From the IMG/VR virus record IMGVR_UViG_3300027905_000011, positions 1 through 38,682 of that record: a stretch of DNA of 38,682 nt; one strand, 5' to 3'. The position numbers were made by a program, and so were the translations under genes. Shown here piece by piece: positions 1 through 38,682 of this stretch (position 1 is the first letter of the stretch; each line of letters begins with the position of its first letter). The DNA comes from a virus. The notes beneath the pieces were generated by a model. The model saw only the letters and a program-made list of their open reading frames with translations, did no database searches and was not told the DNA's origin.

Positions 1-6
1 GACCTT

Positions 7-474
7 ATGACAGCGCTTGAATTACTTCATAAGGAGATTAGCCAGCAACGAATTAAACTTTACGAGCTTCCAATGCCACCAAGGATCAAAGGCTTATATA
101 GTGATAATGTAATTTGGCTTAACCGAGGATTACCCACGTATACAGACAAGGTATGTGTTCTTGCTGAGGAGATCGGGCATCACTATACGTCCTATGGCGA
201 TATTCTTAATCAGAAAAAAATATCCCACATCAAACAAGAGAAGCGTGCCAGGAACTGGGCCTACGAAAAATTAATCCCCCTAAAGAGCTTTATTGAAGCT
301 GCAAAAGAGGGAATTACTAATCGGTATGAGTTCGCCGAATTATTAGGAGTGACTGAACATTTTTTAGAACGCGCCATTGAGCATTACAAAGAGAAGTACG
401 GCTTATATGCTGAGTGGACAAGCTATCTAATTTATTTTGAGCCGCTTGGCGTGATCCGTTTGTTTGACGAATAA
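7..474 (+). CDS. ImmA/IrrE-type metallopeptidase of the lysogeny module
   Basis: A 155-residue protein of the ImmA/IrrE family, whose members cleave phage or ICE repressors and so help induce the element. The core motif is LAEEIGHHYTS (about residues 52-62), followed by the family-typical GDIL and a downstream KRARNWAYEKLI segment. The usual HExxH has Glu in place of the first His (EEIGH). From memory this is common in the clostridial phage subfamily, so I do not read it as inactivation. The ATG overlaps a TGA in another frame (ATGA), which fits translational coupling to a repressor gene lying just outside the left edge, but the edge is only six bases away so an upstream start cannot be excluded. 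It is closed by the terminator at 477-515. Confidence 0.85.
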   Translation: MTALELLHKEISQQRIKLYELPMPPRIKGLYSDNVIWLNRGLPTYTDKVCVLAEEIGHHYTSYGDILNQKKISHIKQEKRARNWAYEKLIPLKSFIEAAKEGITNRYEFAELLGVTEHFLERAIEHYKEKYGLYAEWTSYLIYFEPLGVIRLFDE

Positions 475-476
475 AA

Positions 477-515
477 AAAGAACCCCTGGTGTTGGTAGCA
501 CCAAGGATTCTTTTT
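477..515 (+). terminator. Terminator after immA-like gene, possibly bidirectional
   Basis: Arms 477-491 and 499-513 pair over 15 positions with two C-A mismatches around a 7-nt loop. A run of T (511-515) follows on the + strand and a run of A precedes, so it could stop transcription from both sides. It separates the repressor/ImmA transcript from the recombinase gene. Confidence 0.75.
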
Positions 516-615
516 AGATACATTCAGCCTAATAGGCGGTGAAATGCATCTGCGCAGTATAATTATAGCATTTTCGCCGTCTTTAGAACAATAAATTGAA
601 AGGCGGTATTTTATT

Positions 616-2163
616 ATGGAAGCCAAAGTCATTCGCGCTGTAGCCTATGCGAGGTACAGTTCAGATAATCAGAGAGAGGAATCCATTACAGCGCAACTAA
701 GAGCAGTAAAAGAATATTGTCAGCAAAAAGAATATATCCTTACAAACGTCTACACTGACGAAGCCAAGACAGCGACCACCGATAACAGGGCTGGTTTTCA
801 ACAAATGATAGCAGATAGCGGACTAGATTTATTCGATGTTGTCATTGTTCACAAGCTTGATAGGTTTGCGCGTAATAGATATGATTCAGCTTCTTACAAA
901 CGGAAACTTAGAATCAATAAAGTTCGACTCGAAAGTATCCTAGAACGTCTTGACGATTCTCCGGAATCTGTTATTCTGGAATCGATGTTAGAGGGCATAG
1001 CCGAATACTACAGCAAGAACCTTGCCCGAGAGGTCCGCAAGGGTTTGTCCGAAAATGCTAGGGCGGGTATACATAATGGCGGTCGCGCTCCTTATGGACT
1101 AAAGGTCAATCCTATCACCAGGAAGTACGAAATAGATGAGACACAATATAAGGCGGTCCAGATGTATTTTAATGGGGTTGTTGCAGGTGTACCTTTGGCA
1201 GAAATTGCCCGGAGAATCAATGCCGAGGGATTTCGAACCTATACCGGCGATAAATTTAAGATAACCAGTTTTGACACCTGGGCTTATAATCGTAAATACA
1301 AAGGTGATTATGCTTGGGATGTTTCAACCAAAAAAGATGCTGAAGGAAAGCGAAACGGGCACACTAAAAAACCCATTGAAGAACAAACCATAATCCCTGG
1401 CGTAATACCGGCCATTATCGAACCTGAATTATGGGAGAGGGTGAATTCATTGATGAAGAAAAGACAACGCATAGGCGGCAGCATGACGGCCAAAGAGGTT
1501 TATTTGCTTAGCGGCAAGGTTGAGTGTGGTGTTTGCGGATCTAATTACTTTGGCGAACGTTATAACAGCAGAGGAAACCATTATGCCTATTACAAGTGTT
1601 CCGGGAAATGCGGAAATAAAGGAGTCGACAAATACGCGCTTGAAAAATTGATTTCAGAAAAATTGGAAGAGATCTGCTTTAGCGAAGATGGTATGAATAA
1701 AATCGCAGAAGAGGTTAAGCGGCTTTATGCAGAACGCAAAAAGACGGTTAACAGTGAGATTGAGCCTCTTAAGAAAGAAATTAAATCCCTGGAATTGAAA
1801 ATTGATAAGTGGCTGGATATATTGGGCGATGGAACGCCACAAAAACAAGTATACATGCAAAAGATAAGTGAGGCTGACGATCATAAAAAACTCTTAGAAT
1901 TAGAACTTGCCAAAATGAATGTTTTAGCGAATGTCCAATCCGTCGATGAAGCCATTCTAATGAAGGTGCTTAACGCCAAAAAAGACCAGCTCTTCTCCGC
2001 TAATGACGAAGATAGAAAGCAGGTCTTTCAAGAGTATGTTGATAAAGTTATCGTTAACAGTATCCAAGACGATGTGGTTAATATCGAATTAACTGTTAGG
2101 TGCTTCAATGGTGGAGGCGAATTGACTCTTCTGAAGCACCTAACATTTCCGTATCAGAAATAG
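616..2163 (+). CDS. Large serine recombinase (phage integrase)
   Basis: A 515-residue large serine recombinase that would catalyse integration between attP and attB, and excision with a directionality factor. The N-terminal resolvase domain begins AYARYSSDNQ; Ser15, aligned by the YARxS motif, is the likely nucleophile. The HKLDRFARNR motif (about residues 80-90) carries active-site arginines. A recombinase domain follows (about 155-265, GRAPYGLKVN), then a zinc ribbon with CGVCG and a later Cys pair (about 300-335), a Lys/Glu-rich coiled coil and a short tail. The length suits the class. The ATG follows GAAAGGCGG at about 9-10 nt. A TATAAT box lies at 558-563 but no convincing -35 box. The att site is normally beside such genes; I could not identify it. 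Confidence 0.95.
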   Translation: MEAKVIRAVAYARYSSDNQREESITAQLRAVKEYCQQKEYILTNVYTDEAKTATTDNRAGFQQMIADSGLDLFDVVIVHKLDRFARNRYDSASYKRKLRINKVRLESILERLDDSPESVILESMLEGIAEYYSKNLAREVRKGLSENARAGIHNGGRAPYGLKVNPITRKYEIDETQYKAVQMYFNGVVAGVPLAEIARRINAEGFRTYTGDKFKITSFDTWAYNRKYKGDYAWDVSTKKDAEGKRNGHTKKPIEEQTIIPGVIPAIIEPELWERVNSLMKKRQRIGGSMTAKEVYLLSGKVECGVCGSNYFGERYNSRGNHYAYYKCSGKCGNKGVDKYALEKLISEKLEEICFSEDGMNKIAEEVKRLYAERKKTVNSEIEPLKKEIKSLELKIDKWLDILGDGTPQKQVYMQKISEADDHKKLLELELAKMNVLANVQSVDEAILMKVLNAKKDQLFSANDEDRKQVFQEYVDKVIVNSIQDDVVNIELTVRCFNGGGELTLLKHLTFPYQK

Positions 2164-2195
2164 CGGGAACCTAGTCTTATTAGTTCTCGTTAAAT

Positions 2196-2230
2196 TTGTC
2201 GCAAAACCTTTAATCTGTCGCTTGGCAGAG
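2196..2230 (+). repeat. TTGTCG repeat, copy A
   Basis: A 35-bp element containing TTGTCGCAAAAC, TTTAAT, TGTCGC and GGCAG. Copy B at 2638-2672 shares most positions with a one-base shift in the middle. Copy A sits about 40 bp upstream of the helix-turn-helix gene start. Each copy holds two TGTCG half-sites 19-20 bp apart. A shared operator or leader element is the simplest reading. Confidence 0.55.
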
Positions 2231-2270
2231 CACAAATTCAGAGAGATAATTGTTTGAAAGGAAAGAGGAG

Positions 2271-2516
2271 ATGATTTTGACAGAAATTATCGAAGGTATC
2301 AGCAAAAGTGTTTCAGTTCGAGAGGCTGCTGAATTTCTCGGTAAATCTCAACAATTTATCAGGATCGGGCTACAAAGAGGGATATTACCATTTGGATCGG
2401 CTGTAAAGTTAAGCACGAAATGGACCTATTATATTTCTCCCTCAAGGCTTTATGACTATGCAGGAGTTAAACCAAGTATAGATGAAAGATTACGAAGTGG
2501 ACAAGCCCAAAAATAA
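2271..2516 (+). CDS. Small helix-turn-helix DNA-binding protein, excisionase-like
   Basis: About 81 residues. The core SVSVREAAEFLGKSQQFIR followed by GLQRGILPFGSAVK and a YYISPSRLYDY segment has the layout of small MerR/excisionase-type winged helix proteins that are common in Firmicute phages: a recognition helix after EAAEFLGK and a wing around KLSTKWTYYIS. It lies directly after the recombinase, so a recombination directionality factor or local regulator is plausible but unproven. Start choice is uncertain. ATG 2271 has AAAGGA 8 nt upstream; TTG 2277 has AGGAG at 6 nt; the longest frame begins at TTG 2250. A strong terminator follows at 2540. Confidence 0.7.
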   Translation: MILTEIIEGISKSVSVREAAEFLGKSQQFIRIGLQRGILPFGSAVKLSTKWTYYISPSRLYDYAGVKPSIDERLRSGQAQK

Positions 2517-2539
2517 TAATTACCCAGAGAATTCTATAG

Positions 2540-2571
2540 GGCATTGGGGGTAAACTTCCGGTGCCTTTTTT
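2540..2571 (+). terminator. Rho-independent terminator
   Basis: Arms 2540-2550 and 2555-2565 form an 11-bp stem that uses four G-U pairs around the loop TAAA. Six T follow, then another long T run to 2582. It ends the recombinase/helix-turn-helix transcript and implies a separate promoter for the TM2 gene. A TATAAT lies at 2599-2604, but without a good -35 box. Confidence 0.8.
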
Positions 2572-2637
2572 AATTTTTTTTAATCCCAGATAGCTTAGTA
2601 TAATAATCGTCTCGCCATATGACATTTTATCCCTTAT

Positions 2638-2672
2638 TTGTCGTAAAACAATTAATGCTGTCGCATAGCAGG
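2638..2672 (+). repeat. TTGTCG repeat, copy B
   Basis: Second copy of the 35-bp element at 2196-2230, here TTGTCGTAAAAC, TTAAT, TGTCGC and AGCAGG. It lies about 70-100 bp upstream of the TM2 gene and downstream of the possible -10 box at 2599-2604, so it may be in the 5' leader. Both copies precede + strand accessory genes. Confidence 0.55.
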
Positions 2673-2739
2673 AAAACACGTTGATGCACAGAAAGCCTAA
2701 AAGGTTTTCTTAAATAAAATTTAAAGGAGTTAAATTGAC

Positions 2740-3048
2740 ATGAATGACTTAATGCTTCAAAAGGATATGACTGACTCACAACGCATGATGTTCCAGTCGG
2801 AAATAAGCAAGGAAAGAAAAAACAGAACAACCGCACTTCTGCTCACATTATTTCTGGGTGGAATTGGGGCACACCATTATTACATGGGAAAAGTAGGATT
2901 AGGGATCTTATACACTTGCTTCTTCTGGACCTTTATCCCTGGAATAGTCGCCTTTGTCGAGCTATTTTTAATTATGGGTCGTGTTGACCGATATAATGAG
3001 CAATTATCACAATCTATCGCCGCAAAGGTGAAGGTTTTAACGAATTAA
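2740..3048 (+). CDS. TM2-domain membrane protein
   Basis: A 102-residue protein with a charged N-terminus (about 1-30) and a TM2 domain: a first membrane segment with LLTLFLGGIGAHHYYMGK, where the G-x-G-x-H-x-F/Y-Y-x-G signature is clear, a short loop, then a second segment (about 65-88). TM2 proteins sit in the cytoplasmic membrane, and their role in bacteria is mostly unknown. The ATG follows AAAGGAG at about 10 nt. It probably forms a two-gene unit with the lipoprotein downstream. Placed outside the structural and lysis blocks, both look like lysogenic-conversion cargo; that is inference from position. Confidence 0.8.
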   Translation: MNDLMLQKDMTDSQRMMFQSEISKERKNRTTALLLTLFLGGIGAHHYYMGKVGLGILYTCFFWTFIPGIVAFVELFLIMGRVDRYNEQLSQSIAAKVKVLTN

Positions 3049-3076
3049 ACAACGAAATAGGGAAAGGAGCGTGTAC

Positions 3077-3607
3077 ATGAATAAGTTAACTTATTTGTTA
3101 TCTATTGGGATCATAGCGGTATTACTAGGATGTGAATCAACTAATGTCCCGACGCAAGTTACTCCCAGTACTGCGAGTACTCCTGAACAATCGACGCCTA
3201 AAACTACAACCTTCAAAGTAGGTGACACATTTAAGCTAGGTGATCTTCAATATAGGGTGAATGGTGTCAGGACTACTAACGGTACAAATGAATACATGAA
3301 ACCCAAAGATGGAAATACATTCTTGATGATTGAGATAACGATTGAAAATCAAGGAAACGCGGATGCCACGATCAGTAGCATGATGTCATTCAGGTTAACA
3401 GACAAAGATGGACGTAGTCAAGATCTTAGCATGGAAGCTTTGAGTGGTGCAAAGGGTAAGCTGGATGGATCTATTCCTCCAGGCAGGAAAATGACTGGCG
3501 AGGTAGGGTATGAGGTACCGACAGGATCATCCAAAACATACGAACTCGAAATTAAGAATGATCTCTTTAGCAATGGTACTGCAATTGTGAGTATTCCTGC
3601 AACCTAA
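3077..3607 (+). CDS. DUF4352-like surface lipoprotein
   Basis: A 176-residue exported lipoprotein. A short basic start and hydrophobic stretch lead to the lipobox LLGC (Cys19), followed by a Thr/Pro/Ser-rich linker (about 20-45). The immunoglobulin-like domain has FKVGDTFKLGDLQY, TFLMIEITIENQG and a PPGRKMTGEVGYEVP segment, the pattern of DUF4352/telobinding-type domains. It would be anchored outside the cytoplasmic membrane. The ATG at 3077 has AAAGGAG 7 nt upstream; an in-frame GTG at 3071 is too close to that site. Cargo carried next to an integrase is often expressed in the lysogen, but a role such as superinfection exclusion is only a guess. Confidence 0.8.
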   Translation: MNKLTYLLSIGIIAVLLGCESTNVPTQVTPSTASTPEQSTPKTTTFKVGDTFKLGDLQYRVNGVRTTNGTNEYMKPKDGNTFLMIEITIENQGNADATISSMMSFRLTDKDGRSQDLSMEALSGAKGKLDGSIPPGRKMTGEVGYEVPTGSSKTYELEIKNDLFSNGTAIVSIPAT

Positions 3608-3628
3608 TTGTTGCCCCGTCATAACACA

Positions 3629-3667
3629 AAAAGCCCCCTCCTACCATTACGGCAGGAGGGGGCTTTT
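3629..3667. terminator. Perfect bidirectional terminator between convergent units
   Basis: A 14-bp perfect stem, AAAAGCCCCCTCCT (3629-3642) with its complement at 3654-3667, and an 11-nt loop. T runs follow on both strands. It sits between the lipoprotein gene (+) and the holin gene (-), so it ends both the cargo transcript and the late transcript. Confidence 0.92.
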
Positions 3668-3701
3668 GTTTGCTCAGCAGCGACCGGCATCGCTACTATA
3701 A

Positions 3702-4199
3702 TTATTGAGCTATCGCAGGAGCTTCTTCTTTATTTTCGTCTGGCAAAGTCTTCTCAGCAGCCGGAGTATTCGTCGATACCTCTGTCGATGGCGTAACGGC
3801 TTGAGTTGCCGGGATCGGTAATGGTACTGGCACGGGTTTTGCCTTTTTGGCTATAGGCGACTGAATGCTGAAACCTAGATCCCCAAACAGCTGCACAACT
3901 TGGTCTTTAATGTCCGCTAAAAACTTCAAATGAACTGCAGCTGCTACAGCAAAAAACAAGACTGAAAGAGTCTGGTCCATGCCAGAGAACAGCGCCAGGA
4001 TCAGCAAGCCGCCAATGTAAGGCACAAAATTTGCCTCCAAGAACTGTGGCAGCTTGCGGACGTCAAAGGTTTTGGTTTTCATGGCAAGCAGTACGCCTAA
4101 GATAAGATTGGCGAAGATTAAGCCTGTTGCGCTACCCAAGGCCGTTAAGACCTTTGGGGCCATGGACGCGCCCAATAAAGAGATAAATACTGCATACAT
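3702..4199 (-). CDS. Phage holin with three membrane segments
   Basis: A 165-residue membrane protein. Hydrophobic segments lie near residues 22-40, 58-74 and 77-97, with the short charged stretch KTKTFDVRKLPQFLE between the first two. An LADIKDQVVQLFGDLG helix follows, then a Lys/Pro-rich and acidic tail (about 115-165). This matches class I-type holins that oligomerise in the membrane and release lysins. The ATG has AAGGAGGAATCATAT upstream, an 8-nt gap from AGGAGG. It is the last gene of the late block and lies beside two lysin genes. The long Pro/Thr/Glu tail is unusual for a holin and could be a regulatory or wall-facing extension. Confidence 0.75.
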   Translation of the reverse strand: MYAVFISLLGASMAPKVLTALGSATGLIFANLILGVLLAMKTKTFDVRKLPQFLEANFVPYIGGLLILALFSGMDQTLSVLFFAVAAAVHLKFLADIKDQVVQLFGDLGFSIQSPIAKKAKPVPVPLPIPATQAVTPSTEVSTNTPAAEKTLPDENKEEAPAIAQ

Positions 4200-4234
4200 A
4201 TATGATTCCTCCTTAAAATTTAAATCGGCAATAT

Positions 4235-4261
4235 GAAAAGCAGGCCATTACGACCTGCTTT
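4235..4261 (-). terminator. Hairpin with short U tract between lysin and holin
   Basis: AAAGCAGG (4237-4244) pairs with CCTGCTTT (4254-4261), with a 9-nt loop. On the - strand the stem is followed by TTTTCATATT. It lies about 37 bp upstream of the holin start, so it may attenuate read-through from the lysin gene into the holin gene. Confidence 0.5.
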
Positions 4262-4301
4262 GTTTTAATCCTCGCCTGCCGGGGCAAAGAAAGTATACTA
4301 A

Positions 4302-4338
4302 AGTAAACCATTGATTATAAGCGGATCTACGGTTTACT
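4302..4338. repeat. Inverted repeat AGTAAACC/GGTTTACT
   Basis: A perfect 8-bp inverted repeat at 4302-4309 and 4331-4338 with a 21-bp spacer, in the lysin-holin gap. Too widely spaced for a terminator loop; an operator pair is possible. Confidence 0.4.
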
Positions 4339-4341
4339 AGC

Positions 4342-4365
4342 AAATTGGCAAGCGCTTGCGAATTT
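4342..4365. promoter_or_regulatory. LacI/CcpA-operator-like palindrome
   Basis: GCAAGCGCTTGC (4348-4359) is a perfect palindrome with a central CG. Flanks AAATT and AATTT extend the symmetry to 24 bp with one mismatched pair. The form resembles LacI-family operators and the cre consensus. It directly abuts the TAG stop of the DUF1906 lysin, and no T run follows, so a terminator is less likely. Confidence 0.45.
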
Positions 4366-5205
4366 CTAAGCCTTCCCTATCGCTACCAAAACGGCTTTCA
4401 TCGTAGCAAATCGATCCGCCCCAGCTAACAACGTTACGCCAGCAGGAGCCGAACTACCACCAACCTGATACTTTGTTGTTGCGCTTGCCAGCAAATCTGG
4501 CGTAGCGTAAGCAGCTTGAACGATTGGACACTGGAAATTTTGCGCCAAGTCGGCAGCTATTTGTAAATCTGCGTCTCCATAATATAGTACTAAATAATTC
4601 ATCTTTCCCTCCATCTCCGGCCAACAACCGGAATTGTATTGGATCGTATCGTGATCCACGTCGATCCCCTCCAAGGTTACGTCATTTTGATACTGATAAA
4701 TGCTATTACCCGAGAAAACCGCCCCGCCAGACCATGCGTATGTCTGCCAGTACTTGTCTGGCGCATATGATGATGCTTGGAGAGATTGTAGTACACCGCA
4801 GGAGCCGTATGCGCCGACTAAATATTGACCTGCCAGACCAGCCCTAACTCCATTGAAATAGGAAATTATAGCCGCCATATCCGCGGCCTGGGCATCAAAA
4901 TCCACTGTAAAATATATCGCAGTGCTCTTTGGTGCTCCAAGGTAAGTTGCCTCTTCTATAGCCAACTGGGCATCCATAAGACCTTGACCGTAACCAAAGT
5001 ACCCTGCGGTCGTCGGATTTGATTCCCAAATCAGGAATACCGACGGTCCTGCGTTGTGTATGGCGCTTAGCTCATCCGGAGTAATCGATTTGCTCCATCC
5101 TTGGGTTTTGTATCCGAGGTAGCGACCGACAGCTAAGATACCTGCACCTTTTAACGCCGCCGCTGTCACCGGGGTTAATACCGTAGAACAGTCTATAGCT
5201 TTCAT
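4366..5205 (-). CDS. DUF1906 glycosidase-like endolysin with C-terminal wall-binding-like domain
   Basis: 279 residues. Residues 1-190 have the GH25-like fold pattern of DUF1906 (Rv2525c-like): Asp5 in AIDCST, LIWES with Glu61, YFTVDFDA with Asp102/Asp104, the YG repeats, and IDVDHD near 181-186. These acidic residues are candidates for cutting peptidoglycan glycan chains. After a short linker, residues about 204-279 form a second domain ending LLAGADRFATMKAVL, which resembles the tail of cell wall binding repeat 2. This domain is nearly duplicated in the gene upstream. There is no signal peptide, so release would rely on the holin. It starts 5 bp after the peptidase stop, with its ribosome site inside that gene's end. 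Confidence 0.8.
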   Translation of the reverse strand: MKAIDCSTVLTPVTAAALKGAGILAVGRYLGYKTQGWSKSITPDELSAIHNAGPSVFLIWESNPTTAGYFGYGQGLMDAQLAIEEATYLGAPKSTAIYFTVDFDAQAADMAAIISYFNGVRAGLAGQYLVGAYGSCGVLQSLQASSYAPDKYWQTYAWSGGAVFSGNSIYQYQNDVTLEGIDVDHDTIQYNSGCWPEMEGKMNYLVLYYGDADLQIAADLAQNFQCPIVQAAYATPDLLASATTKYQVGGSSAPAGVTLLAGADRFATMKAVLVAIGKA

Positions 5206-5210
5206 CTTCC

Positions 5211-6242
5211 TTAGTCCTTTCCCGCGACCTGTAACACAGCTTTCATCGTGCCGAATCTATCAGATCCAGCTAATAGAATTACGCCTTCCGGAGCAGATGC
5301 TCCACCAACCTGGTATTTAGTTGTCGCACTAGCAAGCAGATCCGAAGTGGCATAAACGGCCTGGATGACCGGACAGGCGAAGTTTTGGGCAAGGTCTGCG
5401 GCTATTTGTAGATCTGCGTCTCCATAATATAGTATGAGGTTTTTCAAGATAGGTGTGGGGGCCGGTGCAGGAGTAATGCTATCCGGAAGGCCGACAAAAG
5501 CGTTGTATGCATACTGAGCGTAATAATCATACGGCATCCAGAAGCAGCCGATATCCTCAGCCGGTGCCTTTATGCCCCAGTCTGCTCCGTACTGATTCCT
5601 GACCAGGATTAGCTTCTTGACCGGATCATAGCTGATCGCATTAACGGCATGACCGCCGATCGATTGCTCGTTCGCCTCAGGCATGGACAAGATCCCGGTC
5701 CCGTTATAACTCACATCCTCCCAGCCTGTATTGAAAACCTCGAACCCGAATAAAACGGGATGGCCGTTGGAGAGAGCATCTAGGGTATCGGCAAGTATCG
5801 AACCCTGATCAATGGCAAGCACTTGATTCGAGCTAAGCTTCAGATCGGTTCGCCACCCATCAACAGGGGGCGGAGTTGTCATGTCTGACACGGTGTAAGG
5901 GTCCTTGTCTGCTGGCAGCACACCAAATTGTTCTAGCACAATAACGATATCCTCCATCGAGGCTCCTGCATCCGTGGCGACGGTGCCATCGATCTTGCGT
6001 TCTTCGTAATATTGCGCCTGTTCACTTGGATCGATCCAGTCAAGCCCGGCTTGCTTCCGTAATGCCCCGCGCCACTGTAAGCCCGCAAACGCTGTGCATG
6101 AGCCTTCTTGTCCTTGATCAAGGATAGGTCCATAGAAATTGCCAAGGTTTTGAGGAGTTGCAGAGAGTGCTTTACCGGAGTTTTTGTAGGTATTAAACGT
6201 AGTTGGTGCAGTTGATCTGAGTAATGGATATTTTTTAGTCAC
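5211..6242 (-). CDS. Papain-like (C1) cysteine peptidase with the same C-terminal domain
   Basis: About 343 residues. A complete papain-family site is visible, numbered from the GTG start: Gln43 and Cys49 in DQGQEGSCTAFA, His198 in GGHAVNAIS, Asn216 in RNQYGADWG. A Pro/Ala linker (about 255-265) joins it to a C-terminal domain of about 76 residues, about 60 of them identical to the next gene's tail. It has no signal peptide and no obvious propeptide. It is likely an exolysin or wall/S-layer-directed peptidase acting at lysis; a virion or host-directed role is possible. GTG 6242 has AGAAGG at 9 nt; an in-frame TTG at 6248 is too near that site. Confidence 0.8.
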   Translation of the reverse strand: MTKKYPLLRSTAPTTFNTYKNSGKALSATPQNLGNFYGPILDQGQEGSCTAFAGLQWRGALRKQAGLDWIDPSEQAQYYEERKIDGTVATDAGASMEDIVIVLEQFGVLPADKDPYTVSDMTTPPPVDGWRTDLKLSSNQVLAIDQGSILADTLDALSNGHPVLFGFEVFNTGWEDVSYNGTGILSMPEANEQSIGGHAVNAISYDPVKKLILVRNQYGADWGIKAPAEDIGCFWMPYDYYAQYAYNAFVGLPDSITPAPAPTPILKNLILYYGDADLQIAADLAQNFACPVIQAVYATSDLLASATTKYQVGGASAPEGVILLAGSDRFGTMKAVLQVAGKD

Positions 6243-6283
6243 TGACAATTACCTTCTTTCGTTTTTTATAGAAACGAACAAAT

Positions 6284-6311
6284 GAAAAGAGCCTCCCGCG
6301 TGGGTGGCCCT
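6284..6311 (-). terminator. Terminator after the 140-residue membrane protein gene
   Basis: On the - strand AGGGCC-A-CCC pairs with GGG-A-GGCTCT (plus coordinates 6311 down to 6288) around loop ACGC, with one G-U pair and one A-A mismatch, followed by TTTTCATTTG. The stem overlaps the TAG stop of the upstream gene. A second stem, TTCGTTT (6258-6264) with AAACGAA (6272-6278), lies in the leader of the peptidase gene. Confidence 0.7.
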
Positions 6312-6732
6312 ATAACCCTACCAATGTATCCGTTTCAACTTCCTCCGTAGTGGTCATCTTAGACATCTTCTGATTAACTTCCTTGATCTCTATAAGTTCT
6401 TTCAATGCGAGTTGGTGTAAATGCTTCGTCTCGTTTCGTTCCATATTGGCAAGGAAAAGTTCTTTCTTGAGCATTTCCCTTTCTTCCATGACTGTGTCGT
6501 GTGTCTCCTTGGCTTGCTTTATGGCATCCCGGCCTAGCACATCCTGCCCTACCATGATCAAGCTTAATGCCACAAGCTGGATTATCCCCCCTGAAACATA
6601 GAACACTACGTTTTGTGTTTGTGGCCATATGGCAGGTAATAAGCTCCAAATTAAAAATACGTAGGCACACCACATGGTGGACATACCTTGGGTAATTTTT
6701 GCTGCCAGCCAATCATTGAACTTACGGATCAA
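6310..6732 (-). CDS. Two-pass membrane protein with cytoplasmic coiled coil
   Basis: 140 residues. Two hydrophobic segments (about 20-38, YVFLIWSLLPAIW; about 43-63, VFYVSGGIIQLVALSLIMVG) are followed by a long charged helix rich in Glu, Lys and Met, with heptads between about 75 and 130. I do not recognise a named family with confidence. Small two-pass proteins with such tails occur in phage lysis regions and in some permease-like families. The start is TTG 6732 with GGGAGG about 10 nt upstream. It lies 6 bp after the XhlA-like gene, so the two are probably co-translated and may act together at the membrane. Confidence 0.6.
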   Translation of the reverse strand: MIRKFNDWLAAKITQGMSTMWCAYVFLIWSLLPAIWPQTQNVVFYVSGGIIQLVALSLIMVGQDVLGRDAIKQAKETHDTVMEEREMLKKELFLANMERNETKHLHQLALKELIEIKEVNQKMSKMTTTEEVETDTLVGL

Positions 6733-6738
6733 TAGTCT

Positions 6739-6963
6739 TCAGCCTCCCCTCGAAATAAATGCTACTGCCAACCCCGTACATATGGTCGATAGTAAGGTGA
6801 TGATTAAAGTCACTGCCCATGTGGGCCTGCCTTTCAAGGCTTCATCAAGTTTCTTTTCTAGTCGATCAAACTTATTCCTTACGTCTTCCTTTACCGACTC
6901 TACTTCGATTTTCAGAAAGCCTACTTCTTGTTCGAGTAATGCTAACTTGGTTTCCGTATCCAC
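6739..6963 (-). CDS. XhlA-like coiled-coil membrane protein
   Basis: 74 residues: a charged coiled coil (about 1-45, with heptads such as LALLEQEVGFLKIEVESVK) followed by one membrane segment (about 49-68) and a short SRGG end. This is the layout of XhlA/haemolysin-type phage proteins that assist holins at the membrane. The start is GTG 6963 with GAGGTGG upstream. It is followed by the two-pass protein gene and lies downstream of the NlpC/P60-like gene. The 145 bp between it and 7109 holds no gene that I can see. Confidence 0.7.
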   Translation of the reverse strand: MDTETKLALLEQEVGFLKIEVESVKEDVRNKFDRLEKKLDEALKGRPTWAVTLIITLLSTICTGLAVAFISRGG

Positions 6964-7108
6964 CAGCCCACCACCTCTTTTATTTGATACCCATAACCCA
7001 TAAGAAAGTAAGCCGATTTTCCGTAGACGCCTTAATCTTGGTTCATTTTATGTTCTGTCTTGGACAAGTGTTCTCGGGTTGTCCCACATTCAGGCGAAGG
7101 TGATATTT

Positions 7109-7579
7109 TTAAATTGAACCAACTAGGCGTAACGGACCTGGCACGTCCCCCGGTGTGGGGAAGCGAATCCTTGGCCAGAGATTTAAACCGTTTTTTGTGT
7201 AGGCATCGGTCGCCAGATATGAGCAGATCCGGTTGTAAGGTCCAGGATCAAAAGGTAGCTGAATTCCTGTTTTGTACCGGAAATATTCCCAAAGCAAAAG
7301 CCGGTAGCAATAATGCGTACCCACTTCCTTTGTTAAGTAATCTACAATTTGTTGCCTTTGCTGGTCAGTGGCTTCGTCACACGTGTAAACGTCTGCCCTG
7401 CCACGATAAACGTCAAGGCCCTGATAGCCAGTTCGCCGAAACCCTTCGGCTTCAATGATCTCATTTGGCTTAATAACTATGGCCACATGTGAGTATGGAG
7501 ATTTGGTCACGTCTTCAATAGCTTCGCTGATCCATCCGGTACCGCGCACCAGGATTAGGTCTGCGGGTTTGATAATCAT
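7109..7579 (-). CDS. Permuted NlpC/P60 (YiiX-like) hydrolase
   Basis: 156 residues. The SPYSHVAIVI segment gives the conserved His, followed by EIIEAEGF with an acidic residue, and the likely nucleophile Cys sits late, in NRICSYLATDAY. This His-first, Cys-last order is that of the circularly permuted NlpC/P60 papain-fold group. Members cleave peptide, amide or thioester bonds in cell envelopes. No signal peptide is present. The ATG has AGGAGG exactly 8 nt upstream. Position between tail and lysis genes supports a wall-active role at lysis or entry. Confidence 0.75.
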   Translation of the reverse strand: MIIKPADLILVRGTGWISEAIEDVTKSPYSHVAIVIKPNEIIEAEGFRRTGYQGLDVYRGRADVYTCDEATDQQRQQIVDYLTKEVGTHYCYRLLLWEYFRYKTGIQLPFDPGPYNRICSYLATDAYTKNGLNLWPRIRFPTPGDVPGPLRLVGSI

Positions 7580-7610
7580 TGTGGGTTCCTCCTTTCTGTT
7601 TCGGGCATAG

Positions 7611-7634
7611 AAAAAACACCTTAATTTAAAGGTG
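7611..7634 (-). terminator. Terminator between tail-fibre and lysis units
   Basis: On the - strand CACCTT and AAGGTG (7634 down to 7617) pair around a 6-nt loop and are followed by six T. It lies about 30 bp past the end of the tail gene at 7664 and 30 bp before the NlpC/P60-like gene. Confidence 0.8.
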
Positions 7635-7663
7635 CTTGTGTCGCATAATGGGTCAAATGTTCA

Positions 7664-8134
7664 TTAAAACTGAACTACGATTGCATTAACTTGATCGACC
7701 GTCGTAGCCGCCTTAACCTCTTGGCTCATTGTTTGCAGTTTTACCTCTAACCCCATCTCAAACGTCTGAATGTCAATTAGTAGTTGTTTGATCTGTGCAG
7801 GAGTAGTAAAGGATTGAATCGTTCCACTAGTGTCTGTTATCGGGAATGGATAAGGTGTGATCCCTGCTAGGTATGAGGATGTTAGCTTGCTGAACTTCGT
7901 TTGGTCTGCTGGTCCGTAGTTAAACGTCACACTTGTGCCTAACGCTGTTGTAGGGAAGGATGTATTGAGTGCGGTGGTGTAGGCTGTTTCGATTTGCGTT
8001 ATTTTAGCCTGCTGAACATCCAAAAGCGTTGGTCCTGGTTGATTCGCATTAATCCAAGCTTGCGAGGGCTGAATCAACATGTTCACATTGTCAACCACTT
8101 CCCATATCCCGTCTTCATTAACTAATGCTGACAT
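7664..8134 (-). CDS. Small tail-associated protein, DUF4376/fibre-assembly-like
   Basis: 156 residues, soluble. The first third (IWEVVDNVNMLIQPSQAW) is followed by an AKITQIETAYTTALN helix, a FNYGPADQTKFSKL segment and a helical end with VDQVNAIVVQF. That pattern resembles DUF4376-type domains, which phages often carry beside tail fibre genes as an assembly factor or a fibre part. I am not certain of the family. The ORF is last in the tail operon and is followed by the terminator at 7611-7634. Confidence 0.55.
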   Translation of the reverse strand: MSALVNEDGIWEVVDNVNMLIQPSQAWINANQPGPTLLDVQQAKITQIETAYTTALNTSFPTTALGTSVTFNYGPADQTKFSKLTSSYLAGITPYPFPITDTSGTIQSFTTPAQIKQLLIDIQTFEMGLEVKLQTMSQEVKAATTVDQVNAIVVQF

Positions 8135-8143
8135 ATTATCCTC

Positions 8144-8707
8144 CTATCCGGCTAATAAAATAAATCTTGAATTTGCCTGAAATACCCCCGTTGCGGGGAT
8201 AATTGATATCTTGCTTAAATCAGCAGTATTATTCCAAGTACCATAGCCAAACATATATTGCCCGTTGGAAGCCCAAAATTCATATTTTACAGATTTCAAC
8301 TCACTGTTTTTGCATCCGTATATACTAATTACGTATACATGCTTCTGTGTCCCTGCCACATTAAGATTGTCAAGAACAAAGATATTGGCAGCAGATGTTT
8401 GGTAATAGCTTGTGGCTCCTCCCGATAATACTTCGGCCTGTATAGTGTAATCGGCAGCGGTGTCGCCATTAAGTTTTAATTGCATATAGGAGCCACCAGC
8501 GGACTTGTAGACCTCGCCAATCAGCTGTATGAATGAGCAACTGCCTGTCAGTAGGTCAATTTGCGACGAATCCGCACCGAGGGTATTGTCAACTATCTTT
8601 GTTAAGCAACCTAGTAAGCCATTTTTATCTAATCCAGCTACACCGCCCGGACGACCTATCATAGATGCTTCAATCGGATGATTTGGGATAGGAAATCCAT
8701 GTAACAT
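8144..8707 (-). CDS. Probable tail fibre or receptor-binding protein
   Basis: 187 residues with no family that I recognise. The opening GFPIPNHPIEASMIG and GLDKNGLLG segments look like a fibre attachment region. The rest is rich in beta-prone and Asn/Ser/Gly stretches and ends ANSRFILLAG, like a distal fibre head. Its ATG overlaps the upstream stop by one base (TAATG). Position after the gpI-like and fibre genes supports host recognition. Confidence 0.5.
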   Translation of the reverse strand: MLHGFPIPNHPIEASMIGRPGGVAGLDKNGLLGCLTKIVDNTLGADSSQIDLLTGSCSFIQLIGEVYKSAGGSYMQLKLNGDTAADYTIQAEVLSGGATSYYQTSAANIFVLDNLNVAGTQKHVYVISIYGCKNSELKSVKYEFWASNGQYMFGYGTWNNTADLSKISIIPATGVFQANSRFILLAG

Positions 8708-9144
8708 TAGAAGTCACCGCCTTGGACAGTTACCTCCCAGCCTATCGCCATTGTCGTTCCTACTGTAGCATAGAGTTTCCAGTTAGGTGGAAGGATTAAC
8801 GGTCTATAATCAGTTGGTTGTCTCACCATGACTTCGGCTTGACCCGATATTTCACTAATTGTTGTGGCTGGTAACGCCACATCTGAGTATACATAATTGT
8901 TCGCCGCTACTGTATTAACTGATCCATTGTTAGTAAAAATCCGCAGGACAGAGGCCGCATTTGTACCTAATGGTAGAGCCTTTATTTCATCAATACGTGA
9001 ACCATTAGCTCCTGCTGTGTAAAGTAATACAGCGTTAGTGGTTGTTCCGTCATGATTTTTTGTTATTGTAGCATCTGCTGTTAAAACCGTACCTCCACCA
9101 TTATGAGGTATGGACGGATAAATGGGAGTTGTGTTTGCTGACAT
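8707..9144 (-). CDS. Virion protein in the fibre cluster, function unknown
   Basis: 145 residues without a domain that I recognise. The sequence is beta-rich with GTVLTADATITKNHDG, then AGANGSRIDEIKALPLG, and ends WKLYATVGTTMAIGWEVTVQGGDF. This resembles short baseplate or fibre-head beta-sandwich proteins in Firmicute phages. It lies between two fibre-like genes, 3 bp after the upstream stop, and overlaps the next gene. Confidence 0.5.
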   Translation of the reverse strand: MSANTTPIYPSIPHNGGGTVLTADATITKNHDGTTTNAVLLYTAGANGSRIDEIKALPLGTNAASVLRIFTNNGSVNTVAANNYVYSDVALPATTISEISGQAEVMVRQPTDYRPLILPPNWKLYATVGTTMAIGWEVTVQGGDF

Positions 9145-9147
9145 AGT

Positions 9148-10176
9148 TTAAAAACCTCCCCATGCGTTGTTGTAGAGATACATAGATGCCCCCGTTGGAG
9201 TAACTGGATTGATTGGCACCATCTGAAGATTTGTTCCATCATATTCGCAATCTATTATCTGACCAGCAAGTATGTCTCCTGTTATCAATGGTAAACCAAC
9301 AGACTTTGTTAAACTCTTTGAGCCAGTCAAACCAGTTATAGTAAGGTTTGAAGCTCCTGTGTTTGCGTGGGCAGCTAGGAAGCTAAATGACATACCTGCA
9401 ACCCATGCTGTGGGTACAGGTGACAACGCGACCACATAAGCATTAGCCACTCCGGTATCAGGAGCGTAGTTAACGTGATGAACATCATCCGCCAAATGCG
9501 CAGCAACGGTCGTAGCGGTAGAGTCCGCTTCCGCTCCTTGGGCGACTGTAGCAGCGCCAATACTGGATGGTGTTGCGCTCAGCGTGCCATCGCCCGCGAC
9601 CAAAACGCTTGAGCTGCCTTTGACACCTCCCAGGGTTGCGGTAGTAGCTGGTGATAGCGTCGGTATGGGCAAGTTTATAAGCCTCGAACCATCCCCTTGT
9701 AACCCAGCTATTACTCTAACGTCCGTAATATTGCCTGTGACAATTGACGTTGCGTTTGCGGCTACTGCTACGTGAGCCAGGGCCAAAGCTATCAATCCAA
9801 CAGGCACAGACGGCACGGCCGGAGAACTCGCTGGCGTTCCGGTAATGACCTGTAGGCTAGATGTATACGGGGTTGATGTGGTATCTATCGCGGCTATAAT
9901 CAAATCAATCCGAGGATTTGTTGCATCCGCTGCGGCGATAGTCAATGTCGCCTGAGCATCGTTATATACCCTGTATCCTCCAGGTAGCCAAGCATTACCC
10001 CCAGCGCTACCTTGTGTTGCTCCGCTTACTGTTACGGCCATGCTGGGTGTCCCTGTAGTCGCGACTACCAAATCACTTGACGTGATTACACCAGGGCTAA
10101 TAAAATCTTGGTCTCTTTGCATCATGTCGCTAGGGTAAATCTGTACCCCAGCTAAATACGTTGCATGTAACGACAT
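9148..10176 (-). CDS. Tail fibre protein
   Basis: 342 residues, poor in charge and rich in Ala/Thr/Ser/Gly. The N-terminal part (about 1-160), with LPGGYRVYNDAQATLTIAAAD and ITDVRVIAGLQGDGSRLINLP, looks like the base of fibres that attach to baseplates. A linker with TLGGVKGSSSVLVAGDGTLS is a common fibre motif, followed by a DDVHHVNYA segment and a beta-rich end (GYDGTN-type). The ATG has AGGAGG 6 nt upstream. It directly follows the gpI-like baseplate gene, as tail fibres usually do. Confidence 0.75.
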   Translation of the reverse strand: MSLHATYLAGVQIYPSDMMQRDQDFISPGVITSSDLVVATTGTPSMAVTVSGATQGSAGGNAWLPGGYRVYNDAQATLTIAAADATNPRIDLIIAAIDTTSTPYTSSLQVITGTPASSPAVPSVPVGLIALALAHVAVAANATSIVTGNITDVRVIAGLQGDGSRLINLPIPTLSPATTATLGGVKGSSSVLVAGDGTLSATPSSIGAATVAQGAEADSTATTVAAHLADDVHHVNYAPDTGVANAYVVALSPVPTAWVAGMSFSFLAAHANTGASNLTITGLTGSKSLTKSVGLPLITGDILAGQIIDCEYDGTNLQMVPINPVTPTGASMYLYNNAWGGF

Positions 10177-10187
10177 GCCCTACCTCC

Positions 10188-10871
10188 TCACTGAACGGTT
10201 GTTCTCGTTCCATCCTCCCAATGCAAAATAACTGTCGCAATTGATCTCTTAGCCGTTTTGACTGCTTTCACTACATCCTGTTGCTGGTAAACGACACTGT
10301 TTGGATTAACCATTGTGATGTCGATTACGAAATTGTCCGCATAGGTTTCTACCCCCGATAACACTGTGCCCTTTCCTGATGGTAGGCTAGCTGGAAGAAA
10401 CGAGCCGAACATAAATGGAAAGGTCAGGATTGAGAAATCATGGGTATTAACTCCATCCCAGCGACTAGGAAGTCCACCATCAAACGCAAAACTAAAGGGC
10501 AAAGAAAAAACCGTCTGCCCTCGTTCGTTTAGCGTTGGGGGGAAGCCGGTAAATGGGGTAACTGCATCAATTAGCGCGTTTGGCGTCGGCCCCTGAGCAT
10601 AAACGGGTAGTTGGGAAAGGATTCTAGCCTGGTAGCTCGCATCGGATTCCCCTGCTCGTCGCGGTAGCTCGTGGTCAGCTCCATGACGATCTAACGCTTG
10701 CCCTGTCGCCGCAGTAACTGAGAACTGTTTAGATAGTTGGATTTGTCCCGGATCTACTGCGTCGAAAGCTGTCCCTATCCCCTCAATTATTTGATATAAA
10801 TTCGATTGAGGATCTTTCGAAAAGATATTAGTGAGTCGTTTCCTTATGTTGGCTGCCTGAATGCTACTCAT
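10188..10871 (-). CDS. gpI/YmfQ-like baseplate-fibre connector
   Basis: 227 residues. The N-terminal helical part (IRKRLTNIFSKDPQSNLYQIIEGIGTAF) and the segment ATGQALDRHGADHELPRRAGESDASYQARI match the conserved block of baseplate proteins of the P2 gpI/Mu gp48/YmfQ type, which bridge baseplate wedges and fibres. It ends with a VVKAVKTAKRSIATVILHW helix-strand. It overlaps the upstream baseplate J gene by 4 bases (ATGA), so translation is probably coupled. Confidence 0.75.
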   Translation of the reverse strand: MSSIQAANIRKRLTNIFSKDPQSNLYQIIEGIGTAFDAVDPGQIQLSKQFSVTAATGQALDRHGADHELPRRAGESDASYQARILSQLPVYAQGPTPNALIDAVTPFTGFPPTLNERGQTVFSLPFSFAFDGGLPSRWDGVNTHDFSILTFPFMFGSFLPASLPSGKGTVLSGVETYADNFVIDITMVNPNSVVYQQQDVVKAVKTAKRSIATVILHWEDGTRTTVQ

Positions 10872-11986
10872 GGCGTCACCACCGTTACCGTAATCGTCCC
10901 GACTTGTGGAAGTTGTGATGCGCTAACCGAGATTGGAGCAGAACCACTATTTAGTGTAACAGTCCCGGCATCTGCTATCCCGGTTAAGCCAAGGGCTGCG
11001 GTTATCATTTGGGAGGGGTATATCTTCCCACTCGTTGCCTGCGCACCAAGTCCTATATTGTTTATTAGTGTGGCTAAAGCGGTTTGCGTATTCGCCTGAA
11101 CTGTCGCCGGCGTATTGCCGGCAATGACTGTGATCGTAATGCCAACATTAACAGTCAATACGCTTGGTGCCAGTACTGTTGGTTTGTCAATCTGAATTCT
11201 CGCGGCATCGATTAAAGCTTGGACTTGTGTGATTTGATCAGTCGTTGGTAACGTATTTCCTTCGGCGGCGATATAAATAGCTATTCCTTGTGGCGCGATA
11301 TACCCAGGAACTACGGATGCGCTGGTAATACCTGTGATGCTTAACGCTTGCTGGATGTACCAAGTATCTGTGCCGATCGCTAATCCCTTAAAGGCATTCA
11401 GTGCTCTTGCTCTAAGTTGATCGTCGGTCTCTTGGTCTACGCCCGCAGTTCCCGTAGTAGCACTGACAAACTGTACTCCATCCACCCCTGGGACTGACGA
11501 TCCCCAAAGGAGCGCTGTCCCAGGGGCAATGTCCCCAACACTGCCGGCTGTTGTGCACGTTACCGAAATGTTTATCGACGTACCTCCAACCGGGAAATAG
11601 ACTAGTGAGTCAACCGTAAATGTTACCGGGCTTTGACCAGCACTGGGAATGGTGGTCACAAGAGCACCGGCCGGAATCGTATACTGTTGCCCTGCTGCTG
11701 ATTGTTTCGTAGCAACAAATGTCCACTGTGCGGGAGTGGCTTGCTTACGGTAGATACCGTAGTCAGCTGCCTTGTTGTCGAGATCCGTCCCGGTAGCTGT
11801 TGAGAGATAGGCCTGTTGTTGTGCGGTTGAAATAGAGGTGCCAAGTTCGTCGGCAGTGGAAGCTGTAGCAGCCAAAACGTTACCGACAACCGAGGATGAC
11901 GTATAATCGTTTATCTTTTTCCCTACTGCAGCCAATCCGGTTTGAATGCTTGTTACCATCGTTTGAAGGGATTGACTAAATGCCAC
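10868..11986 (-). CDS. Baseplate J/gp47-family wedge protein
   Basis: 372 residues. Characteristic segments are SVVGNVLAATASTADEL and YLSTATGTDLDNKAADYG near the N-terminus, then GSVGDIAPGTALLWG, GVDQETDDQLRARALNAFKG (the conserved Tn-rich/arginine block) and a C-terminal GKIYPSQMITAALGLTGI. This is a P2 gpJ/T4 gp6-type wedge component. The start is GTG 11986, inside the end of the gp25-like gene (11-bp overlap). Confidence 0.9.
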   Translation of the reverse strand: MAFSQSLQTMVTSIQTGLAAVGKKINDYTSSSVVGNVLAATASTADELGTSISTAQQQAYLSTATGTDLDNKAADYGIYRKQATPAQWTFVATKQSAAGQQYTIPAGALVTTIPSAGQSPVTFTVDSLVYFPVGGTSINISVTCTTAGSVGDIAPGTALLWGSSVPGVDGVQFVSATTGTAGVDQETDDQLRARALNAFKGLAIGTDTWYIQQALSITGITSASVVPGYIAPQGIAIYIAAEGNTLPTTDQITQVQALIDAARIQIDKPTVLAPSVLTVNVGITITVIAGNTPATVQANTQTALATLINNIGLGAQATSGKIYPSQMITAALGLTGIADAGTVTLNSGSAPISVSASQLPQVGTITVTVVTP

Positions 11987-12398
11987 CGTTTACACCCCCA
12001 ACTGGTACACTAGTTTTGACAGTTCCTTGGCCCACAACCACCACAGTTATTGACGCAATAAGCCCCGCGCTACTTTGCTGTACATTAACATTCGTAACTT
12101 GAATAATGCGAGGATCAACGATAAGCGCGGCATTAATAGCTTGGAAAGCCGCTGTTTGCAGGTCATCTGTAATAGGTTCATCTACCAGAGTGCCTAAGCT
12201 GCTCCCTAAGTCATGGCCAAAAATATAAGTACGCGGAATTGTTTGTACCCGCGTACTTATCATTTGTAGCACATTATCCGTTTGATCGTATGTGGCGAGA
12301 TCGCCTTGCGGGGATATGACCAAGTCACCACTACCATCAAGCGCAAGATCCGTTCCGAGAGGATCGGTAGATATTAAAGGCGGGTTATTGTAATTCAA
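11976..12398 (-). CDS. gp25/XkdS-like baseplate wedge protein
   Basis: 140 residues. The DLALDGSGDLVISPQGDLATYDQTDNVLQMISTRVQT pattern (split here by the length limit: GDLATYDQTDNVLQ then STRVQT), with GHDLGSSLGTLVDEP, matches the gpW/gp25 and DUF2634 group, which starts sheath assembly at the baseplate. The start is TTG 12398, with AGGAGG about 10 nt upstream. It is flanked by spike and baseplate J genes in the usual order. Confidence 0.8.
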   Translation of the reverse strand: MNYNNPPLISTDPLGTDLALDGSGDLVISPQGDLATYDQTDNVLQMISTRVQTIPRTYIFGHDLGSSLGTLVDEPITDDLQTAAFQAINAALIVDPRIIQVTNVNVQQSSAGLIASITVVVVGQGTVKTSVPVGGVNGGI

Positions 12399-12412
12399 AC
12401 CGTACTCACCTC

Positions 12413-12961
12413 CTATCCTGAATTAACCTTTGTTGACCCGCTGGTGATCGTGCCTGTGACGGTCACAGTGCCACCCTGCGGATCTGAGCCAGTGGCTGTG
12501 ATCGTATCGCCTACTCTGGCGATTGCAGCGCCACCTCCAGCGATATTGAGATTTCCGGCAGGACTTAAGTCAACGTCTCCATTTTGATGAAAATATAACT
12601 GACTCCCCGAGACGTGGATAAGGGCTGCATCGTCAACGTCTGCAATCGTTGGGGCTATATCCACATCGTTCCAAAGGCTGCACAGCGTCAAGCCTGACGA
12701 AGTATCCCCCATGTCAAAACTAACCTTCACAGCCTGTCCTTCAGGTGGAATAGCGAGTAATCCAAAGCCATTACCCGCGTATTGACTACCAACTCTGATC
12801 CAGCCTGTCTCTACGTTGTACGGCTGAAGCATCACCTTAACGCTGGGCGGGTTTGTTTGCCGAGACGTTACCGTGCCCTCTAATATTGAGATACTTTGAC
12901 TTTGTGACCGTTGCACGTAGTCTTTTATTTGCTCGAACCAATCGGTTGATGCTATTGTCAT
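12413..12961 (-). CDS. Baseplate spike (gpV-like, OB-fold)
   Basis: 182 residues. The N-terminal helix (about 1-25) is followed by an OB-like beta domain (SILEGTVTSR, GFGLLAIPPEGQAVKVSF), then a short repetitive end with GDVDLSPAGNLNIAGGGAAIARVGD and a Thr/Ser/Gly tail. This is the layout of small P2 gpV/Mu gp45-type central spikes that pierce the outer cell layer. The ATG has AGGAGG 7 nt upstream and directly follows the hub stop codon. Confidence 0.75.
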   Translation of the reverse strand: MTIASTDWFEQIKDYVQRSQSQSISILEGTVTSRQTNPPSVKVMLQPYNVETGWIRVGSQYAGNGFGLLAIPPEGQAVKVSFDMGDTSSGLTLCSLWNDVDIAPTIADVDDAALIHVSGSQLYFHQNGDVDLSPAGNLNIAGGGAAIARVGDTITATGSDPQGGTVTVTGTITSGSTKVNSG

Positions 12962-14104
12962 TTAGATCCCTCCTGGATTCGTTGCTGGCATATTTAAGTT
13001 TGAAAAGTTAAGCGTCATGCCGTAATCACCTTGCTTGTGGTCGAAACTGTGTGTAACCTTTGTAGGCCAATACTGCTGATCGGAGCCGAGGCCTGTACCA
13101 TATAACTGCAAAGGCTGGTAAATATCCTGCTGGTCATTACCCTGGCATACTAAATCCCCGATTAACTCACTTGAGCTTAACTGATCCAAGATCGTATTCG
13201 CCTTACTTTGCGCCTGATCTTGGGTGAGCCCCGGAAAGTAGTACGTTTCCACCCACTCTTGATGCCCGCTTGTTCCCGTGATCTTTTTGGCATAGCTTGT
13301 CGCGTTTGTTGCCGTGGTTACTATTCTTGTTTTCTTGCCCGGCTGCCAAGTTATGACTTCGACTTTAATATCCTTGGCGGCGTGAGGTGTACGCTGTAAG
13401 TGCAGGTTTTTTACGTTCTGGCCCCAAGTGTATGGGAGCGTTGTTGTCTTAAGAAAAGAATCTCTTGGACCAAAATAAAGTGTATTACCTACAACCCTGA
13501 GTGTGAAACCCTCTTGCCCTGCTAGGTAGTTCATAAGGTCCCACTGCGTTACGTCCGTTGTGAGTTGCACCTGATCGTCACTGTAATAAGTACCAACCAA
13601 GGTATAAGTTGGCGTAACTTGCGTTTGTAACCCATGCTGAGTTGCAAACATAATTATAATTGCTGATGAGGTTTGATTAGGGAATTTATCAGTCGTTTTC
13701 GTGCCCATGAGAGGGCCAACTTCATTACGGCCTGCAATCTGAACACTCTCGCCCGAGGCCTCAAAATGAAAGTCTACAGTATCCAGATACCCGTACATAA
13801 GCTGGGTTAGATCGTTTTCATTGTAAGCGTTGGGGTTAGAGGGATAACCGCCGTAAATCTCCACTAGAATATCAGGCTGCGTAAGTAGGATAGTTTCGGT
13901 AGTTGGAGTATTGGCTAAGTCTGTTGTGCCACCGAGATAGTCCAGGATACGAAAAGGACATGTTAGATCGAAGGTATCCGCTGCCGCATAGCCGTTTAAG
14001 TCAACGTTCCAAGTTTGGAACGGGACATAGACACTGTTTACCTTAACTATACTGCGCGGTTGACTGTAGGGACGGAAGTTGCTATTGTTTGGCAGTATGA
14101 TCAT
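12962..14104 (-). CDS. Baseplate hub (XkdQ/gpD/gp27-like)
   Basis: 380 residues. A first beta-rich domain (FQTWNVDLNGYAAADTFDL) and a VDTVDFHFEASGESVQIAGRN-type stretch, then DVTQWDLMNYLAGQEGFTLRVVGNTLYFG, are typical of the gp27/late-control-D hub. Near the end, QDQAQSKANTILDQLSSSE resembles the conserved last helix before the spike-contact strand. It overlaps the LysM gene by 4 bases (ATGA). Confidence 0.85.
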   Translation of the reverse strand: MIILPNNSNFRPYSQPRSIVKVNSVYVPFQTWNVDLNGYAAADTFDLTCPFRILDYLGGTTDLANTPTTETILLTQPDILVEIYGGYPSNPNAYNENDLTQLMYGYLDTVDFHFEASGESVQIAGRNEVGPLMGTKTTDKFPNQTSSAIIIMFATQHGLQTQVTPTYTLVGTYYSDDQVQLTTDVTQWDLMNYLAGQEGFTLRVVGNTLYFGPRDSFLKTTTLPYTWGQNVKNLHLQRTPHAAKDIKVEVITWQPGKKTRIVTTATNATSYAKKITGTSGHQEWVETYYFPGLTQDQAQSKANTILDQLSSSELIGDLVCQGNDQQDIYQPLQLYGTGLGSDQQYWPTKVTHSFDHKQGDYGMTLNFSNLNMPATNPGGI

Positions 14105-14712
14105 GGTATCACCAGCACTGTTCCAATCGGCAGGTTGCTTGGGTCCTTGATGTTATTAGCCGTGGCAATCTTCGTATATTGTGATCCGTCGCCATAAAGA
14201 TTCGCCGCTATTCCCCAAAGTGTATCGCCATCAACGACTGTGTAAGTCTGCTGAGGGGTTACCGTCGGGGCCGTTGTGGTCGTTGTGTCCGCCGTTGAGC
14301 TTGTGGTCGAACTGGCTACTGTAGACGGTTGTCCGTATAGTATCGCGTTAGGATCTTGTGACGTCAACGGCTCTAGTGTTATCTCATAATCCACTAGGTA
14401 ATCGTTTTTGTAAGTTGGCTTAAACGCTGTGATCTGTACCCATCTTGGACTTAGACTTGCGACTGTTAGCTGTACAGGTTGTCCAGCCCTCCACATAGTG
14501 TCTACAGCGTTAGCTCTGTCAATGGCTGTGGTTGTGCCATCGAAAAAGGTAAAAGTACCTTTGAGCGAGATGGGATCATCAAAGGCTCCGAAGTCCTGAA
14601 TAGACTTTTGACCGCCAGGATACTTTTCGATGGAAATAAGAGAGGAGCCGCCTAATGGCAACTCCTCCGGATAATCGTCGATATTAAATATAAGTGTACC
14701 GAGTTGAAGCAC
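14101..14712 (-). CDS. LysM tail protein (XkdP/gp53-like)
   Basis: 203 residues. The N-terminal half (about 1-115) has FGAFDDPISLKGTFTF and a DYLVDYEITLEP strand, as in XkdP-like baseplate-chaperone proteins. A Thr/Ser linker follows (about 125-150), then a LysM domain (YTVVDGDTLWGIAANLYGD, IKDPSNLPIGTVLVIP) that binds peptidoglycan amino sugars. It connects tube end and hub. The start is GTG 14712 because a TAA lies just before it in frame; AAGGAGG is 10 nt upstream. Confidence 0.85.
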   Translation of the reverse strand: MLQLGTLIFNIDDYPEELPLGGSSLISIEKYPGGQKSIQDFGAFDDPISLKGTFTFFDGTTTAIDRANAVDTMWRAGQPVQLTVASLSPRWVQITAFKPTYKNDYLVDYEITLEPLTSQDPNAILYGQPSTVASSTTSSTADTTTTTAPTVTPQQTYTVVDGDTLWGIAANLYGDGSQYTKIATANNIKDPSNLPIGTVLVIP

Positions 14713-14821
14713 TTAGGTAGCACCTCCTTATTAACTATTGTTTACAGGTTTTCCTCCTATTGTGTCGAATTGGTAGTTGTTCGGACTTTCAATGCCGATA
14801 CGGAGAGGAGGTGAAATATTT

Positions 14822-14974
14822 ATGGAAGGAAATTATTGCCCATTCTTTACTACGCAATGCCGTCAAGACTGTAAGTTTTACACAACACACAAGGATCATT
14901 GTCGCCTCTTGTTAGCAATGAAAGACATTGAGGATCTCAAAATTGCTGTCGAAGAACTAAGGCGGCGTAATTAA
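14822..14974 (+). CDS. Small Cys-rich protein on the opposite strand inside the tail operon
   Basis: A 50-residue protein, and the only recognisable + strand gene between 3.7 and 38.7 kb. Four Cys (6, 13, 17, 27) in the pattern C-x6-C-x3-C-x9-C suggest a small metal site; a helix with KDIEDLKIAVEELRRR follows. The ATG has GAGAGGAGGTG about 10 nt upstream, far better than chance. A longer frame starts at 14777 but lacks a ribosome site. Its TAA overlaps the TAA of the convergent gene on the other strand by three bases. I see no convincing promoter. It looks like a moron; the function is unknown. Confidence 0.7.
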   Translation: MEGNYCPFFTTQCRQDCKFYTTHKDHCRLLLAMKDIEDLKIAVEELRRRN

Positions 14975-15129
14975 CCAAGAAACGTAATAGGTAACCCCTC
15001 GATAATGGCCCGAGCTTCGCGGATCGCTTCGCTGATTTCGTGGAAGCTCAGGTCCTTATTTTTTAGAAGACCCACAATTTCCAGTGCAATCGCTTTAACT
15101 TCCTTATCATTAGATGTTTGCTCATTCAT
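14971..15129 (-). CDS. Small helical protein between tape measure and LysM genes
   Basis: 52 residues, mostly helix: EVKAIALEIVGLLKNKDLSF then HEISEAIREARAIIEG. I recognise no family. The ATG at 15129 has AGGAGG exactly 8 nt upstream, which decides the start; the longer frame to 15234 overlaps the tape measure gene and has no ribosome site. Its stop overlaps the stop of the opposite-strand Cys-rich gene. A minor tail or regulatory role is possible. Confidence 0.65.
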   Translation of the reverse strand: MNEQTSNDKEVKAIALEIVGLLKNKDLSFHEISEAIREARAIIEGLPITFLG

Positions 15130-15166
15130 GGTTTTTACCTCCTCAAATTTAACTACAATATTAACA

Positions 15167-17656
15167 TTAACCTGGTACAAAGCGATTAGGTCCCATGGAT
15201 CGAGACATGTTATTAGAACGCGTACCGGTTCCAAATATTTTTGCTACTTCTTGCGCGATTTCCTTGGCTGATTGATTCGGTGTAGGGTGGATATCGATGT
15301 AAATATCACCGTAACTCGTTCCGCTGTTATCTTTTTGAGGAATCAAGCTGCCGAGTTTGTGGTTCGGTATCACCTGGCTACCCGTTGGTATGTTTAGTAT
15401 TTCCGGACCGTTTTCACCGACGAGCGACATACCACCGGGAGCGTAATTCGTTCCGCTTGCATATGCTTTACCTTGCACCCAGCTCTGTAATGACGATAGC
15501 GGGTTTGCCCAAGGATTGTGTGGTGTAGGCACGAGCGTTGCATTTGGGTTAGGCGCGGGGAGCGTATTGTTATTGTACTGCGTCCAAGCATTTTCCCCCT
15601 GTTTTTCCTGCGCCGGCTGATTGGTCCCCATAAAATTATCCATCGCAGCCTTAGCATCGTTTATAGCCTGTGTTACTTGCTTCCAATTAGTAACGATCAG
15701 TATAATCGCCGTACTAACTGCCGCCAGAAGGACAAGCCAAGGGTTGGCCGCCGTTAAGAGATTCCAGGCTATTGTGGCAAGCTTCATAGCGTTCATCCAG
15801 AATAGCGCAGACGCTATAGCTGCCCCCACGGCAACAACCCATGGGGGAACACCTTGTATCGCCTTTTTAACATCGTCCCAGTGAGTGATTATCCCCATTA
15901 CCGCTAGTGCTATAACACTTAGAGTTAATACCCATGGGTTGGCATCGGCTAGGATATTCCACGCTAATGTGGCGAATTTAAGTCCATTCATTAGTACTAT
16001 GGCTGATCCTATACCCCCTATGGTCGCTTTCAACCATCCGGGTATTTCGATATCACCTTTGCTATTTATGATGCCTAAATCTTTGCCGAAATCTTCAATA
16101 TTTTTAGCAGCCTTCGGGATCTCCTGCCCTATCCAGTCGGTGACAGCCTTCGTTTTTTCCTTGATACCGCCCCAATCGTTTGTCCAAGCTTGGTATAAAA
16201 GGTAGCCTGCCGCAATTAACCCTAGCACGGGCCCCGCAGCTCCACCTATCGCTGATCCTAAAAGTTTAAATCCCGTCCCGACGGCTGATCCTAAAAGTTT
16301 AAATCCCGTCCCGACGATTCCAGCCGTACTCAGATACCCTATCACGCCGGACAGTAACGTTATTGGCCCCACGACCAGCAGCACAGCTGCGGCAATCTCA
16401 GTAAAGGTAGCGATCCACTTCATTACTTCTGGATGGGCCTGTTCCCATAAAAGGATCTTTGCCAGGAAATCATTTAAGTTTCCCAGGAGAGGCAACATCG
16501 ATCCCGCCACACCAAAACCAAAGTTTGTCCAGATATCCTTTAGCGTAGATGTCATTTGTGCAGTTTGACCAATCCAAGTCTCGTTAAGTGCTTTCTGTGT
16601 ATCATTTACCGATGCAGAATCTTGCATCTGTTGTTGTACGTTTGTGTACTGATCTGCTCCTGCAGAGGTAGACATCGCCATGGCTACCTTTTCGCCCGGT
16701 ACCCCGAAAATGTCTTTTAATAACGGTAACATCGTGGCAGCGTCCCCGTGGAATCGCTGCCCAAAATCCTGTAGGATCTTTGATGCAGCAGGTATCCCCA
16801 CAAATGCGCCTTTAGCATCTTCAAAGACCGAACGACCATTTACGACAAACCCCGCTGTTTGCATAGCGTCATCGGCCTTTTTGCCAGAAGAACCGTAAAT
16901 GCTTCTGCTGAGAAAGTCTTGCATAGCCATGCCGCCTTTGCCCCCACCTAGCCCCATGCGAGAAAGCCAAGCATTGTCGGTTAGTATGGTTGAAGAGCTT
17001 ATACCCATCTTCTGCGCTGTCCCGGTGTAATATTTCATGTTGGTAGCAAACTCGCTCGCTGTATCGGTAGTATGCATAAGTGCTGCGTTTAGCTGATCTA
17101 GGTAAGTTGACGTGTCTTGGGTGCCTGTGATTTGAGCCAAGTTAGTCATTTTGACCGCGTTGGCTATTGCATCATTTGGGTCTTCGTGCTTCGTGCCGAA
17201 CGCTTGCACATCGGAAAAATTGACATACTGTTGCATGATACTCGGATCAAGGACTGACGACTTAGACAGGCCTGCATTAGCGGCAGTGGCCATAATACCT
17301 CCGACTTGCTGGGCAGAGAACTGCGTCGGAATACCCATGGTTTGGGACATATTCATAGCTTTTTGGAATTCGTCATTATTTAGCCCTAGAGCTGTCTTGA
17401 CGCCCATCATGGCCATTTGCAGGTTTCCGGCTTCGTCTGCCGCATTTGCAAGACCCTTAGCCATTACGACTCCCGCTAGTGTTAACCCACCACCAATAAA
17501 AGCCATTGATTTAAAATTATTCAGTGTGGCTTGAGTGGCTTTTGTCTGCTCGTCTAAAATGCCCATACTGGCACCCATACGCTGCATCTGGCCTGTTAGA
17601 TTGTCTATTGCCGAAAAAACGACTACCGTCTCGAATGCACTGGATAAAAAGCTCAT
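15167..17656 (-). CDS. Tape measure protein
   Basis: 829 residues, the largest tail protein, which sets tail length and enters the cell with the DNA. The start MSFLSSAFETVVVFSAID with an N-terminal coiled region, the central AQQVGGIMATAANAG and NFGFGVAGSMLP stretches, several hydrophobic segments (about 410-500, 545-660) and the closing YAPGGMSLVGENGPEILNIP motif are typical of TP901-type tape measures. An ancient repeat is visible: MNGLKFATLAWNILADANPW and MNAMKLATIAWNLLTAANPW. A perfect 33-bp tandem duplication adds 11 residues (16251-16316). The ATG has AGGCGG 8 nt upstream; GTG 17665 is less likely. Confidence 0.92.
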   Translation of the reverse strand: MSFLSSAFETVVVFSAIDNLTGQMQRMGASMGILDEQTKATQATLNNFKSMAFIGGGLTLAGVVMAKGLANAADEAGNLQMAMMGVKTALGLNNDEFQKAMNMSQTMGIPTQFSAQQVGGIMATAANAGLSKSSVLDPSIMQQYVNFSDVQAFGTKHEDPNDAIANAVKMTNLAQITGTQDTSTYLDQLNAALMHTTDTASEFATNMKYYTGTAQKMGISSSTILTDNAWLSRMGLGGGKGGMAMQDFLSRSIYGSSGKKADDAMQTAGFVVNGRSVFEDAKGAFVGIPAASKILQDFGQRFHGDAATMLPLLKDIFGVPGEKVAMAMSTSAGADQYTNVQQQMQDSASVNDTQKALNETWIGQTAQMTSTLKDIWTNFGFGVAGSMLPLLGNLNDFLAKILLWEQAHPEVMKWIATFTEIAAAVLLVVGPITLLSGVIGYLSTAGIVGTGFKLLGSAVGTGFKLLGSAIGGAAGPVLGLIAAGYLLYQAWTNDWGGIKEKTKAVTDWIGQEIPKAAKNIEDFGKDLGIINSKGDIEIPGWLKATIGGIGSAIVLMNGLKFATLAWNILADANPWVLTLSVIALAVMGIITHWDDVKKAIQGVPPWVVAVGAAIASALFWMNAMKLATIAWNLLTAANPWLVLLAAVSTAIILIVTNWKQVTQAINDAKAAMDNFMGTNQPAQEKQGENAWTQYNNNTLPAPNPNATLVPTPHNPWANPLSSLQSWVQGKAYASGTNYAPGGMSLVGENGPEILNIPTGSQVIPNHKLGSLIPQKDNSGTSYGDIYIDIHPTPNQSAKEIAQEVAKIFGTGTRSNNMSRSMGPNRFVPG
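16251..16316 (-). repeat. Perfect 33-bp tandem duplication inside the tape measure gene
   Basis: Units 16251-16283 and 16284-16316 are identical. Each encodes 11 residues around GTGFKLLGSA in frame, so the protein carries two copies in a row (one conservative change at the junction). Confidence 0.95.
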
Positions 17657-17678
17657 TATTCTCACCGCCTTTCACGCC

Positions 17679-17876
17679 CTATGTCGTCTTGGTTTCCTTT
17701 TTCTGTTTTTCCCTAATCTCTTTTAATATTTCCATCGTTGCCTTACGCTCTACCCTAGTCATTTCCAGGGCAGAAATACCCAAAGGTATGCCGCCTTGTG
17801 TAGCATCGGCCAACATAACGCTCTCGTAAAACGCCGCTAAGTTTTTTAGGTCATTAACTCGGCGGCTGAAGCTTCC
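17679..17876 (-). CDS. Tail assembly chaperone T extension (reached by -1 frameshift)
   Basis: An open frame in the -1 phase relative to the upstream chaperone gene, overlapping its end and running to TAG at 17679. It encodes about 65 residues (NDLKNLAAFYESVML, GGIPLGISALEMTRVERKA, Lys/Glu-rich end) and has no ribosome site of its own. The last codon lies 22 bp before the tape measure start. Position, size and the charged helical end match the T part of G/GT chaperone pairs that load tail tube protein onto the tape measure. The fused product would be about 179 residues. Confidence 0.7.
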   Translation of the reverse strand, partial: GSFSRRVNDLKNLAAFYESVMLADATQGGIPLGISALEMTRVERKATMEILKEIREKQKKETKTT

Positions 17877-18217
17877 CCCTGCTCATCGGTCTTTTCCTCG
17901 GTATCTCCCTTGGTATCTTCCTTGTAGTCATTTAACCGACTATAGGCCATGCCAATTTGACCGATCTGTTTTGACGTAAATCCAGCCATGAAAGTTCTAA
18001 CGTCATTAAGACTCACAGGCCGCTTAACTTCCTTACCATTAATTTCCTTGATCGCAAATACGAGCATAACATACCTTAATTGGAGTTGTCCGGCTCCAGG
18101 GGTACTCATCTCTTTACCGATTACCTTTGCTGCAATCATATCATCCAGCCCCGTTAATTCAGTCACTTTAACTTCGCGGCCATCTTTTAATTTTACAAGC
18201 TCAAATTCTCTTTCCAT
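17846..18217 (-). CDS. Tail assembly chaperone G
   Basis: 123 residues, between the tail tube and tape measure genes, the standard place for tail assembly chaperones. FELVKLKDGREVKVTELTG is typical of XkdN/P2 gpE-like proteins. The protein ends in a low-complexity Glu/Thr/Asp region (about 97-118), and the -1 frame continues past its stop for another 56 codons. The ATG has AGGGGG 7 nt upstream. The short form G should be the major product and the frameshifted G-T form the minor one. Confidence 0.75.
   Translation of the reverse strand: MEREFELVKLKDGREVKVTELTGLDDMIAAKVIGKEMSTPGAGQLQLRYVMLVFAIKEINGKEVKRPVSLNDVRTFMAGFTSKQIGQIGMAYSRLNDYKEDTKGDTEEKTDEQGEASAAELMT
17874..17880 (-). other. Candidate -1 frameshift site (run of five G)
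   Basis: In the zero frame the codons are CAG GGG GAA (five consecutive G on the - strand, plus 17875-17879). A ribosome reading GGG can re-pair one base back on GGG, and then reads GGA AGC TTC in the T frame. It lies about 9 codons before the zero-frame stop. No other slippery heptamer lies before that stop. Confidence 0.55.
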
Positions 18218-18249
18218 GATTAATCCCCCTTAAGAATTTTAATAGTTAG

Positions 18250-18270
18250 AGCGCGGTGTAGTGCCGCGCT
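18250..18270. other. GC-rich hairpin between tube and chaperone genes
   Basis: AGCGCGG (18250-18256) and CCGCGCT (18264-18270) form a perfect 7-bp stem with a 7-nt loop directly after the tail tube stop. No U run follows on the - strand, so mRNA protection or processing, giving more tube than chaperone, is more likely than termination. Confidence 0.55.
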
Positions 18271-18273
18271 TAT

Positions 18274-18702
18274 TTATCCCTGCGTCCGCGTCTGTGCCGC
18301 TCCGGTGAACGAGTATTTAATTTCGTCTTTTGCGGAAGTGTCTTCTTTTTTAAAGTTATACAGGACCGTATCGGCCCATACATAGGTCACGACAGCTCCG
18401 CTGTAATACGTTGTTGTCTCCTTTACTACGGCGCGAATATTTTGCTGCCCTGCTTGCCCGGCGCTTTCTACCTGCTGCACATAAGCATCAAATCCAGTAT
18501 CAACAATAGCCCCAGTGAGGGAGAGTTCCCAGTGCCCTGGGATGTCCTGTGTCCGCTCACCGACTTGGCCTAATGGTTGGAATTGTTTCTGACTGGACTT
18601 ACGGTCTGACGTAAAAGAATCGAGTTCGTTAATAACCAAAGGACCAGTAGGCAAATACAGGTCAACTACGACTGAACTCCCTAATATACGATCTTGACCC
18701 AA
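18274..18702 (-). CDS. Tail tube protein (XkdM-like)
   Basis: 142 residues that would polymerise into the inner tube of a contractile tail. VIDELDSF-type start (VINELDSFTSDRKSSQKQ), GQVGERTQDIPGHWELSLTG and KKEDTSAKDEIKYSFTGAA are the features seen in XkdM-type tubes. It directly follows the sheath gene. The start is TTG 18702 with AAGGAGAGG upstream; no ATG is available. Confidence 0.85.
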   Translation of the reverse strand: MGQDRILGSSVVVDLYLPTGPLVINELDSFTSDRKSSQKQFQPLGQVGERTQDIPGHWELSLTGAIVDTGFDAYVQQVESAGQAGQQNIRAVVKETTTYYSGAVVTYVWADTVLYNFKKEDTSAKDEIKYSFTGAAQTRTQG

Positions 18703-18718
18703 GCTAATCCTCTCCTTT

Positions 18719-20185
18719 CTAAGACGCTACACTTGACGTAGTAACAGTGCTTGTACTGATGTCAGCGAAGACGCTAATCTGTTTGGCTGACCCAAGTAGT
18801 CGCACTTTGTAATTAACTACTAATGACCCTGCGGCAACGGTCGTTGGGGTATTGTTGCTCGTGTCACAAATAACAAGGAAGCTGTCAATTTGCTTATTCG
18901 CAGGATCGGATGGATTAGCCAGTGGCGTAAGGAAAGCATCAAGGCTTCCCTTCACATCTTTTCGCAGTGAATCAGTCGGCAAGCTAGACTGCATTTCATC
19001 CACAGCCCAACCCATGGATGACACTGCTGAATTTTCGAGGAAATACCGTGAACGACGCACGTATAAATCTCCGCCATTTGCGGCTACGCCGGAACGCGTA
19101 CCAACTCCACCACGAGGAATGTTGTCCGCCACACAAAGAACACCAGCCGCTTGAAGGGTTGCTAGGTCCACCGGGCTTCTAGGTGTTACTGCTGCCAGCG
19201 TTCCGTAAATCGATTTATTGCCCCATGACTTATACCACGCTAATTGTGCTGCCATACCCGCCACTAAGGACGTTGGTGCAATATTGCGGTTCGTTCCCGT
19301 ATCTGTGTCATACATCGTGCGCCATCCGTCACAGTACGCCATGTTGTCCTGCAAGTTCGCATTGCCTGTTACGGTAGCGGAAACCGCAGCCCCAGGCGCA
19401 AGACAAGTTAAGGGAATGCAATCGTAAGTATTGCCATGCACAGCTAATGCCGCGTTAATAGCAGGGCTGTACTGGTTTGCCACAAAAACCATGTTGCCAA
19501 CTACGGCGTTCAAGGCCATTAAGCCAGTGTTCGTTGTCCCGATAAAGTCACTATCCCCGGGCGTGCCATTGCCACCGCCAGAGAAACTAAATGTACCAGT
19601 GACCGGAAGTAGTGAGCTTGGAGATGTGGGCAATGACGCTATGACAATCTTACTTGCGGCATTGATCGTGGCTACCGCAGTGGAATCAGTTAAGCCCGTG
19701 TAGGTTTCGGATGTGTTGGTTCGTGGATCATAGATCGTCAAATTAAAGGCTGAACCGTTAACCGCTACTGTAACAGTCATATTGTTGGCATCACTACCTA
19801 AGATGGCTGTGGTTAACCCCGTTTGTGGGTGAACTTGTGCCGCCTCAAGAGTAAGAACTTTTCCGGCTGATACATCTTCCAGTGTGTATTCTGCCGGAGT
19901 AGCAGTGGTACCAAATACCGGAGTAATCTGTAATCCTCCTGCGTACTGCTTGATTAGCGCCTGTATGTTCAGTGGGCCATTTACCGACAGTGTAGAGGGG
20001 CCAAGATTGCGTACTGCCGTATTGTAGTCGCTGATCGTGTAGACTGCTCCAGGGATACCCCTGGTAAAATCACCGACCATTTTTACGATACCTGTTACTA
20101 CGCCCTGAATGTTCGGGGGGCTTTGGGTTTCAATGATATATACATCATCCAGGATTTGGCCGGATGTACTGGAAACGATTGGCAT
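18719..20185 (-). CDS. Contractile tail sheath protein
   Basis: 488 residues; marks this as a contractile-tailed phage. VYIIETQSPPNIQGVVTGIVKMVGDFTRG at the N-terminus (seen as VVTGIVKMVGDFTRG and then AVYTISDYNTAVRNLG) is the conserved sheath start. A variable beta insertion covers about 90-215, then AAQLAWYKSWGNKSIYGTL and LATLQAAGVLCVADNIPRGGV lead to the C-terminal sheath domain, with DSLRKDVKGSLDAFLTPL and a beta-strand end used for interlocking. It is followed by the tube gene, as usual. Confidence 0.92.
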   Translation of the reverse strand: MPIVSSTSGQILDDVYIIETQSPPNIQGVVTGIVKMVGDFTRGIPGAVYTISDYNTAVRNLGPSTLSVNGPLNIQALIKQYAGGLQITPVFGTTATPAEYTLEDVSAGKVLTLEAAQVHPQTGLTTAILGSDANNMTVTVAVNGSAFNLTIYDPRTNTSETYTGLTDSTAVATINAASKIVIASLPTSPSSLLPVTGTFSFSGGGNGTPGDSDFIGTTNTGLMALNAVVGNMVFVANQYSPAINAALAVHGNTYDCIPLTCLAPGAAVSATVTGNANLQDNMAYCDGWRTMYDTDTGTNRNIAPTSLVAGMAAQLAWYKSWGNKSIYGTLAAVTPRSPVDLATLQAAGVLCVADNIPRGGVGTRSGVAANGGDLYVRRSRYFLENSAVSSMGWAVDEMQSSLPTDSLRKDVKGSLDAFLTPLANPSDPANKQIDSFLVICDTSNNTPTTVAAGSLVVNYKVRLLGSAKQISVFADISTSTVTTSSVAS

Positions 20186-20200
20186 TATTTCACGTCCTTT

Positions 20201-20746
20201 CTATGTGGTGGTTGTCGGGCTGATGTCGTATGTTGGTACAAGGTTGGTAACCTTGTAAGCACTCGTAGCATCAAGCACCCTGGCTGATACCGCGAAAGTT
20301 AAGTCCCGCTGGTAAAAGTTTGTTTCACCTTCGCCGGATTGATGATCTCCTTTGAGTTTGAACATGGCGTATTCACCATCTGATAACAGCAAGCGGTAGT
20401 TAGTCACTAGGTACTGCTTTATAATCCAACCAATAGCGGCCCTATCTTGTGGCGTATTGGTGAATAGAGTTACTTGCAGGAGGAGAAATAACCGCAACTG
20501 TTCAGTGTAAATTGAGCCTGTCCCGTCACCATTATCAACTACCTTATGGATCTTGTAGCGGCTAACAACGTTTTTGCTAGTTTCTGATATTTCCATAAAA
20601 AAAACTGAAGGTAAGTTCCCGTCTACCCCCAGCCATTTAGTGTCTGGCCATCCAAGTGTGGCGTTTTTAAGTTGAGAACTTTGTGCCTTGAGCGCCGTTG
20701 CTAGGGCTGTCCCTATAACCTGTAACGGTTCTTGTTGGAGGTTCAT
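20201..20746 (-). CDS. Probable tail terminator/completion protein
   Basis: 181 residues, directly upstream of the sheath. LQVIGTALATALKAQSSQLK is an N-terminal helix; FLLLQVTLFTNTPQDRAAIGWIIKQYL is the core, followed by a FAVSARVLD strand. This size and position suit the tail terminator that caps tube and sheath, but I cannot name the family. The ATG at 20746 has GGGGAGGCGAACC upstream. An in-frame start at 20764 lacks a site. It overlaps the preceding gene by 80 bases. Confidence 0.6.
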   Translation of the reverse strand: MNLQQEPLQVIGTALATALKAQSSQLKNATLGWPDTKWLGVDGNLPSVFFMEISETSKNVVSRYKIHKVVDNGDGTGSIYTEQLRLFLLLQVTLFTNTPQDRAAIGWIIKQYLVTNYRLLLSDGEYAMFKLKGDHQSGEGETNFYQRDLTFAVSARVLDATSAYKVTNLVPTYDISPTTTT

Positions 20747-20969
20747 GGTTCGCCTCCCCGACATAAACTATCTGGACTTTGCCGTGTTTGTGGCTGATTA
20801 TTTCATTATTGTGTGCATCAAGCTTTAGCAAGCCTGGATTTTCGGCGTCTTCTTCGCGACAATGCGCGACCCCCGCTTCTTCATCGGCAAAGATGCAATT
20901 TTTTAACTCTTTTCCATCCAGATAAGCCTTATGGAAACGTGCCAATGGGTGCTTAATATCCATTTGCAT
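20667..20969 (-). CDS. Small protein of unknown function between gp10-like and tail terminator genes
   Basis: 100 residues with no recognised family. HPLARFHKAYLDGKELKNCIFADEEAG, a Cys (36) and a KVQIVYVGEA strand look like a real folded protein. The last 27 residues overlap the next gene in another frame, and look less protein-like (Pro/Thr/Ser/Gly). AGGGGGCG stands about 7 nt before the ATG at 20969, just after the upstream stop. Confidence 0.55.
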   Translation of the reverse strand: MQMDIKHPLARFHKAYLDGKELKNCIFADEEAGVAHCREEDAENPGLLKLDAHNNEIISHKHGKVQIVYVGEANHEPPTRTVTGYRDSPSNGAQGTKFST

Positions 20970-20980
20970 ATAATCGCCCC

Positions 20981-21499
20981 CTACATATTCATCATGCCAG
21001 CGATTACGCCAGCCTTAACAGCTTCCTTGACCACTTCCTGATTCTCGAAGAGTGCTGGGCGCAGGAACGGTCTAGGCGGAATATGAGCTGTGCCGTATTC
21101 GTGGAATTTACCCAAAGGATCGTCTGTTCCGACCGCTGCGTTTAATCCCTCGACTTTGATACCAATGGTATTCCTTAAATTCGCGGGCCAGTAAATTTTT
21201 TTACCTGTACTGGTTGTTCGCTTTAGCCTCCTAGTCCTACCATTGCCATTAGGATAGTGCCCAATTAGAGGATCTTCCGCGCCGCCAGCTGCCACCTTAC
21301 TTGCAACCGTGGCGGGTTTAAGATTTTCCCACGCTGGATAAGGTCCGACAGCCGACTGATACGTCCCGAACTTCTTGGTTGCATCATCACGAACCTTGAC
21401 CGCAGCTGCCTTCACTCCTAAACTTACTGCTGCCTCAACTTTCGCAGGGGCAGCCATCATTCTGGCTATTAGTTCACCGAAACTCACCTGTTGCGCCAT
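20981..21499 (-). CDS. HK97 gp10-like head-tail joining protein
   Basis: 172 residues. FGELIARMMAAPAKVEAAVSLG and VRDDATKKFG form the N-terminal helix, and the FHEYGTAHIPPRPFLRPALFE block near the C-terminus is the hallmark of the HK97 gp10/minor tail group that joins head and tail. Its ATG overlaps the upstream stop by one base. Confidence 0.85.
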   Translation of the reverse strand: MAQQVSFGELIARMMAAPAKVEAAVSLGVKAAAVKVRDDATKKFGTYQSAVGPYPAWENLKPATVASKVAAGGAEDPLIGHYPNGNGRTRRLKRTTSTGKKIYWPANLRNTIGIKVEGLNAAVGTDDPLGKFHEYGTAHIPPRPFLRPALFENQEVVKEAVKAGVIAGMMNM

Positions 21500-21885
21500 T
21501 ATACCGCCACCTCACGCATAGCTTTACACATTTCTAGGGCATTGACGCCGCCAATGGGTGTTTCTCCTGCACTGTCCACTTTGTACAAGTGGACACTATA
21601 TGCGATTTCGTCATTTTCCAGGATTGTTCCAGGAGTAACCAAGAAGGATAAAATTTCTTTAGGTTTACCCCCAGCAATTATCTCAAGCTCATTAAGCTCC
21701 TGACCAGTTACCAGAATAGTAGCTTGGAATGTGGTTGGGGTATAGTTTTGTGGTGTACTAAATATATCGCGTTGGGTCACATTAGCCGCTATCGTTCGGG
21801 TAACTGTTACCAATACTCCGTGCATGGCTAGTAACGTGGTTAGATCAGTTCCAGCTCTTGTGAATCTGTTATCGCCTATTGCCAA
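21499..21885 (-). CDS. Probable head-closure/connector protein
   Basis: 128 residues, beta-rich: LLAMHGVLVTVTR, FQATILVTGQELNELEIIAGGKPKEIL, then a MREVAV end. SPP1 gp16-like head-closure proteins have this size and place, between adaptor and gp10-like genes, but I identify it mainly from order. It overlaps the adaptor gene by 10 bases. Confidence 0.6.
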   Translation of the reverse strand: MAIGDNRFTRAGTDLTTLLAMHGVLVTVTRTIAANVTQRDIFSTPQNYTPTTFQATILVTGQELNELEIIAGGKPKEILSFLVTPGTILENDEIAYSVHLYKVDSAGETPIGGVNALEMCKAMREVAV

Positions 21886-22571
21886 TCATCATCACCGCCC
21901 CCTGAAGTCGCGTAGGGCCTAAGTATAATTTCCTTACGGAATTTTTCTCCATAGGTATCGGCTTCTACTTGCAGGACTTTGGCTATTTGGCTGTCGTCAA
22001 CATCAATGCCGTACCGACCGCCAACCTTGTATTTCTGAAGCTTTACGGCGTAATCCGTAGCAAGTGCCCTTAGTGCTTTTTCGTAGGCCGGGAGGAGCGC
22101 GTAGTATTGTGATGGGACCGGAATGGTTGTTCCGCTTGTGTCCACAGTATGATAGGCGAAGTAGTTAAAGGTCAAGGTGTAAGCCATTACTGGAGCACTG
22201 CCTAGCGTTAGCGTCTGGTCATCGTTGTACCAATCGAAACGCATAGAATTAAGCTGCCCACCTAACGGCTGATTGAGATAGACATAGGGCAATGCGTAGG
22301 CGCTCGGATCGGGCAGCGGACTTGGCCTGATAGACCGATCAAAGCTTTCTTGATCCACGATCATCCAGTCTGTCGGGAGCGTATAAGACGTTACCCCGGC
22401 CTGAAGCTGCAGGGCAAATGACCGTTTCCTAGGTCGCCATCGACTGTATTCTAGGATTGCATCCTGGATGAACTGCTGAAGTTCGGTATCCTGAAACGCT
22501 TGCGTGGCTCCGTTATCTCGGATCTGCGTCCGCACTCGGGTAGTGAAGTCGGTTATTGTTATGACGGCCAA
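21876..22571 (-). CDS. Head-tail adaptor protein
   Basis: 231 residues. The helical start TRVRTQIRDN, LQQFIQDAILEYSRWRPRKRSFALQL (seen as ILEYSRWRPRKR) and AYEKALRALATDYAVKLQK suit connector proteins such as the gp6/gp15 adaptors that bind the portal ring. Beta segments with TLPTDWMIVD and MRFDWYNDDQTLTL form the middle domain. Its place after the capsid gene fits. The family assignment is from layout, not from a named motif. Confidence 0.65.
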   Translation of the reverse strand: MAVITITDFTTRVRTQIRDNGATQAFQDTELQQFIQDAILEYSRWRPRKRSFALQLQAGVTSYTLPTDWMIVDQESFDRSIRPSPLPDPSAYALPYVYLNQPLGGQLNSMRFDWYNDDQTLTLGSAPVMAYTLTFNYFAYHTVDTSGTTIPVPSQYYALLPAYEKALRALATDYAVKLQKYKVGGRYGIDVDDSQIAKVLQVEADTYGEKFRKEIILRPYATSGGGDDDWQ

Positions 22572-22583
22572 GATACCACCGCC

Positions 22584-22802
22584 TTACTTTGCCTCTTTAG
22601 TTGGTGTTTCTGGCTTTACGTCTGGACTAGATCCAGCTTCGATTTCCCGCTTTACGTCTGCATCTATTAATTCTTCCAGTTTTTCTTCGTCCGCCGTGGA
22701 AGTATGGATTTCCTGACAATCAGGACCATCATAAAACTGTCCAGACCTAACAAGTCGGTGTGTTACGGGGTCGAAAAAGTCCTTACCTGCGTTAAAAGGC
22801 AT
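22584..22802 (-). CDS. Small acidic head-region protein
   Basis: 72 residues. It starts PFNAGKDFFDPVTHRLVRSGQ, like short Rho-N/decoration-type proteins found after major capsid genes, and ends in a Glu/Asp/Pro/Lys tail. A head decoration or connector role is possible but unproven. The ATG at 22802 has GGAG about 8 nt upstream; GTG 22811 overlaps that site. Confidence 0.5.
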   Translation of the reverse strand: MPFNAGKDFFDPVTHRLVRSGQFYDGPDCQEIHTSTADEEKLEELIDADVKREIEAGSSPDVKPETPTKEAK

Positions 22803-22820
22803 CCTAATCACTCCATTTTT

Positions 22821-22846
22821 AGGCCCCGGCGATTAAGCCAGGGCCT
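22821..22846. other. Hairpin after the capsid gene
   Basis: AGGCCC (22821-22826) pairs with GGGCCT (22841-22846); two more pairs (GG/CC) extend the stem after a C-A mismatch. It lies 12 bp past the capsid stop. The T-rich side is on the + strand, so for the late transcript it is more likely a 3'-end stabiliser or partial stop. Confidence 0.5.
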
Positions 22847-22857
22847 TTGTTTTACTT

Positions 22858-25800
22858 CTAAGGTACAATTTTAACTGTTCTGGATACTGGGTTAATGATC
22901 ACGCCACTAGAATTTTGTACCTGAGGGGTACAAAGTACGGAATTCTCACGACCCATCCAAACTTTGACGTCCATGATCAATCCGTTGCTGTCGTATTTCG
23001 GGTAAGGCCCTTCCATTTGAAATGGAGTCTCAACCCCGTACCGAGTTGAGCCTTTTTGAGTTAGCAATGTACGGCCATCGCCAGCGGCCCATGGAGCGTT
23101 AATCTTGGCTAAGTTCATGCCGGAACGCTCACCGAAGTAATTACCAGTCGTGATAAGGCGGGTGCCTTCAGGTTGGGCAAGCTTATAGAAGATCTGGGCA
23201 TTCTCGATATAGGTCGCAGCATTACGACTCATGACGCTCAAATTGGGGACCTTAAATCGTGGAGAGCTGCCCATGAGAGCCGCGCTATTGCTGAGTTGTT
23301 GCAAGAAGGTGTTGTACCAGTATTCCGGTGTAGTGGTACTTGGCACAGTGTAATGCCAAACGTCGTAGTTGGTTACGGCACTGTAGGAGCAAATTGGGAA
23401 AATAGTTGTGTCGTTAATTCCGGCTCCCGCCGTAAAGTACATCACGCCATTCTCAAAATCCACCGCAAAAGTGGCAGTAGTCCCGGCGAAGGATGCTACA
23501 TTCCCATTAGAATCTAAGTAACCCAATACTTGAGCAACGCTATTAACGGTACAGGTAAAAGGATTAATAGTGACGACTGTGGAAGAACCGTTGGTTTGTA
23601 ACTGTACCTTTTGGCGCGGTCTTACAATCGGATTGTATTCAGCTGTTGCTGTTTTTGTTGTGGCTACCGTCAATTTTCCGGTATATACGACGTTCGTACT
23701 GTTGGATACTGCCGTAAGTTCTCCGCTCGGAATCGTCTCATTCGTAACAACGTATGGCGCATATTCGTCTGATGCCATTAACATTTCTAAGTATGCCGCA
23801 TCATCGATACGTCGTTTCTTGGCTTCTCCAAGATGGTAAAGAGCACGAGCGATAGAATCATACTTAGCAGGTCCGCTAAGCATCTCTTTCACTACTTGAC
23901 TACTCAAAGATACAGCGACATTTCTCCAAGTTGGTTGAAACGGTAACCAGCTCAGACCGATTGCCGATTCCGCAATACCTACACCTTCTGCCGTCACAAA
24001 ATCCATGAGGCCAGTCGCAGGGTTTGGGGTTTCTGCACCCGTGAAGGTTTCAACCGGGATTCTCCACTCAATTCCGTCGAAGGTATCTGCGTACAGGAAT
24101 TGCAGGGATTCAACGTCTTGGAAAGCTTGTACCAATACCGCGGTTAAGATCGTGGGCTGATTCAAGAGTTGGGCCGTAGTAACCGAAACGCTGTCCTGCA
24201 TCATTTCAAAGCCCTGGATACTGTCGTTATATACTCGCAAGTCACCATCCACCACGGAATCAGCAAGTGCCTTTGGCCCAATCGTTGCTACGTGGCGGTC
24301 CATAATTTTCTCTAGGGTCTTTTTATTGGACTCCCGTAATTTAGGATCAAACTGTTTTCCGAAACGTTCGCCATAGCGGTCAAAAGCCGCTGTTATCTGG
24401 TCTACAATAGGCTTCCAAGGCTTTGGGGATTCGCCGAACTCGACACGAACCTGCCCCTCCGGACCTGCTTGATCGTTAAAGCCCATACCAGTTAAGGCTT
24501 GACTCGCGTTAGCCCCGCTAATCACAGCGATTGTGGCATCAAACAAAACACCAGCCTGTTCTTTCGTGGCTGGTGCAGCCTGCTCGATGGCGTCTGTAAT
24601 TGCCTTGATGGCGTTGTCCGGTAATTTACCTTTCAATTCAGCGACCTTACTATCCATAAATACTTTAGCTTCGGCGCGGGCCTGAGCTTTTGCCTCTTCT
24701 ACTTTTTGAGCTTCTACGGCATCAAGTGCGGGCTTTGCAATAGCTCCAGCTTGAGCGGACATTATCCCCATAAATTCAGGGTCGCTTTTCATTAATTCCA
24801 ACATTTCTTCTCTAGTCAAGTCTTTCGCGCCTCCTTCTGTGGAGTCGGTCATGCCGCTCCCCTTACCCTGCACTTGTTGATTTTTAATGTACTCCTGGGC
24901 CTGCTGGTATCTGTCGTAATCGTTAGCAGTTACCAGGCTTAGACTTGTGTTCGCCGTAGTGGTAACGCTCAATCCGGAATTTTCGAGGAATGGGCCGTGG
25001 CCGTTAGGGCAGATATAGAAGTCAATATCGCCATCCTCATCGGGGTCCTGCATCTCCAGCTCCGCTCCGCATTGCGGACAGTTAGGGGTGACAAAGGAAA
25101 TGCCGTCCTCATATGGGTAGGTATCCAGGATCTCACCAACCTGCGAATCAGTTAAAACCTGCACAGCCTCGCAACCGTTAGTCGCCGGATTCATAACAAT
25201 GTCGAAACTGGATATGTTTATTGCTGTCGTCACGTCAACCATTACGTTATCTATGGGCCTTTTCACTGATTGTCCAAGGAATCGCATACTCGCGCCAACG
25301 GGAACACCCTGCAAGACGAGCGCCTTTAGGTCTTTGCCTTTGACTGTTTCCAGGATTTCGGCATCAAAAAAGACGTCCATGCCATCCATGAAAACGTCTG
25401 AGATTTTGATTACACTATTTTCAATTTTGGTATCGAAAAATATGTTCCCGTCTGGCCCCTTCTTCGCTACTGGATGAGGGCTTTCGCCTATCATTCTGCC
25501 TGGCGCTACGTACTTTTCTTTGGCTACGTTGATTGCATCGCTTAAGACATCAAAGGGATACAGCCGTCTATTAGTATTCACCACATTAGCTTGAGTGCCC
25601 TTGAACCTCACTTTTAGCGGCCCTTCTTGTGCCTGTGTAGCATCGGTAAGGACTTGCACTTGCGCGATAATGGTATCACTCATGACCTTTTTGTCCCATT
25701 TACTCGTATCGATCCCGGCTTTCTTCCCCGCTGCTAAGAGATTCTTTCGTGCCGTTTCTCGTTCGCCGGCCGTTAGTTCCTTGGCTCTACTGACCATATC

Positions 25801-25926
25801 CCAGCCAAGATTAATGTGGTTTTTGTCCAGTTTCCCATCTTGGTACATCGGGAACATTTTCTTTCCTGGCAAAGCGAATTGATTGTTTGGCATTTTCTTC
25901 CGCTCTGCTGCTGATATTTTAGCCAT
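22858..25926 (-). CDS. Fused prohead protease, zinc ribbon, scaffold and major capsid protein
   Basis: 1022 residues in one frame. About 1-80 is a small basic helical domain like DUF6582 (MAKISAAERKKMPNNQFALP, HINLGWDMVSRA). About 100-260 is a prohead serine protease: GESPHP with His151, VPVGASMRF with Ser213, and FDIVMNPATNG (Asp242), the order seen in T4 gp21/HK97 gp4-type proteases. A zinc ribbon follows: CPQC (283/286) and CPNGH (306/310). About 365-520 is helical and rich in Ala, Glu and Lys (scaffold). About 530-1022 is the capsid: DVESLQFLYADTFDGIEWRIPVE and WMGRENSVLC. Protease and capsid are usually separate genes. An internal start at 24852 may give scaffold-capsid alone. Confidence 0.85.
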   Translation of the reverse strand: MAKISAAERKKMPNNQFALPGKKMFPMYQDGKLDKNHINLGWDMVSRAKELTAGERETARKNLLAAGKKAGIDTSKWDKKVMSDTIIAQVQVLTDATQAQEGPLKVRFKGTQANVVNTNRRLYPFDVLSDAINVAKEKYVAPGRMIGESPHPVAKKGPDGNIFFDTKIENSVIKISDVFMDGMDVFFDAEILETVKGKDLKALVLQGVPVGASMRFLGQSVKRPIDNVMVDVTTAINISSFDIVMNPATNGCEAVQVLTDSQVGEILDTYPYEDGISFVTPNCPQCGAELEMQDPDEDGDIDFYICPNGHGPFLENSGLSVTTTANTSLSLVTANDYDRYQQAQEYIKNQQVQGKGSGMTDSTEGGAKDLTREEMLELMKSDPEFMGIMSAQAGAIAKPALDAVEAQKVEEAKAQARAEAKVFMDSKVAELKGKLPDNAIKAITDAIEQAAPATKEQAGVLFDATIAVISGANASQALTGMGFNDQAGPEGQVRVEFGESPKPWKPIVDQITAAFDRYGERFGKQFDPKLRESNKKTLEKIMDRHVATIGPKALADSVVDGDLRVYNDSIQGFEMMQDSVSVTTAQLLNQPTILTAVLVQAFQDVESLQFLYADTFDGIEWRIPVETFTGAETPNPATGLMDFVTAEGVGIAESAIGLSWLPFQPTWRNVAVSLSSQVVKEMLSGPAKYDSIARALYHLGEAKKRRIDDAAYLEMLMASDEYAPYVVTNETIPSGELTAVSNSTNVVYTGKLTVATTKTATAEYNPIVRPRQKVQLQTNGSSTVVTINPFTCTVNSVAQVLGYLDSNGNVASFAGTTATFAVDFENGVMYFTAGAGINDTTIFPICSYSAVTNYDVWHYTVPSTTTPEYWYNTFLQQLSNSAALMGSSPRFKVPNLSVMSRNAATYIENAQIFYKLAQPEGTRLITTGNYFGERSGMNLAKINAPWAAGDGRTLLTQKGSTRYGVETPFQMEGPYPKYDSNGLIMDVKVWMGRENSVLCTPQVQNSSGVIINPVSRTVKIVP
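24850..24866 (-). promoter_or_regulatory. Candidate internal ribosome site and start inside the capsid fusion gene
   Basis: Met359 (ATG, plus 24850-24852) is preceded by AAGGGGAGCGGC, an acceptable Shine-Dalgarno sequence at 5-6 nt. It lies exactly between the zinc ribbon and the scaffold region (MTDSTEGGAKDLTREEMLEL). The product would be 664 residues. Lambda Nu3 within C is a known parallel. Confidence 0.5.
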
Positions 25927-25947
25927 TGGTTCACTCCTCTCTTTAAC

Positions 25948-28236
25948 TTAGTCGGCACTTACCCAAGTCCCGCGGCAAAGTGGATGAGCCGGTAAAACGT
26001 CATCGGCATCCGCTAATGAATAAACCTCACCATCGTGACTTGCGCATTCCTCGCACGTTCGATTATCCATTACCTCCAGCCGTTGAACCCTATTAACTCC
26101 GACTTCCTGATAAGTCCCTATCAACCCTTTGTTATACGCGAAGGACAATTCTGTTCGAGCGATCATCTCAGCCCTTCCCGCGGGAAAACTACAGTCCAGT
26201 ACACTTTCGATCCTAGATTCCCACTCCTGGACATTCTCATTGTTAGTATAGGCCTGGTTCAGTTGGCTTCTGAGCAAGTCCCTGGTTGTCTGTTCTATAC
26301 CCTTCACGCGAGTTGCCGCCTGATCTTGGAAGTAGTGCTGGACGCTTGGATTAATAAAGTCGGTTGTTACCCTTACCCCTGTATCCTTCGCCGCATTTGT
26401 CCTGGCATAAGCAGAAGCTTTTTGGTAATTATCCAAGAATACGTTACTAAGATTTTCTTCGCTGTCTACCCACGCAGCGTCAAAGGCGACGAGAAAGTGT
26501 TCTAGTGCCCCCTTTGGCGGCTCCTTTGGTTTGATAGCATCCCCGTAAGCTCCTCGCAGGCTTTCGACCTTCTCGAAGAGCTCAGCTATACTCGGTTTCA
26601 TTGCCTCGTGCACGGACCGAAACGAACTCCGTACTTCATAGGCAAACTGCTTTTCCCACTTTGCTACCTTATCGCTGCGTAATGGAAAGTCTACTTTTTT
26701 TTTACCCTCTACGGCATCTGTTGTGGGCTTACCAGCTGACGTAGTTACAGCATGACTTATCGGTCCGGTAGGAGGTACCTCAGGATTAACCGCGGCGGCT
26801 AGTGTTGCTTGTTCTGCTCTGTCCTCTGCTAACTCAACCTTGACCGCTTCGAGTTCTGCCTCTATAGCGTCATCACCCTCTAGGCCTATGTCCTTACTAA
26901 CAATCGTAAGGGCAGTCTTCCTGGTAATGAGTGGATCAGGCTGCGCAGAACGAAGTTTAATCACTCTGTCAACTCTGTCGTTGGCAGTCTCGTTGTCGTT
27001 TTCGAACCAACGGAAATTGTACTCTACAAGGCTAGCGTCGATACCCGCCAAAGCTAAGGCAAAGTCAAAGATAAAACGAAGTCCGGAATAAGGTGAACTG
27101 TCGCCGTATTCAAGAAGGTTTCTTAGTTCCTGTACGTCCTCCTGGAACTGTTCCATCTGAGCATCTACAATATCCCGGTTTACGTTTTGCCCCCAGCCCA
27201 TAATGTGTAGAGGAACAGCACTTCCAGCCATGTAGACTTCTTGCAGATGGATTACATCGTCGATCTCATCTAGGTTAGCGTCAGAAGACAGGTCCGTGAT
27301 ACTCACTTGACCATTGCCGTAGTAATCGGTAGCTATTTGCGCTTTCTTTGGGTCAAGTTTGTTTTTAGTCTTGTAGTCTAACACTTGCGTCCACTCACCG
27401 GGATTTTCCTTGGTGCCGATGTTGTGCAGCCGCCTGGCCGGTGCCCGAGTTCGCCGCCTTACCACTAGGTCCTGCTCCGTCATGTTAAGCTTTTTCCAGT
27501 AACCTCTACAGGCTAGGTATTGACTGTTACCATAGCGGTTACCGTCCTCGTGATCCCAGCGGATGTGATTGACGGACCATAACGGAAACTCCGAAAGGAT
27601 TTGTAATGAGATCGGGTCAATTTGCCTAAAGGCCTTTGCAGTATCCGGAAAATTACCAGTCATATCATCGTTTCGCTGTATAGATATAGCTGGTAGGCTT
27701 TTAATGTTTACGAGTTTCTTGTTCTTTAGGTCCACTACGGGATTAAGAAACAAGTCACCTGCTTTGAGTAATACACGAGCCCAGGGGTGAAGCTTTGCGT
27801 TGATCTGACAATCCCGCATAACCTGATTGATTACATCCTGCGCTTTCTGTGCTAGGGCCTCACTGGCCTTTGAGCTGGTGGTAACCGTAATACCTCGCCT
27901 TACTGCCGTACTGGCGAAGATATGATTAGCCCGCTTAAGACGCGTATCCTCTTTGATCATCATGTCTATTTCTCGTAGGACAGTACGCCTATCCCATTCC
28001 ATTCGGAACATTTCATATTCCCAAATGGTTGGGGATGTTTTAGTGATTAGCGCCTGATCTTCATCCCGCGATATTCCGCCTAAGTTCGGCAGCTCTTTTT
28101 GGAACGTGGTTGTAACGCCTCTGATTCGATTAAATATATCCTTGACGCGTCCTATTCCTGTTGGTCTTTTGCTTGGTGGTATTCCGTAAGCCATGCCAAC
28201 GCCGGGGCTGCTGTATGGGTAACCGTTGTTGTCGAT
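25948..28236 (-). CDS. Portal protein fused to a minor-head (Mu gpF/SPP1 gp7-like) domain
   Basis: About 762 residues. The portal part (about 1-470) includes WEYEMFRMEWDRRTVLREIDMM, a KHPWARVLLKAGDLF-type stretch and VYMAGSAVPLHIMGWG with a long clip/stem region. A Pro/Ala linker follows, then a C-terminal minor-head domain: RAEMIARTELSFAYNKGLIG, TCEEC, SHDGEVY and PLCRGTW, the Mu gpF signature. Start choice: a perfect AAAAGGAGG (28245-28253) is 8 nt from an in-frame ATC at 28236, the spacing used by its neighbours; the in-frame GTG at 28245 overlaps that site; GTG 28293 has no good site. Termini other than the ATC are therefore possible. Confidence 0.85.
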   Translation of the reverse strand: MDNNGYPYSSPGVGMAYGIPPSKRPTGIGRVKDIFNRIRGVTTTFQKELPNLGGISRDEDQALITKTSPTIWEYEMFRMEWDRRTVLREIDMMIKEDTRLKRANHIFASTAVRRGITVTTSSKASEALAQKAQDVINQVMRDCQINAKLHPWARVLLKAGDLFLNPVVDLKNKKLVNIKSLPAISIQRNDDMTGNFPDTAKAFRQIDPISLQILSEFPLWSVNHIRWDHEDGNRYGNSQYLACRGYWKKLNMTEQDLVVRRRTRAPARRLHNIGTKENPGEWTQVLDYKTKNKLDPKKAQIATDYYGNGQVSITDLSSDANLDEIDDVIHLQEVYMAGSAVPLHIMGWGQNVNRDIVDAQMEQFQEDVQELRNLLEYGDSSPYSGLRFIFDFALALAGIDASLVEYNFRWFENDNETANDRVDRVIKLRSAQPDPLITRKTALTIVSKDIGLEGDDAIEAELEAVKVELAEDRAEQATLAAAVNPEVPPTGPISHAVTTSAGKPTTDAVEGKKKVDFPLRSDKVAKWEKQFAYEVRSSFRSVHEAMKPSIAELFEKVESLRGAYGDAIKPKEPPKGALEHFLVAFDAAWVDSEENLSNVFLDNYQKASAYARTNAAKDTGVRVTTDFINPSVQHYFQDQAATRVKGIEQTTRDLLRSQLNQAYTNNENVQEWESRIESVLDCSFPAGRAEMIARTELSFAYNKGLIGTYQEVGVNRVQRLEVMDNRTCEECASHDGEVYSLADADDVLPAHPLCRGTWVSAD

Positions 28237-28244
28237 GTAGTTCA

Positions 28245-28250
28245 CCTCCT
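28245..28250 (-). promoter_or_regulatory. Shine-Dalgarno site of the portal gene, followed by ATC
   Basis: AGGAGG on the - strand (28250 to 28245), within AAAAGGAGGTGA. At 8 nt the in-frame codon is ATC (28236-28234); no ATG, GTG or TTG lies 4-12 nt away in frame. Confidence 0.6.
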
Positions 28251-28333
28251 TTTGGGGGGTTTTAGGTAATAAAAAAAGAGCGACCACGAACACGGTTAAT
28301 TTCCGCGTAGGCGATACCCATTGAGGATAGGTC

Positions 28334-28699
28334 CTATAGATTGCTTGCCGATTCCAAGTGTCTGATATCCGGCCTGTGTGTATCCTGCTTTATGCACTCC
28401 TTCAAAATATCCAGCGTGTTTGGAGTGATATAATTTTCAGGCAAGATATAATTGCTTTTTGCTTCAAGCTCTGATCCCTTATAAAAATATCTGGCCCGGG
28501 CACTTAATTGACTTTCAAGGCGTAACCCAATCTGAATATCGGAATTTAATCCAGATTCAAGGAGAGTTGATTTCAATAATTCATCTGGAATTATTACAGT
28601 AAGTTCGCAAAGTACTAATTCTCCGACTTTGGGGAATAAAATATCTTTCCAATATTTTTGTAATGCCCCGTCGATCTTAATCAAAAACTCATTACTCAT
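28334..28699 (-). CDS. Unknown protein between terminase and portal genes
   Basis: 121 residues with no recognised family. FLIKIDGALQKYWKDILFPKVGE is an amphipathic start, then VIIPDELLKSTLLESGLNSD, a RLESQLSARARYFYKG core and a DILKECIKQD helix. It is more AT-rich than its neighbours, and interrupts the usual terminase-portal adjacency, so it may be an inserted moron. The ATG at 28699 has a weak GGAAG site; the frame is open further upstream into the terminase end (to 28819), without a better start. Confidence 0.5.
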   Translation of the reverse strand: MSNEFLIKIDGALQKYWKDILFPKVGELVLCELTVIIPDELLKSTLLESGLNSDIQIGLRLESQLSARARYFYKGSELEAKSNYILPENYITPNTLDILKECIKQDTHRPDIRHLESASNL

Positions 28700-28757
28700 A
28701 ATCTCGCCACTTCCAATCATGATACTTGCTGGGTTTGTTTTGATTATCTCTTTTCGA

Positions 28758-30242
28758 CTAAAGTATCTCCGAATAATCCGCCTCGAATAGGTCTTCGTAA
28801 CTGACACCGTCAATATCAAAATGTATATCCTCTATGCCCAGTGCCACCTCTGAGAAGGCGTCTGAACTTGCGTCCACTAGGTCGTCGTGTGCACCAGCCG
28901 GAAAGGATTCCAACTCTGTTAAATAGGCTTCATTCCACGGTCTTACTAAAACTAGCACATTCCCAGCTTGCCACTGCGACGAAAACGGCTCTGCCCTGGT
29001 TATCTTGTCACCGCTGACACGTTGGGTTTTAACCGTATGCCCTGCAAGGTGCTTGACGTAGGACTGGGCTTGCTCCTTACCAGCTTGCCCCGGATCTTGC
29101 GGTAAGCGAATTCTAACGCCCGGGTGTTCAGTCTTATCCGTCTCCGCTGTGGTCTTAACTTTAGAGCGTACGTCACTGGCTATAAGACGCGCATGAACAA
29201 CGTCCAATACGATATACCTGCCATCCTCCAATCGTGCCAATAGAACACCTGCTGTAGCATCTGGCGAGGGATATTCAGGTGTTGGTATCGAGGCCGCCAG
29301 GTCCCAAGCACGACATACTTTAACGATTCTCCCCGGGATAGCGGTAACTGTTTGAGCCTGATCACGCTTAAAGTACATTCCTGCAGAGGGCTTGATTTTC
29401 CAGTTACCGTGTAGGAGCCGTCCTTTGTCCACTGAGGATAAAGCGTTTAAGTTTGCGAGATACCCAGGGTCCTGTTCGAGTAGGATCTTGTTGTCGTGAA
29501 TTGATGACGCAATAAAGGTAAAGGACTTTGCATCTTCCATGCGAACGCCATAGGTTTTGGCAAGTTCTTCACGAGTATCTGCCCATTTTACTTCGTCGCT
29601 AAGGACAATAAAATACCGAATAACGCCTGAGCGTTCCGGTATTGGGTAGCCGTTATCATCAATCCACCAGGCTATGAAATCCCCTACCCACGAATCCGCG
29701 TCAGGGTTCGTGGTTGCCCGTATGTATGGCTTGACTCCGCAAGTTGAACGATTACGACTAAGCATGTAAATAAACTGTTTTTTAGTAAAGTGCGTCAATT
29801 CGTCGAAACAGATAAGTGGGATCTGTGCGCCCTGCCAACCATGGATATCTTGCTCGTACTGCAGGTGAGCGAACGATACTTTTGCACCAGAAGGGAAAAC
29901 CATAACCGCCCTTGGTGTAAGCTTTGGCGTAGCTCCTTTGAGCGGATAAAGCTCGTTAGCATTATCCCAAAGACCGCCTTCTGTCATGATCTGGTTTGAA
30001 TTACGCCGAAATATAACAGAGCCAAAACGCGGGTTATCAGTATGCCTTAAGTTTTCGAGTAATAAAGCGTACGTTTTACCGCCGCCCGCTGCACCGCCAT
30101 AAAGAGCAATATCGGCAGTAGTGTTTAAAAACATTTCCTGCGGCCCTGGTTGCGGCTTAAACTTGTCTTCTTTATCTTTTTCCTGCTCATCTAGCTCCAA
30201 CAATCGGAGCAGTTCAGCTTCTTCTTGGTTTGATAATGCCAT
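28758..30242 (-). CDS. terL: Terminase large subunit
   Basis: 494 residues: the packaging motor and nuclease. Walker A is YGGAAGGGKTY (about 48-58), Walker B is LICFDE (Asp147, Glu148), with HGWQGAQ and RATTNPD coupling motifs. The nuclease half shows RAWDLAAS (first acidic residue), LARLEDGRYIVLDV, and HDDLVDASSDAFSE near 455-468. Length is normal. The ATG has GAGGTG at 5 nt. It lies 125 bp after the small subunit gene; that gap holds short palindromes and no gene. Confidence 0.95.
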   Translation of the reverse strand: MALSNQEEAELLRLLELDEQEKDKEDKFKPQPGPQEMFLNTTADIALYGGAAGGGKTYALLLENLRHTDNPRFGSVIFRRNSNQIMTEGGLWDNANELYPLKGATPKLTPRAVMVFPSGAKVSFAHLQYEQDIHGWQGAQIPLICFDELTHFTKKQFIYMLSRNRSTCGVKPYIRATTNPDADSWVGDFIAWWIDDNGYPIPERSGVIRYFIVLSDEVKWADTREELAKTYGVRMEDAKSFTFIASSIHDNKILLEQDPGYLANLNALSSVDKGRLLHGNWKIKPSAGMYFKRDQAQTVTAIPGRIVKVCRAWDLAASIPTPEYPSPDATAGVLLARLEDGRYIVLDVVHARLIASDVRSKVKTTAETDKTEHPGVRIRLPQDPGQAGKEQAQSYVKHLAGHTVKTQRVSGDKITRAEPFSSQWQAGNVLVLVRPWNEAYLTELESFPAGAHDDLVDASSDAFSEVALGIEDIHFDIDGVSYEDLFEADYSEIL

Positions 30243-30360
30243 TAAAACACCTCAAAAATGTCCGTCAGACGTGGACTTTTCAGGGATTTGACTTATTTTC
30301 CGTAAATTCCGGAGACCATAAACCCCTAGTTCTTACTCCTGCAAGAGTTTCGTGATTTAT

Positions 30361-30395
30361 ACGAATGTTACACAATATCGTTGTGTAACATTCGT
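30361..30395. repeat. Perfect 15-bp inverted repeat over the terS stop codon
   Basis: ACGAATGTTACACAA (30361-30375) and its exact complement (30381-30395) with the 5-nt centre TATCG. It covers the TAA stop of the small terminase gene (30368). No U run follows on the - strand, so a simple terminator is unlikely. A terminase recognition (pac/cos) site, an operator or an RNA processing hairpin are options. Confidence 0.7.
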
Positions 30396-30973
30396 TCGTC
30401 GTTACGCTTATCAAGTAGCTCTCGTATTCTCTGCTCTCTCTGATCAGTAGTCATTGCTTCGAGTTGGATAGGGCCACCATCTTTACCAGTAATCTCTTTA
30501 CGATCAACAAACATACCAAGGTGCTTGCCAAGTAATTCCAATGCCTTGAGCTTATCAGCTATACGCACTTCACGCTCAATGGCATCCCCATTCTTTGTAG
30601 GAGTCACCTTCACTCTAACTGACGCAATTGCTGCAAGATCGTCCACTGCCCCCGCTTTAATTCCTCCAGTGTCGGGGTCAATGATATTCATTGGGTTAAC
30701 AAGGGCTATCCTGGCTAGTTCTTGAATGACAATCTCGGCATTAACTCCGGTGCGCTTCGACCGCTCAGCTAGGGCAATATCAATACGTGCACGAACACTA
30801 GCGTTTGCCAACTGCCGCGAGCCTTCAACGTTTGTGTTTTCGGGCGAATACCCAGCCCTAATCGCTGCTTGACTCGCATTTAAGTCAATTAAGTATTCTT
30901 CCACGAACCTCTGCTGTTTTGGCGTTAACGGTTTCAGTTCCATTCCTACCACATCTAATTTATTCTGCTCCAT
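30368..30973 (-). CDS. terS: Terminase small subunit
   Basis: 201 residues. LTPKQQRFVEEYLIDLNASQAAIRAGYS is the classical N-terminal terminase_2 helix-turn-helix (seen as LTPKQQRFVEEYL and NASQAAIRAGYS), followed by a VRARIDIALAERSKRTG helix and an oligomerisation region (ALELLGKHLGMFVD). It binds the packaging start site and passes DNA to TerL. The ATG at 30973 has GAGGTG 6 nt upstream; GTG 30982 is inside that site. The gene ends within a perfect inverted repeat. Confidence 0.92.
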   Translation of the reverse strand: MEQNKLDVVGMELKPLTPKQQRFVEEYLIDLNASQAAIRAGYSPENTNVEGSRQLANASVRARIDIALAERSKRTGVNAEIVIQELARIALVNPMNIIDPDTGGIKAGAVDDLAAIASVRVKVTPTKNGDAIEREVRIADKLKALELLGKHLGMFVDRKEITGKDGGPIQLEAMTTDQREQRIRELLDKRNDERMLHNDIV

Positions 30974-30983
30974 ATTTATCACC

Positions 30984-31142
30984 TCACCCTGATTTAATAC
31001 TTACGCCTTTATTCGTCCGCATCATATAGTCAATCGCCTTAAATCTTGCGCTGTCCTCGTACTTAATGTCTTCGTCCCTGATAGGTTGACTCCCTTTGCA
31101 CGATTGTCTATTCTTCTTGCGTGATTTTTTCTTCTTAGCCAC
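30984..31142 (-). CDS. Small basic protein, first gene after the late promoter
   Basis: 52 residues with a very basic start (AKKKKSRKKNRQSCKGSQP) and a helical end with SARFKAIDYMMRTNKG. I recognise no family. Possibly nucleic-acid binding, e.g. an antiterminator or packaging helper; that is inference from charge and place. The start is GTG 31142, with AGGCGG exactly 8 nt upstream, then GTG 31145 as alternative. It lies between the terminator at 31163 and terS. Confidence 0.55.
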   Translation of the reverse strand: MAKKKKSRKKNRQSCKGSQPIRDEDIKYEDSARFKAIDYMMRTNKGVSIKSG

Positions 31143-31162
31143 CACGATCACCGCCTTTCGGC

Positions 31163-31194
31163 AATAGAAAGAGCCGCCCAATTCGGACGACTCT
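31163..31194 (-). terminator. Terminator directly downstream of the late promoter
   Basis: On the - strand AGAGTCGTCC (plus 31194-31185) pairs with GGGCGGCTCT (31179-31170): 10 bp including two G-U pairs, loop GAATT, then TTTCTATT. It lies only about 30 nt past the likely start point of the promoter at 31230-31258, and ahead of the first late gene. Confidence 0.7.
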
Positions 31195-31229
31195 CGTGAT
31201 TTCCTTTTTTATATACTTACTCAAGATAG

Positions 31230-31258
31230 ATAATATCATACTAAAACGAACTTGTCTA
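31230..31258 (-). promoter_or_regulatory. Candidate late promoter
   Basis: On the - strand TAGACA (plus 31258-31253) and TATTAT (31235-31230) are separated by 17 bp; each matches the sigma-A consensus at 5 of 6 bases. AGATAGA (31224-31230) and TCTATCT (31255-31261) form an inverted repeat that overlaps both boxes. It faces the terS-terL late block. Confidence 0.7.
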
Positions 31259-31275
31259 TCTAGTTATTTTCCAAT

Positions 31276-31290
31276 AAGAGATATTCTCTT
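31276..31290. promoter_or_regulatory. Palindrome upstream of the late promoter
   Basis: AAGAGA-TAT-TCTCTT, centred about 25 bp upstream of the -35 box; the form of an activator or repressor binding site. The ArpU-like regulator gene lies about 100 bp upstream. Confidence 0.45.
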
Positions 31291-31311
31291 CAAAACATAA
31301 ATATATACTCG

Positions 31312-31385
31312 TCCCACATTCTCCCCCACATCCAACCCCTCCCGACTTATCACCCCATCCCCTCCTTACTCACCATTCCCCCAAC
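31312..31385 (-). other. G-tract-rich noncoding stretch
   Basis: In these 74 nt the + strand has a single G. The - strand carries seven runs of three to five G, some only 1-9 nt apart, so G-quadruplex or R-loop formation is possible. It lies between the regulator gene's stop and the late promoter. I see no gene in it. Confidence 0.6.
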
Positions 31386-31395
31386 GTTCCCCTGC

Positions 31396-31854
31396 TTAAA
31401 CCGCCTTCATAGCCTCGATACCAAAATACCGCACCGCGAACTTCCGAATAGCCCGATCTTTCAGAGCATAGACACTTTGCATGCTAGTATACCCAAGCTT
31501 CTCAGCAATCTCATTTCTTGGTACCCCGGCAACATACCAATCCCAAAGCACTATTCCGTACCCCTCGCATTCGGGGTCTCTATCAATCTCATCAAGTTCC
31601 TTCGTAACCAGTTCTATCTCAGCCAGTGTTTTATTACAGTTCTCCGCGAGGACTTTAATCCTATACAGCACATTATAGGCTTCATCCTGGCCAGATCCAC
31701 CATGAACCCCAGTTACATCAAGAGGTAAAGCATTTAATGAACTTGGAGTTTGCTTATCCATTAACCTAGATATTTCTCTTCTCATATTCTTTACACTTCG
31801 GTCAAGGTCGCGATAATACTTCAGTATCTCTTCAGCCTCTTTGATGTAGTTCAC
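31396..31854 (-). CDS. ArpU/sigma-70 region-4-like late regulator
   Basis: 152 residues. The first half is a coiled helix (EAEEILKYYRDLDRSVKNM), then a flexible Gly/Ser stretch, a second helix pair, and a C-terminal helix-turn-helix (GVPRNEIAEKLGYTSMQSVYA then RAIRKFAVRYFG), as in sigma region 4 and ArpU-type phage regulators of late genes. The start is GTG 31854 with GGAGG exactly 8 nt upstream; the ATG at 31869 lies before that site. It is the last early gene, and directly upstream of the late promoter that it probably activates. Confidence 0.75.
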   Translation of the reverse strand: MNYIKEAEEILKYYRDLDRSVKNMRREISRLMDKQTPSSLNALPLDVTGVHGGSGQDEAYNVLYRIKVLAENCNKTLAEIELVTKELDEIDRDPECEGYGIVLWDWYVAGVPRNEIAEKLGYTSMQSVYALKDRAIRKFAVRYFGIEAMKAV

Positions 31855-32041
31855 CCACAACACCTCCATTTTCTCTCACAAATTTACCCTTCATCAACAT
31901 TTCCCCGAGCCCATTCAATACCTTAGCATCCTTCACGACTTTTCCGGTTCGACATTTCCAAGCGTCGCAAGTATATCCTCCACTTACCCGACGCGGAGCA
32001 CAAGCATTATAGATTTCATCCTTATATTTCAACTGCTTCAT
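31832..32041 (-). CDS. Small Cys-containing protein of the early operon
   Basis: 69 residues. KQLKYKDEIYNACAPRR is followed by GGYTCDAWKC and a basic helix (GKVVKDAKVLNGLGEMLMKG). Three Cys (13, 24, 29) may form part of a metal site. No family is recognised. The ATG at 32041 overlaps the upstream TGA by 4 bases (ATGA) and has AAGGGGAG at about 7 nt; the frame's upstream extension to 32128 overlaps the resolvase. Its end overlaps the next gene's start by 23 bases. Confidence 0.6.
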   Translation of the reverse strand: MKQLKYKDEIYNACAPRRVSGGYTCDAWKCRTGKVVKDAKVLNGLGEMLMKGKFVRENGGVVGELHQRG

Positions 32042-32388
32042 TCGCAAGCTCCCCTTATTAACCCTATTCCTGCTTCCCATTTCTGATAAAGTTTGAACCA
32101 CTGCTCCAAAGGCATTGTAATCAACCACTCACATCTATTTTTTCGATGGGCTACAATTGGAATCTCGCCATCCTTGGCATCCCTTCTGCTTTGCGACATT
32201 GCCTTTTCGATATTTAATGCCTCAACCCTCTTAACCTCAATATGAATTCCCGGTAGGCCAACGACATCTTCTCCTTCGATCCCGCTAAACTGCTGACCGC
32301 GTCTTGATTCATCATAACCATACTCGCGGCATATCTTAGCGAATTCACGTTCACCGGCTACCCCTTTGTTGCGACTGTTGATTACCAT
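32038..32388 (-). CDS. Holliday junction resolvase-like PD-(D/E)XK nuclease
   Basis: 116 residues. VAGEREFAKICREYGYD carries the first acidic residue, GIEGEDVVGLPG the Asp, and IHIEVKRVE the E-x-K pair: the layout of archaeal-type Holliday junction resolvases and related phage nucleases. IEKAMSQSRRDAKDGEIPIV is the conserved following helix. It would resolve recombination or replication junctions before packaging. The ATG at 32388 directly follows the upstream stop (TAAGATG). Confidence 0.8.
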   Translation of the reverse strand: MVINSRNKGVAGEREFAKICREYGYDESRRGQQFSGIEGEDVVGLPGIHIEVKRVEALNIEKAMSQSRRDAKDGEIPIVAHRKNRCEWLITMPLEQWFKLYQKWEAGIGLIRGACE

Positions 32389-32389
32389 C

Positions 32390-32851
32390 TTATCCAAACA
32401 TCCTCTCCTGTTTACCTTCTGGCTTTGTGGCCTCTTTCTTTTCGTCAAAGACACCTTCGGGCAAGGTTTCCTCTGTCACCTTGCCAAACCTAGTCAACCT
32501 CAAAAGCCTAACTAAATCATCCTTAATGGGCGCCAGATATTGCAGCTTAATCTCATCCCATTCCTTTGTGGTCCATTCTCCGGGCAATAACCGAAAGCTA
32601 TCTTTAGTCAACGTTAACTCAGCGCCACCGCACCGAATGCCGTGAAGATCATGATAAAAAGGTTTCACAAAATGCCAAGCATTCCAAAGGATGTCTTCCC
32701 AGTATTTGTGATCAATCACTTTATCCGAGCGCGGATCAATCGATCCATAAATTTTTTGATCCTCGCCAAAATGATCTTTGGGTTTCTTAAGCAAGACTTC
32801 TTCGGTTAATAACTGTTCTGCACCGCTAATCATGTCTAAGTATTTACTAAT
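32390..32851 (-). CDS. Early protein of unknown function with probable AUU start
   Basis: About 153 residues. DHKYWEDILWNAWHFVKPFYHD, GGAELTLTKDSFRLLPGEWT (with its Glu and Trp) and an acidic Lys-rich end are visible; I recognise no family. AAAGGAGG (32860-32867) has an in-frame ATT 8 nt away, giving SKYLDMISGAEQLL, a natural-looking start. The first ATG (32833) is 26 nt from that site. It is the first gene downstream of the origin candidate. Confidence 0.7.
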   Translation of the reverse strand: MSKYLDMISGAEQLLTEEVLLKKPKDHFGEDQKIYGSIDPRSDKVIDHKYWEDILWNAWHFVKPFYHDLHGIRCGGAELTLTKDSFRLLPGEWTTKEWDEIKLQYLAPIKDDLVRLLRLTRFGKVTEETLPEGVFDEKKEATKPEGKQERMFG

Positions 32852-32859
32852 TTTTGCCC

Positions 32860-32865
32860 CCTCCT
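32860..32865 (-). promoter_or_regulatory. Shine-Dalgarno site followed by ATT
   Basis: AGGAGG (- strand, 32865 to 32860), then 8 nt (GGGCAAAA), then in-frame ATT at 32851-32849. No NTG start lies 4-12 nt away. Confidence 0.65.
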
Positions 32866-32874
32866 TTCAAAAAT

Positions 32875-33199
32875 TGAGCCGGGCTGAGCCAGGGGTGGCT
32901 CAAGGGTGGCTCAGGGGGTGGCTCACCCCTCAGCCCAGATGTACCAAGGATCTCAGCCATCACTGAGCCACTGAGCCACCCCTTTTGCCATTTTTCATAT
33001 ATATAAATTTTGATGAGGATAAAATCATCCCAAAACATTAGTGAGCCACCCAAAGAACTATTATTTGCTGGAAGAAGCAATTTGCCCGGCTCAGTGGCTC
33101 ACTCTACCCTGAAACCGTTGGTATCACTGGGCTTAGGGGTGAGCCACCCTTTGAAAAGGGGGTGGCTCACCCCGGCTCAAAATGGGCTTGCCCGGCTCA
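32875..33199. repeat. GGCTCA/TGAGCC iteron field, candidate replication origin
   Basis: In 325 bp I count about 13 copies of GGCTCA or its complement TGAGCC, many within GGTGGCTCA or TGAGCCACC. Three direct copies stand 11-12 bp apart (32896-32925), two at 32964-32980. A 14-bp perfect inverted repeat lies at 33136-33149 and 33160-33173. An AT-rich stretch near 32991-33030 (TTTTTCATATATATAAATTT) could melt. It lies between the primase-helicase gene and the early gene cluster. No gene is convincing here; this covers the 356-bp gap 32852-33207. Confidence 0.75.
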
Positions 33200-33207
33200 A
33201 TTTGATA

Positions 33208-36180
33208 TTAATAAGCCTCATCACCAGCCACGCTATGAGCATGACCGAGTTCATCCATGGAATCTGCAATTTCCTGAATAATATCATTCGCCAATTCTAA
33301 GTTAATCGCAACTCCTCTTCTCTGAACTTTTCCAAATCTTAGCCTTGGAGGATCAGGAAGGCAATAAGGCTCCTCTTTCAGGTACTTGTAGATGGACTGC
33401 ATATCAAACGGATCTTTCCCTGTTCGCTTGCGATAATAAGCCGTCCATTCGCCATAAACACCTTGAAGCCATACGTAGAGTTTTTTATCCTCCACCTTAA
33501 GATGCTTGTCCCCCAATATATTTGCACTGATCATTGAGTTAATATCTTGCCAGAACTGATTGAGCATGTGATCCTCTTCGCCCGTTCGTTTAACCTCTTG
33601 GCATGACGCTTCTACCCACTTGATAAATCCAGCATCCTCTTGCACAACCGTATCAAAGCAAGCCGCACAGATCCCCCAGTTCTCTGCCGTTCTATCCGTA
33701 ATGCCCCTTTGCACCAAAGTTGCTTTCAAATCAGCGATATTCGCCATAATCCGTTCTTTGTACAGGTCATAATTCTTAATCAAATCAAACGCCAAATAGC
33801 TAAAATATTCGCTTGACTTGTTAATCCACTCATAGAATTCCCGATTCCTTTTGTATGAGCTAATCTGCAACGGAATACACCGCGTAAATAGCCCATTATC
33901 CTTCGGCAACTCTTCCCCTGAAATAGATAAAACCGACGAGACAGAAAACCCCTTTGCCTGAAACGCTGTAGCTGTCCCCTTACCTGACAGCTGCCGATTG
34001 TATGCTGATCGAAATAACCCGTCTTTCTCGATAACTCCCTGCTCATTGCGATACTCATCAAACCACAGCCCCAGCGAACTCCAGTACGACAAAGCCCGGG
34101 CAACATAGTTTGCAGTAGTCGTCTTACCAACGCTAATCCCTTCTGTCTCAACCCCAAAGAACATCATAATCCACCGCATAAACGTCGACTTCCCTGACTC
34201 CCTCTTCCCATGAGGGAAGAGAATTGGCACACATTTATACTTAGCAAATATATCCTTACTAAAGATCGTTGCGATGACCCAACCAATCGATATATAGGCT
34301 TCATAGCCTCCGACTGAATGCTTAATTCGGTCCGCAACATCTTGAATATTAATTTCCTTCTCGCTTAAACAAGGAATAGAGTTCTCAATATCAGCAGAAC
34401 CAATACTAAAACTCTGAGGCTTAAAGCCCTTTCCTTCCACCCAAATAATCCCGTCGTTATCCGGACGATAAACCTTACCATTTTTAATGGCCATATTGCC
34501 AAAGAGCCAAATCTTATGCGATTCAATCCAACCGATCTGCTCCGGCATATAGATTAGCTCACCGTCATTATTAAGGAATTCATATTCCCAAATGTTCGTT
34601 AGGTCTGCCCCGCTACCCTTAAACACATAATTCCCCCTGCTCAAAACAAATTTCTTAAAGGCATCAGCCGCCGCCATGGAACTTGAATCTATCGGGAATA
34701 TTTCAGAAACTTCACCGTAACTGTTAATTAATTGCACGTTTCTTATCACGTTATCTTGAGTAAAGAAGTTAGATTTTATATTAATCACAAAGTTACTAAT
34801 TTCTTTTTCATATTCTTGACCATTAGCCCCCCTGACCGTAGTGGTGTATTTATTGAATTCACGCTTGATATTCTTCTTGGAAAAGTGTTTAGCGATCTTC
34901 TTTTTAACAATTCTCTGAGCATCCTCATCGAGTGACGATAAGAAATCCTTATAGGGCTTAGCCTCTTTGATAACTTTCTTAATTTCAGCATCTGTGCGCC
35001 CTTGGGCCAAAGCTCCATCGAAATCGATTTTGCCATCCACCCGCCATTCAGCCGGCAGCCAGCCAACAGTCGTAATGAATCCTGCCTGGTGAAGTTTGTA
35101 AGCCATGATGTACGACCAATATTGTGTATCGTATCGCTTATTAAGCTGCTCCTTAAAGTTCTGGAATTCAGGATTTCCCTTCTCCTCAGAATCGAAGATA
35201 ATGCATATTTCTTTGACTTCGAACTCTTGAAGAAGAAAGACCAAACGATCAAGATTTTTTTCACCAAAGGTTCCGGTACCCGGAGACCCGATCCCGGCAA
35301 TACCCCATACCGAAAGGGCAACTGCCTTAAACTCACCTTCAGTCAAGATGATCTTGCGTGATCGGTTTTTTAATAAGTATCTTGAAAAAGGCTCCGCAGG
35401 AATATTGGATAACCCCATCTTGTGTGGCCTTATATGATAGACATGCCCTTCCTCATCTAAGTAAGGGATTATGATCCGTTCTTCCAAGAGTTGCTTTTCA
35501 GGAAGTAATGTTCCATTCACGTTGCGAAGAATTCCAACTTCGAGAAGTCTATCTCCTGCGTACTCCGTCTGAAGTCGCGATATCACTTCCCGTATGTAAT
35601 CTCCACCACTCCGGAACCTGAACTCATCAATGATGGCTTCCGTAAAGCCGCGCTTCTTCTTGAGACTTTCCTGGTCCTCTGAAGTAAGGTGAGCAAGTTC
35701 AATCAGTCGTTCATACGGGTGCTTAAGTTCTTCGGAGTGCTTAACCTTTTCTTCAGGATTAATTTCTTCTGCTTTGGTCGCCTCACTTGATGAATCGGGA
35801 TCTTTTGGCAAAGATACTTGAGGGCTCATATCTCGCCTTTCTGCATTGTCTTGCCTTTCTGACTTACTGGCCCTTTTTGCTTCCCGCACCTCATCCTCAA
35901 TGTTCAGAAACCGTTTTATTTCTTTAATCGCATCTCCATTACTTACGTTGAAGCGTTGGGCATAGAAAGAAATTTGGTTCCCGCTTTTACCGCAGTCAAA
36001 GCATTTCCATAAGCCGCTTTCTAGGTTCAAGTTGAATTTTTTCTTTTTACCTGAACAGAACGGACATGCTCCTGTAACCTTGCTTCCATTTTCCCTTGAG
36101 GGAGTGAACCCATAGTTTTTAAAATATGTTGCATTATCCAGCATCCGAATGATTTCATCGAGGTTCAAATCTTGAGTCAA
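33208..36180 (-). CDS. Primase-helicase fusion (zinc ribbon, TOPRIM, SF3-like ATPase)
   Basis: 990 residues. A zinc ribbon has Cys39, 42, 60 and 63 (ACPFC, WKCFDC), with four Cys rather than the CHC2 set. A charged linker follows (about 95-150). The TOPRIM-like region has IILTEGEFKAVAL (Glu281) and ICIIFDSEEKG (Asp330). The C-terminal helicase shows Walker A PHGKRESGKSTF (about 656-667) and Walker B LGLWFDEY (about 703-710). It would make primers and unwind DNA at the phage fork. The start is TTG 36180 with AAGGCGG 10 nt upstream. The origin candidate lies at its 3' end. Confidence 0.85.
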   Translation of the reverse strand: MTQDLNLDEIIRMLDNATYFKNYGFTPSRENGSKVTGACPFCSGKKKKFNLNLESGLWKCFDCGKSGNQISFYAQRFNVSNGDAIKEIKRFLNIEDEVREAKRASKSERQDNAERRDMSPQVSLPKDPDSSSEATKAEEINPEEKVKHSEELKHPYERLIELAHLTSEDQESLKKKRGFTEAIIDEFRFRSGGDYIREVISRLQTEYAGDRLLEVGILRNVNGTLLPEKQLLEERIIIPYLDEEGHVYHIRPHKMGLSNIPAEPFSRYLLKNRSRKIILTEGEFKAVALSVWGIAGIGSPGTGTFGEKNLDRLVFLLQEFEVKEICIIFDSEEKGNPEFQNFKEQLNKRYDTQYWSYIMAYKLHQAGFITTVGWLPAEWRVDGKIDFDGALAQGRTDAEIKKVIKEAKPYKDFLSSLDEDAQRIVKKKIAKHFSKKNIKREFNKYTTTVRGANGQEYEKEISNFVINIKSNFFTQDNVIRNVQLINSYGEVSEIFPIDSSSMAAADAFKKFVLSRGNYVFKGSGADLTNIWEYEFLNNDGELIYMPEQIGWIESHKIWLFGNMAIKNGKVYRPDNDGIIWVEGKGFKPQSFSIGSADIENSIPCLSEKEINIQDVADRIKHSVGGYEAYISIGWVIATIFSKDIFAKYKCVPILFPHGKRESGKSTFMRWIMMFFGVETEGISVGKTTTANYVARALSYWSSLGLWFDEYRNEQGVIEKDGLFRSAYNRQLSGKGTATAFQAKGFSVSSVLSISGEELPKDNGLFTRCIPLQISSYKRNREFYEWINKSSEYFSYLAFDLIKNYDLYKERIMANIADLKATLVQRGITDRTAENWGICAACFDTVVQEDAGFIKWVEASCQEVKRTGEEDHMLNQFWQDINSMISANILGDKHLKVEDKKLYVWLQGVYGEWTAYYRKRTGKDPFDMQSIYKYLKEEPYCLPDPPRLRFGKVQRRGVAINLELANDIIQEIADSMDELGHAHSVAGDEAY

Positions 36181-36206
36181 ACTATCATCACCGCCTTAAG
36201 GGGCCA

Positions 36207-36234
36207 GAACCGGGAAAAGATGTTTCCCCGGTTC
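36207..36234. other. 12-bp hairpin upstream of the primase-helicase gene
   Basis: On the - strand GAACCGGGGAAA pairs with TTTTCCCGGTTC with one G-U pair and loop CATC. No U run follows on the - strand; on the + strand CCTTTTGTCT does. It may protect or process the early mRNA, or block antisense read-through. Confidence 0.55.
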
Positions 36235-36259
36235 CTTTTGTCTACAAGATGCCATTATT

Positions 36260-36448
36260 TCAGCTTGCGTTGGACACTACTTCACACTTCGCCCACTTAG
36301 CGAATTTATCGATCCATATGCCACTCGTCATATTAGGCTTGCTCTTGGTCTTATAAAGAGCCATTATTCCATCAAATCCAACCAAGCGACGTTCTGATTT
36401 TTTCCCGTTGGTATAAGTAGCGCCAATTCTTAATTCTTCAATCTTCAT
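36260..36448 (-). CDS. Small protein of unknown function coupled to recD2
   Basis: 62 residues, basic: MKIEELRIGATYTNGKK, then a RRLVGFDGIMALYKTK beta-type core and a WIDKFAKWAKCEV end. It looks like a small barrel-type domain, but I cannot name the family. The ATG overlaps the recD2 TGA by 4 bases (ATGA). It lies ahead of the primase-helicase gene in the same transcript. Confidence 0.6.
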   Translation of the reverse strand: MKIEELRIGATYTNGKKSERRLVGFDGIMALYKTKSKPNMTSGIWIDKFAKWAKCEVVSNAS

Positions 36449-38682
36449 TTGCTTCCCCCATCTCCCGCCAATCTTTCCCTCAGCAACGTATACCGTTCCT
36501 TCTTATCCTTGTTGTCTAAGCACCTCTTCACAGCGCTCTCCTGGCATACCAGTACCAACTTTTCCTTGGCCCGGGTAATGCCCGTATAAAAGAGATTCTT
36601 CTGCAGCATAATGTAATGCGACCGCATGACAACCATAATAATGAGCTTGAACTCAGATCCTTGACTCTTATGGACAGTCGTCGCATAAGCCAACGTCAGA
36701 ATATGGTTATTCTCATCATTAAACGTCACGCTCCACCCATCGAAGTCTACTACGATCCCACCACTGTTAATATCCTTGATGATCCCGATATCTCCGTTAA
36801 AGACACCCAGTTTATAGTCGTTTTTAATAACCATCACCTTGTCATGTAGCCTAAAGAACTTGTCCTTCCCAACTTTACGCTCTGCCTTGTATTCCTTGGA
36901 ACTCTGAGGATTTACAATCTCCCCGATAACCTCATTCAGGTTATCTACCCCAATAAGCCCCTTTTTCATGGGCGCCAACACCTGAAAGTCCATAATCCCA
37001 AGACCACCCAACGCGGCTTGACCGACTTCTGCCTTGATCCCCTCAAGGGCCTGTTCCGGATCATCATTAAGTAATGTCCGCCAATCGTTCTCATCATCAT
37101 ATAATCGGCATTCACTCTGCTCTGCAATTCTTGATGCCTCTAGGGCGATCCGGCTCCCGGACTCTTGCCGATAATTAAACTTAAGCCTGGTTGTAATGAC
37201 CTTTCGAGAATCAATAATATCTTCAAGCACCTTGCCTGGACCCACTGAGGGAAGCTGGTCGACATCCCCGACTATAACCATGATCATATCTTTTGGCACA
37301 GCTTCGAATAGGCACTTTGACAACGCCAGATCACACATCGAGAATTCATCCACAATCAAAAGGCCTGAGGGAAGTTGATTGTCCTCGTTAAATGTGAACC
37401 CGTTTTCAAAGGGATTAAATTTAAGTAAGCGATGGATAGTCATAGCTTCGATACCCGTTGCCTCTGACATTCTCTTGGCAGCGCGACCAGTGGGAGCCGC
37501 CAGCATGATCGTCATCCGATCTTTGCTATTAGCAATCTTCTTGAATGCCTTGATAATCCCGTTAATGACTGTCGTCTTACCCGTGCCCGGCCCACCTGTC
37601 ACCACCGACAGCGACTTCTCAAAGCTCCGTACAATGGCGTCTTTCTGCTCAGGAGCATATACGATGCCATCCTGTTCTTGGATATCCTCAATGATTCCAT
37701 CGATATCTTGATACTCCTCAGAACCGACATACTTCCCATTGGTTTCCGCAATCCGCAGAATCTCCCGAGCCAACTTCACTTCATCCTGATACATCGAACT
37801 AAGATAAATCGCATCACCTTCGCGCTTCACAACGCCACGCTTCTCAAGCTCCAAAAAGGCATCTTTGACATTCCCTAACCCAACCATTGACTCCTTACCG
37901 AGCAGCTTTGCAATCTTCCTCATGGTGTCCTTTGGCTTAAGGAACACATGTCCATCGTTCCCCGCCTCTTTCAGTGCGTAAGCATAGGCCGACTCCACTC
38001 TGTATGGAGAATCCGGAGCAATATTCACTGATATCCCAATCCGATCAGCGACCTTAAACCCAATACCATAGACATCATCCGCTAAAACATAAGGATTTTC
38101 CCTGACGACATTGACACTGTCTGCACCGTACTCCGTGAAGATTCGCGTGGCTGTACCAATGCCAATACCCTCTCCGCAAATCAGTGCTGATAGCTCAGCC
38201 ATCTTAGTATTTTTCATAAGCCCTTCCACGATCTCACTTGACTGATCGGGAGTTAGGAAGGGGAATTGCTGTAATGTATCCGGGTTATTAATGATCTGCT
38301 GAATTGCATTTTCGCCAAGGGCATCAACGATCTTTTTTGCCTTACCCAAGCCGACTCCGGTGGCCAACGTGGCAAGATAGGAAATAGATCCTTGTCGTTC
38401 TTTTGGGAGAATCACCTCAGCTTTTTGAAACTTGAACTGCTTGCCGAATTTTGGGTCTTCAGTCCATGAACCCGTGAGTTCGTATTCGTCACCCACTCGG
38501 ACTGCCGGCAGGTTACCGACAGCAGAAGCACGGTCCATTTCGTCAAAGAGGTCTCCGCCCTTGGTTTCGATAGTAAAGACTGAATATCCATTTTGGGGAT
38601 TATGAAAGCGTACATAAGTGATGGTACCAGTCAGGGTTTTGAGTTCGGCGGGAGGGGTTTTTGTTTTTCTTGCGGTTGTTGA
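36445..38682 (-). CDS. recD2: RecD2-type helicase, 5' end beyond the window
   Basis: A 5'-to-3' SF1 helicase. The frame is open without a stop through 38682: 48 more codons before Met at 38538 give LKTLTGTITYVRFHNPQNGY and TIETKGGD, the normal OB-like RecD2 N-terminus, so the gene is cut by the edge and 38538 is not the start. About 745 residues are visible, close to full length. Helix-hairpin-helix motifs (LATGVGLGKAKKIVDALG, YGIGFKVADRIG) are followed by Walker A VVTGGPGTGKTTV, DEFSM and the final TTVHKSQGSEF. Its stop overlaps the next start. In phages it likely supports replication or recombination. Confidence 0.9.
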   Translation of the reverse strand, partial: STTARKTKTPPAELKTLTGTITYVRFHNPQNGYSVFTIETKGGDLFDEMDRASAVGNLPAVRVGDEYELTGSWTEDPKFGKQFKFQKAEVILPKERQGSISYLATLATGVGLGKAKKIVDALGENAIQQIINNPDTLQQFPFLTPDQSSEIVEGLMKNTKMAELSALICGEGIGIGTATRIFTEYGADSVNVVRENPYVLADDVYGIGFKVADRIGISVNIAPDSPYRVESAYAYALKEAGNDGHVFLKPKDTMRKIAKLLGKESMVGLGNVKDAFLELEKRGVVKREGDAIYLSSMYQDEVKLAREILRIAETNGKYVGSEEYQDIDGIIEDIQEQDGIVYAPEQKDAIVRSFEKSLSVVTGGPGTGKTTVINGIIKAFKKIANSKDRMTIMLAAPTGRAAKRMSEATGIEAMTIHRLLKFNPFENGFTFNEDNQLPSGLLIVDEFSMCDLALSKCLFEAVPKDMIMVIVGDVDQLPSVGPGKVLEDIIDSRKVITTRLKFNYRQESGSRIALEASRIAEQSECRLYDDENDWRTLLNDDPEQALEGIKAEVGQAALGGLGIMDFQVLAPMKKGLIGVDNLNEVIGEIVNPQSSKEYKAERKVGKDKFFRLHDKVMVIKNDYKLGVFNGDIGIIKDINSGGIVVDFDGWSVTFNDENNHILTLAYATTVHKSQGSEFKLIIMVVMRSHYIMLQKNLFYTGITRAKEKLVLVCQESAVKRCLDNKDKKERYTLLRERLAGDGGSK

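Follow-up and report, generated by a model that had tools for sequence, protein, structure and literature searches.

A 38,682-base viral contig, which makes up the whole of its record and is called the window below, carries a single gene in which a predicted prohead protease, a scaffold and a predicted HK97-fold major capsid protein follow one another in one reading frame. Our results favor the interpretation that this capsid gene yields two products nested in one frame, whose ratio would be set by a second start inside the gene, where protease and scaffold meet, and from the comparison of its homologues we give this interpretation a probability of about 0.8. Protease-scaffold-capsid fusions as such have already been published; the present one combines an S77 protease with a conserved nested start.

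Results

The fused gene and its setting

The reading frame runs from 25926 to 22858 on the minus strand and encodes 1022 residues without interruption. It starts with an ATG behind the Shine-Dalgarno (SD) sequence AGGAG (25934..25938, minus strand; duplex -8.5 kcal/mol), it matches PHROG_22848 (E 4e-111), a family annotated as being of “unknown function”, and its full-length protease-scaffold-capsid product is predicted to be the minor one. The initial annotation had described a single frame of this length with the order DUF6582-like domain, protease, zinc ribbon, scaffold and capsid; the frame is indeed intact, and the order was borne out. The gene is flanked by a portal-MuF gene and by head-tail connector genes (SU10 adaptor and others), and the window holds the gene set of a contractile-tailed phage (Terminase_6, Portal_T4/Mu F, sheath, tape measure, Baseplate_J). 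A serine recombinase gene suggests that this phage is temperate.

Two neighboring features may be recorded in passing. The portal and the Mu F-like head protein of the window are likewise fused, in one ORF of 781 residues (25948-28293, minus strand); for the matching gene of Brevibacillus phage Emery, gp5, the annotation joins two pieces into one CDS, which overlaps gp4, and in the homologue locus L001 the portal and Mu F parts occupy an ORF each (54..1004 and 1046..1729). A papain-family cysteine peptidase (5211-6248, minus strand; PF00112, E 1.8e-4) is encoded at the distal end of the block of tail genes.

The protease

Three lines of evidence support that residues about 80-260 (25147..25689, minus strand) are a T4 gp21-type S77 prohead protease, as predicted from sequence and modelled structure. 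First, residues 111-223 match Pfam Peptidase_S77 above the curated cut-off (E 2.7e-9; 37.2 bits versus 27). Secondly, the family profile matched T4 gp21 in the PDB (5jbl, E 2e-9). Thirdly, Foldseek aligned the AlphaFold model of residues 1-369 with the same structure (E 9e-11, TM 0.77 by target). The triad already named in the initial annotation, His151 (25474-25476), Ser213 (25288-25290) and Asp242 (25201-25203, all on the minus strand), is invariant across all aligned family members.

Scaffold, capsid and the border between them

Structure prediction of the separate parts, which had been suggested as a check, recovered a T4 gp21 fold, a helical scaffold and an HK97-fold capsid; the alignment used for the models excluded four rows from annotated records. 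Residues 371-1022 were modelled as a long helix and further helices followed by a mixed domain. The delta-domain-like scaffold extends from residue 370 to probably near residue 575 (24202..24819, minus strand), is mostly helical in the AlphaFold model and would presumably be removed. The remaining residues, about 576-1022 (22861..24201, minus strand), are predicted from alignment and from Foldseek comparison with the PDB to be the major capsid protein. The C-terminal part gave 42 matches at E<=0.001, those listed all being capsid proteins, and its TM scores to HK97-fold structures were modest (0.25-0.49 by target). The capsid part matched no Pfam or NCBIfam capsid model and, in a sequence search, no PDB entry. 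Because no curated capsid family matches by sequence, the assignment as an HK97-fold major capsid protein rests on the predicted fold together with the position of the gene.

No E-type cleavage site is conserved near residues 490-503 or 560-582, and we claim no cleavage site, since the border between scaffold and capsid shows no motif conserved well enough to define one. The N-terminus of the mature capsid protein probably lies near residues 555-582, as judged from the family alignment, in which a conserved DSVSVTTAQ... follows, and by analogy with T4 gp23. The position first proposed for it, residues 520-540, is probably too early on both counts.

Accessory domains

Two segments of the window protein appear to be clade-specific additions outside the core machine. 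The DUF6582-like N-terminal domain (residues 10-75; 25702..25899, minus strand) had been named from the window, where its match to PF20223 is weak (E 0.023, 15.4 bits versus a cut-off of 27.3); the homologous domains of L055, L056 and L060 pass this threshold (E 3e-9 to 8e-11), and a DUF6582-like start is missing in L001, L015, L017 and L051-L053. The zinc ribbon of the initial annotation stands as a zinc-ribbon-like knuckle (residues 281-316; 24979..25086, minus strand), modelled at pLDDT about 80-87, but its set of ligands is incomplete. The window has three cysteines only (C283-x2-C286 ... C306), with CPNGHG at the fourth position and His310 as a possible ligand, so that four metal ligands in two knuckles are not found there, and all Pfam zinc-ribbon matches in the window are below cut-off. 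The knuckle segment is present in the window's own clade (L001, L014-L017, L051-L053, L055 and L056), with the full CxxC/CxxC in L001, L051-L053 and L055-L056; L014 has lost one cysteine, and L060 keeps the segment with zero cysteines. We regard both domains as accessory because the Emery-like clade, which is half of the family, has neither of them, and because metal ligands have been lost in some members.

Conservation of the fusion

Every full-length homologue, 25 in a first set and nine more distinct ones found later, is one ORF with protease, scaffold and capsid. The homologues come from Brevibacillus phage Emery (gp6), three Brevibacillus/Aneurinibacillus plasmids and many viral contigs, with further ones in Brevibacillus, Paenibacillus and Clostridia genomes. 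No split protease/capsid homologue came up among the phages, plasmids, genome contigs and viral contigs searched. An unusual architecture is the only point in favor of two genes having been joined by a sequencing or assembly error, which the initial annotation had named as something that would refute its reading and to which we assign a negligible probability; we reject this explanation since the same fusion recurs in a phage isolate, on three plasmids, in bacterial genomes and in numerous independent viral contigs. Judged from these sequences, the fusion is conserved.

Some of the records merit separate mention. In the Clostridia bacterium assembly A99_91_CP_DSS the fused gene occurs three times, in diverged forms and each time on another contig (L009, L011 and L012). 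The plasmid copies (L036, L037 and L038) lie on Brevibacillus and Aneurinibacillus “plasmids” of 60-69 kb that also carry phage head and tail genes, and these are therefore probably phage-plasmids. In Microcystis phage yong1 (L003, 5107-7653) a related capsid (26% identity) is fused to a protease of the Pfam Mu-like_Pro family, which suggests that the protease half was exchanged or that the fusion arose twice.

A predicted internal start before the scaffold

Every in-frame ATG, GTG and TTG was scored by the pairing of its upstream bases with an assumed 16S anti-SD sequence. Each of the 25 full-length members in the first set has, at the protease/scaffold junction, an in-frame internal start behind an SD sequence, which is mostly AAGGAGG (in Emery the site reads CCAAGGAGGATGATAAA-ATG). 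Among the 15 members below 70% identity, the strongest internal SD-start sits at the junction in 12, against a mean of 3.4 and a maximum of 9 in 3000 rounds in which synonymous codons were shuffled within the gene and the protein was kept (P about 3e-4); when the window is left out, 11 were observed and 2.7 expected. Nine distinct loci were fetched after the idea had been formed, and in eight of them the junction site is again the strongest (null mean 3.5, P 0.002), while in the ninth the N-terminal start of the gene scores equally high. These figures should be interpreted with some caution, since the junction start of each homologue was picked after the list of SD sites had been seen, a bias that the later loci lessen and do not remove. 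The junction site of L015-L017, L007 and L021 is present and ranks only third or fourth. In the family of the virus Rctr41k (about 19% identity), AAGGAG followed by ATG or GTG is found at the junction in 5/5 members. Synonymous-site conservation upstream of the internal start is raised in many pairs, which we take as no more than supportive given the few codons and the non-independent pairs.

The SD sequence is written in different codon registers (AAG-GAG-G, xAA-GGA-GGx and GAG-GAG-G) and is therefore kept as nucleotide sequence, and the start column varies between Met, Val (GTG) and Leu (TTG) across members. A predicted internal start with its SD sequence is thus conserved in frame at the junction across the family, an arrangement of the lambda C/Nu3 type. 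Equal amounts of protease and shell protein had been expected from the fusion unless the product were processed or the gene internally started; the sequences favor internal starting (12/15, and 8/9 of the later loci).

Were the gene a true polyprotein, translated into full-length chains only from which the protease excises itself during assembly, there would be one protease per shell subunit, which to our knowledge is unusual among known phages. We consider this unlikely: the open frame with its own good SD at residue 1 fits it, as does the description of gp5 of Pseudomonas phage MD8 as a single propeptide (PMC9855967), but it leaves unexplained why the best internal SD-start of most members, those of the later loci included, falls at the junction and in different registers. 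The site could also be an unused relic of two once-separate genes that were fused by loss of a stop codon. Its position is exactly that of the expected gene border, and PMC8508860 gives protease and capsid as separate genes in HK97, lambda and Mu; a relic would decay, however, and the signal persists among members 26-30% identical and in different registers. As no split relative was found either, we hold a relic to be highly improbable.

In the window itself, the SD sequence AAGGAGG (24830..24836, minus strand; SD -11.0) at the junction is the strongest in-frame internal site of the gene. A 10-base spacer separates it from the predicted start TTG at residue 370 (24817..24819, minus strand), which is aligned with the ATG, GTG or TTG of the homologues (L055 uses TTG too) and would give a scaffold-capsid precursor of 653 aa. 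The second strongest internal site, TAAGGGG (24859..24865, minus strand; SD -7.0), precedes an alternative candidate start, ATG at residue 359 (24850..24852, minus strand), with a product of 664 aa. Taken alone, the signal of the window is not significant (synonymous-shuffle p 0.20; null hit fraction 0.72), because the residues Glu-Gly-Gly force an AAGGAGG-like sequence, and the claim of an internal start in the window therefore rests on its homologues.

Discussion

According to our interpretation of a nested two-product gene, initiation at residue 1 would produce the full-length protease-scaffold-capsid chain in minor amounts, and initiation at TTG370 or ATG359 would produce, as the main product, a scaffold-capsid precursor of 653-664 residues. 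The full-length chain could co-assemble with the precursor via its own scaffold and capsid part, and the protease would in this way enter the prohead without a separate targeting signal. Once there, the S77 protease would remove the scaffold from all subunits and cut itself off the shell; the mature capsid protein would then have roughly 440-460 residues. The use of the start, the product ratio and this course of assembly, cleavage and maturation are inferred.

Such a gene would offer a way for a phage that encodes protease and shell protein together to avoid one protease per shell subunit, and the two-start interpretation predicts a protease that delivers itself. We consider the odds about even that this extends to the fusions of unrelated phage lineages (S77 here and in Rctr41k, ClpP in MD8, and the Arthrobacter AM/AU phages), which would then be nested two-start genes in general. 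In that case the fused capsid domain would bring a small number of proteases into the prohead, and two ribosome sites, instead of separate genes, would determine the ratio. Our results also assign functions to PHROG_22848, so far annotated as unknown. Moreover, we suggest that fused capsid genes be annotated as two nested genes, which bears on virion proteomics and on capsid-based classification.

Among known systems, the closest is Emery gp6 (PHROG_22848), homologous to the window protein over residues 111-1020 at about 32% identity. It resembles the window gene in that a single ORF encodes the S77 protease, the scaffold and the HK97-fold capsid, and in having an AAGGAGG-start within the gene at the junction. 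The Emery-like clade differs from the window by the absence of both the zinc-ribbon-like knuckle and the DUF6582-like domain, and its N-terminal extension is a different one. The “putative phage capsid protein and protease” of Rctr41k (KX853513) likewise has its S77 protease, its scaffold and its capsid within a single ORF, but is only about 19% identical overall, and no zinc knuckle was seen in it. Within the capsid part of this ORF (L004, 4671-7286), the NCBIfam model NF052337 for phage tail tubes matches residues 561-638 (E 2.8e-17), which may point to an inserted domain that capsid and tail tube proteins have in common.

In lambda C/Nu3, an internal start precedes the scaffold, which lets the protease enter on a scaffold domain; this nested in-frame scaffold start in a protease-scaffold gene was reportedly described by Shaw and Murialdo in 1980 (cited in PMC8508860). 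The window gene, with its predicted internal start before the scaffold, has the same layout of protease and scaffold in one frame. Lambda, however, encodes its capsid in a gene apart and uses a protease of another family, whereas the nested product of the window would include the shell protein. HK97 resembles the window insofar that its scaffold (delta domain) is the N-terminal part of the gp5 capsid protein and is removed by proteolysis; it differs in having a separate gene, gp4, for a protease of a different family. A ClpP-capsid fusion is also reported for Gifsy-2. In PMC8508860, lambda C/Nu3 serves as the model of nested protease/scaffold starts and HK97 as the example of a scaffold fused to the capsid.

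The initial annotation rightly remarked that fusions of protease and capsid have precedents (PMC8508860, PMC5513430). Published internal initiation in such fusions was not found in the open-access papers searched, and no discussion of an internal start in MD8 gp5 was found in the accessible text of PMC8508860. According to the same text, gp5 of Pseudomonas phage MD8 holds protease, scaffold and capsid in one gene. It is a triple fusion like the window gene and has a weak SD-start at residue 220, close to the junction, but its protease is of the ClpP type and its sequence is unrelated. Further protease-capsid fusions are Circum gp12, CapnMurica gp13 and Maggie gp7 of Arthrobacter phages and orf7 of Rhodococcus phage RRH1 (PMC5513430), which are smaller than the window gene and have different protease and capsid sequences. 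The junction SD is weak in RRH1 and Maggie; Circum and CapnMurica, like the window, have a strong SD-start at the junction, and it is homologous between the two phages (MPDLxHA).
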